This document shows positions 1 through 58,663 of a DNA stretch of 58,663 nt, in pieces. The stretch is from Tissierellales bacterium. GTDB lineage: Bacteria > Bacillota > Clostridia > Tissierellales > JAOAQY01. Below the pieces are notes generated by a model. It saw only the letters and a program-made list of their open reading frames with translations. It was not told the origin of the DNA and searched no databases. A program made the position numbers and the translations under genes. Each line of letters starts with the position of its first letter. The stretch's first letter is position 1. The stretch is taken from the NCBI GenBank assembly GCA_025210965.1, contig JAOAQY010000197.1, forward strand, positions 1-58,663, read 5' to 3'.

Positions 1-1806
1 ATTGTGTATATTTGGTCTCGATTCTGGATCTATGTCTTTAGCTTTCATGTAGCTCTCTATTGCTTTTATGAATTCTGCTCCGTATTTTTTGACCTTTGAT
101 TCGCCGACTCCTTTTATATCTATTAGTTCTCTATCGTTTAGGGGCATGTATGTGCTCATGTCTGATAGTGTGCTATCTGCAAATATGATATATGGAGGGA
201 CTTTTTCTCTTTGTGATATTTCTTTACGAAGGTCTTTTAGTATAGTAAATAGCTCGCTGTCTTTTTCTGATTTTGGAGCTAGTTTGTGCATTTTTCTCAT
301 AACTGTTTCTTTGCCTTTTAAAACTGCTATTGCTCTTGGTTTTAGTCTCACAACAGGGTATTGATTACCTTCTAGTTCTAGGTATTCATCTGCTATGAGT
401 CCATTCATCATGGCTTTGATTTCTTTTGCCGCGTATTCTTCCATGATACCATAGGTGGAGAGTTCTTGGAAGTTTTGTGATAAAACTTTTTGGTTTTTTG
501 ACCCTTTTAGTACATCTGCTACCATTGTCGTTCCAAATCTTTGATCCATTCTATATATGCATGAAAATATCTTCTGTGCCTCTAATGTCATGTCTGTGAG
601 TTCACTATCGTCTTTGCAATTGCTACAATAGTCACATGTTTCATCTTCGTATTCTTCGCCAAAGTAGTTTAGTATATATTCTCTAAGACATTTAGATGTG
701 TGGCAGTAGTCTGCCATAGTTTGAAGTTTTTCATATAGTATGTTTTGTCTATCCTGTGATGCTATACTCTGTTCTATGATGAATTTTTGTATCATTATGT
801 CCTGTGGTGAGAATATGAGTATGCATTCGCTTGGCTCGCCATCTCTACCAGCACGTCCTGCCTCTTGATAGTAGGCTTCCATGTTTTGAGGTAGGTTGTG
901 GTGAATTACGTAGCGCACGTTTGATTTGTCTATACCCATACCAAATGCATTTGTCGCGACTATGATTTTTATATCATCGTATATGAATGCTTCTTGAGTT
1001 TCTTTTCTCTCTTCATCTGTTAGCCCTGCGTGGTATCTTCCCACATCATAGCCTTTTTTCATGAGAAGGTCGTATGTTGCATCTACTTCTTTTCTCGTAG
1101 CACAGTATATGATCCCTACGTCTTCTCTATGCGAAGATACGTAATCTAGTATTACGTCTTTTTTGTTTCTGCCCTTTACAACTGATAGGTAGAGGTTTTC
1201 TCTGTCAAATCCTGTGATCACTACTTTAGGATCATTTAGATTCAGTAGTTTTAGTATGTCTAGTTTTACGCTCTCTGTGGCTGTAGCTGTAAATGCTGCT
1301 ACTATCGGTCTTTTGTCCATCTCTGCTATAAGAGGTGCTATGGATGCATAGCTAGGTCTGAAATCGTGTCCCCACTGCGATACACAGTGTGCTTCGTCTA
1401 TGGCTATCATTGATATATTTATGTGACTCATCATCTGTCTGAAATCTGGAGCGACTAGCCTCTCTGGAGCTATGTATAGGAGTTTGTACTCTCCGCTCTG
1501 TAGCATGTATAGTCTCTCGTCTATTTCATCATAGCTGAGTGTGCTGTTTATATATGTTGCGTTTATGCCGGCTTCATTTAGCGCATCTACCTGGTCTTTC
1601 ATGAGTGATATAAGAGGCGATATGACTATGGTTATCCCATCGTATATCATAGCTGGTAGTTGATAGCACAGTGATTTACCAGCTCCTGTTGGCATTATCG
1701 CTAATGTGTCTCGCTCGTTTATGAGGCTCTCTATGGTCTCTTCTTGTCCTTTTCGAAATTCTGAGTATCCGTAGTGTTTTTTTAGTAGTTTTTTTACTCT
1801 ATCCAT
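1..1806 (-). CDS. recQ: ATP-dependent DNA helicase RecQ (3' end beyond window)
   Basis: SF2 helicase that unwinds DNA 3' to 5' in recombination and fork repair. Reading from the ATG at 1806, which follows an AGGTGG ribosome binding site, the protein has Walker A PTGAGKS at residues 39-45, a DEAH-type box (AIDEAHC), the helicase C-terminal domain with the QEAGRAGRDGE motif, a four-cysteine zinc site near residues 375-400 and an HRDC domain at the end of the visible part. The window edge cuts the gene after about 602 codons, so the stop codon is not seen. It lies downstream of the RsbW-like gene but behind a terminator, so it probably has its own expression. Identification is secure. Confidence 0.95.
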   Translation of the reverse strand, partial: MDRVKKLLKKHYGYSEFRKGQEETIESLINERDTLAIMPTGAGKSLCYQLPAMIYDGITIVISPLISLMKDQVDALNEAGINATYINSTLSYDEIDERLYMLQSGEYKLLYIAPERLVAPDFRQMMSHINISMIAIDEAHCVSQWGHDFRPSYASIAPLIAEMDKRPIVAAFTATATESVKLDILKLLNLNDPKVVITGFDRENLYLSVVKGRNKKDVILDYVSSHREDVGIIYCATRKEVDATYDLLMKKGYDVGRYHAGLTDEERKETQEAFIYDDIKIIVATNAFGMGIDKSNVRYVIHHNLPQNMEAYYQEAGRAGRDGEPSECILIFSPQDIMIQKFIIEQSIASQDRQNILYEKLQTMADYCHTSKCLREYILNYFGEEYEDETCDYCSNCKDDSELTDMTLEAQKIFSCIYRMDQRFGTTMVADVLKGSKNQKVLSQNFQELSTYGIMEEYAAKEIKAMMNGLIADEYLELEGNQYPVVRLKPRAIAVLKGKETVMRKMHKLAPKSEKDSELFTILKDLRKEISQREKVPPYIIFADSTLSDMSTYMPLNDRELIDIKGVGESKVKKYGAEFIKAIESYMKAKDIDPESRPNIHN

Positions 1807-1838
1807 GTTTACTTGCCCCACCTTTTTTTCATCGCTCT

Positions 1839-1867
1839 AAAAAAGACTCTTAGGCTAAGAGTCTCTT
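1839..1867 (-). terminator. Intrinsic terminator after the RsbW-like gene
   Basis: An 8-bp stem (GACTCTTA/TAAGAGTC, 1844-1862) is followed on the minus strand by a U-run from 1839-1843. It separates the ATPase gene from recQ. Confidence 0.85.
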
Positions 1868-2269
1868 TTAATCGTTCTCTACATATTTTATTGAAGTAAT
1901 GGTGTTTTTGTCAATATGCAATTCGTCACTTAGACCATCTACTAAGCAAAGTCCTCGTCCATTAGATTCGAGGCTGTAAGGGTCGTAGTCTTCACAATTG
2001 TAGTCAAATCCATCGCCCTCATCTTTGACTTTTATCATTATATTGTCATCATTTATCTCTATGGACACTTCGACTTTTTTCTCTATATCTTCGCTATTGC
2101 CATGTTTGATTCCATTGCATATTAGCTCATCTAATATTAATTTTGTATCGAAAAAAAGATTGTCATCCTTGATTTGTTGCTTCATACTTGTGAAGATATG
2201 CTCTAGCTCATTTCTGATTTTCAAGAAGTCACTACTCAATACTTTTTTTAAACTCCAACTCAATTCCAT
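1868..2269 (-). CDS. RsbW/SpoIIAB-like serine-kinase-type ATPase
   Basis: A stand-alone GHKL (HATPase_c) protein of 133 residues. It shows an N box (DELICNGIKHG), a G1 box (DEGDGFD) and a G2-like box (GRGLCLVDGL), the layout of anti-sigma factor kinases such as RsbW and SpoIIAB. I place the start at the ATG at 2269, behind AAAAGGAC, rather than the upstream ATG at 2287, which has no ribosome binding site. No anti-anti-sigma (STAS) or sigma gene sits beside it, unlike the classic rsb and spoIIA operons, so its partner is unknown. It could also be the kinase half of a PP2C-type signalling pair encoded elsewhere. Confidence 0.8.
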   Translation of the reverse strand: MELSWSLKKVLSSDFLKIRNELEHIFTSMKQQIKDDNLFFDTKLILDELICNGIKHGNSEDIEKKVEVSIEINDDNIMIKVKDEGDGFDYNCEDYDPYSLESNGRGLCLVDGLSDELHIDKNTITSIKYVEND

Positions 2270-2598
2270 CACGTCCGTCCTTTTCATTTACATTGTTAAC
2301 TAACTAGCCTCACCTATTATTTACCCAGCTCTTTGGGTTTTAAAAATTTTTTATGTATGTTTTATATGTGTTTTTTATGTATTTTTTGTAATCTTTGTAC
2401 AGGTGAAACCCTTTACCAATGCCTTTATAATTATATCAAAATAAATATTAAAATAAAACCGATTTTCATAAACTTGATTGTCTTATTTTTCACAAAAAAC
2501 GCTATTAGCGAATTTTCAATTGATTAGTTTATTAAATTTTCATAAAAATAGACAGTACTGTTTACACAGTACTGTCTATTTACAAAAATACATAAATT
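2270..2598. other. AT-rich intergenic region
   Basis: This gap between engB and the ATPase gene holds the engB terminator at 2543-2580 and, on the minus strand, a TATAAT-like -10 at 2430-2435 that could drive the ATPase gene, though I see no convincing -35. The part at 2340-2400 is a T-rich low-complexity stretch with repeated TTTTTATGTAT-like words. I see no gene in it. Confidence 0.5.
2543..2580 (-). terminator. Intrinsic terminator after engB
   Basis: A perfect 15-bp stem (2547-2561 with 2566-2580, loop TTAC) is followed on the minus strand by a run of U residues. It closes the tig-clpP-clpX-lon-engB cluster. Confidence 0.92.
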
Positions 2599-3234
2599 CT
2601 ATTTTGAAGTGTTTTCTTCTCGTATATATCCTTCAAGATCTACATCTTCTTCTATCAATATGCCTTCTATGGTTCTCCATATTTTGTCAATATTCATTTT
2701 CTTAGTAGCTGAAAATGGAATAACTAGTTTTTTGTCTTCTATTCCAAGTGCTTCACAAATTCTCTTTACAGCTTTGAATCTGTCATTACCTGAAATTTTA
2801 TCCGCTTTAGTCGCTATTACATATCCTGCAAATCCGTTGTCCACCATCCAGTGGTACATCATGGCATCGTGCTCGTTTGGCTTGTGTCTGATATCCACTA
2901 GCAAGAACATTTCTTTCATGGTGTCTCTAGATTCTAGATATGTGTTTATCATCTTACCCCAGCGCACTCTATCTGCTTTAGATACTCTAGCATATCCATA
3001 TCCAGGAAGGTCTACAAATCTAAACAAGTCGTTGATGTTGTAAAAGTTTAAAGTCTGTGTCTTTCCTGGCTGTCCACTCGTTCTAGCTAGATTTTTTCTA
3101 TTTATCAGAGTGTTTATAAGTGATGATTTACCTACGTTTGAACGTCCTGCCAGCGCTATTTCAACTGGTCCTGCTTCAGGATATTGATCTGGACGTGCAG
3201 CTGTAATCAGAATTTCTGATTTTTTTATTATCAT
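2599..3234 (-). CDS. engB: Ribosome biogenesis GTPase EngB (YsxC/YihA)
   Basis: TRAFAC-class GTPase needed for assembly of the large ribosomal subunit. G1 is GRSNVGKS (30-37), G3 is DLPGYG (75-80), G4 is TKADK (142-146), and the SAT motif of G5 follows near 175. The length of 211 residues is close to family size. The start lies only 3 nt after the lon stop, so the two are cotranscribed, as in the Bacillus lonA-ysxC arrangement. Confidence 0.97.
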   Translation of the reverse strand: MIIKKSEILITAARPDQYPEAGPVEIALAGRSNVGKSSLINTLINRKNLARTSGQPGKTQTLNFYNINDLFRFVDLPGYGYARVSKADRVRWGKMINTYLESRDTMKEMFLLVDIRHKPNEHDAMMYHWMVDNGFAGYVIATKADKISGNDRFKAVKRICEALGIEDKKLVIPFSATKKMNIDKIWRTIEGILIEEDVDLEGYIREENTSK

Positions 3235-3237
3235 TTT

Positions 3238-5628
3238 TTACTGCTCCTTCTTCTTGGTAGTCTTCTTGCGAGTACTTACCTTCTTCTTAGTCGGCATTTT
3301 CTCAAGTGCGTGTTCTAGTACTTCTTGAACATTTTCTACAAATACGAATTCCAATGCCTTTTTAACTTTCTCTGGCACTTCTTCCATATCTTTTTTGTTC
3401 TCCATTGGCACTAGTACTTTTTTCATGCCTGCTCTATGTGCTGCGATACTCTTTTCCTTAAGTCCACCTATTGGAAGTACTTTACCTCTAAGTGTAACCT
3501 CACCTGTCATTGCTACATCTGCTCTCACTGGTATTTTTGTAAGTGCTGATGTAACTGCTGTAACCATTGTTACACCTGCAGATGGGCCATCCTTTGGAGT
3601 AGCTCCTTCTGGTATGTGGATGTGGATATCTGTATCTTCGTTGAATTTCTCATTTATTCCAAAGTCGATTGATCTAGATCTGATATAAGATATACCAATC
3701 ATAGCAGATTCTTTCATTACATCTCCAAGTTTTCCTGTGAGCTGTACTTTGCCTTTACCTGGCATTAGGTTTACCTCTATACTTAGAGTAACTCCACCTA
3801 CTGCTGTCCACGCAAGTCCTGTAACTATACCGACTTCACTCTCTTTGTTAACCATCTCTGGAGAGTATTTTCTGACACCTAGGTATTTTTCTAAGTTTCC
3901 TGCATTTATTCTCACACTCTTCACCTTGTCTTCAACGATTTTTTTCGCTGCTTTACGGCAAAGTGTTCCTATAGTTCTATCAAGTCTTCTAACTCCAGCT
4001 TCTCTAGTGTAGCCTGATATAGCTTCTTTGAGTGTATTGTCTGATATCTTGACATCATATGGCTCTAATCCATGTTCTTTGATCTGTTTTGGCACTAAGT
4101 ATCTCTTAGCTATCTGGAATTTTTCATCCTCAGTGTAGCTAGATACTTGAATAAGTTCCATACGGTCAAGTAATGGACCTGGTATAGTCGATGTAGTGTT
4201 AGCTGTAGTTATAAACATAACTTTCGAAAGATCAAATGGTACTTCAAGGAAATGATCTGTAAATGTGTTGTTCTGCTCTGGATCTAATACTTCTAGTAGT
4301 GCAGATGCTGGATCTCCTTTAAAGTCGCTATTTAGTTTGTCTATCTCATCTAACAAGAATACTGGGTTTTTCACTCCAACTTTCTTCATGTTTGATACGA
4401 TTCTACCTGGAATAGCTCCTACATAAGTACGTCTATGTCCTCTGATTTCAGCTTCATCTCTCATACCACCAAGTGACATTCTGACAAATTCTCTCTTCAA
4501 TGATCTAGCTATAGATCTAGCTATAGAAGTTTTACCAACTCCTGGAGGTCCTACTAGACAAAGTATAGGCGCTTTCATATCTTTCGCTATAGATCTGATT
4601 GCCAAGTACTCTAGTATTCTCTCTTTTACATCTTTAAGTCCGTAGTGATCTTCATCTAGTATCTGTCTAGATCTCTTCAAATCAGTACTGTCTTTACTCA
4701 TCTTGCCCCATGGAAGTTCTACTAACCACTCCACATAGTTTCTGATAACGCCAGTTTCTGCCGATGATGGAGATAGATGTCTAAGTCGTCCTACCTCTTT
4801 TTTGGCTTTCTCTTTGACGTCTTTTGGCATTTTAGATTTCTTAATCTTAGCCAAGTATTCTTCTACTTCGTTGTCTATGCTCATTTCTTCGCCAAGTTCT
4901 TTTTGAATAGCTTTCATCTGTTCTTTTAGATAGTATTCTTTCTGAACTTTGTTGATTTGAGTTTTTACCTTGTTGTTTATTTCTTCCTCTATTTGAATTA
5001 CTTCAAGTTCTTCTCTAAGTATAAAGTTCAACTTTTCAAGTCTTTCAAATGGGTCGAATGCTTCTAGTATCGTTTGCTTGCTCTCTGGCTTCAAGTAGAT
5101 GTAAGAAGCTATTACGTCTGCAAGTCTCTCGGGGTCTTCGATTTCTTCCACTGTGAGAAGTACATCTGTAGTTATTTTGTTAGATGCAGTAACATAGTCT
5201 TCAAATGTTTCCATCACCATTCTCATCATGGCTTCCATCTCTGAGCCTGGCTCATCTGGTGCATCTAGCTCTATTTCATCTACTATTACATTGAAATAGT
5301 CGTCCTCGCTAAGCACTTCTTGTATCTCGGCACGCTTAAGTCCTTCTACTAATACTCTAAGTGTGTCTCCTGGAAGTCTGAGCATTTGCTTCACCTTACA
5401 AATCGTTCCAACTTCATAAAAATCATTCTTAGTCGGATTTTCCATTCTAGTTTCTTTTTGTGATGTCAAAAAGATAAGTGAATCCGTCATCATAGCCTGC
5501 TCTATAGCAGCTGTCGATTTTTCTCTACCTACATCAAAATGTATAACCATGTATGGAAAAATTGAAAGTCCTCTAAGTGGAATCAACGGAATCTCTCTTC
5601 TTGTACGTTCTATTTTATAGCTTTCCAT
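3238..5628 (-). CDS. lon: ATP-dependent Lon protease (LonA type)
   Basis: Cytosolic AAA+ serine protease that degrades misfolded and regulatory proteins. It has the N-terminal LON domain (about 10-205), a coiled-coil linker, the AAA+ module with Walker A GPPGVGKT (360-367) and Walker B VFLLDEID, and the protease domain with the Ser683-Lys726 dyad (in DGPSAG and GLKEKS). The start follows AAAAGGAGGCGG at a good distance. The last 20 or so residues form a Lys/Thr-rich tail (KKK, RKK, TKKK) that goes beyond the usual LonA end. It has its own sigma-A-like promoter at 5698-5727 downstream of the clpX terminator. Confidence 0.97.
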   Translation of the reverse strand: MESYKIERTRREIPLIPLRGLSIFPYMVIHFDVGREKSTAAIEQAMMTDSLIFLTSQKETRMENPTKNDFYEVGTICKVKQMLRLPGDTLRVLVEGLKRAEIQEVLSEDDYFNVIVDEIELDAPDEPGSEMEAMMRMVMETFEDYVTASNKITTDVLLTVEEIEDPERLADVIASYIYLKPESKQTILEAFDPFERLEKLNFILREELEVIQIEEEINNKVKTQINKVQKEYYLKEQMKAIQKELGEEMSIDNEVEEYLAKIKKSKMPKDVKEKAKKEVGRLRHLSPSSAETGVIRNYVEWLVELPWGKMSKDSTDLKRSRQILDEDHYGLKDVKERILEYLAIRSIAKDMKAPILCLVGPPGVGKTSIARSIARSLKREFVRMSLGGMRDEAEIRGHRRTYVGAIPGRIVSNMKKVGVKNPVFLLDEIDKLNSDFKGDPASALLEVLDPEQNNTFTDHFLEVPFDLSKVMFITTANTTSTIPGPLLDRMELIQVSSYTEDEKFQIAKRYLVPKQIKEHGLEPYDVKISDNTLKEAISGYTREAGVRRLDRTIGTLCRKAAKKIVEDKVKSVRINAGNLEKYLGVRKYSPEMVNKESEVGIVTGLAWTAVGGVTLSIEVNLMPGKGKVQLTGKLGDVMKESAMIGISYIRSRSIDFGINEKFNEDTDIHIHIPEGATPKDGPSAGVTMVTAVTSALTKIPVRADVAMTGEVTLRGKVLPIGGLKEKSIAAHRAGMKKVLVPMENKKDMEEVPEKVKKALEFVFVENVQEVLEHALEKMPTKKKVSTRKKTTKKKEQ

Positions 5629-5697
5629 TATTTCCGCCTCCTTTTCATTGGGTCTATTTTATGGTATAAGCTTTTTGTTTTATTTTTTGTCTTCTAT

Positions 5698-5727
5698 ATA
5701 TTACCCTAAATTTTGTAATTTAGTCAA
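5698..5727 (-). promoter_or_regulatory. Sigma-A-type promoter of lon
   Basis: On the minus strand TTGACT (5722-5727) and TAATAT (5698-5703) are separated by 18 nt, about 70 nt upstream of the lon start. No clear CtsR or CIRCE operator is visible beside it. Confidence 0.7.
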
Positions 5728-5757
5728 TCAATTTAAAGGGTTATTTTCCATTATAAC

Positions 5758-5783
5758 GAAAAAAGCCCACTCATCGGTGGGCA
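5758..5783 (-). terminator. Intrinsic terminator after clpX
   Basis: Stem GCCCAC/GTGGGC (5765-5782) followed by a U-run on the minus strand. It separates clpX from lon and explains why lon has its own promoter. Confidence 0.88.
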
Positions 5784-5789
5784 CTTTTT

Positions 5790-7061
5790 TTACGATGCTG
5801 ATTCTTCTTTTTCTAAAGCTAGTCTTTTGTGACCCTCTTTTAATAGAAGTGTCGGTTCGCGTTTTTCAGTAACAGATTGCTCTGTGATGATGCATTTTTC
5901 TACATCTTCTCTAGATGGGATTTCGTACATAACTTCTGTCATTACGTCTTCTAGTATCCCCCTTAGACCACGAGCACCGGTTTTTCTCTCTATGGCCTTC
6001 TTAGCAACTGCTTTTAATGCTTCTTCTTCAAACTCAAGCTCTACATGATCCATTTTAAATAGTTCTTTGTATTGCTTAACTAGAGCGTTCTTTGGCTCTG
6101 TAAGTATTTGAAGAAGTATTTCTTCGTCTAGTGGACTAAGTGTTACTAGTACTGGAAGTCTACCAGCAAGTTCTGGTATGATTCCATACTTCAATAAGTC
6201 CTCTGGTTGAAGCTGTGCAAGTAGTGCTTTTTCATCAAATTGTGACTGGCTAACTAGATCAGCTCCAAATCCCATAGATGTTTTTCCTACTCTTTTTTGA
6301 ACGATTTTGTCAAGACCTGCAAATGCTCCACCCACTATGAACAAAATGTTTTTAGTGTTTACCTGTAAAAATTCTTGGTGTGGATGCTTTCTACCACCTT
6401 GTGGTGGCACGCTAGCTACAGTTCCCTCTATAATTTTAAGAAGTGCTTGCTGAACACCTTCACCACTTACGTCTCTAGTGATAGATGGGTTTTCAGATTT
6501 TCTAGCAATCTTGTCAATCTCGTCTATATATATGATTCCCTTCTCTGCTTTCTCCATGTCGTAGTCTGCAGCTTGAATGAGTTTCAATAATACGTTTTCT
6601 ACGTCTTCACCAACATAACCTGCTTCTGTAAGTGATGTAGCATCTGCTATAGCAAATGGCACATTCAATATCTTCGCTAGTGTTTGTGCTAAAAGTGTTT
6701 TACCTGAACCTGTAGGTCCTACTAAGCAGATATTACTCTTTTGAAGTTCTACATCTTCCGATACGTTGTTTGTTTTGATTCGCTTGTAGTGGTTGTAAAC
6801 CGCTACGGCAAGGGATCTTTTCGCTCGATCTTGACCTATGACATATTGATCTAGGATCTCTTTGATCTGAGCTGGCTTCAATAATTCCTCTATTTCAAAA
6901 CTGTCGCGTTCGATTTCGAATTCTTCCTCGATGATTTCCTGACACAATGTCACACACTCATCGCAAATGTAGACATTTGGGCCTGCGATCAATCTTCTAA
7001 CTTGATCTTGTGTTTTTCCACAAAATGAGCAACGCAATTGTTTCTCTTCATATTTTGACAT
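5790..7061 (-). CDS. clpX: ClpXP unfoldase subunit ClpX
   Basis: AAA+ unfoldase that recognises substrates and feeds them to ClpP. The N-terminal zinc-binding domain has C11, C14, C33 and C36. Walker A is GPTGSGKT (115-122), Walker [10 protein letters not shown] (176-184), and the pore loop GYVG is at 148-151. The length of 423 residues is typical. It lies 60 nt downstream of clpP on the same strand, so unfoldase and protease are probably made from one message. Confidence 0.97.
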
Positions 7062-7121
7062 AGTTACATCTCCTATCTAAGATCTCCATACCGTCTTGTT
7101 TCAAAGTCTTACAAAAGATCT

Positions 7122-7706
7122 CTAATCTCTATACGAAATCACTTCGTCAACTAAGCCATAATCTTTGGCTTCGTCTGCTGACATAAAGTTATCACGTTCT
7201 GTATCTTGCGTAACTTTCTCAACAGTTTGACCAGTTCTCTCTGCTAATATCTCGTTTAATTTTTTCTTAGTCTTCAAGATTCGCTCAGTATATATGTGCA
7301 TATCTGTAGCCTTACCTTGAATACCACCTGCTGGTTGATGGATCATGATTTCTGAGTTTGGTAATGCAAATCTCTTTTTGTTAGCTCCTGCAGCTAATAA
7401 AAATGCACCCATACTAGCAGCCAAACCTATACATATAGTCGAAACCTTTGGTTTGATATATTGCATAGTATCGTAAATCGCCATACCAGCGGTAATTGAT
7501 CCGCCAGGGCTGTTGATATACATTTGAATTTCCTTGTCTGGATCTTCTGCTTCCAAGAATAAAAGCTGTGCTGTAACAACGCTTGCTAATTCATCGTTTA
7601 CCTCTCCGTTTAAAAAGATGATTCTCTCTTTTAAAAGTCTAGAATAGATATCGTATGATCTCTCGCCTCTTCCTGTATTTTCTACTACATAAGGTATTAA
7701 TGGCAT
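7122..7706 (-). CDS. clpP: ATP-dependent Clp protease proteolytic subunit ClpP
   Basis: Serine peptidase that forms the tetradecameric chamber of ClpXP. Counting from the ATG at 7706, the catalytic triad falls at Ser98 (GLAASMG), His123 (MIHQPAGG) and Asp172, matching family numbering. I chose this ATG over the GTG at 7715 because the GGAGG ribosome binding site overlaps that codon (7715-7719) and the protein then begins MPLIPYVVE, as other ClpP proteins do. It lies between tig and clpX. Confidence 0.97.
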
Positions 7707-7738
7707 ATATTCCACCTCCGCTAGGTTTATAGTATGAA

Positions 7739-7765
7739 ACGCCTACCCCTCTTCTGAGGTAGGCG
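7739..7765 (-). terminator. Weak hairpin between tig and clpP
   Basis: A GC-rich imperfect stem (GCCTACC..CTC/GAGGTAGGC, 7741-7764) lies between the two genes. On the minus strand it is followed only by GUUUCAU, so it may be a partial terminator or an mRNA-processing or stabilising hairpin. Confidence 0.5.
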
Positions 7766-7785
7766 ATTATGTGTTTTTGTCTAAA

Positions 7786-9066
7786 TTATTTTACGTTTGC
7801 TGCTATGAAGTCTATTGTTTTTCTCTTAACTGCTCCAGCTCTGATGTATTCTACATCGCCGTCTTTTAAGTCTTTCTTTAAGTCTTCAACGCTTCTGTTG
7901 TAACGCTCTGCCATCTTAGTGTATTCTTCTTCTAACTCATCGTCAGATACTTCGATGCTTTCTGCTTTACCGATAGCTTCTAATACCAATTCGCCTCTAA
8001 CCATTTTCTCAGCGTTTGGTCTCATTTGAGCTTTTAAATCTTCTGCTGTAGTGTTTGTAAGCTCGAAGTATTTATCAAGAGTAAGACCTTGGTACATTAA
8101 GCTGTATTGGAAGTTTTGTAATTCAGCATTGATTTGACCATCTACCATTGCTTCTGGCAAGTCGATTTCTGTGTTTTCTACGATTTTGTCAATCAAAGTG
8201 TTTTTGAATTCGTTCTCAGCTGATTCTTGTGCTTGTTTCAATAAGTTAGCTTTGATATCTGCTTTTAATTCTTCTAATGTATCAAACTCACTTACGTCTT
8301 TAGCAAACTCATCATCTAATTCTGGTAATTCTTTTTCTTTGATTTCGTGAATAGTTACTTCGAATTTAGCTTCTTGTCCAGCTAAGTTCTCTGCATGATA
8401 TTCTTCTGGGAATGTAACTTTTACTTCTACATCGTCCCCTACATTTTTACCCACTAATTGCTCTTCGAATCCTGGGATAAATGCGTTTGAACCTAACTCA
8501 AGAGTTTGTCCTTCTGCTGTTCCACCTTCGAATTGCTCTTCTCCTACGAATCCTTTGTAGTCGATAGTTAATGTGTCGCCTTCTTTAGCTGCTCTATCTT
8601 CTACTGTAGTTACTCTAGCGTATTCTTCTCTTTTGTGGCTTAAGTCATGATCTACAGCTTCGTCTGTGATCTCTGGCTCAGTTTTTTCTACTTCTAGACC
8701 TTTGTATTCGCCTAATTTTACTTCTGGCTTTACAGTTACTTCTGCTTCCATTACAACTGGTTGACCTTTTACGATTTCTTCTTTGAAGTCTACTGATGGA
8801 CGATCAACTGGGTCTAATGCTAATTCTTTTACAGCTGCTTCATAAGCTTCTGGTAATACTTCGTTGATTGCATCATCATAGAACACTTCTACTCCGTATC
8901 TTTGTTCGATCAATTTTCTAGGTACTTTACCTTTTCTAAAACCAGAGATATCAAAGTGTTTTCTGTTTTTTAGGTAAGCTTTTTGTACTCCACCTTCAAA
9001 TGTTTCTGATGCGATTTCAAATGTAAATGTTACTTGATTTCCTTCTTTTTTTACTAAAGTTGCCAT
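7786..9066 (-). CDS. tig: Trigger factor
   Basis: Ribosome-bound chaperone and peptidyl-prolyl isomerase that receives nascent chains at the exit tunnel. The ribosome-docking signature GFRKGKVP is at 42-49, an FKBP-type PPIase domain spans about 150-245 and the helical C-terminal domain follows. I set the start at the ATG at 9066: AGGAGG at 9074-9079 stands 7 nt before it and would lie inside the coding region if the upstream ATG at 9090 were used. It is the first gene of the chaperone/protease cluster. Confidence 0.96.
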   Translation of the reverse strand: MATLVKKEGNQVTFTFEIASETFEGGVQKAYLKNRKHFDISGFRKGKVPRKLIEQRYGVEVFYDDAINEVLPEAYEAAVKELALDPVDRPSVDFKEEIVKGQPVVMEAEVTVKPEVKLGEYKGLEVEKTEPEITDEAVDHDLSHKREEYARVTTVEDRAAKEGDTLTIDYKGFVGEEQFEGGTAEGQTLELGSNAFIPGFEEQLVGKNVGDDVEVKVTFPEEYHAENLAGQEAKFEVTIHEIKEKELPELDDEFAKDVSEFDTLEELKADIKANLLKQAQESAENEFKNTLIDKIVENTEIDLPEAMVDGQINAELQNFQYSLMYQGLTLDKYFELTNTTAEDLKAQMRPNAEKMVRGELVLEAIGKAESIEVSDDELEEEYTKMAERYNRSVEDLKKDLKDGDVEYIRAGAVKRKTIDFIAANVK

Positions 9067-9440
9067 GAAATTTCCTCCTAAAACACGCATGTACGTGCAA
9101 TTTCTTTTTCGTTTTTTTCCTTAACTAATATATTATAACACAAGACATGTTTCCCTGTATATGGATAATTTTTGAATGCAATATCATCCATTTTTTAACA
9201 CATCTTTTGAATTTTGACTTTCAAAGTAATCAGTATACTTTTCATCAAAAAAGTTTTTCTCTATTTTTATTTTCAAGTTCCGTATCAAGTGTATTATATA
9301 GATGATTAATACCTATGTCAAGTTTTCAATATATCGTGCTTTATTTCTAATCATTTTTGCCCTTTTTACCTTATTATATTGTAGTATTTGGACATAATTA
9401 TTTCGATTTCTTTATAATTAACAAAATTTTTTTTATTTTT
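9067..9440. other. Upstream region and long leader of tig
   Basis: This gene-free stretch contains the tig promoter and its long untranslated leader. I see no riboswitch I can name and no complete CtsR box; a single GTCAAA half-site is present near 9223-9228. The remainder is T-rich and featureless to the eye. Confidence 0.5.
9293..9321 (-). promoter_or_regulatory. Near-consensus sigma-A promoter of tig-clpP-clpX
   Basis: On the minus strand TTGACA (9316-9321), a 17-nt spacer and TATAAT (9293-9298) match the housekeeping consensus exactly. The implied start near 9286 leaves a leader of about 220 nt before tig. A second TATAAT-like word lies nearer the gene at about 9127-9137, with a poor -35. 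Confidence 0.85.
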
Positions 9441-9478
9441 TTGTTTAAACTTTTTCACAGGTGGTATATAATAATCAA

Positions 9479-9590
9479 CCTCTTAAAATATGATTGAGCA
9501 TTGTTTTTAACAATCTCAGGGATTTTATTCCACCCAAACTCAATTGTACACCCCGAAATTAACAGGATAAGCCATCCTGTTAATTTTTTT
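9479..9590 (+). ncRNA. Candidate small RNA
   Basis: A TATAAT box at 9467-9472 (possible weak -35 TTTAAA at 9444-9449, 17-nt spacing) is followed about 115 nt later by a strong terminator at 9557-9590. Between them there is no plausible ORF, but there is a hairpin at 9496-9517 (GAG-c-ATTGTT/AACAAT-CTC) and a complementary pair ATTGAG (9493-9498) with CTCAAT. The layout of promoter, structured body and terminator suggests an independent RNA of roughly 110 nt. I do not recognise a known family (it does not look like 6S, SRP or tmRNA), and the ends are estimates. Confidence 0.45.
9557..9590 (+). terminator. Intrinsic terminator of the candidate small RNA
   Basis: A perfect 12-bp stem (AATTAACAGGAT/ATCCTGTTAATT) with loop AAGCC is followed by a run of Ts on the plus strand. 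Confidence 0.85.
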
Positions 9591-9623
9591 GCGCTTAGTT
9601 TCTCTTTATAAACACCTAGATAC

Positions 9624-9744
9624 AACTACTTACAATATTAACTGCTTAAACACCAACTACTTAAATACTAACTGCTTAAATACTAACTGCTTAAATACTA
9701 ACTGCTGCAATACTAACTGCCAAAACACTAACTCCCCTACGATA
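9624..9744. repeat. 15-bp tandem repeat array, about eight units
   Basis: Units of consensus AACTGCTTAAATACT repeat head to tail from 9640 to 9729, flanked by a degenerate 16-nt unit at 9624-9639 and a degenerate partial unit from 9730. The two central copies (9670-9699) are identical; the outer copies carry one to six changes, as expected of an ageing tandem array. A frame reading Asn-Thr-Asn-Cys-Leu runs through it, but its only start codon, a TTG, lies inside the upstream terminator U-run without a ribosome binding site. I regard the array as non-coding. Confidence 0.85.
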
Positions 9745-9796
9745 TTAATCAATGAACAATTCTATGATTCTCACATGATAGCACTCTCTAGATAAT

Positions 9797-9850
9797 AAAC
9801 AGGCTGTTTCAAAATGAATTTGTTCATTCATTTTAAAGCAGCCTGTTTTT
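9797..9850. terminator. Bidirectional terminator hairpin
   Basis: A long near-perfect hairpin (AAACAGGCTG...CAGCCTGTTTTT with an inner AAAATGAAT/ATTCATTTT stem) ends the response regulator gene on the minus strand and has T-rich flanks on both sides. Confidence 0.85.
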
Positions 9851-10925
9851 AGTCCGTTTTTATTGAAAAATAGGTGCTGAGCCTGTAGTAGTATTGTGAT
9901 TCTACTTTGAGTATTTCAAAGCTACCACCTAGATTAGATATCACTTCATTCATAAATTTACTAAATTCATCCATGTATTTTTTCTCGTCTTTACTTTCAA
10001 ATTCTAATTTGTTCATAAATATCAATGCTTTCGTGGATTCTTGATTTAGCATTTTTACTACAACAGAATGTTTTTGAATGGATTCTTTACACGTCTCTAC
10101 TATCATGTCATCTATAGCAATAAATGCATTTAGTAACAATCTATAATTACCATAAAGTACTTGTCTTTTCTCTTCTTTTTCTAATCCACCAATCTCTATA
10201 TCTACATTTTTTTTCGAGAATATCTTCTTAAAGTCTGATTCTAATCTTTCTATGCTAAACTCTAAATCATTTCTAGGTATTGAATACAGCCATACATTGT
10301 ATGCGTTTTCATAATACTCTATATATCTAGATATAGAAATCGGATCTCTAAGCGATATGTCTCTCAGTCTCTGCATCATTATCTCACTTAGTTCTTTTAT
10401 CTTGTTTATTTCAAGCTGAAAATTTGTTTCTTTGTTTTTGGATAAATCCAGTAGTTTTTTGTACATTTGATTTTTTTGCATTACGTTGAAACTGAGTTTT
10501 TTTCTCTCCATAAGTTTTTCATACTTTTCTATAGCTTCATGAATTATCGGCAAAAAATCATCCGCCATATCCCATGGTTTGGTTATAAATTTGTACAAAT
10601 CGCCGTGGTTTAATGCTGCTAATACTTGCGGTAGTTGTGTATATCCTGATAGAACTATTTTTATAGTATCAGGGTATCCTTCTTTTACCATTTTAAGTAG
10701 TTTCAAACCGTCTATATGGGGCATTTTCATATCTGTAACTATAACTGCTATTTCTTCTCTTTCAAATATATCCATTACCTTTCTAGGATCATTTACATAT
10801 ATTTTGTTAAATGGCTCTTTTCTAAGTGCTCTTCGGAGAGCTTTTAGCACCATCATTTCATCGTCTACAAACATTACTGTCACTCTATGTTTTTCGTTTA
10901 TGTCACGAGTAATTTCATCTGCCAT
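9849..10925 (-). CDS. Response regulator with an unrecognised output domain
   Basis: A receiver domain occupies about residues 14-135, with acidic pair D21-D22, phosphoacceptor D65 (VTDMKMP), switch S93 and K116 (TKPW). A coiled coil follows near 130-190, then about 165 residues that are not a known DNA-binding, HD-GYP or GGDEF output. Their order of helices, with NYRLLLNAFIAIDD in the place of an N box and a terminal stretch ending in NLGGSFEI, resembles a histidine-kinase ATPase fold with its nucleotide-binding residues lost; that is an inference. It is monocistronic, and the Cache kinases at 21-25 kb lack a neighbouring regulator, so they are possible partners. Confidence 0.8.
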   Translation of the reverse strand: MADEITRDINEKHRVTVMFVDDEMMVLKALRRALRKEPFNKIYVNDPRKVMDIFEREEIAVIVTDMKMPHIDGLKLLKMVKEGYPDTIKIVLSGYTQLPQVLAALNHGDLYKFITKPWDMADDFLPIIHEAIEKYEKLMERKKLSFNVMQKNQMYKKLLDLSKNKETNFQLEINKIKELSEIMMQRLRDISLRDPISISRYIEYYENAYNVWLYSIPRNDLEFSIERLESDFKKIFSKKNVDIEIGGLEKEEKRQVLYGNYRLLLNAFIAIDDMIVETCKESIQKHSVVVKMLNQESTKALIFMNKLEFESKDEKKYMDEFSKFMNEVISNLGGSFEILKVESQYYYRLSTYFSIKTD

Positions 10926-11010
10926 ACAATCACCTCTCTAAATGATTTCTATATAATGACATTATCATTACTCTTATTCTACCCACATATCATAGCATTA
11001 TGCTAATGAT

Positions 11011-11940
11011 TCATCGCTCTTCTCTAAAATAAGGCACGCTGAGTCCTTTTGGTGCTCCATCGTTTTTCTTTCTCATAGCATTGTATATTAAAACAAATAT
11101 CGTTACTAAATATGGAAGCATATCTATGAGATATTGTGATATTGGAAGATTCATTCCCTGTATTCTAAATCCTATTATATCTAGTCCTCCAAACAATAAC
11201 GCTCCAAATACTGCTTTTGATGTACTCCATCCGCTAAATATTACAAGTGCTACCGCTATCCATCCTCTTCCAGCTGTTATGTTATCCTGCCAAGCTGGTA
11301 TATATATAAGCGATAGATAAGCTCCGCCTAGACCACATAGACCCCCACCTATCATGCAGTGAATGTATTTGTAAAAGTTTACATTTACTCCATTTGCATC
11401 TGCAACTGCTGGGTCTTCTCCAACGGTTCTAAGGTTGAGCCCTGCCTGCGTATTTTTCAGATAAAATCCAAGTACTACAGCTATTATGAATCCCATATAC
11501 ACCATTATATTGTGATTGAATAACAATGGACCTATATACGGTATTTTCGAAAGTATTGGTATAGATATATTTTCAAAAAATGATTTAAACTCTGGGCTTA
11601 GAACTTCACCAACTAGTGCTTGTCCCACAAATCCTGATATTCCAGTTCCGAGTATTGTTATCGAGAGTCCTGTAACTACTTGATTTGTTCTGAGACTTAC
11701 TGTCAAAAATGCATATATAAGTGACATAAATGCACCACCTAGTATAGCCGCTAGCATTGCAAGTATTGGCTGATTTGTGGTATTTCCAACCATAAATCCC
11801 ATAACGGCTCCAACTAACATAGTACCCTCAACACCTAGATTTAGATGCCCTGCTTTTTCTGTTATGATTTCTCCAAGTGTTGCAAATAAAAGCGGTATCC
11901 CTGCTTGTATCGCTGTGTATAAAAATAGTAAACTACCCAT
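11011..11940 (-). CDS. nupQ: Nucleoside ABC transporter permease (NupQ/YufQ type)
   Basis: Integral membrane subunit of a BMP-family (PnrA-linked) importer, 309 residues with about nine hydrophobic segments. The family motif region near GHLNLGVEGTMLVGA is clear. Its ATG overlaps the stop of the preceding permease (TAATG), so the two permeases are translationally coupled and probably form a heterodimer. Together with the riboswitch and xpt at the head of the operon, this points to purine nucleosides or bases as substrate. Confidence 0.87.
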   Translation of the reverse strand: MGSLLFLYTAIQAGIPLLFATLGEIITEKAGHLNLGVEGTMLVGAVMGFMVGNTTNQPILAMLAAILGGAFMSLIYAFLTVSLRTNQVVTGLSITILGTGISGFVGQALVGEVLSPEFKSFFENISIPILSKIPYIGPLLFNHNIMVYMGFIIAVVLGFYLKNTQAGLNLRTVGEDPAVADANGVNVNFYKYIHCMIGGGLCGLGGAYLSLIYIPAWQDNITAGRGWIAVALVIFSGWSTSKAVFGALLFGGLDIIGFRIQGMNLPISQYLIDMLPYLVTIFVLIYNAMRKKNDGAPKGLSVPYFREER

Positions 11941-13013
11941 TATGCTACCTCCTTTGATGCTTTATCTTTGTGCACAGGATATATTTTATAGTGGATAAAG
12001 AATTCGCCGCCTAGAGCAAATAATAGTATTATCCCCTGAAGTATCTCTGCTGCACTTTGAGGTATTTGAAATGCTGTCTGTATATAAGATGCACCCTGAC
12101 TTAGCACTGCAAATAGGAATGCTACAATCGGTATAAATGCTATTTTCATGTTTGCAAGCCAAGTTACTATTATAGCTGTATATCCCATGCCTGCTGATAT
12201 CTCATAATTTAGAGTACTGCTAACTCCAGATACCTGAATCATGCCGACAAGTCCTGCGATACCACCACTTAAAAATATTGCTTTTAATGTAATTTTGCTC
12301 ACATGTATTCCAGCATATCTCGCTGTGTTTTCGCTCTCTCCTATAACTGATATTTCATATCCGAATTTTGATTTATGCATCATTATATATATTGCTGCCA
12401 TCAGTATTAGTAGGAATATCCAGCCGATGTGAAGTCCTCCTATTTGTGGTAATAGTGCACTATCTTCAAAGTTTGGCACTTTGGGAAATCCAAATGCTTT
12501 AGGGTCTTTCCATGGTCCGTATTGTAAAAATATGACCCACTTAAGTGCTATATAGTTGAGCATGAGTGTAAAAAGTGTCTCGTTTGTCGCGTATTTGCTT
12601 TTGAAAAATGCTGGAATCATTGACCAGATTCCTCCACATACTATGGAAGCTATTATCATTAGTAATAACACGAGTACTTTTGGAAGTGTGTGAAAGTTTA
12701 GTGCTACATAGCTTGCGCCCATAGCTCCCATTAGTATTTGCCCTTCTGCTCCTATATTCCAAAATTTCATTTTGAACGCTATTATAAGTCCTAGTGATAT
12801 GATTGCAAGTGGTATCATTAGTCTTATGGTTTCTTTTATTCTATATGGTGATCCAAAACATCCTTCTAGCATTGCTTTGTATACATCTATTGGATTTTTA
12901 CCAAGCCCTACAAAAAACAAACTCATAACTATAAATCCCAAAAATACAGATGAGAGTCTAATCATCATAATTTGCGTTTTGGTCAAATCGTCTCTCTTCG
13001 CTAATCTAAACAT
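11940..13013 (-). CDS. nupP: Nucleoside ABC transporter permease (NupP/YufP type)
   Basis: Second permease of the same importer, 357 residues, with the BPD_transp_2 fold and the characteristic NIGAEGQILMGAMGA segment. It starts 8 nt before the end of the ATPase gene, so translation is coupled to it. Confidence 0.87.
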   Translation of the reverse strand: MFRLAKRDDLTKTQIMMIRLSSVFLGFIVMSLFFVGLGKNPIDVYKAMLEGCFGSPYRIKETIRLMIPLAIISLGLIIAFKMKFWNIGAEGQILMGAMGASYVALNFHTLPKVLVLLLMIIASIVCGGIWSMIPAFFKSKYATNETLFTLMLNYIALKWVIFLQYGPWKDPKAFGFPKVPNFEDSALLPQIGGLHIGWIFLLILMAAIYIMMHKSKFGYEISVIGESENTARYAGIHVSKITLKAIFLSGGIAGLVGMIQVSGVSSTLNYEISAGMGYTAIIVTWLANMKIAFIPIVAFLFAVLSQGASYIQTAFQIPQSAAEILQGIILLFALGGEFFIHYKIYPVHKDKASKEVA

Positions 13014-14526
13014 TTGATTCCACCTCCTCTAAATCTTTGCCAGCCATCATCCAACCTAATTTTTCTTTATCTAGGTTTTGAGCTTTTTCTACGCCTTGAA
13101 TACATCCATCGTAAAATACTGCTATTCTATCGCAAAGTTTTAGAAGTACATCTAAGTCTTCCCCCACAAACATTACCGCTACATTTTTTTGTTTTTGATC
13201 GTTTAGCAGATCATAAACTAGGTGCGCAGATCCTATGTCTAGACCTCTTGCCGCATATGCTGTTATGAGTATTTCTGGTGAGTTTTCTATCTCTCTTCCA
13301 AGTAGTACTTTTTGGATATTTCCACCAGACAATTTTCTAACAGGAGTCTCTATAGATGGTGTTGATATGCTGAGTTTTTCAACTAAATCATTGGCCTTGT
13401 CTATTGCTGGTTTCTTTCGAACCAATATTCCCTTGCCATTTCCGTATGATTTGAGAAGTACATTGTCTACTAAATCCATAGATGCAACTAGTCCCATTCC
13501 AAGTCTATCTTCTGGCACAAAGCTCATGCTTATACCGCTGTCTATAATTTCTCTTGGAGTCGATCCAACTATATCTTTTTCTTTAAATTCTATGGATCCA
13601 CTTTTTATTTTTTGAAGTCCTGCTATAGCTTCACATAATTCTTTTTGTCCACTACCTGCAACTCCCGCTATACCCAGTATTTCTCCTTTGTATACATCTA
13701 GGTTTATATCTCTAAGTACTTTTACACTTTCATCATTTGTCACGTTTAAATCTCTTATCTTGAGTCCTATCTCCGAACTATTTGACTCTGGTCTTTCTAT
13801 TACTAGATCAACTGCTTCTCCAACCATTTCGTTTGTGAGTATCTTTGGATCTAGTCCTTTATTTTCGAAGCTTTTGACAGATGTTCCCTTGCGAAGCACT
13901 GTGATTCTATCGCTTATTTCAAGTATTTCTCCAAGCTTGTGAGTGATGATTATGATACCACATCCTCTTTCTTTCATGGTTCTAACGATATCAAAAAGTC
14001 CCCTAGTTTCTTGTGGAGTCAGTACTGCTGTAGGTTCATCTAATATCAAAACCTTGGCTCCTTTGTAGAGGACTTTTAGTATTTCCACTCTCTGCTTTTC
14101 TGCTATGGAAAGATCTGCTATTTTTTTATTTAGATCAATTTGCAATCCATATTTTTGAGACAATTCTTCTATTTCTGATTGCAATTTCATCTTGTTTATT
14201 ACAAATTTCTTTTTTTCTCCTACTATTATATTTTCAAATACACTGTGACTATCTATCAATTTAAGATGTTGATGGATCATACCTATACCATTTGAAATAG
14301 CTTCTCTAGGCGATTTCATATGTACTGTTTTACCACTTATCTCTATGCTACCTTCATCTGGCTGATATATTCCTGCAAGTACGTTCATAAGAGTACTCTT
14401 TCCTGCCCCATTTTCACCAAGTATACCCAAGACTTCTCCTTCATTTAAATGGAGATTGACGCAGCGATTTGCATACACTGCGCCAAATTTCTTGGTAATA
14501 TTGTTCATGCTTACCAATTTATCCAT
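13006..14526 (-). CDS. nupO: Nucleoside ABC transporter ATP-binding protein (NupO/YufO type)
   Basis: Tandem two-domain ATPase of 506 residues. The first domain has Walker A GENGAGKS (37-44) and Walker B VLILDEPT; the second has the degenerate P-loop GVAGSGQKE, signature LSGGNIQKV and the ARGLDIGSA end typical of this class. The second Walker B reads LITAYAARGLD instead of the more usual QPTRGLD. It starts 14 nt after the binding protein and overlaps the permease downstream. Confidence 0.9.
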   Translation of the reverse strand: MDKLVSMNNITKKFGAVYANRCVNLHLNEGEVLGILGENGAGKSTLMNVLAGIYQPDEGSIEISGKTVHMKSPREAISNGIGMIHQHLKLIDSHSVFENIIVGEKKKFVINKMKLQSEIEELSQKYGLQIDLNKKIADLSIAEKQRVEILKVLYKGAKVLILDEPTAVLTPQETRGLFDIVRTMKERGCGIIIITHKLGEILEISDRITVLRKGTSVKSFENKGLDPKILTNEMVGEAVDLVIERPESNSSEIGLKIRDLNVTNDESVKVLRDINLDVYKGEILGIAGVAGSGQKELCEAIAGLQKIKSGSIEFKEKDIVGSTPREIIDSGISMSFVPEDRLGMGLVASMDLVDNVLLKSYGNGKGILVRKKPAIDKANDLVEKLSISTPSIETPVRKLSGGNIQKVLLGREIENSPEILITAYAARGLDIGSAHLVYDLLNDQKQKNVAVMFVGEDLDVLLKLCDRIAVFYDGCIQGVEKAQNLDKEKLGWMMAGKDLEEVESNV

Positions 14527-14540
14527 AATAATCTCCCCTA

Positions 14541-15680
14541 CTACTTTATAGAACCTTTAACGCCGTCAACGAACCAATCCATTCCAAGAAGTGTTTGGTC
14601 ATCTAATACCTTGCCGTCTTCTCCGATTGTTGTTCCATCTTGCTTCTTGATCACTCCACCAAATACTTTGAATTCTCCTGATTTGATCTTTTCTTCGTAT
14701 TCAGCTACTACAGCTTTCGCTTCTTCTGGTGCATTTTGAGTAAGAGGTGAAAGTTTAACCATGTCTTCATCCATTCCGCCCCATTTGTTTTCTGCCGTCC
14801 ATGTTCCATCTATCATTTTTTGTACTTGATCTACATAGTACACTCCCCAGTTCCAAACTGGTGCAGTCATATATGCTTTTGGAGCTTTGTCTTCTGAATC
14901 TGTATTATAACCAATTGCAAATGCACCTGCTTCTTCGGCTGCTTGCTGTGGACCTGCTGTATCTTGGTGCTGAGCTATTACATCGCTACCTGCATCTAAT
15001 AATGCCTTTGCTGCTTCTTTTTCTTTAGCTGGATCGTACCAAGTGTGTGTCCATCTAACATCTACTTCTGCTTCTGGATTTACTGTTTTTACTCCAAGTG
15101 TAAATGCGTTTATTCCTCTTACAACTTCTGGAATTTCAAATGCACCTACATAACCGATTTTGTTTGTCTTTGTTTTCATACCTGCTACCAAACCTGACAA
15201 GAATCTTGGTTCATACATTCTACCAAAATAATTTACGAAGTTGTCTCCTGATTTATATCCTGAGCAGTGTAAGAATTTAACCTCTGGGTAATCTTTTGCT
15301 ACTTTTTCTACATAGTCCATGTATCCAAAGCTAGTTGCAAATATAGCTTTTGCACCTTGGTCAACCATATCTCTAAGTACCTTCTCTACTTCTGGTCCTT
15401 CTGGTACTGACTCTTTGTATATTGTCTTTACTCCAAGTTTTTCTTCTAGTTCTAATCTGCCTTCGTTGTGAGCATATGTGTATCCACCATCTCCAATAGG
15501 TCCTATGAATATGAAACCTATAGTCATATCATCTGCTTTAGTTTCTGCTTCATTTGAACTAGCTACTTGTTCTGTTCCCTCTTGTTTTGCTTCTTCTTTT
15601 GAATCATTTGATCCACCACACCCTACTGCTAATGCCATTACTGCCATCATTACCATCATGATCTTGACTAATTTCTTCAT
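14541..15680 (-). CDS. nupN: BMP-family nucleoside-binding lipoprotein (NupN/PnrA type)
   Basis: Substrate-binding lipoprotein of 379 residues. The signal peptide ends in a lipobox with lipid-modified Cys21 (LAVG-C), followed by a Ser/Glu/Thr-rich spacer and the Bmp domain (from about residue 50). It starts 2 nt after the xpt stop, with AGGGAGGAAG lying inside the end of xpt. By family, it probably binds purine nucleosides such as guanosine, inosine or adenosine. Confidence 0.9.
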   Translation of the reverse strand: MKKLVKIMMVMMAVMALAVGCGGSNDSKEEAKQEGTEQVASSNEAETKADDMTIGFIFIGPIGDGGYTYAHNEGRLELEEKLGVKTIYKESVPEGPEVEKVLRDMVDQGAKAIFATSFGYMDYVEKVAKDYPEVKFLHCSGYKSGDNFVNYFGRMYEPRFLSGLVAGMKTKTNKIGYVGAFEIPEVVRGINAFTLGVKTVNPEAEVDVRWTHTWYDPAKEKEAAKALLDAGSDVIAQHQDTAGPQQAAEEAGAFAIGYNTDSEDKAPKAYMTAPVWNWGVYYVDQVQKMIDGTWTAENKWGGMDEDMVKLSPLTQNAPEEAKAVVAEYEEKIKSGEFKVFGGVIKKQDGTTIGEDGKVLDDQTLLGMDWFVDGVKGSIK

Positions 15681-15682
15681 CC

Positions 15683-16267
15683 TTAAACTTCCTCCCTAAA
15701 TTCAATCTTGCCACCATCTATGGCGTCTATAATAGCAAGTGATTGTACTTCAAATCCCCTGCCTCTAAGGTTAGCTCCGCCTGGTTGGAATCCTTTTTCT
15801 ATGACGATACCTATACCTTTGATTTCTGCCTTTGCTGATTCTACTATTTCAACTAATCCTTCACACGCTTTTCCATTTGCTAAAAAGTCGTCAACTATTA
15901 GTATTTTGTCATCTGGACTGATGTATCTTTTTGAAACACGGACCTGGTAAGTTCTATTTTTGGTAAAAGAAAAAACTTCAGAAGTATAGATTTCGTCGTC
16001 TAAGTTTTTAGACTCTACTTTCTTTGCAAATACAACTGGAACGTCAAAATAACGCGCAGTTGCCATCGCAATAGCTATACCTGAAGCTTCTATTGTCAAG
16101 ACCTTTGTTATGCCTTGTTCTTTGAAATTTTTATAAAAAGCTTCTCCTATGTGGTCCATCAATGTAACATCAATCTGGTGATTTAGAAAACTATCCACCT
16201 TTACAATATCAAAACCCTTTGTATCCCCATCTTTTAAGATTCTTTCCTGTAGTATTTGTGATTGCAC
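15683..16267 (-). CDS. xpt: Xanthine phosphoribosyltransferase
   Basis: Purine-salvage enzyme that converts xanthine and PRPP to XMP. The PRPP-binding motif ILIVDDFLANGKA is at residues 122-134 and the full length is 194, as in Bacillus Xpt. It starts with GTG behind AGAAAGAGGG. It is the first gene after a purine riboswitch, and the importer genes follow without a gap. Feedback by guanine-class ligand would shut both salvage and uptake. Confidence 0.93.
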   Translation of the reverse strand: MQSQILQERILKDGDTKGFDIVKVDSFLNHQIDVTLMDHIGEAFYKNFKEQGITKVLTIEASGIAIAMATARYFDVPVVFAKKVESKNLDDEIYTSEVFSFTKNRTYQVRVSKRYISPDDKILIVDDFLANGKACEGLVEIVESAKAEIKGIGIVIEKGFQPGGANLRGRGFEVQSLAIIDAIDGGKIEFREEV

Positions 16268-16432
16268 TTTACATCCCTCTTTCTAAAATATAATCAGGCG
16301 TAAGCAGTCACAATTTCTTCAAAATAAGTATCCCAAAATAACCCCAACCCAAGGAGCAATATTGCACAGCTAATACTATACAATATAGGTCATACAAATA
16401 AAGACTTTCATCTTTATCAAGAAGATGCCATA
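16268..16432 (-). promoter_or_regulatory. Expression platform and leader of xpt
   Basis: About 165 nt separate the aptamer from the xpt start. Candidate hairpins are CATCTT/AAGATG just after P1 (about 16407-16429) and ATATTG/CAATAT farther down. Neither has the long stem plus U-run expected of a strong terminator, so I cannot say which structure is the switch. Confidence 0.4.
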
Positions 16433-16504
16433 CACCTGTAGCCTAGACCATTTACGGTGGTCAGGTAGAAACTCCCAGCCCTTATTGCCGGATTTATACA
16501 AGCG
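16433..16504 (-). ncRNA. Purine riboswitch aptamer (guanine class)
   Basis: The minus strand shows all parts of the purine aptamer. P1 is CGCTTGTA/TACAGGTG (16497-16504 with 16433-16440), P2 is CCGGC/GCTGG, the J2/3 sequence GAGTTTCTACC is intact, and P3 GACC/GGTC encloses the CCGTAAAT-type L3 loop. J3/1 reads TAGGCTA, with a C at the discriminator position (the equivalent of C74), which predicts guanine, hypoxanthine or xanthine rather than adenine. It lies about 165 nt upstream of xpt. Confidence 0.93.
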
Positions 16505-16525
16505 AATATTATTCAGTTAATAAAC

Positions 16526-16568
16526 ACGAATGTTCGTATTTATCTTTAAGTTACATTAATCATAACAA
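16526..16568 (-). promoter_or_regulatory. xpt operon promoter with palindromic operator candidate
   Basis: On the minus strand TTGTTA (16563-16568), 18 nt and GATAAA (16539-16544) form a plausible sigma-A promoter. Immediately after it, over the expected transcription start, lies the palindrome ACGAA-CA-TTCGT (16526-16537). The stretch AAATACGAACATT matches 12 of 13 positions of the PurR box as I remember it for low-GC Gram-positives (AWWWCCGAACWWT). A PurR role is an inference. Confidence 0.5.
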
Positions 16569-16594
16569 GATTTTTTATAGGTTGCAAGTTTTTT

Positions 16595-17827
16595 TTAGGA
16601 AACAACCTTTACTTTCATGTCTTTTTCTAATTGATCACTAGGTGAATCTACGATGATTTCGCCACTTTCAAGACCTTGTATGATTTCTGTATTTTCTTCA
16701 CCTTCTAGTCCAAGTTCTACTTTTCTAAGCTTCGAAACGTTATTTTCTATTACAAAAACGTAATCACTATCATCTATTTTAAATATCGCACTATTTGGTA
16801 CGCTGATAATATTATTTCTTTCCCCTATAATTAGCTTTACATCTAACTCATAGTTAAGTTTCAGCGATTTAGGATTCCCTTTAAATGTCATTTCTACATC
16901 TACTCGTTTTTGCTCTATTCCTAAATCCGAACGTTTATTGTGCGCCTTTGGAGCTATAAATGTGATTTCACCTTCGAAGTCTAGCCCTAGTTCGGGTTCT
17001 TTTACAACTACACGCCCTCCTATATTTAAATCTTTTACATCAGATGCTAATACCTCTGTCTCTAAATACAATGTATCTAAGTCGCTTATTTCAAATACCT
17101 TCATACCTGGTTGTATATACTGTCCTTTTTTGAATGGAATCTCTGTAACTATACCTGCAATCAATGATTTAAAAGAATATCTATCTAAATTGTTCTCAAG
17201 TATAGCTATATTTTTATTTAGTGCCTCAACTCTAGCCTTTAGCTGAGCCTCTACATTCTTAGATACATTTTTTTGCACTAGACTCAATTGACTTTTCGCT
17301 ATATTTACATTGTTTTTCTGGACTTCATATGCATTTTGATGCTGGTTGAATGTACTCAAATCCATTGCACCACTAGCATAAAGTGCTTTTGCAGTTTCAA
17401 AATCTTTCTGAGCTTTTTGATAGTTGCTCGTAGCTATTTCTAGACTGCTCTTAGCTTCCTGTACAACTTGCCAATCTGCAGGTTTTAATGTTTCTTTATA
17501 AAGTGCATCTAACTCTGTTTTGTTTGCCTGCAACTGCTCTAGTTGCAATTTTATATTCTGCTCATCTAGTTTTCCAAGTAACACTTCTGAATCAACATTT
17601 TGTCCTTCTCTAACGTAGATATCTGTGAGCTCTCCTGGATTTATGGCGTAAACCTCTTGTTGTTCTCTTGCTTTTACTACTGCTGTTTCTTCTACAAATT
17701 TTTCTAGATGTTCTATCTCTTTCACTTCGTACGTCTCAACTGGCAGACTTTGATTTGATGTTGAGTATATCCCTGCACCAATTACAGCAAGTGCCACTAC
17801 AGTTCCTATGATATATTTCTTTTTCAT
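16595..17827 (-). CDS. HlyD/MacA-like membrane fusion protein
   Basis: Periplasmic-adaptor-type subunit of 410 residues for the adjacent ABC system. It has an N-terminal membrane anchor (about 5-25), split lipoyl-like halves, a long coiled-coil hairpin (about 95-205) and beta-barrel domains. In a single-membrane cell such proteins extend outside the membrane as part of MacB-like exporters. It starts 16 nt after the FtsX-domain permease. No clear terminator is seen after it, so some transcription could run on into the xpt promoter region. Confidence 0.85.
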   Translation of the reverse strand: MKKKYIIGTVVALAVIGAGIYSTSNQSLPVETYEVKEIEHLEKFVEETAVVKAREQQEVYAINPGELTDIYVREGQNVDSEVLLGKLDEQNIKLQLEQLQANKTELDALYKETLKPADWQVVQEAKSSLEIATSNYQKAQKDFETAKALYASGAMDLSTFNQHQNAYEVQKNNVNIAKSQLSLVQKNVSKNVEAQLKARVEALNKNIAILENNLDRYSFKSLIAGIVTEIPFKKGQYIQPGMKVFEISDLDTLYLETEVLASDVKDLNIGGRVVVKEPELGLDFEGEITFIAPKAHNKRSDLGIEQKRVDVEMTFKGNPKSLKLNYELDVKLIIGERNNIISVPNSAIFKIDDSDYVFVIENNVSKLRKVELGLEGEENTEIIQGLESGEIIVDSPSDQLEKDMKVKVVS

Positions 17828-17843
17828 CTCACTCTAACCTCCC

Positions 17844-20189
17844 CTAAGTCATTCTATTTTTAAGTGCTTCTATGAAGTTTATATGGTGTATTTTTCTCTT
17901 TGCAAATCCCTGTGCCAATGCTATAAACATGAGAGTAAGTACAGCTGATACCACATAAACTCTGAAATCGAAATAGACTTTCATGGTATATAATTCTGTG
18001 CTAAATGCTGTCATAACAGCCTCTGACATAGCATTGCCCATTGGAACTCCTAGTATGAGTCCTAGCGTAGCCATGATATAATTCTCTTTTTTCATTATTT
18101 TGTACAATCCATCTTTAGAAAAACCTAATATTCTAAGTGAGGCTAGTTCCAATCTTCGTTCATTTATATTTACTACTGTAGATGAATAAATTATAGCAAA
18201 TCCTATAAATCCTGCCATTATAACCATAATAGTAGTAGATGTTATCATGAGTCCTAAAAATTGGTCGAACATATCTTTGTAGTCATCGTCCGATTGAACA
18301 TTCATTATGTTTTTTACATCCTCAAGTTTGTCTTTCACATCATCTTTACTATTTACCATGACAGATGTTATCATCTGAGGATCTACTAGTGTTTTTTGCA
18401 TATCTTTTATCTCCATGTATGCATTTGCTCCTAGCGCCTGCTCTACAATGGCTTTCACTCTTATATCTAAGTCTTCTCTTTCAGGTAGGAATGATTCTAT
18501 TGTTATTTTGTCTCCTATTCCCACTCTTAGTTTCTTTGCAAGTGCTTCGCTTAAGTATATTCCTCCGCTTTCTATTTGAACTCTTTTTCCTCCTAATGTC
18601 TGAAGATTATAAAATGGTGTATTCGCCTTTACTCCTATGACGTTTACAACCTTATCTCTCCACTTGCTCTTCAAATTGTATGGGTACTCTACCCTAGCTT
18701 CTATATTTTTTGCATCTATTAGCTCATCTATCTGCAATACTGCCCTTTCATGTATTGGCTGTGTAAAGTTTACTACGTAGTCTATCTGCTGGTATTCTTC
18801 AAATTGCAAATCAAATAGTACGTAGACGGAGCTTATCATGTTAAGTATAAATAGTATATTTGCAAAAGATAGCGCTATACCAAATATTATAAATAGAAAT
18901 CTTTTTTTGCTTCTCAGCATGTTTCTCATCACCATTTTCCAAGAAAACGATAAATGCTTCCATATACCATTTATTTTATCTATATATATTGCATGTGCTT
19001 TTTTGGGCGCTTCTGGTCTCATGGATTCTGCTGGTGCTATTTGTACTATTCTTCGTGCTCCCATGACTCCAGATACTACACAAAATGCTCCACTAAGTAG
19101 TATTCCTAAAAATGCGTAATTGTAGTAAATTACAATTTTCAAATATGGAATATCAAAAAATTCTTTGTACATCTCCGCATATGCTCCTGAAAGCGGTGTA
19201 CCTATTAGTATTCCAACCATAGCTCCGACAATACCTATAATTAGTGAATAAGCTGTGTAGTGCATTAGTATCTCTATATTTGTATATCCAAGCGCTTTCA
19301 TAACTCCAATAGACATTCTATCGTTTTTTACTATCCGAGAGATCATTAGAGCTATAGTCATAGCTGCTGCACCTAAAAATATTATAGGCACTACATTTGC
19401 AGTCTTTTTCACACCTTGAATTTCTTCATTTACCATGTTGTGACTTAGTTGATCTTTCATAGTAAAGAGTCTTTTCAAACCGTATTTTTCTATTTTATGC
19501 TCAAATTTTTCTTTTGTATAATCTAAGTCTCTACCCGCCTGAACTTTCATTACCAATTCGTTGTAATAGTCTCCATATCCCAATAGTTCTTGAACTATTT
19601 CTTCATTTAGGTATACTATTCCAAATTGGTCTGGCATAGGCATCATGCTCTGCTCACTCTCCATGAGATATACGAACTCTGGACTTGAAACTATACCTTT
19701 TACGTAGAATTTGTATGTCTTTCCCGATAAGCTTATCTCCATTTCATCTCCAACTGCTATATTTCTAGCATTTGCGAATTGTTTTATAACCAATATATCT
19801 CTTCTGGTATTTTTTATCGGGCCTCCATCGTTGTAGTATAGTTTATTTATATGTCCATTCTCTTTTTCAGATATCAGTCTTAATTTGACTTTCGATTCAT
19901 CATCTGTCTTCATGAGTATGTCCTGGGTAATTCTTCCTTCGACTAATTTTATTCCTTCTGCCTTCTCAAGTATGTCAACTTTGCTCTCTGGTATTCTAAC
20001 AACTTCTGCAAATAAATCTGCAAAGTTTTGATCACTATAGTATAGATATAGCGAGTTCTCAAGGTTTATAATTGCCATGTTCATCGTTACATATGCAAGT
20101 ATACCTATTGCTACTAATCCTACGATAGCTGCAAATTGTCCTTTTGTTTGTTTCAACCGCCTCCAAAGCCTGATATTAATCTTTCTCAT
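17844..20189 (-). CDS. ABC transporter permease with two FtsX domains (MacB-like)
   Basis: A membrane protein of 781 residues with an N-terminal membrane segment, a large extracytoplasmic domain (about 50-260), a three-helix FtsX module, a second extracytoplasmic domain and a final FtsX module. The ATG at 20189 overlaps the stop of the ATPase gene (TAATG), so I use it rather than the GTG at 20195. Such mechanotransmission ABC proteins act in export of peptides, drugs or lipoprotein-like cargo without a transmembrane channel of their own. The substrate cannot be read from the sequence. Confidence 0.87.
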   Translation of the reverse strand: MRKINIRLWRRLKQTKGQFAAIVGLVAIGILAYVTMNMAIINLENSLYLYYSDQNFADLFAEVVRIPESKVDILEKAEGIKLVEGRITQDILMKTDDESKVKLRLISEKENGHINKLYYNDGGPIKNTRRDILVIKQFANARNIAVGDEMEISLSGKTYKFYVKGIVSSPEFVYLMESEQSMMPMPDQFGIVYLNEEIVQELLGYGDYYNELVMKVQAGRDLDYTKEKFEHKIEKYGLKRLFTMKDQLSHNMVNEEIQGVKKTANVVPIIFLGAAAMTIALMISRIVKNDRMSIGVMKALGYTNIEILMHYTAYSLIIGIVGAMVGILIGTPLSGAYAEMYKEFFDIPYLKIVIYYNYAFLGILLSGAFCVVSGVMGARRIVQIAPAESMRPEAPKKAHAIYIDKINGIWKHLSFSWKMVMRNMLRSKKRFLFIIFGIALSFANILFILNMISSVYVLFDLQFEEYQQIDYVVNFTQPIHERAVLQIDELIDAKNIEARVEYPYNLKSKWRDKVVNVIGVKANTPFYNLQTLGGKRVQIESGGIYLSEALAKKLRVGIGDKITIESFLPEREDLDIRVKAIVEQALGANAYMEIKDMQKTLVDPQMITSVMVNSKDDVKDKLEDVKNIMNVQSDDDYKDMFDQFLGLMITSTTIMVIMAGFIGFAIIYSSTVVNINERRLELASLRILGFSKDGLYKIMKKENYIMATLGLILGVPMGNAMSEAVMTAFSTELYTMKVYFDFRVYVVSAVLTLMFIALAQGFAKRKIHHINFIEALKNRMT

Positions 20190-20899
20190 TACCACTCAAT
20201 CCTTTCAGGAGCTATCGGTGATGGATTGTACTCGTCTTTTATTATCTTTCCACTTCTCATCTTTATGACTCTATTTGCCATCTTCGATATGCCCGCATTG
20301 TGAGTAATTACTATAACGGTCTTTCCATATTCTTTATTTATTTTTTTGAGTACTGATAGTATCGATATTCCAGTTTCAAAATCAAGTGCTCCTGTAGGTT
20401 CATCACAAAGTATTACCTCTGGATTTTTTGCAATGGCTCTCGCAATCGCAACCCTCTGTTGCTCACCTCCACTCATCTGTGATGGAAAGTGACTTTTTCG
20501 CTCTGATAGTCCTAGGTTTTCTATTATGCTATCTATTTCCAATGCATCTGTAGTAATTTCCGTAGCGAGTTCTATATTTTCTCTAGCTGTAAGGTTTGCC
20601 ATTAAGTTGTAAAATTGAAACACAAAACCTATTTTGTGCCTCCTGTACTCAGTCAATTGTTTATCGCTATAGTGAGTTATACATTCTTCTTTGAAATAGA
20701 CATCTCCCTCACTAGGTAAGTCCATTCCTCCTATCATATTCAATAATGTACTTTTGCCCGAACCACTAGGGCCTACTATAACTACAAATTCACCACTATA
20801 AATTTGTAAATCTACTTTGTTAAGTGCTTTGACTTCTACTTCTCCCATCTGATAATGCTTTGATAAGAGCTTTGTTTGTATTAATGGTTTTCGATCCAT
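20189..20899 (-). CDS. ABC transporter ATP-binding protein (MacB/LolD type)
   Basis: ATPase of 236 residues with Walker A GPSGSGKST, Q-loop region FVFQFYNL, signature MSGGEQQRVAIARA, Walker B VILCDEPTGALD and the switch histidine in ITHN. I start at the ATG at 20899, which follows GGAGGT; the upstream ATG at 20911 would contain that ribosome binding site. First gene of a three-gene exporter operon with permease and HlyD adaptor. Confidence 0.92.
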   Translation of the reverse strand: MDRKPLIQTKLLSKHYQMGEVEVKALNKVDLQIYSGEFVVIVGPSGSGKSTLLNMIGGMDLPSEGDVYFKEECITHYSDKQLTEYRRHKIGFVFQFYNLMANLTARENIELATEITTDALEIDSIIENLGLSERKSHFPSQMSGGEQQRVAIARAIAKNPEVILCDEPTGALDFETGISILSVLKKINKEYGKTVIVITHNAGISKMANRVIKMRSGKIIKDEYNPSPIAPERIEW

Positions 20900-21033
20900 A
20901 TTGACCTCCATTCTAAAACTTCCCTTTTATCCTTTTTACCCAAATAGTATTTAATTAGTGTATTTTATGATTATTTTTTATGCATTTAACCAATAATTCT
21001 GGGTAATTTTTATATATGAAAGGTGGTAATTTA

Positions 21034-23424
21034 ATGAACTACTTTAAAAATTTAAAAATAAAATACAAGCTAATGCTATTATACTCCACCATATTTATAT
21101 TTAGCTTTTCTATTTTTAATATAATAACGTACTCTAATTACAAAGCTGAGCTTGAAACCAGCATAGGAACTCATCTTGAGCTTTCAACTTCTAGCATGGT
21201 CGATATGGTTAAAACAGCTGCTGATACTTCCATAAAAAACCACCTTAGGACACTAGCTGACAATTACAAGCACATTGCTGAAAATTATCACAAACGTTAT
21301 CTCTCAGGTGAAATGACTTTAGAAGAGGCTAAAACTGAGGTATCTAAATTGTTACTTGAACCAACAATAGGTTCAACAGGTTATCTATACATAGTTGATT
21401 CTGAGGGTATATTAGAGGTTCATCCAGTGGATGAACTAGTTGAAACCTCAATCGAAACTTTCGATTTCGGTAAAAAACAAATTGAATTAAAAACGGGGTA
21501 TATAGAATATGATTGGAAAAATCCAGAGGATACAAAAACTCGCCCGAAAGCCCTATACATGACTTACTTTGAACCTTGGGACTGGATTATATCTGCATCT
21601 AGTTATAGAGAAGAATTCACAGATCTTATAAACATACATGACTTTGAAGAATCTTTTCTATCCAAAAAATTTGGAAAAACAGGTTATTCTTATGTAATTG
21701 GAAATGATGGTAAATTCATCATCCATCCGTTTTTACAAGATGTAAACATTCTGGATGCTAAGGATGACCCAAGATATGATTCTATATTTTATATTTTCAA
21801 CAAAAAGACTGGAGTTTACACATATCCATGGAAAAATCCAAATGAGGATGAGTTTAGAGAAAAGTTGGCAGTATTTGAATTTATACCTGAGTACAATTGG
21901 ATTGTAACTTCTTCTGGATATTCTGAAGAGTTTTATTCTCCTCTTTTTGATGTTCAAAAACTACTTATATTAACAACTTTGGCTTCTTTTGTTCTAATAG
22001 TTTTGATAAACGAAAGGGCTAGCCGTATTATTAGTAAGCCGCTAGAACAGTTTTCAAATCAAATGCAAAATGGTTCTAAAGGCAACTTAGATGCATATTT
22101 CCATTATAAATACGATGATGAAATCGGTACGCTAAGTCGCTACTACAACCATTTCTTGGATGATATCAAAGGTCAACAAGATCAGCTGAAGCTTCAAATC
22201 GTTGAAAATAATGAATCGAAAGAATTGATTCGAGCAAATGAAAAACGATTGAAAACCATATTAGAAACTATGAATGAGGGATTTCTAGAAATAAATCTAA
22301 ATGGTGAGATAAAAGACGTGAACCCTGAGCTTGCTATAATACTTGGTTATTCTCAAGAGGAGCTTTTAAGCATGAATATGTATGAGCTATTGGATTCTAA
22401 AAGTAAAGATTTGCTTTCAAGTAAAATAACGGATAGAAAGATGGGGTTAGAAGATAGTTATGAAATGGAATTTTTGACAAAGTCAAATGAAACGCTCTAC
22501 ACTCTAATAAATGCAACTCCACTAATCGATGATTTCGGAGATATTTACGGTTCATTTGGTATAATCACTGATATATCTGAACTAAAGCAGCTTACTATGA
22601 ATTTGGAACAAAAGGTGTCTGAAAGAACGCTTGAACTCCAAAAGACTATAGATTTACTAAATGAAACAAAAGAAACTGCTATCAAAGCAGAACTTCTAGG
22701 ATCATTGAATCATCTTGTAGCTGGGGTAGCTCATAATATAAATACTCCTCTCGGCGTTTCTATTTCCTCTGTTTCGCATATTCGATTTATATATGAGGAG
22801 CTGGTGCAGAAACTATCGGAAAATAAATTGTCTAAGAAAAATTTAATATCATTCGTAAAAAAAATTGATGAATCTACAACACTTTTGGAGAACAATCTGA
22901 AAAGAGTTGATAAGTTGATAAAATCATTTAAGTTATTATCAGGAAGTCAATCTATAGGTGAGCGAAAAGTTTTTTCATTAAATGCTCATTTGAAAGAAAT
23001 CGCCAGACATCATTTCGAACATCCAATGCTCGAACACCCCGTCCCGATTTCTCTAGCTTTAGCTGATATTACTATAGATTCTTACCCTAATGCTTTTAAT
23101 ATAATATTTGAGCAGCTCTATGACAATACAATAGAATTTGGATCTGATGGCATTTTTGTCTCTATAAGGCTTTATAAGAATGATAATAATATATTTGTAG
23201 AGTATCGAGAAAGCTACGCTAGTGACAGATTAAATGATGAAATGTTTAAGCCGTTTTACACTAGTATGCCTGATTCTCATTCTGGTTTGGGACTCACTAT
23301 TGTACAAAACATCGTAAATAAAACACTGAATGGTTCTGTATTTTTTGATATTGCTGAGGATAATTCCTCTAATTTGGTTATGAAATTGCCTATTGCTTTG
23401 TTACAACACAGAAAGGAGATTTGA
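21034..23424 (+). CDS. Double-Cache, HAMP, PAS sensor histidine kinase with defective G1 box
   Basis: Membrane sensor of about 796 residues. After an N-terminal membrane segment come two Cache-type extracellular sensor repeats (each with the TGY.Y..D..G....HP pattern), a second membrane segment, HAMP, coiled coil, PAS (about 400-515) and a kinase core with phosphoaccepting H567 (GVAHNINTPLG). The ATPase keeps an N-box asparagine (LYDNTIEFG), an F box (FKPFYTS) and G2 (SGLGLTIV), but where G1 (DxGxG) should be it reads EYRESYASDRL. The start is the ATG at 21034 behind AAAGGTGG. The second kinase begins 3 nt later. Confidence 0.87.
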   Translation: MNYFKNLKIKYKLMLLYSTIFIFSFSIFNIITYSNYKAELETSIGTHLELSTSSMVDMVKTAADTSIKNHLRTLADNYKHIAENYHKRYLSGEMTLEEAKTEVSKLLLEPTIGSTGYLYIVDSEGILEVHPVDELVETSIETFDFGKKQIELKTGYIEYDWKNPEDTKTRPKALYMTYFEPWDWIISASSYREEFTDLINIHDFEESFLSKKFGKTGYSYVIGNDGKFIIHPFLQDVNILDAKDDPRYDSIFYIFNKKTGVYTYPWKNPNEDEFREKLAVFEFIPEYNWIVTSSGYSEEFYSPLFDVQKLLILTTLASFVLIVLINERASRIISKPLEQFSNQMQNGSKGNLDAYFHYKYDDEIGTLSRYYNHFLDDIKGQQDQLKLQIVENNESKELIRANEKRLKTILETMNEGFLEINLNGEIKDVNPELAIILGYSQEELLSMNMYELLDSKSKDLLSSKITDRKMGLEDSYEMEFLTKSNETLYTLINATPLIDDFGDIYGSFGIITDISELKQLTMNLEQKVSERTLELQKTIDLLNETKETAIKAELLGSLNHLVAGVAHNINTPLGVSISSVSHIRFIYEELVQKLSENKLSKKNLISFVKKIDESTTLLENNLKRVDKLIKSFKLLSGSQSIGERKVFSLNAHLKEIARHHFEHPMLEHPVPISLALADITIDSYPNAFNIIFEQLYDNTIEFGSDGIFVSIRLYKNDNNIFVEYRESYASDRLNDEMFKPFYTSMPDSHSGLGLTIVQNIVNKTLNGSVFFDIAEDNSSNLVMKLPIALLQHRKEI

Positions 23425-23427
23425 TAA

Positions 23428-25107
23428 ATGAATGATCAAAACAGAAAATTTTCAATACGATATAAGTTCATATTAACGTTTTCAATATTAATTCTCCTTT
23501 CAAACGGAATCATTGGCTATGTTTCATATTCTAGTGCATCAACTGAATTAGCCGAATCTGGAAAAATAGTCATGCAAAATGGAGTTCGAATGATAAAGGA
23601 AGCTATAAATATCAGGCAAAATGAAGTTGTATCTGGTCAACTAACACTAGAAGAAGCACAAGAAGATATAAAGCAATTGATACTAGGCCCTATGGCTGAT
23701 GATGGTACTAGACCTATAAATAACAATTTAAAACTAGGTGAGCATGGTTATTTTTTCATACTAGATACTGACGGATATGAAATAGCTCATCCTACACTTG
23801 AAGGAGCTTATCTATATGATTCTACCGATATGGCTGATTCTTCTCATTTCATAGTGCGTGAAATGATAGAAAAAGCAATAGATGGAGGTGGATTTACAAA
23901 TTATCACTGGGTTTTACCATACTCTGATGTGATAGCTCCCAAGACAAATTACTCTGAATTCGATAAAAATTGGAACTGGGTTATAGTAGCAAGTATCTAT
24001 CTAGAAGATTTTAACAGAGGTGCAAATTCCATTTTGAGTTTAACAATTTTCATGTTTTTTATAACGTCTCTAGTGGGACTCTCTTTGGTATTTTATTTAT
24101 CAAATTCTATACTAAACCCAATATCTAAATTGACAAATTCTATAAGCAAGGTTGCTGAGGGCGATTATGAGATAGACTCTTTAGATGTTTCAAATAATGA
24201 TGAAACTGGTATACTAGCTACTCAATTCAATTACATGCTGACTACTCTAAATAAGGAAATAACTTCAAGAAAACAAATAGAAGCTGAATTAGAGAAGAGA
24301 GTAGAGCACAGAACTCGTGAATTACAGGATTCTATCGAAACTTTAAATAAGACTCAAAGGCAATTGCTTGAATCTGAAAAAATGGCTGCACTTGGCAATA
24401 TAGTATCTGGCGTAACTCATGAAATAAATACGCCACTTGGTGCAAGTATAACTACTGTTTCTCATATATTGAATTTAAACGAAAAAAACAGGGCTATGTT
24501 GCTAGATCAAAAAATGTCGAAGAAGACTTTGCTAAATTACATGGATCACATGGATGAATCTGCAAATATGCTGTCTATAACTTTGAATCGAGCAGCTGAG
24601 CTCGTTAGAAACTTCAAACAAATGGCTGTCGATCAACATGCAAATATTATGACTAGATTTGATCTCCATGAGTATATAGAGTCTACATTATTTAGTTTGA
24701 AACACGAATACAAAAATTCTGGACATGATATCATAGTAGATTGTGATGGAGAAATTTTTGTAAATAGTTATCCAGGAGCGTATTCTCAAATAATTACAAA
24801 TCTGCTGATGAATTCTCTGATACATGCTTTTACCGATGACACTAATGGGACTATATTGATAAGAATATGGGAAGAAGATGATAGTGTATTCCTTGATTTT
24901 GCAGATTCTGGTATAGGTATACCCGAAGAAAATGTAACCAAGATATTTGATCCATTTTTTACTACTCGACGTGGACAGGGAGGTTCTGGAATAGGGCTAA
25001 ATCTCGTATACACTATTGTAACTGAACAACTTGGTGGAGATATTTGGTGCGAAAGCGAGATCGGAGTTGGAACTACTTTCCATATTTATGCACCAAAAGA
25101 GCTGTAA
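23428..25107 (+). CDS. Cache-HAMP sensor histidine kinase
   Basis: Membrane kinase of 559 residues with an N-terminal membrane segment, a single Cache-type sensor domain, a second membrane segment near 195-225, HAMP, a coiled coil and a complete kinase core: H331 in GVTHEINTPLG, N box NLLMNSLIHA, G1 DSGIGIPEE, F box FDPFFTT and G2 GSGIGLNLV. It follows the first kinase by 3 nt, and the two share the NTPLG H-box type, so they may form mixed dimers in which this subunit supplies the intact ATP site. No response regulator is next to the pair. Confidence 0.9.
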   Translation: MNDQNRKFSIRYKFILTFSILILLSNGIIGYVSYSSASTELAESGKIVMQNGVRMIKEAINIRQNEVVSGQLTLEEAQEDIKQLILGPMADDGTRPINNNLKLGEHGYFFILDTDGYEIAHPTLEGAYLYDSTDMADSSHFIVREMIEKAIDGGGFTNYHWVLPYSDVIAPKTNYSEFDKNWNWVIVASIYLEDFNRGANSILSLTIFMFFITSLVGLSLVFYLSNSILNPISKLTNSISKVAEGDYEIDSLDVSNNDETGILATQFNYMLTTLNKEITSRKQIEAELEKRVEHRTRELQDSIETLNKTQRQLLESEKMAALGNIVSGVTHEINTPLGASITTVSHILNLNEKNRAMLLDQKMSKKTLLNYMDHMDESANMLSITLNRAAELVRNFKQMAVDQHANIMTRFDLHEYIESTLFSLKHEYKNSGHDIIVDCDGEIFVNSYPGAYSQIITNLLMNSLIHAFTDDTNGTILIRIWEEDDSVFLDFADSGIGIPEENVTKIFDPFFTTRRGQGGSGIGLNLVYTIVTEQLGGDIWCESEIGVGTTFHIYAPKEL

Positions 25108-25126
25108 ACTACTGTTATATAATATA

Positions 25127-25194
25127 AAAAAGGGTCAAGTCTGAGATTTCATCTAACGTTTGGGTTATTTGAAATTTCAGACTTGACCCTTTTT
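25127..25194. terminator. Long bidirectional terminator
   Basis: A near-perfect stem of about 23 bp (AAAGGGTCAAGTCTGA... with its complement) has A-rich and T-rich flanks, and serves both the kinase pair and the convergent M24 peptidase gene. Confidence 0.9.
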
Positions 25195-25224
25195 GAAGTT
25201 AATTTAAATTTGTATTTCTATTAT

Positions 25225-26301
25225 TTACTTTACTATTTGTAAGTCCTTTGGATAGCTATTTAATACTTCACAGCCGTCTTTTGTAACTAATACTAGGTCT
25301 TCTATTCTAACTCCGTATTTTCCAGTAAGATAAATTCCTGGCTCTACTGAGAATACCATTCCTTCTTTGACTTCCATGTCATTTGTCATGCTAACATCTG
25401 GCGCTTCATGTACGCAGATACCTACGTTGTGACCAGTTCTATGTGTGAAGTATGGTCCATATCCTCCGTCTTCAATTACTTTTCTAGCTGCCTTATCTAT
25501 ATCGCTAAATTTTGCACCTGGTTTAACTGCTGCTATACCAGCTGCATTTGCTTCTTTTACTAGATTGTATATTTTTTTGTATTCTTCATTTGGTTCACCT
25601 AAGAATATACTTCTAGTCATATCTGAAGCATAACTATTTGTAAGTCCACCAATATCTATAATTACACATTCATTTTCATTCCATTTTGTTTCATCAGAAC
25701 TATGATGTGGCTCAGCTGCATTTTCACCATAGCAAATAAGTGGATCAAATGAGAATGCTGGTGTATCGTATTTTGCATATACATCCGCCAATCTCTTTCC
25801 AACTTCTACTTCTGAATGTCCTGCTTTTACTAATTCTATTGCTTCAGCCATTACTTTATCGTTTATTTGAGATGCTTTTCTCAAAAGTTCTCTTTCATCT
25901 TCATCTTTGATCATTCTAGCTTCATCTACTGATTCTGAACCTATCTCTACTTTGAGTTCTGGCATTTTCTTCATCAATCTGATTAAGAAATGTGATGGCC
26001 ACTCTTTGTCGATTCCAAGAGCTGTATTTCCACTAACTATTTTTGTTAAGTATTCAATTGGATCTTCTGTATCGTTGTAATGTTGAATCTCTACACCTAA
26101 ATCTTTTGATATAGGGAATAATTCGTTTAAGAATAATTTTGTCTCGCCTTGTTTGTTTAAATAAAGTGCTAACATACGCTCGCCTGGGTGAATCCACTCA
26201 TCTAATAAATAGAATATTGACTCTGGAGAAGTAATTACTACTTGGTCTAAACCCTTTTCCTGCATTTTTCCTAAAATTACATTTAATCTTTTTTGATTCA
26301 T
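25225..26301 (-). CDS. M24-family aminopeptidase (Xaa-Pro dipeptidase type)
   Basis: Cytosolic metallopeptidase of 358 residues with a creatinase-like N-terminal domain (about 1-130) and the pita-bread catalytic domain. The five metal ligands are in view: D in IIDIGG, D in YASDMTRS, H in TGHNVG, E in FSVEPGIY and E in VRIEDLV. It probably cleaves Xaa-Pro peptides. It starts behind AGAGGTG and lies downstream of the XRE-cupin gene, but a terminator separates them. Confidence 0.9.
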   Translation of the reverse strand: MNQKRLNVILGKMQEKGLDQVVITSPESIFYLLDEWIHPGERMLALYLNKQGETKLFLNELFPISKDLGVEIQHYNDTEDPIEYLTKIVSGNTALGIDKEWPSHFLIRLMKKMPELKVEIGSESVDEARMIKDEDERELLRKASQINDKVMAEAIELVKAGHSEVEVGKRLADVYAKYDTPAFSFDPLICYGENAAEPHHSSDETKWNENECVIIDIGGLTNSYASDMTRSIFLGEPNEEYKKIYNLVKEANAAGIAAVKPGAKFSDIDKAARKVIEDGGYGPYFTHRTGHNVGICVHEAPDVSMTNDMEVKEGMVFSVEPGIYLTGKYGVRIEDLVLVTKDGCEVLNSYPKDLQIVK

Positions 26302-26445
26302 TTATTTCACCTCTTATTTTATAATTGACTTCTTACTAATTTCAATATTATCACAATTTTTAAAATAATGCCAAGGCATTTTTACTGTTATAGTAAATTT
26401 TTTTCATCTATACAAGAATTATTTGTGATTTCTATTTTTCACAAT

Positions 26446-26496
26446 AAAAAACCACTCTACCGCAAAATATATTTTAGCGGCTATAAGTGGTTTTTA
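26446..26496 (-). terminator. Intrinsic terminator after the XRE-cupin gene
   Basis: AAAAACCACT/AGTGGTTTTT with an inner CCGC/GCGG stem; T-rich on both strands. Confidence 0.8.
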
Positions 26497-26548
26497 AAAG
26501 ATTGTATGTGTATGATTCCACAATAATATTAAAATGCTATTTTTGTTT

Positions 26549-27091
26549 TTAGAAAAACACTTGAGTTGTTGTGCTTAAAAATTTATTTTCCCTATCTATC
26601 GGGTTTATCCAAAAATGAGGTATATTAGATGGGTAATGCATAGTGTCTCCTTTTTTCAAAAGATATTCTTTTCCATCAAGATTTACTATTAGTACTCCTT
26701 CTAATATGTATACTAATTCTTCACCTGGATGTGTGAATATTTCTCTATGCTTCTCGTTACTCCCCATTTTAACTAATATAGTCTCTATTTTTCTATCTGG
26801 AAAGTCTCCACTGAGTCTTCTATATTCTATATTTGCTTTTTCTAGCTTAAACGGATGCTGTTCTTCTGATTTTGTTACATATGAATGTTCCTCATAATCA
26901 TCAAAAAAGGCTTTTATAGGTACTTCAAGCGCATCTGCTATTTTCTTTAGTGATGTAATCGCTAGTGATGAACTGCCATTTTCTACTTGAGACAAGAAAC
27001 TAACAGACAATCCTGTTCGCGCATTCATCTCTTTCAACGTATAACCTTTCATTTGTCTAGCTTTTTTTATTTTTTCTGCAATACCATTCAT
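26549..27091 (-). CDS. XRE-family regulator with C-terminal cupin domain
   Basis: A regulator of 180 residues. A helix-turn-helix of the lambda-repressor type occupies about residues 7-62 (GYTLKEMNARTGLSVSFLSQVE), and a cupin_2 barrel spans about 105-175 (HPGEELVYILEG, KKGDTMHYPSNIPH), with histidines and glutamate placed to bind a metal or small ligand. Such proteins often regulate amino-acid, polyamine or peptide metabolism; the ligand is not evident here. It lies between an MFS exporter gene and a peptidase gene, each with its own terminator. Confidence 0.87.
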   Translation of the reverse strand: MNGIAEKIKKARQMKGYTLKEMNARTGLSVSFLSQVENGSSSLAITSLKKIADALEVPIKAFFDDYEEHSYVTKSEEQHPFKLEKANIEYRRLSGDFPDRKIETILVKMGSNEKHREIFTHPGEELVYILEGVLIVNLDGKEYLLKKGDTMHYPSNIPHFWINPIDRENKFLSTTTQVFF

Positions 27092-27161
27092 TTACACGAC
27101 AACCCCCATATCCTTAACCGACTGTTTCCTTACCTTAGAATATCACACTTTAATGCAATAT

Positions 27162-27206
27162 AAAAGCATTGATAACAAGAGTAATCACGTTGATATCAAT
27201 GCTTTT
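27162..27206 (-). terminator. Intrinsic terminator after the MFS gene
   Basis: A perfect 13-bp stem (AAAAGCATTGATA/TATCAATGCTTTT) around a 19-nt loop, with T-rich ends in both directions. Confidence 0.85.
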
Positions 27207-27271
27207 TGTGTTTTTTCTTTATATTTTACATATAGTCTTGCTCGTAAATAAATCTATGTCGTTTATACTTT

Positions 27272-28543
27272 TTATACTGTCTCTACTTTTTCAGCTTCGT
27301 TTGTCATATTAGTCGCTTTGCTTTTTTCATCAAAATGACCTAGCAATACCATGAATACACTAAATACAACCATGATGATGCATACGAACCACCATGCAGT
27401 TGTAATATTAGTACTCTCAATTACATTTCCCATAATCATAGGTGATATAGTGAATCCTAATCCTGATATCATAGGTATTATAGCATTCATTCGACCTCTA
27501 TGACTAGATGGCGTATGGTTTGCTATAAATGGCATTGCATTTACAGTGACTGCTATCTCTCCTAGAGTAAATATTCCTACACCGATGAAGAAAAATGCTA
27601 TATTTTGTGTCAGTATAAAAAATAGATATCCTGCTATATACAATAATCCGCCTACTACTATTCTCTGTATTGTTTTTAGTTTGTGAAGTATAAGTGTAAT
27701 CAACGGCGTACAAGCTATAACAACAAATCCGTTGAAACTAGATAAAAATCCATACCACTTTGCTCCCTCTTCAACAACTAAGTCTGTATGAATCGGAACC
27801 ATGAAACTCCACTGTGCGTATACAAAATTGTATCCAAACATTATAAATGCAAATCCAATTAAAACTGGTCTCTTCAATAATACCTTTATTATAGAACCTT
27901 GCTCTTGTTTTTCAAGTTGGCGGTCTACTCCAACATCCTCTTTGGTCAAATGTATAGTCTCTTTTACAAAAATCATGAGAAGTGTTATGGCTATTATTGC
28001 AGTAATTGCATCTCCCCAGAAAAACCAGTGTAAATTGTTTTCAAATAACCATCCACCAATAGCTGGCCCAATTGCAAATCCTAGATTGAAACCCATATAA
28101 GAAAGTGCGTAAGCTGCATCTCTATTTTCAGGTGTCGTTATATCTGCAATTAGTGCGCCATGAGCTGGATCTGCTACTCCATAACAAAAACCTGCTGCCA
28201 TTATCAAATAATATGTCGTCATGGATGGCTCTATAAAACCACACATGATATACAAACCTGCTGCTATTAATTCAAGTGTAACTATTATAACCTTTCTTCC
28301 GAACACATCTGCTAACTTACCTCCTAGTAAACTTGCAAATATAAAAAATATTCCCGGTAGCATCATATACCAACCAGCTTCTTTTTCGCTAAGTCCAATT
28401 TTACTAGTGAGTAAAAGCGTCATCATAGGCCATACAAATGCTCCCATTGCATTGACCATTCTCGATATAAATATGACATATACTTCCCTAGGTAGCCCCA
28501 TATAAGGCTCCAATGATTTTTTGATTTTTTTAGTAATTTCCAA
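27272..28543 (-). CDS. MFS drug exporter under leader-peptide attenuation
   Basis: A 12-helix major facilitator of the DHA1 drug/proton antiporter type, 423 residues, with the loop 2-3 motif GGKLADVFGRK and motif C-like GPAIGG. The start is TTG, 8 nt after GGGAGG. Its transcript begins about 280 nt upstream and passes through a 21-codon leader ORF and an intrinsic terminator before reaching the gene (see the separate entries), which suggests induction by a translation inhibitor. Substrates cannot be told from the sequence. Confidence 0.87.
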   Translation of the reverse strand: MEITKKIKKSLEPYMGLPREVYVIFISRMVNAMGAFVWPMMTLLLTSKIGLSEKEAGWYMMLPGIFFIFASLLGGKLADVFGRKVIIVTLELIAAGLYIMCGFIEPSMTTYYLIMAAGFCYGVADPAHGALIADITTPENRDAAYALSYMGFNLGFAIGPAIGGWLFENNLHWFFWGDAITAIIAITLLMIFVKETIHLTKEDVGVDRQLEKQEQGSIIKVLLKRPVLIGFAFIMFGYNFVYAQWSFMVPIHTDLVVEEGAKWYGFLSSFNGFVVIACTPLITLILHKLKTIQRIVVGGLLYIAGYLFFILTQNIAFFFIGVGIFTLGEIAVTVNAMPFIANHTPSSHRGRMNAIIPMISGLGFTISPMIMGNVIESTNITTAWWFVCIIMVVFSVFMVLLGHFDEKSKATNMTNEAEKVETV

Positions 28544-28609
28544 AATCTATTCCTCCCTCTTTTGGTTCTTTTAACATATGCGCCAAACCTATGTTCTCAA
28601 TTTGGGTAC

Positions 28610-28635
28610 AAAAAAAGAACCTTCTAGCGGTTCTT
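28610..28635 (-). terminator. Leader terminator (attenuator) of the MFS exporter
   Basis: On the minus strand AAGAACC/GGTTCTT (28629-28635 with 28615-28621) with a 7-nt loop is followed by a U-run at 28610-28614. It stands about 65 nt before the MFS start codon, inside its own leader transcript, so it must be bypassed for expression. Confidence 0.8.
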
Positions 28636-28716
28636 CCAAAAGAAATAGATCTATCAAAGTTTGTGGCAAAACACTTCAGCTTTAACCCAATAGTCTAATA
28701 AATTCTGGTAGAATGC

Positions 28717-28782
28717 CTAGAACCTGTGTAATATTTTCTTCTCAAATCCCTTATTTACTACATTATCATCGTACTCTAGCAT
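28717..28782 (-). CDS. Leader peptide of the MFS exporter (21 residues)
   Basis: A short ORF, ATG at 28782, with a GGAG ribosome binding site 9 nt upstream (28792-28795). It encodes 21 residues starting MLEYDDN and ending LHRF. Its final codons AGG TTC TAG contain GGTTCT, which is complementary to the left arm of the terminator at 28610-28635. It lies about 40 nt after the expected transcription start. A ribosome reaching the stop codon would cover this segment. Role as a sensing peptide is inferred. Confidence 0.6.
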   Translation of the reverse strand: MLEYDDNVVNKGFEKKILHRF

Positions 28783-28829
28783 GAGTCACCACTCCTTTTT
28801 TATATTCAAACTGACCTTTGTCTTATCTC

Positions 28830-28859
28830 ATTCTAGTTTCTCTATACCCGTTTTGTCAA
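28830..28859 (-). promoter_or_regulatory. Promoter of the MFS leader transcript
   Basis: On the minus strand TTGACA (28854-28859), 18 nt, TAGAAT (28830-28835). It drives the leader peptide, attenuator and MFS gene. Confidence 0.75.
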
Positions 28860-28884
28860 ATATTTTTTCACATTTGTCATCTAA

Positions 28885-28914
28885 GCGAAACAATGAACAA
28901 CTATTTTGTTTCGC
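28885..28914. promoter_or_regulatory. Inverted repeat between the divergent exporter promoters
   Basis: GCGAAACA (28885-28892) and TGTTTCGC (28907-28914) form an 8-bp inverted repeat with a 14-nt centre, located between the two outward promoters. It could be an operator shared by both transporter units. No regulator gene lies between them. Confidence 0.4.
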
Positions 28915-28950
28915 AAATATTACAATAAGGTTACAAATATGGTTTTTTTA

Positions 28951-28978
28951 TTACTTTTTTTAAATTAAAGGGTATAAT
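28951..28978 (+). promoter_or_regulatory. Promoter of the ABC exporter leader transcript
   Basis: TATAAT at 28973-28978 with a weak -35 (TTACTT, 28951-28956, 16-nt spacing). A 9-bp hairpin (28988-28996 with 29003-29011) follows near the expected 5' end and may stabilise the message. Confidence 0.55.
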
Positions 28979-29051
28979 CTAAGCGTACGTGAAAATATTC
29001 TGATTTTTACGACTTGATTAAAAATTTTAATTTACGAAAGGAGGTCCGATT

Positions 29052-29234
29052 ATGAATACTTTGGTTTATAACGATTTAAGCATTACTAACTCAATTAGAA
29101 ATTCTGTTAAAGTTAATATGAATCTTTCTGTACGTGTGCTTGCTCGCGCTCTATATGGGATTTTTGCGTTTAATTTTGCGGATTTGGGCTTTTTTGGGGA
29201 CCAGTCTGACCAATTTCATAATCGGATGATCTGA
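29052..29234 (+). CDS. Leader peptide upstream of the ABC exporter (60 residues)
   Basis: A 60-codon ORF with an excellent ribosome binding site (GGAGGT 29040-29045, 6 nt spacing). The product begins MNTLVYND and carries a hydrophobic, Phe-rich stretch (YGIFAFNFADLGFFG) near residues 35-49. Two tandem terminators follow directly. The last codons, CGG ATG ATC TGA, include GATGATCTG (29225-29233), which can pair with CAGGTCATC (29261-29269) in the left arm and loop of terminator 1. This is the architecture of a ribosome-mediated attenuator such as bmrB upstream of bmrCD in Bacillus subtilis. I see no domain in the peptide itself. Confidence 0.72.
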   Translation: MNTLVYNDLSITNSIRNSVKVNMNLSVRVLARALYGIFAFNFADLGFFGDQSDQFHNRMI

Positions 29235-29256
29235 TAAGTAAATTTTTCTGCTAATT

Positions 29257-29286
29257 ACCACAGGTCATCTAGCCTGTGGTTTTTTT
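29257..29286 (+). terminator. Attenuator terminator 1 of the ABC exporter
   Basis: ACCACAGG (29257-29264) and CCTGTGGT (29273-29280) form an 8-bp stem, followed by seven Ts (29280-29286). It lies between leader ORF and exporter. Its left arm overlaps the sequence complementary to the end of the leader ORF. Confidence 0.88.
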
Positions 29287-29309
29287 GTACCTTTGTCTAG
29301 TTCTACTCC

Positions 29310-29337
29310 ACCACAGGTGAATACCTGTGGTTTTTTT
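29310..29337 (+). terminator. Attenuator terminator 2 of the ABC exporter
   Basis: ACCACAGGT (29310-29318) and ACCTGTGGT (29323-29331) with loop GAAT, followed by seven Ts. The stem sequence repeats that of terminator 1, so its left arm can pair with the right arm of terminator 1 when that arm is free. Confidence 0.9.
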
Positions 29338-29359
29338 ATACAAAAAAGGAGGTTTTGCT

Positions 29360-29461
29360 ATGTCAAATGTTTTAAAAAACAAGAACCGATCAAATTTAAA
29401 AAAGGTTAGAACTCCACCTATACTCAACTCGTACCCGGAAAATTTATTCACAAGGAGATGA
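29360..29461 (+). CDS. Small ORF overlapping the exporter ribosome binding site (33 residues)
   Basis: ATG at 29360 behind AAAAAAGGAGG, encoding 33 mostly basic residues (begins MSNVLKNKNRSN and ends FTRR). Its last codons ACA AGG AGA TGA form the AGGAGA ribosome binding site of the exporter gene, whose ATG comes 4 nt after the stop. This predicts translational coupling. No homology recognised. Confidence 0.6.
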   Translation: MSNVLKNKNRSNLKKVRTPPILNSYPENLFTRR

Positions 29462-29465
29462 TTTC

Positions 29466-31262
29466 ATGACTACTATAAAGAAAATTTCAGTATTTTTGAA
29501 GCGTAACAAGCTCAGATATTTACTAGCTATGGGAGCTGTCGCTCTAGCTACACTTTTTTCAATGATTAATCCACTTATTATAAGAACAACTATAGATTCA
29601 ATACTTCTAGATAAACCATTAGAATCTGGCATAATAACAGATGTCATAAATTATATTGGTGGAATAGACTTTTTATATGACAACTTATGGATTATTGGAT
29701 TTATTATAATATTTTTTACTGCAATCAGAGGTTTCTTCATGTATTACAAAGGAAAATTAGCAGCTCAAGCCTCTGAAGATAGCGCAAGACAAATGAGGGA
29801 AGCTCTTTATGACCATCTTCAAAGACTTCCATACGATAATCATGTAAAGGCTGAAACCGGTGATTTAATTCAGCGCTGTACCTCTGATGTTGAAACTATA
29901 AGAAAATTTTTGGCTACTCAATTTGTTACAATAGGTCAAGCTGTATTTATGCTGATTTGTTCTATAGCTATCATGTTGAGTCTAAATGTCAAATTGACAC
30001 TTGTTGCCATGTCTATAGTGCCTTTTATATTCTTATTTTCATTCATATTTTTTGTGAAAGTAAAAGAATTTTTCTCTAAATCTGATGAAGCTGAGGGAAA
30101 ATTATCGACTACATTGCAAGAGAATATAACTGGAGTCCGCGTTGTAAGGGCTTTTGCAAAAGAGGAATTGGAAATTGATAAATTCGATGAAAAAAATAAG
30201 AATTTTACTGATTTAACTTATAAATTAATAAAATTATTGGCTATTTACTGGTCTTCATCCGATTTTCTATGCTTGACTCAAGCTGCAATCGTTCTAGTTT
30301 ATGGCTCTTACCTAACTTATATAGGTGAGATAACGCTTGGTACTTTGAGTGTATTTATAACTTATGAAAATATGCTTCTTTGGCCAGTGCGTCAAATGGG
30401 AAGAATTCTAGCAGATATGGGTAAAGCTACTGTTTCTCTAGGCCGTATTCACGATATTTTAGAAATTCCTGCTGAAGATTTTGAAACCGGCAAAAAAGAT
30501 GTAAATGTAAACGGAAATATCACTTTTGACAATGTGTGTTTCTCTTATGATGATGATAGCGATGTGCTAAACAACATATCTTTCAAAATCAAAGCTGGTC
30601 AAACTCTAGCAATTTTAGGTTCTACTGGCTCTGGAAAATCATCATTAGTTCACTTACTGACTAGATTGTATGACTATAAAAGCGGTAGTATCAAAATAGA
30701 TGGTGTCGAATTAAATAGTTTCAACAAACCATTTATAAGAAAGCAGATTGGTTTAGTTCTCCAGGAACCATTTCTATATGCCAAAACTTTATCTGAAAAT
30801 ATCAAGATAGCAAGACCAAATGCTACTGAAGAAGAAATTATAGCTGCTGCTCAAATTGCCTGTGTTCACGATGTAATAGAGGGTTTTGATAAAAGTTACG
30901 ATACTCTTGTCGGTGAAAAGGGAGTTTCTCTCTCTGGTGGTCAAAAGCAAAGAGTTGCAATAGCGAGAACTATACTTACTAATTGTCCTATACTCATATT
31001 TGACGATTCACTAAGTGCTGTTGATACCGAAACAGATTTAAATATAAGAACCGCTCTACAATCTGTAAACAGAAATGCAACAAAGATTATCATTTCTCAT
31101 AGGGTTTCTAGTTTATCTGAGGCTGATTTGATATTGGTGTTAGAAAATGGAAAAATTATGGAATCTGGTAATCATGAAGAACTCATAGCAAATAAAGGTA
31201 TTTATCATCGAATACACAATTTACAAAACAATTTAGATGATGAACTTCCTCTTTCAGTCTAA
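29466..31262 (+). CDS. Heterodimeric ABC multidrug exporter, degenerate-site subunit (BmrC/YheI-like)
   Basis: Half-transporter of 598 residues: six-helix ABC exporter membrane domain (about 1-310) and nucleotide-binding domain. Walker A is GSTGSGKSS, the signature is the canonical LSGGQ, and Walker B reads LIFDDSLSAVD, with Asp replacing the catalytic Glu. That is the mark of the degenerate partner in BmrCD, LmrCD and TM287/288-type heterodimers. Its partner follows 12 nt downstream. Expression passes through a leader peptide and two terminators. Confidence 0.9.
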   Translation: MTTIKKISVFLKRNKLRYLLAMGAVALATLFSMINPLIIRTTIDSILLDKPLESGIITDVINYIGGIDFLYDNLWIIGFIIIFFTAIRGFFMYYKGKLAAQASEDSARQMREALYDHLQRLPYDNHVKAETGDLIQRCTSDVETIRKFLATQFVTIGQAVFMLICSIAIMLSLNVKLTLVAMSIVPFIFLFSFIFFVKVKEFFSKSDEAEGKLSTTLQENITGVRVVRAFAKEELEIDKFDEKNKNFTDLTYKLIKLLAIYWSSSDFLCLTQAAIVLVYGSYLTYIGEITLGTLSVFITYENMLLWPVRQMGRILADMGKATVSLGRIHDILEIPAEDFETGKKDVNVNGNITFDNVCFSYDDDSDVLNNISFKIKAGQTLAILGSTGSGKSSLVHLLTRLYDYKSGSIKIDGVELNSFNKPFIRKQIGLVLQEPFLYAKTLSENIKIARPNATEEEIIAAAQIACVHDVIEGFDKSYDTLVGEKGVSLSGGQKQRVAIARTILTNCPILIFDDSLSAVDTETDLNIRTALQSVNRNATKIIISHRVSSLSEADLILVLENGKIMESGNHEELIANKGIYHRIHNLQNNLDDELPLSV

Positions 31263-31274
31263 GGAGGGATAATT

Positions 31275-33080
31275 ATGGCTGAATTTAAAGAACAAAATTA
31301 CAACAAGAAAGTAGATTTAAGGCTATGGAAAAAACTAATTCGTTACGGTAAAGCCTATAAAAAAGATGCTATATTATTAGCCATTGTGATGGTTGGAGTT
31401 GCGGGAATAGATGCCGCACTCCCTCTTCTCACAAAATACGTCATCGACTATATTATCATACCAAAAGAACTAGATAAATTAGGCTTATTTAGCGCCGCTT
31501 ACGGAGTATTGATTCTAATTCAAAGTGTCAATGTATATTTTCTAATAGCAATAGCTGGCAAGATAGAAATGGGACTCAATTATGAAATACGAAAAGATGG
31601 ATTTAAAAAACTTCAAGAGCTCTCGTTTTCATATTATGATAAGACACCAACTGGCTGGATAATGGCTAGAATGACTTCTGATATTGAGAAATTGAGCTCT
31701 ACTATTTCTTGGGGATTAGTCGATATGATTTGGGCTAATTCTATGATGGCAATAATTGCCGTCGTGATGCTCATAGCTAATTTCAAGCTTGGTCTAATGA
31801 CACTAGCTGTCATACCTATTTTGATAATTGTAAGTATATATTTTCAAAAAAAGATACTTAAATCATATAGAAAAGTTCGAAAGACAAATTCAAAAATTAC
31901 TGGAGCATTCAGTGAAGGTATCATGGGCGCTAAAACTACTAAAACTTTGGTTTTAGAAGATAGCCATCTTAATTCTTTTGAGTCACTTACTAGCAAAATG
32001 AAGAACTCTTCTGTTAGAGCTGCCATATTCTCTTCACTATATCTTCCAGTTGTATTGATTCTTGGAAGTATTGGAACTGCTTTGGTTATGACTTATGGTG
32101 GATATGAGATGTCAGTGGGAACATTAATGCCTGGTACTTTAATTTTATTTATAAATTATACCGTACTTTTCTTTGATCCTATACAAGATCTTGCAAGGAT
32201 ATTTGCAGAACTTCAAAATTCCCAGGCTTCTGCTGAAAGAATTTTGTCTTTGATCGAAACTGAATCTGATATAAAAGATAGAATTTCTTTAGAGTCTTAT
32301 GGAGATGAATTGCCAACCATAAAGGGAAATGTCTGTTTTGATCATGTTGATTTTCACTATGTAGAGGAAGAATCTGTTCTAAAAGATTTTTCTTTAAATG
32401 TAAATGCGGGAGAAACTATTGCTTTAGTTGGCGAAACTGGATCTGGCAAAAGTACTATAGTTAATCTGGTATGTAGATTTTATGAAGCTACTTCTGGTAC
32501 TCTTTCTATAGATGGTATCGACATAAGAGATATACCTCAAAAATGGCTCCATTCTAACATAGGTTACGTACTTCAATCGCCGCATCTATTTAGCGGAACT
32601 ATACGAGATAATATATTGTATTCTAATCCTGATGCTAGCGAATTAGAGATGATACGAGCTGCTAAAATGGTAAAAGCTCATAGTTTTATATCAAAACTTG
32701 AAAATGGATATGATACAGAAGTCGGTGAAGGTGGTAGCCGATTGTCAACTGGTCAAAAACAATTAATTTCGTTTGCAAGGGCTATACTCTGTGATCCTGC
32801 TTTGTTTATACTAGATGAAGCTACTTCTTCTATCGATACTGAAACTGAAGTTTTGATTCAAAAAGCTATAGATGAAGTTTTGCATGGAAGAACTAGTTTT
32901 ATAGTAGCTCACAGACTTTCTACCATTAGAAATGCTGATAGAATTTTGGTTCTAAAAAATGGTAGCATAGTTGAAATTGGATCTCACAAGGAATTGTTGA
33001 ACAAAAAAGGTGCGTATTATAGTCTTTATAAAAAACAATTTTCTGATGAGTACAATATCAATACTTCTATAAAAAATTAG
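31275..33080 (+). CDS. Heterodimeric ABC multidrug exporter, catalytic subunit (BmrD/YheH-like)
   Basis: Half-transporter of 601 residues with the exporter membrane domain and an ATPase with Walker A GETGSGKST, Walker B LFILDEATS with the catalytic Glu, and H-loop VAHRLST. The signature is LSTGQ in place of LSGGQ. The two subunits are complementary: the degenerate composite site combines the Asp Walker B of the first with the altered signature of this one. Confidence 0.9.
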   Translation: MAEFKEQNYNKKVDLRLWKKLIRYGKAYKKDAILLAIVMVGVAGIDAALPLLTKYVIDYIIIPKELDKLGLFSAAYGVLILIQSVNVYFLIAIAGKIEMGLNYEIRKDGFKKLQELSFSYYDKTPTGWIMARMTSDIEKLSSTISWGLVDMIWANSMMAIIAVVMLIANFKLGLMTLAVIPILIIVSIYFQKKILKSYRKVRKTNSKITGAFSEGIMGAKTTKTLVLEDSHLNSFESLTSKMKNSSVRAAIFSSLYLPVVLILGSIGTALVMTYGGYEMSVGTLMPGTLILFINYTVLFFDPIQDLARIFAELQNSQASAERILSLIETESDIKDRISLESYGDELPTIKGNVCFDHVDFHYVEEESVLKDFSLNVNAGETIALVGETGSGKSTIVNLVCRFYEATSGTLSIDGIDIRDIPQKWLHSNIGYVLQSPHLFSGTIRDNILYSNPDASELEMIRAAKMVKAHSFISKLENGYDTEVGEGGSRLSTGQKQLISFARAILCDPALFILDEATSSIDTETEVLIQKAIDEVLHGRTSFIVAHRLSTIRNADRILVLKNGSIVEIGSHKELLNKKGAYYSLYKKQFSDEYNINTSIKN

Positions 33081-33088
33081 CATAATAG

Positions 33089-33138
33089 AAGCTGAGAATC
33101 TGTAGAGTTAAACTATTCTACTATTCTCAGCTTTATTC
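33089..33138. terminator. Terminator hairpin after the ABC exporter
   Basis: An 11-bp stem AAGCTGAGAAT/ATTCTCAGCTT with an inner GTAGA/TCTAC pair. The U-run is weak on both strands. Confidence 0.7.
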
Positions 33139-33180
33139 CTTAATCAGCATTTTCTATTAATCAATATTTTTCATCAATCA

Positions 33181-33444
33181 CTATTTATTTCCATAGTGCT
33201 TTCTATAAAATTCCTTTAATTCTGATTTCTTTACTTCATCTAATCCATGCCAGCGAATTCCCTGTATAGCACCTTCTAGAGCATATAATGTGTTTAGACA
33301 TGCGCTTTGGTCAGCTTTTTTGATTCTCTCAAAGCTAGCTTTGCTGCCAAATACTACTAAGTCGGATGGATTGTCTATACCTGCTCTTTCTAATTTGCCC
33401 TCCAAAACTTTACCTATGTTTGGCATTTCGGATAATTTACCCAT
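33181..33444 (-). CDS. TfoX C-terminal domain protein
   Basis: A small protein of 87 residues that consists only of the TfoX_C fold (helix-hairpin-helix-like start MPNIGKVLEGKLERAGI, then ACLNTLYALEGAIQGIRWH). In proteobacteria this domain is the rear half of the competence regulator Sxy/TfoX; single-domain versions are common in Bacillota and have no assigned role. The start follows GGGGGAAG. Confidence 0.85.
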   Translation of the reverse strand: MGKLSEMPNIGKVLEGKLERAGIDNPSDLVVFGSKASFERIKKADQSACLNTLYALEGAIQGIRWHGLDEVKKSELKEFYRKHYGNK

Positions 33445-33611
33445 ATATCTTCCCCCAGTTCGAATTATATTTCTGATATCTCTTCTAACACTATACCCTT
33501 TTTCGCAAATAATCTCAAATTTTACGTTCTATTTGTATCTATCTTTTTGTAGTAAATATTTCACTTCTCTGTGCTATAATATAGCCATCAAATATTTTAG
33601 GAGGTATTTAT

Positions 33612-34058
33612 ATGTTAGAACAATTTATAGAAAAATATAGAAACAAGGATTTGTATGATTTAAGCTGCTCTGAAACTATTGTTATGGCTGCATCTGATGC
33701 TTATTCTCTTGATCTGTCTGAAGATTTTTTCCATGCTATGGCTCCATTTAGTGGAGGAATGTATCAAGATGAAGCCTGCGGTGCTCTAACTGGCGGACTT
33801 GCAATTATAGGTGTGGTTTTTACTGAAAAACGTGCTCACGATTCTGAAATTTTAAAAGAGATAAATGCATATTTTTTCGAAAATTTTAAAAAGCGACTAT
33901 CATGTACTCATTGTGAAAAATTAAAAGAGCTCCACCGCCGTGAAGATGTAGGATGTAATCCTGTAATCTTTGAAGCCGGTGAAGCTCTAGAAGAAACTAT
34001 TAATAAATTTGCTACAAAAACTTATTGCAAAATCAATCCATCCAAGCTCCAAAACTAG
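33612..34058 (+). CDS. C_GCAxxG_C_C family putative redox protein
   Basis: A protein of 148 residues with the family's spaced cysteines: C in LSCSET, the core EACGALTGG, CTHC, and a final C in DVGCNP. These are thought to bind a metal or act in redox chemistry; the function is not established. The start follows TAGGAGG. Its last 26 nt overlap the end of nadE on the other strand. Confidence 0.82.
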   Translation: MLEQFIEKYRNKDLYDLSCSETIVMAASDAYSLDLSEDFFHAMAPFSGGMYQDEACGALTGGLAIIGVVFTEKRAHDSEILKEINAYFFENFKKRLSCTHCEKLKELHRREDVGCNPVIFEAGEALEETINKFATKTYCKINPSKLQN

Positions 34059-35976
34059 AATCTGTTGCCATTCTCCAATCGCCTCTAGGTGATAGGGATA
34101 CCGATCCTACTTTGGGTCCATCAGGTATGCAAGTTCTTTTAAACTGCTGAGTAAAAAATCTTCTATAGAAGTGATTAAGCCATTTATCTATTATTTCAGG
34201 CTTATAATCTTCTTGGAAGGTTTTCAGAGCCATAGCTCTTAATTTTTCTTTTCTAACTCCACCACGAACAGTATGATACAAAAAGAAATCATGTAGTATA
34301 TAAGGCCCTACTGTATCTTCTGTCTTTTGCTTTATATTCCCTGTCTCATCTGGTGGCAATAATTCAGGGCTTATAGGTGTATCTAATATGTCTCTAAGCG
34401 CTCTTTCAAGTACTTTTTTAGATTCATTTTCTTCTAAGCGTTCTTCTAAAACCCATCTTACTACATATTGTATTAGAGTCTTAGGTACACTTACATTTAC
34501 TGCATACATAGACATGTGATCTCCATTGTAAGTAGACCAGCCGAGTGCAACTTCTGATAAATCTCCTGTTCCTATTACCAGTCCTTTGACTTGATTTGAA
34601 ACGTCCATTAGTATTTGAGTTCTCTCTCTTGCTTGACAATTCTCATATGTTATATCGTGAATTGATTCGTCATGATTTATATCATCAAAGTGCTGTCTAA
34701 CAGATTTCTTTATATCTACTTCTCTATGTGTTATGCCAAGTGATTTCATCAAATCTATAGCATTGTCATATGTTCTATCTGTAGTTCCAAATCCAGGCAT
34801 AGTTATGCCAACTATATCCGTAAGTGGTCTTTTTAGTTTTTTAAATGTTTCTACTACAACTAATAGCGCTAAAGTCGAATCAAGACCTCCAGATATACCT
34901 ATGACCGCCTTAGGTGATCCTATGTGTTCAAGTCTCTTTGCAAGTGCACTTGATTGTATCTCGAATATTTCTCTGCATCTCTTAGCTCTATCTTGATTTT
35001 CTCCTGGTACAAATGGATTTTTATCATATGTTCTGTAGCTTTCTTTTAAATCTTCTATTTCCACTAATGGTTTTACTATCACTCGCTCTATGTCCAGTTC
35101 ATAGTTTATGCTACAATCTGCAAACGTTTTAGAACTCATTCTTTCAAAGTTTAATTGTTCGACATCTACATCTGCTATAGTTAAAAAGCTCTCTCTTTTA
35201 AATCGCTCTCCTATCGCTAACGACCTGCCATTTTCAAATATGAGGGTGTCCCCACCAAATACTACATCATTAGTTGCTTCATCAACGCCAGATGATGAGT
35301 AAATATAGGCACATTGTAATCTCGCACTTTGATTTTTTACCAAATCTCTTCTGTATTCGCTTTTGGCAACTAATTCATTACTTGCCGATAGATTGACTAT
35401 TATATTTGCTCCATTTAATGCCAATATGCTAGATGGTGGTATAGGTGCCCACAAGTCTTCACATATTTCTGCTCCAATTATAGCTTTAGTCTGCGAATCT
35501 TCCAGTAAGAATCTACCAAATGGTATATTCTGCCCTCTGTATTCTACAAATACAGTCTTCTCTAGTACCTTGTCTCCAGATGTAAACCATCTTTTTTCGT
35601 AAAATTCCTTATTGTTTGGAATGTATTGTTTAGGTGCAAGACCTAAGTACTTGCCATTTTGAATTGCAAGTGCACAATTATACAATCTATTCTTATACAG
35701 ATACGGAATCCCTATATATACTATTCCGTTGTATCCTTTTGTCTCTTCACTAATTAGCTCAACTGCATGATCTACACGCTTTAATAATTGTTCTTGGAAG
35801 AATAGATCTGCACATGTGTATCCTGTAATGTTTAACTCTGGAAGCACTAGTAGTTGTACTTTTTGACTCTTAGCTTTTTTTATAAGTTCTATGCTATTTT
35901 GTGCATTTGCAAGTGGATCTGCTATCTTTAATCTGTTTACACCTGCAGCAACACGTATTATTCCGTAGCTTTTCAT
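34033..35976 (-). CDS. nadE: Glutamine-dependent NAD+ synthetase
   Basis: Final step of NAD synthesis: deamido-NAD to NAD with glutamine as nitrogen donor. The N-terminal nitrilase-like amidase domain shows its Glu-Lys-Cys triad (LPELNITGYT, LAPKQYIPN, GAEICEDLW); the synthetase domain has the PP-loop ISGGLDST near residue 360. The start is the ATG at 35976, because GGGAGG (35984-35989) stands 7 nt before it; the longer reading from 36015 would contain that site. The product of 647 residues is full length. Confidence 0.93.
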   Translation of the reverse strand: MKSYGIIRVAAGVNRLKIADPLANAQNSIELIKKAKSQKVQLLVLPELNITGYTCADLFFQEQLLKRVDHAVELISEETKGYNGIVYIGIPYLYKNRLYNCALAIQNGKYLGLAPKQYIPNNKEFYEKRWFTSGDKVLEKTVFVEYRGQNIPFGRFLLEDSQTKAIIGAEICEDLWAPIPPSSILALNGANIIVNLSASNELVAKSEYRRDLVKNQSARLQCAYIYSSSGVDEATNDVVFGGDTLIFENGRSLAIGERFKRESFLTIADVDVEQLNFERMSSKTFADCSINYELDIERVIVKPLVEIEDLKESYRTYDKNPFVPGENQDRAKRCREIFEIQSSALAKRLEHIGSPKAVIGISGGLDSTLALLVVVETFKKLKRPLTDIVGITMPGFGTTDRTYDNAIDLMKSLGITHREVDIKKSVRQHFDDINHDESIHDITYENCQARERTQILMDVSNQVKGLVIGTGDLSEVALGWSTYNGDHMSMYAVNVSVPKTLIQYVVRWVLEERLEENESKKVLERALRDILDTPISPELLPPDETGNIKQKTEDTVGPYILHDFFLYHTVRGGVRKEKLRAMALKTFQEDYKPEIIDKWLNHFYRRFFTQQFKRTCIPDGPKVGSVSLSPRGDWRMATDSSFGAWMD

Positions 35977-36057
35977 AATTCTGCCTCCCATTATTTTTCT
36001 ATTGTAATTATACATAAAAAATCTATTCTCCGCTAGAGGCGTGAAAAGTCTGTCAAT

Positions 36058-37548
36058 CTATTTGCTATAAGAGCTAGGTCTCTCTCCTGTAACTCTCTTA
36101 AATACCCTGCTAAAATAATTAGGGTCCTTGTAGCCGACATCTATTGCCACTTCTTTTATAGATGTTCCATTCATGAGTCTTTCTTTCGCTTCTTGTATTC
36201 TAACTTCAGTTAAAAATTCTATAAAGTTTTTTCCAGTCTCTTGTTTAAATAATTTCGAAAAATAGTGAGGGCTTATCGCAAATTTTTGTGCTATTTTCTC
36301 AAGTGTGATATCACTTCCATAATTATTTCGGATGTATTGCTTTGAAGACAATATTATTCTGTCATTTATAGACAAAATATCTTTTCTATACCTTTCTATT
36401 TCTCTGTAGAATGATTGTTTTATGAGTTCCATATCTTCGTCTTTTTTTATTAAGTCTATGGGTTCATCAAAATATACATTCTTTTTATAAGCATAGAATC
36501 TATCTCGAAGTATCACTAGTAATTCAAATAATTCAAATCTCCATCTTTCTTCAAAGTAGGTGTCTATTTGTGTTTTTACACTCTCTTCTTCTATGAAGTC
36601 TCCTCTCTGAATTTTTTTCACTAGTGACAATTTCTCATTCAATTTTTCATTTACTTCTGATTCTATAACTATACTCTCATGAACTATTGTGATTTCTTTA
36701 TCTGTTTTTCTAAGGATTTTTCTAGCCTCTATGAGTGTTTCCTTAAGTTCACTATAGTGATCTCCAAATCCAACACCTATTTTTACATTGTATCCAGCTC
36801 TTTTAAGCCTCTTGTATGCTGTTTCTGCACTTTTAAGAGCTAAATTTTGTAAGTCAATTTCGTCAGCTTCATTTTCTGCTAATATCAAATATACACAATC
36901 ATTATATAGCGAAACTAAATTTTGGTCATTTCTTTTGTAAATAGACTTTACTTCGTTATATAGTTCTAGATAATCTGTTGACTCTTGACATTTTATAGCG
37001 AGAACACAAAAGTTTTTAAAATCTAACTCTAATAGCTCTATTTGGTGCTTCGCTGCTTCATCTTTTTCAAGTAAGTCTTCTAGTACTATGTGTGCCATTC
37101 TCTTTTCTATGAGATCCTTTGCTCCACCTAGTACTTCTCTCATCTTCAAGCTTTCATTTTTTTCATTTTGCCTTTGATCTACCAGTTTTTTTGCCTCTTC
37201 TAATTTATCTACTATAATCTGTTTTCTAACTGGTTTTAGCAGATAGTCGTTAATTCCTATAGCCACACTTTCTTTTGCATATTCAAAGTAATCGTGTGCT
37301 GTCAAAATATATATTATTATATCTGGGTTTATCGACTTTATTTCTCTAGCTGCATCAATTCCATCTATTCCCGGCATTTTTATGTCCAAAAATACTATGT
37401 CTGGCATATATTTTCTAGTAAGTTCTATCGCTTCTCTTCCGTTTTTAGCCTTTCCTACTAGATCTATATCCTCCGTGTATTTCTCTATTATTACCCGTAT
37501 GCCTTCTCTCTCTAAAGGTTCATCATCTGCTATAAGTAGTTTATACAT
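36058..37548 (-). CDS. YesN-type AraC-family response regulator
   Basis: Response regulator of 496 residues. Receiver domain at about 1-120 with D55 (VFLDIKMPG), a long middle region, and a C-terminal pair of AraC helix-turn-helix motifs (about 395-495, ending in the SPHYFSKLFKQETG and DPNYFSRVFKRVTGERPS signatures). Its start overlaps the histidine kinase gene by 8 nt. Together with XylFII and LytS proteins it should activate the xylFGH importer in response to xylose, as in Clostridium beijerinckii. Confidence 0.9.
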   Translation of the reverse strand: MYKLLIADDEPLEREGIRVIIEKYTEDIDLVGKAKNGREAIELTRKYMPDIVFLDIKMPGIDGIDAAREIKSINPDIIIYILTAHDYFEYAKESVAIGINDYLLKPVRKQIIVDKLEEAKKLVDQRQNEKNESLKMREVLGGAKDLIEKRMAHIVLEDLLEKDEAAKHQIELLELDFKNFCVLAIKCQESTDYLELYNEVKSIYKRNDQNLVSLYNDCVYLILAENEADEIDLQNLALKSAETAYKRLKRAGYNVKIGVGFGDHYSELKETLIEARKILRKTDKEITIVHESIVIESEVNEKLNEKLSLVKKIQRGDFIEEESVKTQIDTYFEERWRFELFELLVILRDRFYAYKKNVYFDEPIDLIKKDEDMELIKQSFYREIERYRKDILSINDRIILSSKQYIRNNYGSDITLEKIAQKFAISPHYFSKLFKQETGKNFIEFLTEVRIQEAKERLMNGTSIKEVAIDVGYKDPNYFSRVFKRVTGERPSSYSK

Positions 37549-38968
37549 AACCCTCTCCCCTTACCTTTGGTATAATCATTTTTACAACTGCTCCCTGTTC
37601 ATGATTTTCCATTATAAATTGACTTTTTTCCTTAAAATATAAATTCAAACGCTGTCTTACATTATCTACCCCAATACCAGTGGTGTGCCCCTTAGATGTA
37701 CTCTTTTTTTCACCACTAAGTACGCTTTTGTCTATACCTTTGCCATTATCCCATACCTCTATGATGATTTTCTCATTAAATTCTTTTATAGTCAATCGGA
37801 TTTCTCCTTTTTCTTCGCTCCCTTCAAGTCCATGTTTAAAAGCATTTTCTATTACCGGCTGTAGACTCAGCGCTGGCAATGTGTATGGCAATAAATTTTC
37901 ATCTATGTCCTCTATATATTCAAGTCTATCGCTAAATCTTGCCTTTTGTATATTTACATATTCTCTAATATTGTATATCTCATCTTGTAATGTTACATGT
38001 GCATCTATTCTTCTTAGATTGTATCTGAGTAAATCAGAAAGGGATTCTATAAGTTCACAGGTTCTATCTGCACCTTCTATTAGTGCTAATTTGTCTATCA
38101 CATTTAATGTGTTAAACAAAAAGTGAGGATTTATTTGAGCTTGAAGAGCTTTAAATTGAGCCTCTTTCTCTAAATCAGCCTTTCTCTGTATCTCATGCAT
38201 AAGCCTCCTTGTATTTATAACCATTTTGTTAAAAGCTCCCGCTAGTATGCTTATTTCCTCATCTGGTGTTCCCTTTAGCTCTACGAGATCGAAATATCCT
38301 TTTGATATTCTCTTCGATGCCTCAGTCAGTTCGTGAATATTCTTTGTGATTTCTTTTGAAAATTCATATGCATATACCGATGCGCCCAAAACCATTATCA
38401 CAAAAAGTATAGTGAATATCCACCACATAAGATTATTGTAATTTTCCATTTGCTCATAGTTGCTAAATCCTTTTTCGGATATACCATCATATGTTTCTTG
38501 TATAAGGGCTTTCATGTATCCATATATTCTCTGAGCATCGTTGTAGTTTTCTATATACCTTTCATCATTACTTGATAGTGCTATGGTATATGTTTTTTCA
38601 CAATAGCCTTGATAGCTAACCATAAGCTGTCTCAAGTCTTTCATTCTATAGTAATTTTCTTCACTTATATTTCCATTCTCAAATACTACCATTTCAGCAC
38701 CAGCATCGTACATGTGTGAGTAATATCTGTCAATATATACAGTCGAACGTGTCAGAAGTAACCTATCTATACTCTCCATGCTATTGTCTATCTCTTGACT
38801 AATATTGTTTAAATCTACTAAATCTCCCATTAGCTCATTGTAGCTCTGAGCTAGCGTATAATTTGAATAGAGCAGATTTCCAATAAGCCATGCTAAAATC
38901 ATTATAAGTAGCATATAACTTATAATAACCTTTTCTCTTATCGTTAGAGGCCTAGTCATCTTCATCAT
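37541..38968 (-). CDS. LytS/YesM-type sensor histidine kinase
   Basis: Kinase of 475 residues with two membrane segments (about 8-28 and 180-200) around a short extracellular domain, HAMP, a His_kinase domain with the H box QINPHFLFN, and an ATPase with N box VIENAFKHG and G1 WDNGKGID. I use the ATG at 38968 behind GGGGG rather than the TTG at 38983. It overlaps the upstream binding-protein gene by 17 nt and the regulator gene by 8 nt, so the three are translated as a unit. Confidence 0.9.
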   Translation of the reverse strand: MMKMTRPLTIREKVIISYMLLIMILAWLIGNLLYSNYTLAQSYNELMGDLVDLNNISQEIDNSMESIDRLLLTRSTVYIDRYYSHMYDAGAEMVVFENGNISEENYYRMKDLRQLMVSYQGYCEKTYTIALSSNDERYIENYNDAQRIYGYMKALIQETYDGISEKGFSNYEQMENYNNLMWWIFTILFVIMVLGASVYAYEFSKEITKNIHELTEASKRISKGYFDLVELKGTPDEEISILAGAFNKMVINTRRLMHEIQRKADLEKEAQFKALQAQINPHFLFNTLNVIDKLALIEGADRTCELIESLSDLLRYNLRRIDAHVTLQDEIYNIREYVNIQKARFSDRLEYIEDIDENLLPYTLPALSLQPVIENAFKHGLEGSEEKGEIRLTIKEFNEKIIIEVWDNGKGIDKSVLSGEKKSTSKGHTTGIGVDNVRQRLNLYFKEKSQFIMENHEQGAVVKMIIPKVRGEGYV

Positions 38969-39899
38969 GTATGCCCCCTTCAAAATAACTTACATCTATA
39001 AATATAGCATCATTTACCAATTCATCTTTTTTCATATCGTGCATTGTCTCAACTGCTTTTTCGCCCATAATAACTGGACTTCTCATAACTGCACCCTGAA
39101 TTACTCCTTTTTCCACAAATCTCTGTGTTTCCTCTAGTTCTCCTATACCTACAATTTTTATTTGACCAACTTTGTTTAGCCTTACAATAACTTGCCCGGC
39201 TACATAAGTTGCATAAGGATCAGTGCATATTATTCCTTTCAGCTCTGGATTTCTTTGCACTATATCTTCTATTATCTTGTACGTATTTACTCTATTCATA
39301 TCTATATATGCTGTTTCAATTACGTTTACGTATTTCCTCTCATTTGTCATTTCCTTTATCGCAGAAAGTATAAAACTACTCTCCTCACTATTCATAACTA
39401 TTGCCAAATCTCCATAGTAGTTTATATGATCTATCATTTTTCGAGTCATCAGTTTACCCACATAATAGTCATTGATACCTATGTATCCACTCCTATTGCT
39501 CTTTAGCACATCTTCACCTAAACAAATCCATGGTATGTTTAGTTCTATACTTTTATTTATAAGATTCTCACTCTCTTCACTATTGAGTCCATAAGCCATT
39601 ATTCCATCTGGATTTGACTCTATAGCTCTATCCATCATTTGATAAATATTTTCTTTTTCAAAGTAATCTTGTTTTAGTACTGACAATGTGATATTGTTTG
39701 CCCTTGCATATTCCCTAGCACCCTTCTCTACATCTTGCCAAAAAGAATCTTTTTCTTTAAGTATTAGTATGAAGTGATAATCTCCAGTTTGAATATATTC
39801 TTTTTGTTCCTGAGATGTATAAAATCTTGGCTGCATGGCAAATGTTATTATCGTAAGTATAGCCATGATTCCCATTAATACAACTATTCTTCGTTTCAT
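38952..39899 (-). CDS. Membrane-anchored sugar-binding sensor (XylFII-like)
   Basis: Periplasmic-binding-protein-like protein (type I fold) of 315 residues with a single N-terminal membrane anchor and no lipobox. It is fused by overlap to the LytS-type kinase gene. In Clostridium beijerinckii the equivalent XylFII binds D-xylose and activates LytS; the same gene order beside xylFGH supports that role here. The ligand is inferred from context. Confidence 0.85.
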   Translation of the reverse strand: MKRRIVVLMGIMAILTIITFAMQPRFYTSQEQKEYIQTGDYHFILILKEKDSFWQDVEKGAREYARANNITLSVLKQDYFEKENIYQMMDRAIESNPDGIMAYGLNSEESENLINKSIELNIPWICLGEDVLKSNRSGYIGINDYYVGKLMTRKMIDHINYYGDLAIVMNSEESSFILSAIKEMTNERKYVNVIETAYIDMNRVNTYKIIEDIVQRNPELKGIICTDPYATYVAGQVIVRLNKVGQIKIVGIGELEETQRFVEKGVIQGAVMRSPVIMGEKAVETMHDMKKDELVNDAIFIDVSYFEGGIHDEDD

Positions 39900-40006
39900 A
39901 GTATCCCTCTTTTAAGTTTATTTCTAAATCAGTATTTTATTTTATTATACCCATCTCAGTGCTTTTTTCTGCCATTTTTTTCTATATAATCCTAATAATC
40001 AAAAAT

Positions 40007-40045
40007 AGCAAAAGCCCTCTACTGCAATTGCACGTAGAGAGCCTT
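40007..40045 (-). terminator. Intrinsic terminator after xylH
   Basis: GC-CTCTAC/GTAGAG-GC type stem with an inner TGCAATTGCA palindrome, followed on the minus strand by UUUUGCUAUUUUUG. It separates the importer from the sensor genes. Confidence 0.8.
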
Positions 40046-40057
40046 CTTGAGGAAAGG

Positions 40058-41191
40058 TTACTTTGCTTTATTTTTTGAATTGATATCGACAAATACTGCC
40101 ACTATCAAGATCAAACCTTTTACTATAAGCTGCCAATAAGACTCTGTATTTAATATACTCATACCATTGTCTATAGTAGCCATTACAAGTGCTCCTAGTA
40201 TAGCACCCATTATAGTTCCTTCTCCACCTAATAGTGAAGTTCCACCGATTACGCACGATGCAACCGCGTCTAATTCGAAACTATTACCAGCATCTGTTGT
40301 TGCAGTTCCAAGTCTTGCTGTAAGAAGTATACCTGCAAGCGAGGCCATCACTCCTGAAATAACAAATATCTGAAGTGTTCTTCTCTTGATGTTTACACCA
40401 GAAAGTTTAGCCGCTTCTTTGTTTCCTCCAATTGCAAATACCTGTCTACCAAATCTGGTTTTCTTAGTAACAAAACTAAGTAATAACCCTAATATCAATA
40501 CTATGAATATAGGCATTGGAATACCTTTGTATGAGTTCATTAAGAATACAAATCCCATTATACTTACTACATAAATTACACTATATGCTATTTCTCCAAC
40601 CATTGGTCTTACTTTAAAACCAAAATCTTGACGTTCTTTTCTCTTCTTAAATATCATCATAACTACAACAACACTTGCTGCGATACCTATTACAAGGCCT
40701 ACTGTTGTTGGTAAATAAGCTGTTCCTAAAAATCTATAAGTATCACTGCTAACTGGTATCGATTGACCCTTAGATAGCCCCATTATAGCCCCTCTATAAG
40801 CAAGCATTCCACCTAGCGATGCAATAAATGCAGGTACACCCTTGTTTACCCAAGTTCCCGTGAACACACCACATAGTGCTCCAAGTGCTATAGTAAGTAG
40901 TATTGCAATTATAGGATTCATATTGAATTGGTACATGAGTATTGCACTAACTCCCCCTGTCAATCCAACCAATGATCCAAGTGATAAGTCGATATGAAGA
41001 TCAACTAATATCATGAACATACCCATTGCGAGTACTGCTGTTACAGCCATTTGTCTAACTAAATTTGACATATTTCTAGCACTCAGAAATGTTCCTGAGC
41101 TATCCAAGAATGTGAATAGTATTAGTATTCCCACCAAGGCAATCATCATAGTATATTTTCTTACATCTATATTTTTTAGATTAGTTTTCAC
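40058..41191 (-). CDS. xylH: D-xylose ABC transporter permease
   Basis: Membrane subunit of 377 residues with about ten hydrophobic segments and the BPD_transp_2 signature (GGTSLLGGEGTIMGAILGA) near residue 320. It starts with GTG inside the last 11 nt of xylG, behind AGGAGA, so translation is coupled. Confidence 0.9.
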   Translation of the reverse strand: MKTNLKNIDVRKYTMMIALVGILILFTFLDSSGTFLSARNMSNLVRQMAVTAVLAMGMFMILVDLHIDLSLGSLVGLTGGVSAILMYQFNMNPIIAILLTIALGALCGVFTGTWVNKGVPAFIASLGGMLAYRGAIMGLSKGQSIPVSSDTYRFLGTAYLPTTVGLVIGIAASVVVVMMIFKKRKERQDFGFKVRPMVGEIAYSVIYVVSIMGFVFLMNSYKGIPMPIFIVLILGLLLSFVTKKTRFGRQVFAIGGNKEAAKLSGVNIKRRTLQIFVISGVMASLAGILLTARLGTATTDAGNSFELDAVASCVIGGTSLLGGEGTIMGAILGALVMATIDNGMSILNTESYWQLIVKGLILIVAVFVDINSKNKAK

Positions 41192-42722
41192 TTTCTACAC
41201 GTCTCCTTCCTGTTGCGAAATACATAACATCTTCTTGAGTAGCTTCTCCATAATAAAGCTCTCCTCTAAACTGTCCTTCATGCATGACAAGTATCCTATC
41301 TGACATACCTAGTATTTCCGGCAATTCAGATGAAATCATCACAACTGCTACGCCTCGCTCTACCAATTGATTCATTATATTGTAGATTTCGTATTTTGCA
41401 CCAACATCGATTCCTCTAGTAGGTTCATCTAATATGAGCACCTTTGGATCCGTCATTAGCCATTTACCTAAAACAACTTTTTGCTGATTACCACCAGAAA
41501 GGTTTTTAAGTTTCTGCTCTATTGTTGGTGTTTTAGTCTTCAATTCTTCTACATATCTATTTGTATGGTAGATTTCCTTGCTATCATTTATTACACCATT
41601 GTTCATGCATTTGTATAGCGCAGGAAGTGTAGTATTTATAGTTATACTCTGATCTAGTATAAGTCCATTTCCCTTTCTATCCTCTGTTACTAATGCTAGT
41701 CCTTTTTCGATAGCATCCTTTGGAGATTTTATTTTGATTTGTTCACCATCTAGGTATATCTCTCCAGTACTATATGCAGGATAAGCTCCAAATATCCCCA
41801 TTACTAGTTCTGTTCTACCAGCCCCAACTAGTCCTGAAATGCCAAGTATCTCACCTTTCTTCACTTCAAAACTTACGTTGTCAACTAGTATTCTTCCAGA
41901 ATTCGATGGATCTTTTACAGTAAAGTTTTTGACCTCTAATACTGTCTCTTCTCCCTTGTGAACTATCTTTGGATATCTTTCATCTAATTCTCTACCAACC
42001 ATTTTTTGAATAATTGCATCTTCATCTAATTCGTCAATATTGTGAGTTGATATGGTTTGACCATCTCTAAGTATAGTAACTGTATCTGCTATAGCAAATA
42101 TTTCTTCTAACTTGTGAGTTATTATTATAAATGAAATTCCTTTTTCTCTCAGCTCTCCAATGATTCTAAATAATGTCTCTACCTCTGAATCTGTAAGTGC
42201 TGCTGTAGGTTCGTCTAATATTAGTAGCTCAACATCTTTTGAAAGTGCTTTAGCTATTTCCACTAATTGTTGTCGGCCAACCCCTAGTGAACCTACTTTC
42301 GTATCTGGAGATAAATCCAAACCTAACTTATCTAATAATTGCTTTGCCATATAATTTAATCTGTCATCGTCTATAGTGGTCTTTCCAAATTTCAGTGGTT
42401 CGTTCGCCAAAAATATATTCTCTGCCACTGTCATTTGCGGTACTAGTGCTAATTCTTGATACACTATTGCTACCTTTTTTTCTTCTGAATCTTTGATGTG
42501 TCTAAACTGCTGAACTTCGCCATTTAAAACTATGTCGCCATCATAAGTTCCATATGGATAAACTCCGCTTAGAACTTTCATAAGTGTAGATTTTCCAGCT
42601 CCATTTTCGCCACATAGAGCGTGTACTTCGCCTCTAGATACTTCAAAATTAACGTGATCTAGTGCTTTTACACCAGGAAATTCTTTGGTGATGTTTCGCA
42701 TTTCTAAAATATAATCACTCAT
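41181..42722 (-). CDS. xylG: D-xylose ABC transporter ATP-binding protein
   Basis: Two-domain sugar ATPase of 513 residues. The first Walker A is GENGAGKST and the first Walker B LLILDEPTAAL; the second domain has the usual degenerate P-loop GLVGAGRTE with signature LSGGNQQKV and LILDEPTRGIDVGAK. The start follows GGAGGGG. A strong hairpin stands between xylF and this gene. Confidence 0.93.
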   Translation of the reverse strand: MSDYILEMRNITKEFPGVKALDHVNFEVSRGEVHALCGENGAGKSTLMKVLSGVYPYGTYDGDIVLNGEVQQFRHIKDSEEKKVAIVYQELALVPQMTVAENIFLANEPLKFGKTTIDDDRLNYMAKQLLDKLGLDLSPDTKVGSLGVGRQQLVEIAKALSKDVELLILDEPTAALTDSEVETLFRIIGELREKGISFIIITHKLEEIFAIADTVTILRDGQTISTHNIDELDEDAIIQKMVGRELDERYPKIVHKGEETVLEVKNFTVKDPSNSGRILVDNVSFEVKKGEILGISGLVGAGRTELVMGIFGAYPAYSTGEIYLDGEQIKIKSPKDAIEKGLALVTEDRKGNGLILDQSITINTTLPALYKCMNNGVINDSKEIYHTNRYVEELKTKTPTIEQKLKNLSGGNQQKVVLGKWLMTDPKVLILDEPTRGIDVGAKYEIYNIMNQLVERGVAVVMISSELPEILGMSDRILVMHEGQFRGELYYGEATQEDVMYFATGRRRVESEN

Positions 42723-42814
42723 CTTTTCCCCTCCATTAATATCACATAGCCCCTATTCTTTATGTCATTCAGGAAAAACCATAGCCTCATCTCTATGTCC
42801 TTTCCTCAATTTCT

Positions 42815-42857
42815 TAAAAAAGATTGGAAGCTATTTTTCTCAAAATAGCATCCAATC
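42815..42857 (-). terminator. Strong hairpin with U-run between xylF and xylG
   Basis: A 16-position stem (42822-42837 with 42842-42857) with one A-A mismatch and loop of 4 nt, followed on the minus strand by a U-run. It should stop many transcripts after xylF, giving more binding protein than transporter. A small GGGGGACTCCCCC palindrome lies just upstream. Confidence 0.85.
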
Positions 42858-42901
42858 CACATTGAGGGGAGGGGGACTCCCCCGCATTTAATTTAATAAT
42901 T

Positions 42902-43987
42902 CTATTTCTTTTCTGGTCTTTCGCTCTCTGGTACGTTTTTGTAGATTTCTTCATATGGATGGTATCCATCTTTTACGATAGTATCCATGATATTTTCTTT
43001 ATCTACAACAACTGGCTCTAAAAGTACAGATGGAACATCAATCTTTCCATTGTTAACCGCTGAGTTAGTTTCAACGTCTTCTTTTTTAGCTAATTGAATA
43101 GCTACACTAAGTGCTTTTTCAGCTAATTTAGGAATTGGCTTGTAAACTGTCATGCTTTGCTGTCCTTCTGCAATTCTTTGAAGTGCACCGACTTGAGCAT
43201 CTTGTCCAGTTACAGGTACTTTACCCGCTAATTGCTGCTCTGCTAATGCTGATATAGCTCCACCAGCTGTTCCATCATTTGCACAAATAACTGCATCTAC
43301 TTTGTTGCTATTTGCTGTAAGTGCATTTTCCATGTGTTTTTGAGCTTCTGATGGTTGCCAGTCTTTTGACATTTGATCATAAACTAAATTGATTTTCCCT
43401 TCATCAATCATTGGTTGCAATATGTTCATAGCACCTTTTTTAAATAAGTGAGCGTTGTTATCTGTTGGAGCTCCACCTATATAAACAAAGTTTCCTGAAT
43501 CCACTATGCCTGTTATATACTTAGCTTGCAATTCCCCTACTTTTTCGTTATCAAATGAAACGTAAACGTCTACATCTGAGTTTTTAATAAGTCTATCGTA
43601 TGATAATACTGGAATACCTTCTGCATGAGCATTATCAACGATTGAAGCTGCTACCTCTGCATTATGAGGTGCTACCATAAGAACATCAACGCCTTGAGCA
43701 ATTAAGTTCTCTGCCTGTGACAATTGCTTATTGTCATCTCCATTAGCTGCTTGAATCTTAATCTCTACACCCCACTCTTTAGCTAATGCCATAAGTGTGT
43801 CTCTGTCTTTTTGCCATCTCTCTTCTTTAAGTGTGTCCATAGAGAATCCTACGACGATAGTGTCCTTTTCTGCTGGTGTAGATGCTGTTTGTTCTTCCTT
43901 CTTTTCACCACAACCTGCTAACATACCTACTGTCATAATTGCTGCACAAGATAATACTAAAAATTTCTTCATTTTGTTAAATTTCAT
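42902..43987 (-). CDS. xylF: D-xylose-binding lipoprotein
   Basis: Binding protein of 361 residues with a lipoprotein signal (lipobox ending MLAG-C26). The mature part is very close in character to Escherichia coli XylF: LKEERWQKDRD, the SFDNEKVGELQAKYI segment, TDNNAHLF, ENALTANSNKVDAV and GQDAQVGALQRIAEG-type motifs. That makes D-xylose the expected ligand. No xylose isomerase or xylulokinase gene is in the window. Confidence 0.93.
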   Translation of the reverse strand: MKFNKMKKFLVLSCAAIMTVGMLAGCGEKKEEQTASTPAEKDTIVVGFSMDTLKEERWQKDRDTLMALAKEWGVEIKIQAANGDDNKQLSQAENLIAQGVDVLMVAPHNAEVAASIVDNAHAEGIPVLSYDRLIKNSDVDVYVSFDNEKVGELQAKYITGIVDSGNFVYIGGAPTDNNAHLFKKGAMNILQPMIDEGKINLVYDQMSKDWQPSEAQKHMENALTANSNKVDAVICANDGTAGGAISALAEQQLAGKVPVTGQDAQVGALQRIAEGQQSMTVYKPIPKLAEKALSVAIQLAKKEDVETNSAVNNGKIDVPSVLLEPVVVDKENIMDTIVKDGYHPYEEIYKNVPESERPEKK

Positions 43988-44071
43988 GATTCATCCTCCC
44001 TCATTATCGTACAAACTTTTAGGAAATGGTTTTCCTCTTGCACATAGTATATCAAATCATTTACATAAAAT

Positions 44072-44097
44072 ATTATCTTACTCATGCATTATATTAC
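44072..44097 (-). promoter_or_regulatory. Direct-repeat operator candidate upstream of xylF
   Basis: On the minus strand GTAATATAAT and GTAAGATAAT repeat with 16-nt period (44088-44097 and 44072-44081), about 90 nt upstream of xylF. Direct repeats of this kind are typical of AraC-family regulators, so the YesN-type protein may bind here. The sequence is AT-rich, so chance is possible. Confidence 0.3.
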
Positions 44098-44108
44098 CCA
44101 TTTTGAAC

Positions 44109-44166
44109 AAAAAAAAATCAACTAGCATTATTTTGTCATGACAACAAAATAATAGTTGATTTTTTC
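44109..44166 (-). terminator. Strong intrinsic terminator after the lar genes
   Basis: AAAAAATCAACTA/TAGTTGATTTTTT with an inner ATTATTTTGT/ACAAAATAAT stem, followed by a long U-run on the minus strand. Confidence 0.92.
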
Positions 44167-44172
44167 CTTGCT

Positions 44173-44580
44173 TTATTTTACAAATATCTTTAAAGCTTCA
44201 CTCTGCGCTAATCTATAAACCTCTATAACGCTTAATCTATGAGCTTTTGCTATTTTTTTACAATCTTCATACTCTGGGACTACTTTCAATATTTCCTCAT
44301 CTAAAATTCCGATTTTAACTTTAATTTGTCCGTATTTTGTATCTATTTTTTCAAACTTTCTATCTAGTATAGTCCTATTTACATCATAATACCGAACTCC
44401 AAATGTAGTAGTTCCTCTAAGTATTTTTTCACTTGCGATTTTTAAATCTTCATTTTTAACCAATACGCTCAGTTTATTTGCTGGTCTATTTTTTTTCATC
44501 ATAATAGGTGTAGTGTATACATCTAATGCACCTAATTCAAATAATTCTCCCATCAATGTATCGTAAAATTCAGGATTCAT
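44173..44580 (-). CDS. larC2: LarC C-terminal part (LarC2), probably made by -1 frameshift
   Basis: This is the second half of the nickel-insertion protein LarC. The frame stays open upstream of its first ATG back to the A9 run at 44622-44630, and the upstream codons read ...SEILTIIETNIDD, joining into MNPEFYD. ETNIDDM is the conserved start of the LarC rear domain, so the real product is a LarC1-LarC2 fusion of about 459 residues reached by a -1 shift. The isolated ATG at 44580 has only a weak ribosome binding site. A frameshift of this kind is known for Lactobacillus plantarum larC. Confidence 0.85.
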   Translation of the reverse strand: MNPEFYDTLMGELFELGALDVYTTPIMMKKNRPANKLSVLVKNEDLKIASEKILRGTTTFGVRYYDVNRTILDRKFEKIDTKYGQIKVKIGILDEEILKVVPEYEDCKKIAKAHRLSVIEVYRLAQSEALKIFVK

Positions 44581-44606
44581 ATCATCAATATTTGTCTCTA
44601 TTATAG

Positions 44607-45551
44607 TTAGTATCTCACTTGTTTTTTTTTACCTATACTCATTCTGAGTAAATTCGATATTTCTAAATCTTTTGTTCCAAGTCCATATCCCACTCGCTCG
44701 ATACTCATCTCTGGTCTATCATCAAATTTTTGTACCAATGTTTTCGCTATAGCTGCTCCTGTTGGTGTTACTAGTTCACTTCGAATTCCAGTTGAATATA
44801 CTGGCATTCCTTTAAGTATTTCTAGTGTTGCAGGTGCAGGTACTGGTATTTTACCATGTGCGCATTTGACAAATCCTGTTCCTGTATGAATTGGCGTAGC
44901 TATAATTTCATCTATATCCAGTAAATCAATGCATATAGCCGCACCTATAATATCTACTATAGAATCCACCGCTCCAACCTCGTGAAAATGAACTTCATTA
45001 AGCGGTTTATCATGTATTTTAGCCTCTGCTTTTGCTACATGTAAAAACATCTCTTTGCTAAGTTTTTTTACTCGCTCTGATAGTTCTGCTTTTTCTATAA
45101 TTGCATTTATCGCTTCCAAATTTCTATGCTCGTGATGATGATCTCCATGAGAATGATCATGGCTGTGTCCGTGTTCATGATTGTGTGTATGGTCATGATC
45201 ATGTGTGTGTTCGTGATTGTGTGTATGGTCATGATCGTGTGTATGGTCGTGATCGCGTGTATGGCCGTGACTGTGTTCATGTGCATGGTCGTGGTCATGA
45301 CTGTGTCCATGTGTATGGTCGTGGTCATGACTGTGCTCGTGTGCACCATCACAGTCTAGTATCACATCAAATTTAGTTCCTGTAATTCCATTTTTTTGAT
45401 CTTTTCGAATCTCTATTTTGTATCCATCTATATTAATTTTTGATAGTTCTTGTAAAAAGAGTTTTTGGTCTACTCCCAAATCCAAAAAAGCTCCTATAGT
45501 CATATCTCCACTGATTCCTGATAAACATTCTATATAAAGTGTATTAGGCAT
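44607..45551 (-). CDS. larC1: LarC N-terminal part (LarC1) with a His-rich insert
   Basis: Front part of pyridinium-3,5-bisthiocarboxylic acid mononucleotide nickel chelatase, which inserts nickel into the lactate racemase cofactor using CTP. It opens with the family motif ECLSGISGDMTIGA and later has LNEVHFHEVGAVDSIVDI. Residues 71-142 are a histidine-rich insert with 36 His in 72 positions. The start is the ATG at 45551 behind GAGGGG (the ATG at 45569 precedes that site). It overlaps larB by 8 nt. The zero frame ends four codons after an A9 slippery run. Confidence 0.9.
   Translation of the reverse strand: MPNTLYIECLSGISGDMTIGAFLDLGVDQKLFLQELSKINIDGYKIEIRKDQKNGITGTKFDVILDCDGAHEHSHDHDHTHGHSHDHDHAHEHSHGHTRDHDHTHDHDHTHNHEHTHDHDHTHNHEHGHSHDHSHGDHHHEHRNLEAINAIIEKAELSERVKKLSKEMFLHVAKAEAKIHDKPLNEVHFHEVGAVDSIVDIIGAAICIDLLDIDEIIATPIHTGTGFVKCAHGKIPVPAPATLEILKGMPVYSTGIRSELVTPTGAAIAKTLVQKFDDRPEMSIERVGYGLGTKDLEISNLLRMSIGKKKQVRY
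44622..44630 (-). promoter_or_regulatory. Slippery A9 run: -1 frameshift site in larC
   Basis: Minus strand GGT AAA AAA AAA CAA GTG AGA TAC TAA in the larC1 frame. Slipping back one base on A-AAA-AAA continues as ACA AGT GAG into larC2. Both ribosomal and transcriptional slippage could act here. I see no strong stimulatory hairpin directly after it. Confidence 0.75.
45126..45341 (-). repeat. Histidine-codon repeat tract inside larC1
   Basis: About 216 bp of irregular short repeats encoding alternating His with Asp, Thr, Glu, Ser, Asn or Gly. Several near-identical 18-36 bp blocks are visible (CATGATCATGAC-type words), so the tract has probably grown and shrunk by slippage. Confidence 0.85.
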
Positions 45552-46326
45552 CTTCCATTCCCCTCTCATAAGCTTGTTCTAGTTGTCTATTCATAGTGCT
45601 TGCTAAGTATCCTGCTCCAAAACCATTGTCTATATTTACAACACTGATTCCACTCGCACAGCTATTTAACATAGCAAGTAGTGCGGCTAATCCACCAAAG
45701 TTTGCACCATATCCTATACTCGTTGGAACTGCTATTACAGGCACATCTACCAGTCCACCTACAACACTTGCCAGTGCACCTTCCATACCTGCTACTGCTA
45801 TCACTACACTTGCTTCAGCGAGCATCTCTCTATTTGAAAGTAACCTGTGAATTCCCGCTACACCTACATCGTATAGTCTTTCAACACTATTTCCTAGAAT
45901 TTCAGCTGTAAGAGCAGCTTCTTCTGCTACTGCTATATCTGAAGTTCCACCTGTCGCTATTAGTATTTTGTGTCTTGTGGTTTGAATTTCAGTTTTTCTT
46001 ATAATTATGAGCTTAGATTGCTTGTGATACTCTGCTAGGTCTGTTATCTTTGAAACTGCTTCAAATACGTCTTCACTAGCTCTAGTTGCCAATATATTAC
46101 AGTCTCTCAAAAGCATTCTTTCAACTATACCAACTATGTGCTCTATTGCCTTTCCTTCACAAAATATTACTTCTGGATATCCGTTTCGTAAACTTCTATG
46201 ATGATCTATTTTGGCATATCCTATATCTTCAAAAGGCAAATCCTTTAATTTTCCCATAGCTGATTCTACATTTACTTGTCCACTTTTCACAGCTTCTAAT
46301 AATTCTTTAATCTGCTTTTCTTCCAT
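45544..46326 (-). CDS. larB: LarB, nicotinate mononucleotide carboxylase/hydrolase
   Basis: Makes pyridinium-3,5-biscarboxylic acid mononucleotide from nicotinic acid adenine dinucleotide, the first step of the nickel-pincer cofactor. The protein of 260 residues shows the AIR-carboxylase-like core (ATGGTSDIAVAEEAA, VAGMEGALASVVGGL, PTSIGYGANFGGLAALL). I set the start at the ATG at 46326, 7 nt after GGGGGG, so it follows larE directly; starting at 46341 would overlap larE. It overlaps larC1 by 8 nt. Confidence 0.92.
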   Translation of the reverse strand: MEEKQIKELLEAVKSGQVNVESAMGKLKDLPFEDIGYAKIDHHRSLRNGYPEVIFCEGKAIEHIVGIVERMLLRDCNILATRASEDVFEAVSKITDLAEYHKQSKLIIIRKTEIQTTRHKILIATGGTSDIAVAEEAALTAEILGNSVERLYDVGVAGIHRLLSNREMLAEASVVIAVAGMEGALASVVGGLVDVPVIAVPTSIGYGANFGGLAALLAMLNSCASGISVVNIDNGFGAGYLASTMNRQLEQAYERGMEDA

Positions 46327-46327
46327 A

Positions 46328-47149
46328 CTAATTCCCCCCACTAGTCTCTATGGATTCATTCATACTTCCCATTCTATATCCTTGTAAATCCAATGATACA
46401 TAGGTAAATCCAAATGACTTAAATTTTAGAGCAACTTCATCCATGTATTTTTGATCAAAAAATCTTTTTCGATCTTCTGGCAAGACTTCAATTCTAGCCA
46501 AATTACCATGACATCTCACTCTATATTGCTTAAATCCTTCTTTATATAAATAATTTTCTGCCATTTCAACAGCTCTAAGCCCCTCATTTGTTATTGTTTC
46601 TCCATAGGGAAATCTAGTTGCAAGACAGGCAAATGCAGGTTTATCCCAAGTAGGAAGATTTAGCTGTTTAGATAATTCTCTAATTTCTTGTTTTGTTAAA
46701 TTCGCTTCTTTAAGAGGACTTCTGACCCCTAATTCCTTTATAGCTTTAAGCCCTGGTCTATAATCTCCCATATCGTCCATATTAGATCCATCTGCTACAT
46801 ATGCTATATTCTGCGATTCTGCCACTTTTTTTATCATAGAAAATATAAGTTTTTTACAATGATAGCAGCGATCTTCTGGATTTTCTTTGAATACATTCTG
46901 CTCCAATACATTTTCCCTGATTATAATTCTTCTAATTCCTATTTGTTTAGCTAATTCATTAGCTTCTTCCATTTCACTTTCAGAGTGAAGTGGGGCAATC
47001 ATAGTAATTGCGATTGCTCGTTCTTCGAGAACATCCTTTGCTACTTTTGCCAAAAAATTCGAGTCAACTCCACCAGAATAAGCTACTGCAATCTCGCCCA
47101 TTTCTCTCAAAATCATTTTTAGCTTTTCATATTTTTCCTGGATATTCAC
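46328..47149 (-). CDS. larE: LarE, sulfur transferase of the nickel-pincer cofactor
   Basis: ATP-dependent enzyme that converts the two carboxylates of the cofactor precursor to thiocarboxylates. PP-loop SGGVDS is near the N-terminus, a CYHCKK pair follows near residue 107, and ACLATRFPYGE carries the Cys in the position used as sacrificial sulfur donor in some LarE proteins. The start is GTG at 47149 behind AGAGG; the upstream reading starts from a non-standard ATT. About 273 residues. First gene of larE-larB-larC; larA is not in the window. Confidence 0.9.
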   Translation of the reverse strand: MNIQEKYEKLKMILREMGEIAVAYSGGVDSNFLAKVAKDVLEERAIAITMIAPLHSESEMEEANELAKQIGIRRIIIRENVLEQNVFKENPEDRCYHCKKLIFSMIKKVAESQNIAYVADGSNMDDMGDYRPGLKAIKELGVRSPLKEANLTKQEIRELSKQLNLPTWDKPAFACLATRFPYGETITNEGLRAVEMAENYLYKEGFKQYRVRCHGNLARIEVLPEDRKRFFDQKYMDEVALKFKSFGFTYVSLDLQGYRMGSMNESIETSGGN

Positions 47150-47229
47150 GCAAAAACCTCTTTCTATATATTGTATTTTGGGAAATCTCTCCCCTTTTAT
47201 TTGTATCAAATTTTCAAATTTTTAGCAAG

Positions 47230-47256
47230 AAAAAAATAGAAGTGAATCACTTCTAT
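47230..47256 (-). terminator. Intrinsic terminator after the HD-GYP gene
   Basis: ATAGAAGTG/CACTTCTAT (47236-47256) with a 3-nt loop and a U-run on the minus strand. The right arm overlaps the stop codon. Confidence 0.85.
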
Positions 47257-48371
47257 CATATCTCCATACTTCGATTGTTAATTTCTCCACTATTCGGCCC
47301 TTTTATAACTATATTTCTGACCTTCTCTAAATCATAGACAACACCTGTATCTATAACTCGTACAACTGGTCTAAGCGCCAAAAATCTATTCAGTCTCTCA
47401 ACTATGGCCTTTTCTCCCGTGCTCAATTGGACAAGTGTTCCAACTGGATACGGTATTATTCTCTTGAAAAAAAGCTTACAAAGCTCTTTGTCAAATTGTA
47501 TCCCTGCATTTGACATTATATATTCAAGTGCAAATCCAGGTGAATCAGCCTTTTTGTACACTCGGTCTGATGTAAGTGCATCATAGACATCACAAATAGC
47601 CACAGCTTTTGCATATCTATGTATTTGATCACCTTCGAGTTTTCTAGGATATCCAGTTCCATCAAGCCTCTCATGATGCTGGTGAACTATGATTTTTGAC
47701 AAACCACAGAGCATAATGTTTTTCTTCAAGTAATCATACCCTAATTGCGAATGACTTCTAATCTGTTCAAATTCTTCATCAGTCAATCGTCCTGGCTTCA
47801 TCAAAACTTCCATAGGTATAAACGTCTTTCCTATATCGTGCAATAGCGCACCTACCGCTAAATCATTCAATTGATATTTGTTCAGTCCCATCTCTATTCC
47901 AAGCGCAACAGATAATACACATACATTTACCGAATGCTGATAAGTATAGCTGTCCATACTCTTTATATCTACTATATTTATAGAAACGTCTCTATTACTT
48001 AGAACCTCATCTACTAAATCTTTACCTATATGGTCTACCTTTTCGGCAAATTCATTTCGAAGCTTTGCCATCAACTTTTTGTTTACTTTTATTCCACTAT
48101 TTATGTACTTGACATATTTTTCAAAACTGTCAAAACTTTCTCTTATAACATTAATCGCCTTTTGTCTGATTTCTGGTCGAACGACGTCTTCCAAATCGTT
48201 ATTAAACTCATCCTGGACATATAGTGACAAATATCCATGATCCCTAATTCGCTTTATAATAACAGCATTTAAAACTGCCCCAGCATGTAGCATAGCTTTC
48301 CCCTGAGCATTGTACAATGTTCTTCCCAAGCAATCTCCTGGCTTGACCGAATTTATAGGTTTTATTCTCAT
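47256..48371 (-). CDS. HD-GYP domain protein, putative cyclic-di-GMP phosphodiesterase
   Basis: A protein of 371 residues. An N-terminal region of about 110 residues precedes an HD-GYP domain with HDIGK near 180 and HHERLDGTGYP near 235. HD-GYP proteins hydrolyse cyclic di-GMP, or related cyclic dinucleotides, to linear products. No membrane segment or receiver domain is present. The ATG at 48371 after AGGTGG is preferred over the GTG at 48380. Confidence 0.88.
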   Translation of the reverse strand: MRIKPINSVKPGDCLGRTLYNAQGKAMLHAGAVLNAVIIKRIRDHGYLSLYVQDEFNNDLEDVVRPEIRQKAINVIRESFDSFEKYVKYINSGIKVNKKLMAKLRNEFAEKVDHIGKDLVDEVLSNRDVSINIVDIKSMDSYTYQHSVNVCVLSVALGIEMGLNKYQLNDLAVGALLHDIGKTFIPMEVLMKPGRLTDEEFEQIRSHSQLGYDYLKKNIMLCGLSKIIVHQHHERLDGTGYPRKLEGDQIHRYAKAVAICDVYDALTSDRVYKKADSPGFALEYIMSNAGIQFDKELCKLFFKRIIPYPVGTLVQLSTGEKAIVERLNRFLALRPVVRVIDTGVVYDLEKVRNIVIKGPNSGEINNRSMEI

Positions 48372-48428
48372 CTTTACCACCTACTTCTTTAGGATATTAA
48401 TTCTCCTAACACCATTCATCCCTAATAT

Positions 48429-48462
48429 ACAATAAAAGAACCACTTAATAAGTAGTTCTTTA
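48429..48462 (-). terminator. Intrinsic terminator after the HTH regulator gene
   Basis: AAGAAC-C-ACTT/AAGT-A-GTTCTT stem with a U-rich tail on the minus strand. Confidence 0.7.
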
Positions 48463-48477
48463 ATATTATATCATATT

Positions 48478-49044
48478 TTAATCTTTTTGAACATATCCAG
48501 TAAATAAACTAAACTCCCTTTGTTCCTCTGATTTTTTCTCTCTATGACTTTCCATGAATTTCTCTATTTCCTGGTAAAAGTCTTCTAGATCTTCAAGAGT
48601 CACATATATGTTTTCCTGACTAATCATAGCTTTTCCTGACTCCCCTTTTACCTTATTTTTTTTCCTTATTTCGTACATATCGTAAAAATCCTGTTTAAAA
48701 CTATCAATTACTGTCATAACAACTCTCAAACGAGAATCTAGATTTTTGACGTTGACTTGATCTTCATCTTTATATTTGATTTCAAATCTCTCAGCTGTCA
48801 ATTTATAATATTTGGCAATTATACCGTTAATAGTCTCGGTATGGTCCAATTCTAATAAATCTATACTCAAAAGTTTCTTCACATGGTAATGTACTTTTGC
48901 CGGCACTTCTCCCATATTATCTGCAATTTCTTTAACTGTCGAAGGTCTATTCATCCTCGAAAATGTAGATATAATTTTCATGCGATATGGATCTGAAACA
49001 ATTTTTATTTCTTCATCTGTTTCTATTTGACGGACTCCGCCCAT
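48478..49044 (-). CDS. ArsR-like winged-helix regulator
   Basis: A protein of 188 residues with an N-terminal winged helix (about 15-75; DPYRMKIISTFSRMNRPSTVKEIADNMG is split here as the recognition region) followed by a helical tail rich in charged residues (about 105-185). The start is the ATG at 49044 behind GAGGTG. It follows the MFS gene by 51 nt on the same strand and probably controls that exporter, since a palindrome covers the exporter promoter. Confidence 0.8.
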   Translation of the reverse strand: MGGVRQIETDEEIKIVSDPYRMKIISTFSRMNRPSTVKEIADNMGEVPAKVHYHVKKLLSIDLLELDHTETINGIIAKYYKLTAERFEIKYKDEDQVNVKNLDSRLRVVMTVIDSFKQDFYDMYEIRKKNKVKGESGKAMISQENIYVTLEDLEDFYQEIEKFMESHREKKSEEQREFSLFTGYVQKD

Positions 49045-49095
49045 GTTAATCACCTCGCACCCATTATACATCATTTTTTATATTGTTACAATTTA

Positions 49096-50361
49096 CTAGG
49101 CAGATTGTTTTATCTCATCTTCTTTAAATTCTTTTTTGATGGTAGGATTTACTATAAATAGCACTGCGCCTAATGTGCTCATAAGTCCCATTATCATAAA
49201 TAGAGTCGACACTGAAAAATATTCACCTAGCGCACCCACTAAAAATCCGCCAATTGGAACTGTACTTAAGTTTATAAGATTTAGTATAGACATCACTCGT
49301 CCCATCTTGTCTGGATCTGTTGTTTTCATAAGATACCCTGACAATGGCGCTTGTATAAATGGTATACATAGACCAAATAGCAAGCAATCACCTATTGCAA
49401 AATAAAGCGCTATATTTGGTGAAAACTCAACAAAATTTGGAATTGCAAGTGCTGCATAAGCTAAGCCTACAAAAAATATTCCAAGCCCAATAGTTTGAAC
49501 TATCTTTAATTTTGAACCTAGTTTTGCTACTAATATACCTCCAAGCAACATTCCAAACATAAGCCCCATACCAGTAAGACTTAATCCTGCTGCGCCAGAT
49601 TTTAATACTTCATCTACGTATACTGGTCTAAGCACATTAAATGGTACAAATGCAAAATTTATAAATGCAGCTGCCATGACAAAATACATGAGCACTTTTC
49701 TCCCCTTGACATAAATAGCTCCTTCTTTCATCAATTGCTTGGTCTTATTAAAATCCAATTTCACATCTTTATTTATTTTTTCATTTAATTTTATTATAGA
49801 AACCAATAATCCAGATGCAAAAAACGTTGCAGCATCTACCCATATAGCTCCTGATATATCAATAAACGATATTATCATTCCAGCCGCACCTAATCCACCA
49901 AGTGTCCCTATTGTCTGAATTGTAGAGCTCATCCCCCTAGCAGAAACTATGTCTTCCTTGTCAACTAAGAGTGGAAACAATGCACCCCTTGAAGGTTCTG
50001 AAAACGATTCAAACGTCGAATTTAAAAGTGTAAATACTATCAAATGCCAAACTTCTAGTACTTGAAAATAGTAAGCTAGACCCAAACAGACTGCTAATAT
50101 TCCTCTTCCAAAATCACCTAAAACAACTGTTTTTTTCTTAGGAAATACATCCGCCACTACTCCACCTATAGGTGTCATTATCAAATTTGGGACATAGCTA
50201 AGTGCAAATAGTGTTCCCATCAATAATTTCGATCCAGTAAGCACATATACTAGCCAGCTTATCGCAATACTATCTATTGCATCACCAAATCTGCTTATCA
50301 GTGTCGCTCCTAAAACCTTTTTGAAATTCCAATTTTTCTTTAACCCTATTCTCCCTGACAT
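49096..50361 (-). CDS. MFS transporter (drug/macrolide efflux type)
   Basis: Twelve-helix major facilitator of 421 residues, with the MFS_3/MefA-like start (LGATLISRFGDAIDSIAISWLVY, shown only in part by the conserved RFGDAI) and the loop motif GGVVADVFPKK. I use the ATG at 50361 behind GGGGG; the TTG six bases upstream is an alternative. Expressed from a strong promoter and probably cotranscribed with the HTH gene after it. Confidence 0.87.
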   Translation of the reverse strand: MSGRIGLKKNWNFKKVLGATLISRFGDAIDSIAISWLVYVLTGSKLLMGTLFALSYVPNLIMTPIGGVVADVFPKKKTVVLGDFGRGILAVCLGLAYYFQVLEVWHLIVFTLLNSTFESFSEPSRGALFPLLVDKEDIVSARGMSSTIQTIGTLGGLGAAGMIISFIDISGAIWVDAATFFASGLLVSIIKLNEKINKDVKLDFNKTKQLMKEGAIYVKGRKVLMYFVMAAAFINFAFVPFNVLRPVYVDEVLKSGAAGLSLTGMGLMFGMLLGGILVAKLGSKLKIVQTIGLGIFFVGLAYAALAIPNFVEFSPNIALYFAIGDCLLFGLCIPFIQAPLSGYLMKTTDPDKMGRVMSILNLINLSTVPIGGFLVGALGEYFSVSTLFMIMGLMSTLGAVLFIVNPTIKKEFKEDEIKQSA

Positions 50362-50388
50362 AAACAACCCCCATTAAATTATTTTTAT

Positions 50389-50427
50389 CGTTATAAATAT
50401 TTTAACGTTAGGGTATAAGTTTGTCAA
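50389..50427 (-). promoter_or_regulatory. Promoter and operator candidate of the MFS-HTH operon
   Basis: Minus strand TTGACA (50422-50427), 17 nt, TAAAAT (50399-50404). The inverted repeat CGTTA-N9-TAACG (50389-50407) covers the -10 and the transcription start, a usual place for a winged-helix repressor. Confidence 0.7.
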
Positions 50428-50475
50428 GTGATATTTTTCATTTCCGTAACAAATTATGGTGTTTCTGCTTATTTT

Positions 50476-51102
50476 TTATTTCGATACGTTTACGTATTTG
50501 AGTATTTCAGCTGGAGTCTCAATTCTTGTATATGATTCATCTTGCATATCTCCAGCTCCCCAACCAGCTAATAAAAAATCTACACCTGCAGCTTTAGCAC
50601 ATTTAGCATCTGTGTGGGTATCTCCGATATATACAGATTCTTCTTTTCTTATTCCTGTTGCTCTAAAAAATAGCTCAAGTGGCTCCGGGTGTGGCTTATG
50701 ATGATCTGTATCATCTGCACATATTATTGCTTCAAAATAGTTATCAGGCCATGCTCTGTCAAAATCAGCTACCAATTCATCATGCACTCTCGATGTAACC
50801 ACTCCTAGCAATACATTATTCTCTCTAAGGCTTTCTATGGTTTCTGACATACCATCAAATGGAATAAGTTCATCTAAATGATTTATAAGTATCGCATTGA
50901 AGTCATTAGTTGCTTCGTCCATATCTTCAAAACCTAAGGCTATAAATGAATCTTCTCCAGTCATAGTCATAGTGAATTTTAAATCTTCGATCTCATAGTG
51001 TTTGTTTTTCTTCGTTTTCATAAGTTCTTGATATGTTCTAAGTATCACGGACTCTGTGTCTATAAGTGTTCCATCAACATCAAATATAATGCATTTGTAC
51101 AT
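50476..51102 (-). CDS. HAD-family hydrolase (phosphoglycolate phosphatase/PpaX-like)
   Basis: A protein of 208 residues with HAD motif I DVDGTLIDTE (8-17), motif II GVVTSR, and motifs III/IV HKPHPEPL and YIGDTHTDAKCAKAAG. The helical cap is type C1. Likely a small-molecule phosphatase or pyrophosphatase; the substrate is not clear. It sits downstream of galE, but a terminator lies between them. Confidence 0.85.
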   Translation of the reverse strand: MYKCIIFDVDGTLIDTESVILRTYQELMKTKKNKHYEIEDLKFTMTMTGEDSFIALGFEDMDEATNDFNAILINHLDELIPFDGMSETIESLRENNVLLGVVTSRVHDELVADFDRAWPDNYFEAIICADDTDHHKPHPEPLELFFRATGIRKEESVYIGDTHTDAKCAKAAGVDFLLAGWGAGDMQDESYTRIETPAEILKYVNVSK

Positions 51103-51120
51103 TTATTTCTCCCCTTTGCT

Positions 51121-51154
51121 AAAAGAAAGAGATGATTTAACATCTCTTTCTTTA
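51121..51154 (-). terminator. Intrinsic terminator after galE
   Basis: A 13-bp perfect stem AAAGAAAGAGATG/CATCTCTTTCTTT with a 5-6 nt loop; U-rich after it on the minus strand. Confidence 0.85.
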
Positions 51155-51198
51155 CTTACTTTTTGTATTAATAATTTGTTTTAAATATCACTTCTAAT

Positions 51199-52173
51199 TT
51201 AGTATCTCTGATTTTTATGCCAGTTCCAAGCTGTTTGTATCATTTTCTCTACATTTTCATATTTAGGTTTCCATCCCAATTCATTTCTTGCTTTATCTGA
51301 GGAAGCAATAAGTGTCGCTGGATCTCCAGCTCTTCTCGGCGCAAGCTCTGCTGGTATCGGATGACCTGTAACTTTTCTAGCAGCTTCTATCATTTCTTTT
51401 ACGCTAAAACCTTCTCCGCTACCTAGATTGTAGACATCGCTCTTTCCTCCATCTCTAAGCTTACCAAGTGCTAATTTGTGAGCTTTTACCAAATCCATTA
51501 CATGAATATAGTCTCTAACACAACTGCCATCTCTAGTTTCATAATCATCGCCAAAAATATATATTTTCTCTCTCTTTCCAAGTGGAACTTGTAGTATAAG
51601 TGGTATGAGATGTGTTTCAGGACTGTGACTTTCTCCTATTTCTCCACTAGCATCTGCACCAGCAACATTGAAATATCTGAGTGCAATATATCTTATATCA
51701 TGTGCTATTTCAAGTCGTTTAAACATTTTTTCCATTGCAAGTTTTGTCTCTCCATACGTATTTGTAGGTTCTGTTTGGTCAGTCTCCTTTATCGGAATGT
51801 TTTTTGGCTCTCCATAAACCGCCGCCGTAGATGAGAATACTATTTTTTTTACATTGTGATTTACCATAGCTCTCAATAGGCACATTGTACCATAGACATT
51901 GTTTTCATAGTAGTCTATAGGTTCTTTTACACTTTGTGGCACTATAGAATAAGCAGCAAAGTGAATTACAGATTCTATATCATTTTCCGAAAATATCTTA
52001 TCTAGAAATTTTTCATCTCTAAGATCTCCTTTGCAAAATTTAACTCCCTCCGGAATTGATTCTACATGTCCATTTACTAAATTATCTATTACAATTACAT
52101 CTTCGTCACTATTATTTAGCAATCTAACCATATGACTGCCTATATATCCTGCTCCACCACATACTAAAATCAT
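51199..52173 (-). CDS. galE: UDP-glucose 4-epimerase
   Basis: Interconverts UDP-glucose and UDP-galactose. Short-chain dehydrogenase fold with NAD-binding GGAGYIGSH (6-14), the catalytic S/T-Y-K set (SSTAAVYG, YGETKLAME) and the RYFNVAGA motif. The full length of 324 residues is typical. It stands alone, without Leloir-pathway neighbours. Confidence 0.93.
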   Translation of the reverse strand: MILVCGGAGYIGSHMVRLLNNSDEDVIVIDNLVNGHVESIPEGVKFCKGDLRDEKFLDKIFSENDIESVIHFAAYSIVPQSVKEPIDYYENNVYGTMCLLRAMVNHNVKKIVFSSTAAVYGEPKNIPIKETDQTEPTNTYGETKLAMEKMFKRLEIAHDIRYIALRYFNVAGADASGEIGESHSPETHLIPLILQVPLGKREKIYIFGDDYETRDGSCVRDYIHVMDLVKAHKLALGKLRDGGKSDVYNLGSGEGFSVKEMIEAARKVTGHPIPAELAPRRAGDPATLIASSDKARNELGWKPKYENVEKMIQTAWNWHKNQRY

Positions 52174-52290
52174 AAATTCGCCTCCTAGTCATTTACTATT
52201 TATACTTATATAGTACATGTTTGACGTTAAAATATGATTAAACTACGATGAATTTTGAAATAAAATTTTTCCGTATTTTATGATTTAGAG

Positions 52291-52326
52291 CAAAAAAAAG
52301 GAACTCGCCGCACAAGGTCGTTGGTT
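52291..52326 (-). terminator. Intrinsic terminator after the TetR gene
   Basis: A short outer stem GGAAC/GTTCC around a GC-rich interior, with eight Us on the minus strand. Confidence 0.65.
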
Positions 52327-52344
52327 CCTATTTGTTTTCTAATC

Positions 52345-52920
52345 CTATAACTTAGCTATTTGATTTGATTTCAATAGAATCTTGCAAAGTAAATAATATA
52401 AAAATTCTATATTTCTTTCTTTTTCATCTGGATATAAATCTGCATTCATATTTACTACTACTGCTAATGCATCTCCTAATCTAGTATCTTCCATCAAAAT
52501 ATGATCATCTAGACCTGCATGTATGTTTTTAAATAAAACATCTGCCAATCTTTTTTGTACTTTTTTAAAGAAATCCCTATGGTTTTTGAAGTCTTTTTCT
52601 CTGGTAACTACCTTGCCCATACCTTTTCTCTTCTCAATTTCCCCATAATATACTTCGACAAATTTCTTAATATTTTCTCGAGCTGAATACTTCGGACTCA
52701 AGTTTTGACTAACTTTAAGAATCGTATCTTCCCAGCTACTTTCAAGAACACTTAAAAATAATTCTTTTTTGTTTGGATAGTAGTTGTAAAGGGTTCCGAC
52801 GCCGATTCCTGCTTTTTGAGCAATTGACTTCATGTCTACCCCTCTATAACCTTCTGTTCCAAATAGCTCAAAAGCAGCATTAAAGATTTTTTGTTCAATA
52901 TTTTTTATAATCTTTGGCAT
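52345..52920 (-). CDS. TetR-family regulator
   Basis: A repressor of 191 residues. The N-terminal helix-turn-helix is at about 8-55 (FNAAFELFGTEGYRGVDMKSIA region, then GVGTLYNYYPNKKELF); the rest is the helical ligand domain. It is divergent from the MATE transporter gene, so it probably represses that gene and itself. Confidence 0.87.
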   Translation of the reverse strand: MPKIIKNIEQKIFNAAFELFGTEGYRGVDMKSIAQKAGIGVGTLYNYYPNKKELFLSVLESSWEDTILKVSQNLSPKYSARENIKKFVEVYYGEIEKRKGMGKVVTREKDFKNHRDFFKKVQKRLADVLFKNIHAGLDDHILMEDTRLGDALAVVVNMNADLYPDEKERNIEFLYYLLCKILLKSNQIAKL

Positions 52921-52945
52921 ACTAGCACTCCTTTTATGTTTTTTC

Positions 52946-53063
52946 TCGCTGTTTAGCGATCACAAATTCATAATAACAAAGATAAAACGCGATGTCAATC
53001 CATTTCATTATATTTTAAAATTATTTTACTCTTTATTAACACTTTTTAACATTTGAATGTAAA
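52946..53063. promoter_or_regulatory. Two palindromes between tetR and the MATE gene
   Basis: TCGCT-GTTT-AGCGA (52946-52959) lies just upstream of the tetR start, and TTTAACATT-TG-AATGTAAA (about 53045-53063) upstream of the MATE gene. Either could be the TetR operator; the second is nearer the exporter promoter. Confidence 0.45.
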
Positions 53064-53135
53064 ATAGTTTTGTTGTAAACTAATAGCATAACTTGTAAAT
53101 TTCATCCATACGATGACTTTGAAAGGAGCTTTTTT

Positions 53136-54482
53136 ATGAATTCATCCGACAAAAGACAAATGATTTTAAGTGGAAATATGAACAAAGTTCTACTTACATT
53201 AGCCGCCCCAATAATGCTAAATAACCTCATACAAACTATATACAATTTGACAGATACTTGGTTCGTAGGTCAAATAGATGAGATATATGTAGGAGCTATA
53301 ACACTTGTATGGCCTGTAATATTTTTTGTAATGGCTCTAGGGCTCGGTATAGCAGCTGGAGGTTCTACTCTAATTTCTCAATATATAGGATCTGAAGATT
53401 ATGATAAAGCAACTAAAATATCTGGTCAAATGATATTTTTTTCAATTGTTTTTTCTATTATATTTGGTATTCTTGGATATTTATTAGCCCCAACTTTAGT
53501 TAGTTTATTTGGAGCTGAAGACAAGATTTATCATGCTTCAACTACGTTTTTGAAAATAATATTAGCTGGTATGCCCACTATGTTTTTGATGTTTTCATAT
53601 AACTCTATACGACAGGGGTTTGGCGATACCTTTAAGCCCATGATTATAGGAGGGCTTTCCGTTGGGCTAAATATACTGCTTGACCCTATTTTTATATTTG
53701 TATTTAATCTTGGAATTGCAGGGGCTGCATATGCAACAGTTCTTGCAAGAGGTATATTTGCTATATATGCTATTTCAACTCTTTTCAAATCAACATCAGA
53801 ACATAAGCTTCACATAAATGATTTGAGACCCGATAGGATTTTATTAAAAGAAATACTAAGAATTGGATTGCCATCTTCTATAGGTCAATCTACTGCGGCA
53901 CTTGGTTTCTCAGTACTTAATTTCTTCATAATATCATATGGTGATAGTACTATAACAGCTTTTGGTATAGGAAATAGAATAAATTCACTAGTGCTAATGC
54001 CTGCGATGGGAATTGGCAATGCTTTAATTCCTATAATCGGTCAGAATCTAGGAGCCGACAATCTACCTAGAGCAAAGGAAGCCATAAAGCAAAGTGCTAT
54101 TCTCTCTACTGTTTTTTTAGTAATTGGTGGATGTACAATCTTTTTATTGTCAGAGAGTATAGTTAGGCAATTCGCAGAAAGTCAGCACATTGTTGATCTT
54201 TCCACAAATTATTTGCATTGGATATCTGCCGGACTTCCTTTGATGGGTTTTTTCCAAATTCTAATAGGAGTATTTCAAGGTTCTGGTCATACAAAATCAG
54301 CAATGATTATAACTATGGGCAGATTGTGGCTAGTTAGAATTCCTCTTATAATATTATTTAAGACATTTACTGCTTGGGAATCAAATGGAGTTTGGTACGC
54401 TATGGTTTTAAGCAATGCGATAATTTGCATCGTTGGTTTTTCTATATTTAAAACTGGCAGATGGCAGAAAAAAATAATTTAA
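53136..54482 (+). CDS. MATE-family efflux protein
   Basis: A 12-helix cation-coupled drug exporter of 448 residues with the two MatE repeats; the conserved PIMLNNLIQTIYN start, the GxG-rich LGLGIAAGGSTLISQYIG segment and an internal repeat starting at about 235 are clear. The start follows GAAAGGAG. It is divergent from a TetR-type gene and ends at a bidirectional terminator. Confidence 0.92.
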   Translation: MNSSDKRQMILSGNMNKVLLTLAAPIMLNNLIQTIYNLTDTWFVGQIDEIYVGAITLVWPVIFFVMALGLGIAAGGSTLISQYIGSEDYDKATKISGQMIFFSIVFSIIFGILGYLLAPTLVSLFGAEDKIYHASTTFLKIILAGMPTMFLMFSYNSIRQGFGDTFKPMIIGGLSVGLNILLDPIFIFVFNLGIAGAAYATVLARGIFAIYAISTLFKSTSEHKLHINDLRPDRILLKEILRIGLPSSIGQSTAALGFSVLNFFIISYGDSTITAFGIGNRINSLVLMPAMGIGNALIPIIGQNLGADNLPRAKEAIKQSAILSTVFLVIGGCTIFLLSESIVRQFAESQHIVDLSTNYLHWISAGLPLMGFFQILIGVFQGSGHTKSAMIITMGRLWLVRIPLIILFKTFTAWESNGVWYAMVLSNAIICIVGFSIFKTGRWQKKII

Positions 54483-54568
54483 TCCACTACTAGGTCAAAG
54501 CCATAGTGGCTCTACGCTTTCAAATTGCAAAAAAGTTTCTGCAATGCTTTGCTCTGATAATTTTCAAT

Positions 54569-54649
54569 AAAAAATATGCCTAGCGTTTTAAGTTACCCCT
54601 CAAAATTTTTATTTTGGAGATAATTTAAATAGCAACTAGGCATATTTTT
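54569..54649. terminator. Bidirectional terminator with an internal hairpin
   Basis: AAAATATGCCTAG/CTAGGCATATTTT (13 bp) closes a loop of about 53 nt that contains a second stem (CTCAAAAT/ATTTTGGAG). It serves the MATE gene and the convergent coiled-coil gene. Confidence 0.8.
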
Positions 54650-54655
54650 ACACTT

Positions 54656-55297
54656 TTAATTTTTATTGATACGTTCTTCTTTTTTCTTCCTATCTTTTTC
54701 AATTTCTTTTTTTCTATCATTTATGTTTTTAAGCTCTTTTAATGATTCTGCTTCGACTTTAGTTTGCTTCATCTCGACTTCTTCTGCCTTCTCTATCTTC
54801 GATTCGTCAAAATATCTACCGACCTTTGCTTCTGCTCTATAAATTTTAGCGCTATGCTTCATACCATGTCCTAGTGCCATTTTTTTAGCAGCACTTTGAT
54901 ATGCTCCCATATTTTGAATCATATCTTCCATTTCTATTTCAGAAACCTCCTCTTTTGAATCGGCTTTTTCAATCTGTCTTTCGCGAGCTTTTTTCTTTAT
55001 CTTTTCTTCTTCTTGTTTTATCTTCTGACGGTGCTGCTCTTCCATTCGCAAATCCAACAATTTTATCTGACTTTTCAAATTTTTAATGAGTTCTTGCTTT
55101 ATTTCAGTTGGCGAGTCACCTTCTTGTATCTTTGTAATCCGCTCCTCTAATTTTTGTTTTAGTGCCATCAAGCTTTCCTGTGGACTTTTTTTGAATATCT
55201 CTCTTCCAAATTTGTGATTACTAAACTTTTTGTCTAGATTAAATTTAGTAACTGGTTTACTATTTGCACTTGCTAAATGAAATTTTATCTCCGCCAT
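54656..55297 (-). CDS. Charged coiled-coil protein of unknown function
   Basis: A protein of 213 residues, very rich in Lys and Glu, without a signal peptide, membrane segment or cysteine. Heptad-like helical stretches span about 45-115 and 160-213; a more ordered middle part (GAYQSAAKKMALGHGM) lies near 133-148. I do not recognise a family. The gene starts 18 nt after cdsB on the same strand with no terminator between, so it is probably cotranscribed from the sigma-54 promoter. A role in cysteine catabolism would be a guess. Confidence 0.7.
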   Translation of the reverse strand: MAEIKFHLASANSKPVTKFNLDKKFSNHKFGREIFKKSPQESLMALKQKLEERITKIQEGDSPTEIKQELIKNLKSQIKLLDLRMEEQHRQKIKQEEEKIKKKARERQIEKADSKEEVSEIEMEDMIQNMGAYQSAAKKMALGHGMKHSAKIYRAEAKVGRYFDESKIEKAEEVEMKQTKVEAESLKELKNINDRKKEIEKDRKKKEERINKN

Positions 55298-55315
55298 AGA
55301 ATTCTCCCCCTAGTC

Positions 55316-56599
55316 TTATTGCATCTCCCTCATGACTTGAAGGATGACGCTATCTGTAATTCTCATTCCTTTATCAGATACTATTCCTAGATTTCTTATA
55401 GTTTCTTCTACTGTTTCTCCGACTATCCCATTGTGCATAGGTACTATACTTCCCTCTAGTGCGAGTAAGGCTGATTGAACTGCTGCCGAAGCAGATGTAG
55501 CCAACTTCAACGCACATCCAACTTTTGCTCCATCGCAAACCATACCGCTAGTATTCGCTAGCATATTGTTTATTACTCCATCAATTTGATCATAACTAGC
55601 TCCCATAAGCCATGCTAATGCCGCACCAGCTCCTGTACCTGCCGCTACTCCACAACCACAAATAGCCGATAATCTTCCTATATAATTTTTTATATAGCTA
55701 TTTATAAGATGACTTATGGCAAGTGATTTCGCCATACGCTCATCGTCTACCTCTATTTTTTTAGAATACGCTACTAATGGCAATATCGCTGTAAGCCCAT
55801 TGTTCCCGCTTCCATTTGAACTCATAACAGGAAGTGTTGTACCTGACATTCTAGCATCAGATGCTGCTGCAGTAAGTACCATAGCTATATTGTGTAAATC
55901 GTCGCTCAATATACCTTTTTCTATATTTGCCTGAAGTCCATAGCCAACACCCATACCTAATTTACTCTCTAAACCCTTTTTGGCAATACGCTCATTCATC
56001 TCAAATCCATCTAGCATAAATTCTAAATCATTACCGTTCATACTCTCTACTACTTGAATTATCTCACGAATTGGCAATGTATACAACAAGTTTTTTGAAC
56101 TATTAGTAGTAGAATTTTCTACTCTATCATCAACTAAAGCTTTTCCGTCAACATCTATATATGTAAAATTATTGTGCTTACCCTGTATTATAACTTTAGA
56201 GCTACCTCCGTTAGTTTTGTAAACTACTTCTATATATATTTTTTCATCAGTATCCGCTATATCTAAACTCAATTTACCTGATTTCAAAAGTGCTTTAGCA
56301 CTATCAACTTCACGGTCTTCTATTTCACTAAGTACTTCTAGATTTTTCTCACTATCTCCTGCTATTATCCCCAAAGCCGCTGCTATAAATAAACCGACTT
56401 CTTCTGTATGTGGTATTCCTACCGCTAATCCATTCTTGTATATATTTGGACTAACCTTAACTGATATATCTTCTATTACTCCGTATTTTAGCTCTTTTGC
56501 CTTTGCACACGCTAGCGCTACCGCTACTGGCTCAGTACATCCCATTGCTGGAACAACTTCTCTCTTTAGTGTCTCTAATATCATATCGCTTCTATTCAT
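55316..56599 (-). CDS. cdsB: L-cysteine desulfidase (CdsB/CyuA family)
   Basis: Iron-sulfur enzyme that splits L-cysteine into pyruvate, ammonia and sulfide. It matches the serine dehydratase-alpha-like UPF0597 family with C21 (AMGCTEP), a CGCGVAAGTGAG stretch near residue 315 and MVCDGAKVGC near 357, which supply the cluster cysteines. The start follows GGAGGTG. A -24/-12 promoter and an enhancer-binding activator gene stand directly upstream, the same arrangement as the SigL/CdsR-controlled cdsB of Clostridioides difficile. Length of 427 is typical. Confidence 0.88.
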   Translation of the reverse strand: MNRSDMILETLKREVVPAMGCTEPVAVALACAKAKELKYGVIEDISVKVSPNIYKNGLAVGIPHTEEVGLFIAAALGIIAGDSEKNLEVLSEIEDREVDSAKALLKSGKLSLDIADTDEKIYIEVVYKTNGGSSKVIIQGKHNNFTYIDVDGKALVDDRVENSTTNSSKNLLYTLPIREIIQVVESMNGNDLEFMLDGFEMNERIAKKGLESKLGMGVGYGLQANIEKGILSDDLHNIAMVLTAAASDARMSGTTLPVMSSNGSGNNGLTAILPLVAYSKKIEVDDERMAKSLAISHLINSYIKNYIGRLSAICGCGVAAGTGAGAALAWLMGASYDQIDGVINNMLANTSGMVCDGAKVGCALKLATSASAAVQSALLALEGSIVPMHNGIVGETVEETIRNLGIVSDKGMRITDSVILQVMREMQ

Positions 56600-56633
56600 A
56601 ATGGCACCTCCGCATATATTTGTTTTTATATAC

Positions 56634-56650
56634 TTGCAAATAGCGTGCCA
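56634..56650 (-). promoter_or_regulatory. Sigma-54 promoter of cdsB
   Basis: On the minus strand TGGCAC-GCTAT-TTGCA (56650 down to 56635) matches the -24/-12 consensus TGGCAC-N5-TTGCW exactly. The expected start is near 56625, about 25 nt before the cdsB start codon. Confidence 0.92.
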
Positions 56651-56683
56651 TTTAACAAATCGCTCAAATAAGCCATCCGTACA

Positions 56684-56708
56684 AAAAAAGTCTCAAAACG
56701 AGACTTTT
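56684..56708 (-). terminator. Terminator of the activator gene, overlapping an enhancer palindrome
   Basis: AAAAAGTCTC-GTTTT-GAGACTTTTTTT on the minus strand. The stem itself is one of the three GTCTC-type palindromes, so one sequence serves as RNA hairpin and DNA site. Confidence 0.75.
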
Positions 56709-56788
56709 TCCGACCTTTTTCGTCTCAATATGAGATTATTTCTATCATTTCTTCTTCTTTTTGCTCTTTTTTCGTCTCAATATGAGAC
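56690..56788 (-). promoter_or_regulatory. Three upstream activator palindromes
   Basis: GTCTCAATATGAGAC at 56774-56788, GTCTCAATATGAGAT at 56722-56736 and GTCTCAAAACGAGAC at 56690-56704. Start-to-start distances are 32 and 52 nt, close to three and five turns of DNA, so all face the same side. The first two lie in the coding end of the activator gene or at its stop. They are probable binding sites of the sigma-54 activator. Confidence 0.75.
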
Positions 56789-58557
56789 TCTTCGTTTTCG
56801 ATCATTTTATATTTTTTTAATTTTCTATAAAGTGTCGCCCTACTGATTCCCAATGCTTTTGCAGCTTCTTCTACTTTTTTAGGACAATTAGCATATATAT
56901 TCATAGTTTTTTCTATAGCACTTTTCTCTAATTCATCAAGTGTCTGTGGTACATATACTTCCTCTTGACTATCTACTCCTCTAAATTTACTCGGCAAATC
57001 CTCTATATCTATTTTATCTTTTTTGCACATATTTATAGCATATTCTAGTACATTCTCAAGTTCTCTTACATTTCCTTCCCATGCATGTTTTTTCAAACTC
57101 ATTTTAGCTCTATCGCTTATTTTAGTTATTTGTTTATCTAGTTTATCATTGAATTTTTTCAATCCAAAATCTATGAGTTCATCTAAATCATCAGGTCTCA
57201 TCCTAAGTGGTGGTATTTTTATTGGTATTACATTCAATCTATAGTACAAATCACTTCTAAATGCACCTTCTGCTACCTGCTTTTCTAAATCTCTATTAGT
57301 TGCTGCTATTATTCTTATATCTATAGGGATACTAGACGTTCCTCCTATTTTTTCTATAGTCTTTTCTTGCAACACCCTTAGAAGTTTTGTCTGTAAGTGA
57401 AGAGGCATATCTCCGATTTCATCTAGAAATAATGTTCCCTTACGTGCTAATTCAAATTTTCCTGCCTTCCCGCTCTTTTTGGCACCTGTAAATGCACCCG
57501 ATTCATATCCAAACAATTCACTTTCTAATAGTTGTTCTGGAATAGCTGCACAATTTATTGCTATAAATGGTCTCTGCGCTCTATGACTGTGAAAATGTAT
57601 TGCTCTAGCAAATAGTTCTTTACCTGTACCGCTCTCTCCTTGTATAAGCACTGTAGAATTCGATTTGGCAGCTTGAATAGCCTTATCCTTTACCTTAGTC
57701 ATACATGTGCTCTGGCCTTTTATATCATCAATTCTAGTAATTAATGTGCCTGTACTTATGTTGTTTACCATATTTAGCATATCTTTTGTATTCGTTATAG
57801 TCACCAATACTCCAAGTTTTTTCTCTTTCTGACAAATAGATTTTGCCTCGTAATATCCTCTAAAAACTTTATCACCATAATCATATTCAAAAGCTTTTTT
57901 CTCTGTATAATTTGTCTTCTTCACAATTTCTTCTATGTCTAAATCTTTAAAGAAAGATTTCATATTGCTACGTTCAGCAACAGCTTCATCTACATGCAAT
58001 AATTTCACGAACTTATTGTTATAATGTAGTACCTTTCCCTCATAATCAAATGCTATTATACCGTCCTCTACAGAGTTCAACACAGCTTCTAGCTCTTTCA
58101 GCAATATTTTGTTGACTTCTGATTGTTTCAATTCTAAGTATTTTGATGAAATCAAATCAGCCATTTTTTTCAAAAAATACATCAAGTTTCTCTGGTTATA
58201 GCAAATTCTTTCTTTTTGATTCTCATCAAAAGCAATTAGCCCTATTACACCTATAGCTTCATTTTCTATCAATATAGGACAGCACACCTCTGCAAATTCA
58301 GTACAATGTCCGCGCTTTTCACACTCATCACATACAAAGTTTTTTCCTGGGTCCTCTATTATGTATGCCTTTGCTTTTTTTAGTGCATATCCAAAAGCAC
58401 TCTTTATTCCAACTGACTCTCCTATTTTTTCTTTGTACCTTCCTGTTCCAGCTATACGCTCTAGATTATGATCTATTATTGTTACATCTACTTTTATAAC
58501 ACTTGATATCGCCTCGGATATGTTTTGTACATCTTCATAAAGTTCCTTTAGTTGCAT
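56725..58557 (-). CDS. cdsR: Sigma-54-dependent activator with Cys-rich sensor region (CdsR-like)
   Basis: Enhancer-binding protein of 610 residues: an N-terminal sensor with clustered cysteines C76, C79, C85, C92 and C93, a PAS domain (about 155-260), an AAA+ domain with Walker A GESGTGKE (307-314) and the sigma-54 contact loop GAFTGA (354-359), and a Fis-type helix-turn-helix at about 555-590. It lies just upstream of cdsB. By analogy with Clostridioides difficile it should activate cdsB when cysteine is plentiful. The Cys cluster could bind a metal or cluster, or react with thiols; that is an inference. Confidence 0.88.
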
Positions 58558-58663
58558 GTGAATCCCCCCAACACAGCTAAATTAGCTAATTTTAATTTGA
58601 TCTACACAGGTTGTTTTGTACCCTATTTTTTCTAATCTATTCTCATCAAAAAAGTACTTTATA
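58558..58663. other. Region upstream of the activator gene
   Basis: About 100 AT-rich bases with the GGGGGG ribosome binding site of the activator gene and a TTAGCTAA-like palindrome near 58582-58593. I see no further gene. Confidence 0.4.

Follow-up and report, generated by a model that had tools for sequence, protein, structure and literature searches.

Attenuation of resistance genes through leader ORFs is already established. In ermK of Bacillus licheniformis, a leader peptide is reported (Kwak 1991) to be followed by two rho-independent terminators of the uninduced fold that bring about transcription attenuation; to our knowledge, no relay is known there in which the right arm of the first terminator pairs with the left arm of the second by way of shared stems. 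In Bacillus subtilis, the heterodimeric ABC multidrug exporter BmrCD is preceded by the translated small ORF bmrB, for which a terminator, an antiterminator, and an anti-antiterminator were predicted, the role of the last being left unclear; termination is relieved by lincomycin, erythromycin, and chloramphenicol, and translation of bmrB is required (PMC4191407). In rli80-hflXr (lmo0762) of Listeria, a mutated start codon leaves the system off, and a mutated anti-antiterminator turns it on (PMC6310831). The cplR leader of Clostridioides difficile is induced by lincomycin and retapamulin and requires the start codon of its upstream ORF (uORF) (PMC10201436). For patAB of Streptococcus pneumoniae, an anti-antiterminator is predicted upstream (PMC4319486).

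The window analyzed here, i.e., the whole stretch of 58,663 nucleotides of contig JAOAQY010000197.1 from a Tissierellales bacterium (GenBank assembly GCA_025210965.1), holds a heterodimeric ABC exporter operon behind a leader ORF, and its control region was compared with these systems. As in ermK, a single leader peptide is followed by two consecutive terminators, but the target of ermK is a 23S rRNA methylase, whereas that of the window is an ABC exporter whose leader lacks an Rfam family match. With bmrB, the window shares a small leader ORF placed before a heterodimeric ABC exporter, as well as a terminator, an antiterminator, and an anti-antiterminator. However, bmrB has one terminator, located within its coding region, whereas the window has two terminators of the same stem after the leader stop, and its anti-antiterminator joins the start of the leader to its end and covaries. 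Like the window, rli80-hflXr has a leader ORF within the anti-antiterminator region that is followed by an antiterminator and a terminator, but it differs in its single terminator, its 14-codon ORF with an RLR motif, and its target, a ribosome-splitting factor (PMC6310831). It is the best-studied analogue, and its start-codon result matches a model in which the absence of a ribosome means "off." Premature termination under the control of a clostridial uORF is also found in cplR, albeit with a three-codon uORF, one terminator that additionally hides the SD sequence of the gene, and an ABCF target (PMC10201436). The order of terminator, antiterminator, and anti-antiterminator before a heterodimeric ABC exporter is likewise seen in patAB, which unlike the window has a single terminator and no leader ORF of which we are aware (PMC4319486). 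A relay with one stem sequence common to the leader end and both terminators was not found described in the open literature, and the sequence-matched double-terminator relay is, as far as we have found, new.

Layout of the leader and the exporter operon

The elements of the control region and the operon are listed below; P0, P1, and P2 denote pairings between distant segments, and T1 and T2 denote the two terminators.

28973..28978, + strand: TATAAT, probably the -10 element of the leader promoter, assigned from the sequence and its location 5' of the leader; weak -35
29029..29056, + strand: 5' arm of P0, made up of the 5'UTR, the Shine-Dalgarno (SD) sequence (29040-29044), and the first two leader codons, the start codon included
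29052..29234, + strand: leader ORF of 60 codons, with the strong SD sequence AAAGGAGG ahead
29215..29244, + strand: leader end and stop region, the 3' arm of P0, which holds the 5' arm of P1 (GATGATCTG, 29225-29233)
29257..29286, + strand: terminator T1 (stem 29257-29280, U-run 29281-29286)
29261..29269, + strand: 3' arm of P1 (CAGGTCATC), i.e., the inner half of the T1 left arm plus the T1 loop; antiterminator when bound to 29225-29233
29273..29317, + strand: P2, the pairing of the T1 right arm (29273-29280) with the T2 left arm (29310-29317) after the opening of T1; no U-run follows
29310..29337, + strand: terminator T2 (stem 29310-29331, U-run 29332-29337), with a stem identical to that of T1
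29360..29461, + strand: second small basic ORF, 33 codons in length, in the interval from T2 to the exporter, with the exporter SD sequence inside its end
29466..31262, + strand: ABC exporter half-transporter 1; Walker B motif ILIFDD, a degenerate ATP site
31275..33080, + strand: ABC exporter half-transporter 2; Walker B motif LFILDE, a canonical site

The probable leader promoter is missing from the matches of a consensus scan because its -35 element is weak. With a leader ORF and SD sequence before the terminator, two intrinsic terminators before the gene, and a mutually exclusive antiterminator and anti-antiterminator that predicted folding and covariation tie to ribosome position, the region has the sequence-level features of a ribosome-mediated transcription attenuator of a resistance gene. 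Judged from their sequences, the tandem half-transporters with one degenerate ATP site are predicted to form a heterodimeric ABC exporter of the BmrCD-like kind. In a comparison of the half-transporters with bacterial solved structures, Sav1866 and TM288 outscored BmrC/BmrD, and orthology to BmrCD itself is therefore not claimed.

No relative of the leader peptide was detectable at the same place (one search gave two weak, nonsyntenic matches, and another gave none), and the comparison was therefore anchored on the exporter. The leaders lack a codon run, their peptides are unconserved and without a conserved arrest motif, and neither the window element nor seven relatives had an Rfam match at the gathering score. 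An amino acid-sensing leader attenuator or a metabolite riboswitch would also come with a leader ORF and terminators, but the missing codon run, the unconserved peptides, and the absence of an Rfam match in the window element and the seven relatives make these classes extremely improbable. Weak Rfam matches to enterobacterial and cyanobacterial sRNAs, all below the gathering score, were dismissed as chance.

Mutually exclusive pairings and folding of the nascent RNA

P1 comprises 9 bp with one G-U pair and on its own is moderately unlikely in shuffles (P = 0.029). P0 totals roughly 23 bp, arranged as three blocks (7, 3, and 13 bp), and contains a perfect 12-bp Watson-Crick run (TCCGATTATGAA:TTCATAATCGGA), which was reached by none of 3,000 shuffles of the leader end; its energy was reached in 0.36%, and P0 and P1 were jointly matched in 0 of 5,000 shuffles. 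The P0 energy of -20.0 kcal/mol compares with -12.1 kcal/mol for the best start:end pairing among 29 ordinary genes of the window, and 74% of the leaders of the order reach -14 in P0-like energy. Because P0 takes exactly the bases that P1 needs, it is an anti-antiterminator. Both terminators are built on one 8-bp stem (ACCACAGG/CCTGTGGT), and the exact 8-bp complementarity of the T1 right arm to the T2 left arm that underlies P2 is not an independent coincidence, because it follows from this common stem. Two terminator-like sites are present in the region, versus 0.4 ± 0.6 in shuffles, and T1 starts 23 nt past the leader stop (median gap in the relatives, 21 nt).

Equilibrium folding of the full leader, in which T1 and T2 always win, was rejected as a view of the switch, which only folding at nascent length displays. 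Since, for the window as well as most relatives, both hairpins outcompete P1 and P2 at equilibrium, the switch would have to be cotranscriptional, with P1 and P2 kinetically trapped, and since the completed hairpins are the more stable structures, the two pairings would have to delay hairpin completion past the U-run. For the window RNA just before the T1 right arm, the predicted probabilities without a ribosome are 0.97 for P0 and 0.03 for P1. The predicted P1 is 0.99 with a ribosome stalled at the start, 0.97 with one at codon 6, and 0.03 with one at codon 12 or later, and it falls to 0 once the ribosome occupies the leader stop. If P1 is retained, P2 is predicted at 0.99 as the T2 left arm emerges, until base 29325. 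Among 61 relatives, a ribosome stalled early gives a median predicted P1 of 0.92, as opposed to 0.18 without a ribosome and 0.00 with one at the stop, and in many of these relatives P0 is not clearly ahead of P1 at equilibrium without a ribosome.

These results can be set against the original prediction, which was made from the sequence of the window. The leader ORF, both terminators, P1, and P2 were all recovered at the positions that it gave, and its expectation that a ribosome finishing the leader keeps both terminators agrees with the predicted loss of P1 at the leader stop. It had missed P0, the first link of the relay. Its further claim that both terminators are released whether the ribosome is stalled or absent is supported for an early stall and not supported for an absent ribosome or for a stall beyond approximately codons 6 to 12. 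In the cotranscriptional folding that it had proposed as a check, P1 and P2 are predicted to form with a start-stalled ribosome, and the RNA is predicted to be locked in P0 without one. As P0 locks the segment that opens T1, an absent ribosome should cause termination and not release. A cascade of P1 and P2 that lacks an anti-antiterminator, in which stalled and absent ribosomes would both open the terminators, builds on two pairings that are real and conserved. It is nevertheless quite improbable given the nearly complete predicted sequestration of the P1 5' arm by P0 without a ribosome, the covariation of P0, and the observation that rli80 with a mutated start codon remains off (PMC6310831).

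Conservation and covariation at orthologous exporters

Of 249 genomes examined in the order, 96 have orthologues of the exporter (approximately 40 to 60% identity), and further orthologues occur in other families of the class. In total, 77 loci across Clostridia were scored, with 61 belonging to the order and 16 to families outside it; the identity ranges, locus counts, and energies rest on simple detectors. Loci for which orientation or detection failed (L007, L037, L060, L062, L065, L074, and L082) were left out. The region upstream of the exporter has the same anatomy in the relatives, namely, a promoter, an SD sequence, a leader of 21 to 67 codons, T1, usually a T2 of the same stem, and then the exporter. 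An SD sequence and an ORF lie ahead of T1 in the 77 scored loci, and strong leader-end pairings are present in 63 of them. A second terminator is present in 64 loci and was not found in 13 with the detector used.

The commonest form in the relatives has the SD sequence AGGAGGTCGTG and the leader end CACGACCTATG or CACGACCTGTG, which is complementary to this SD sequence as well as to CCATAGG, the T1 left arm, and translates to Ala/Thr-Arg-Pro-Met/Val. In the window and several other lineages, wholly different sequences serve the same pairings. An Arg-Pro motif is located near the C terminus of 40 of the 77 leaders, and because its coding sequence pairs with the leader SD sequence and the T1 left arm, it is best read as a probable RNA-pairing constraint and not as a peptide function. 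The Arg-Pro-Met/Val ends of otherwise unrelated leaders (e.g., L019, L021, L027, and L087) appear to be dictated by CACGACCTATG/GTG.

P0 and P1 each beat shuffles at a z of <-2 in 50 of 61 loci, and P2 does so in 41 of the 49 loci with a second terminator. When partners were exchanged between the 77 loci, the energies weakened from -15.4 to -12.4 for P0 (z, -11.4) and from -14.4 to -11.1 for P1 (z, -12.9), and the exchange of P2 partners weakened them from -14.0 to -12.1 (z, -6.3); the effect is also present in divergent-only subsets, and no partner from another locus fits the P0 and P1 segments of the window as well as their own. The compensatory changes upstream of orthologous exporters that the original prediction had suggested looking for were thus found for P1 and P2, and its central claim of two terminators opened in series by these pairings is borne out insofar as both are conserved and covary at orthologous exporters across the class. 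Conservation in relatives is stronger evidence than the shuffles of the window, and on these sequence comparisons the attenuator moves from plausible to well supported.

The arms of T1 and T2 change together (CCATAGG, CCACAGG, CCGTAGG, and CCGCAGG sets). Over 27 distinct arm sets, 92% of the P2 pairs are kept, compared with 28 to 42% in slid registers, and 10 two-sided changes were counted versus 3.4 in shuffles (reached in 0 of 500). The arms were anchored via the terminator fold, so that the corresponding counts for T1 and T2 lean towards structure, whereas P2 had no part in the anchoring. This bears on the possibility that T1 alone is switched and that T2 is a leaky backup, its arm match being derived from duplication or a shared sequence preference. 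It would be in line with the predominance of T2 over P2 at equilibrium even with P1 forced, with the covariation of P2, which is weaker than that of P0 and P1, and with one lineage that retains T2 without P2. However, the match is confined to the arms and does not extend into loops or flanks, the arms change together as in the CCACAGG, CCGTAGG, and CCGCAGG sets, the two-sided changes in P2 exceed those in shuffles, and in 38 loci T2 immediately precedes the exporter; we regard a switch of T1 alone as unlikely. The lineage in question (family f14; L089, L091, and L092) has two terminators, P0, and P1, but its T2 stem differs (CCCGCAGG) and P2 is absent, and an alternative must therefore exist there.

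These 38 loci, out of the 64 that have T2, show a distance of ≤45 nt from T2 to the exporter start codon, and in 31 of them the P2 energy is -11 kcal/mol or lower. There is therefore no room for a promoter in between, and T2 must be overcome for expression; with T2 still closed, the opening of T1 would be useless. Were T1 and T2 ordinary fail-safe terminators that close a small gene or an sRNA, with the exporter promoter located downstream, the exporter could make use of the consensus-level promoter-like site that the window scan placed at 29395-29424, inside the second small ORF, but this reading conflicts with the missing promoter room in the 38 loci, leaves the covarying P0 and P1 unexplained, and is very improbable.

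The unscored locus L035 (MAG Zod_Metabat.733), whose leader failed the distance rule of the detector, has tandem terminators with the stems AGCCACAGACT.../AGCCGTGGACTC..., and by eye its T1 right and T2 left arms pair over 12 bp, including three G-U pairs, despite differing left arms. In a regulon search with two consensus patterns, both of which miss diverged copies, including the window, the tandem-terminator pattern was found at exporter loci only; the G163/G174 matches were rejected as palindromic self-matches of the pattern.

Proposed mechanism and neighboring genes

The locus is quite probably a ribosome-mediated transcription attenuator of a heterodimeric ABC drug exporter that works as a relay of five mutually exclusive pairings, i.e., P0, P1, the T1 hairpin, P2, and the T2 hairpin. 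Without a ribosome on the leader, or with one past approximately codons 6 to 12, P0 would form and hide the leader end, T1 and T2 would form, and transcription would stop; a ribosome finishing the leader would sit on the leader end and allow termination, too. A ribosome arrested at the first codons (approximately 1 to 6) would instead cover the 5' arm of P0, so that the leader end could bind the T1 left arm (P1). The T1 right arm freed in this way would catch the emerging T2 left arm (P2), neither terminator would be completed in time, and the exporter would be transcribed. Antibiotics under which ribosomes stall soon after the start of an ORF, such as lincosamides, pleuromutilins, streptogramin A, and some macrolides, are the likely signal. 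The more general proposal of a class-wide relay, in which a single ribosome stalled early flips both sequence-matched terminators in series, with one stem sequence passed from the leader end to T1 and on to T2, is slightly favored on balance.

If this is true, a widespread, uncatalogued family of attenuators guards a multidrug exporter in Clostridia, and two terminators in series are both opened by one ribosome event. Serial termination would ensure a very low basal level, early-codon arrest would be told apart from absent or late-stalled ribosomes, and a sharp prediction for the inducing drugs would follow, i.e., only those causing early-codon arrest. The Arg-Pro-Met/Val ends of unrelated leaders would be explained by RNA pairing, and gene switches that are both tight and drug inducible could be designed simply on the model of the relay.

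The second small ORF between T2 and the exporter is lysine/arginine rich and has its own SD sequence. In approximately 14 relatives (e.g., L006, L014, L015, L017, L020, L021, L026, L029, and L033), the same position is occupied by short ORFs (16 to 45 codons) that are mostly basic and in many cases end in Gly, and the ORF of the window may provide a second, translational control. The exporter operon is adjoined by a divergent gene for a major-facilitator transporter resembling multidrug/tetracycline efflux proteins (27272-28543, - strand), beyond which lies an ORF similar to cupin/HTH-type regulators (26549-27091). Elsewhere in the window, a purine riboswitch aptamer was detected at 16419-16521 on the - strand (Rfam RF00167, 75 bits).
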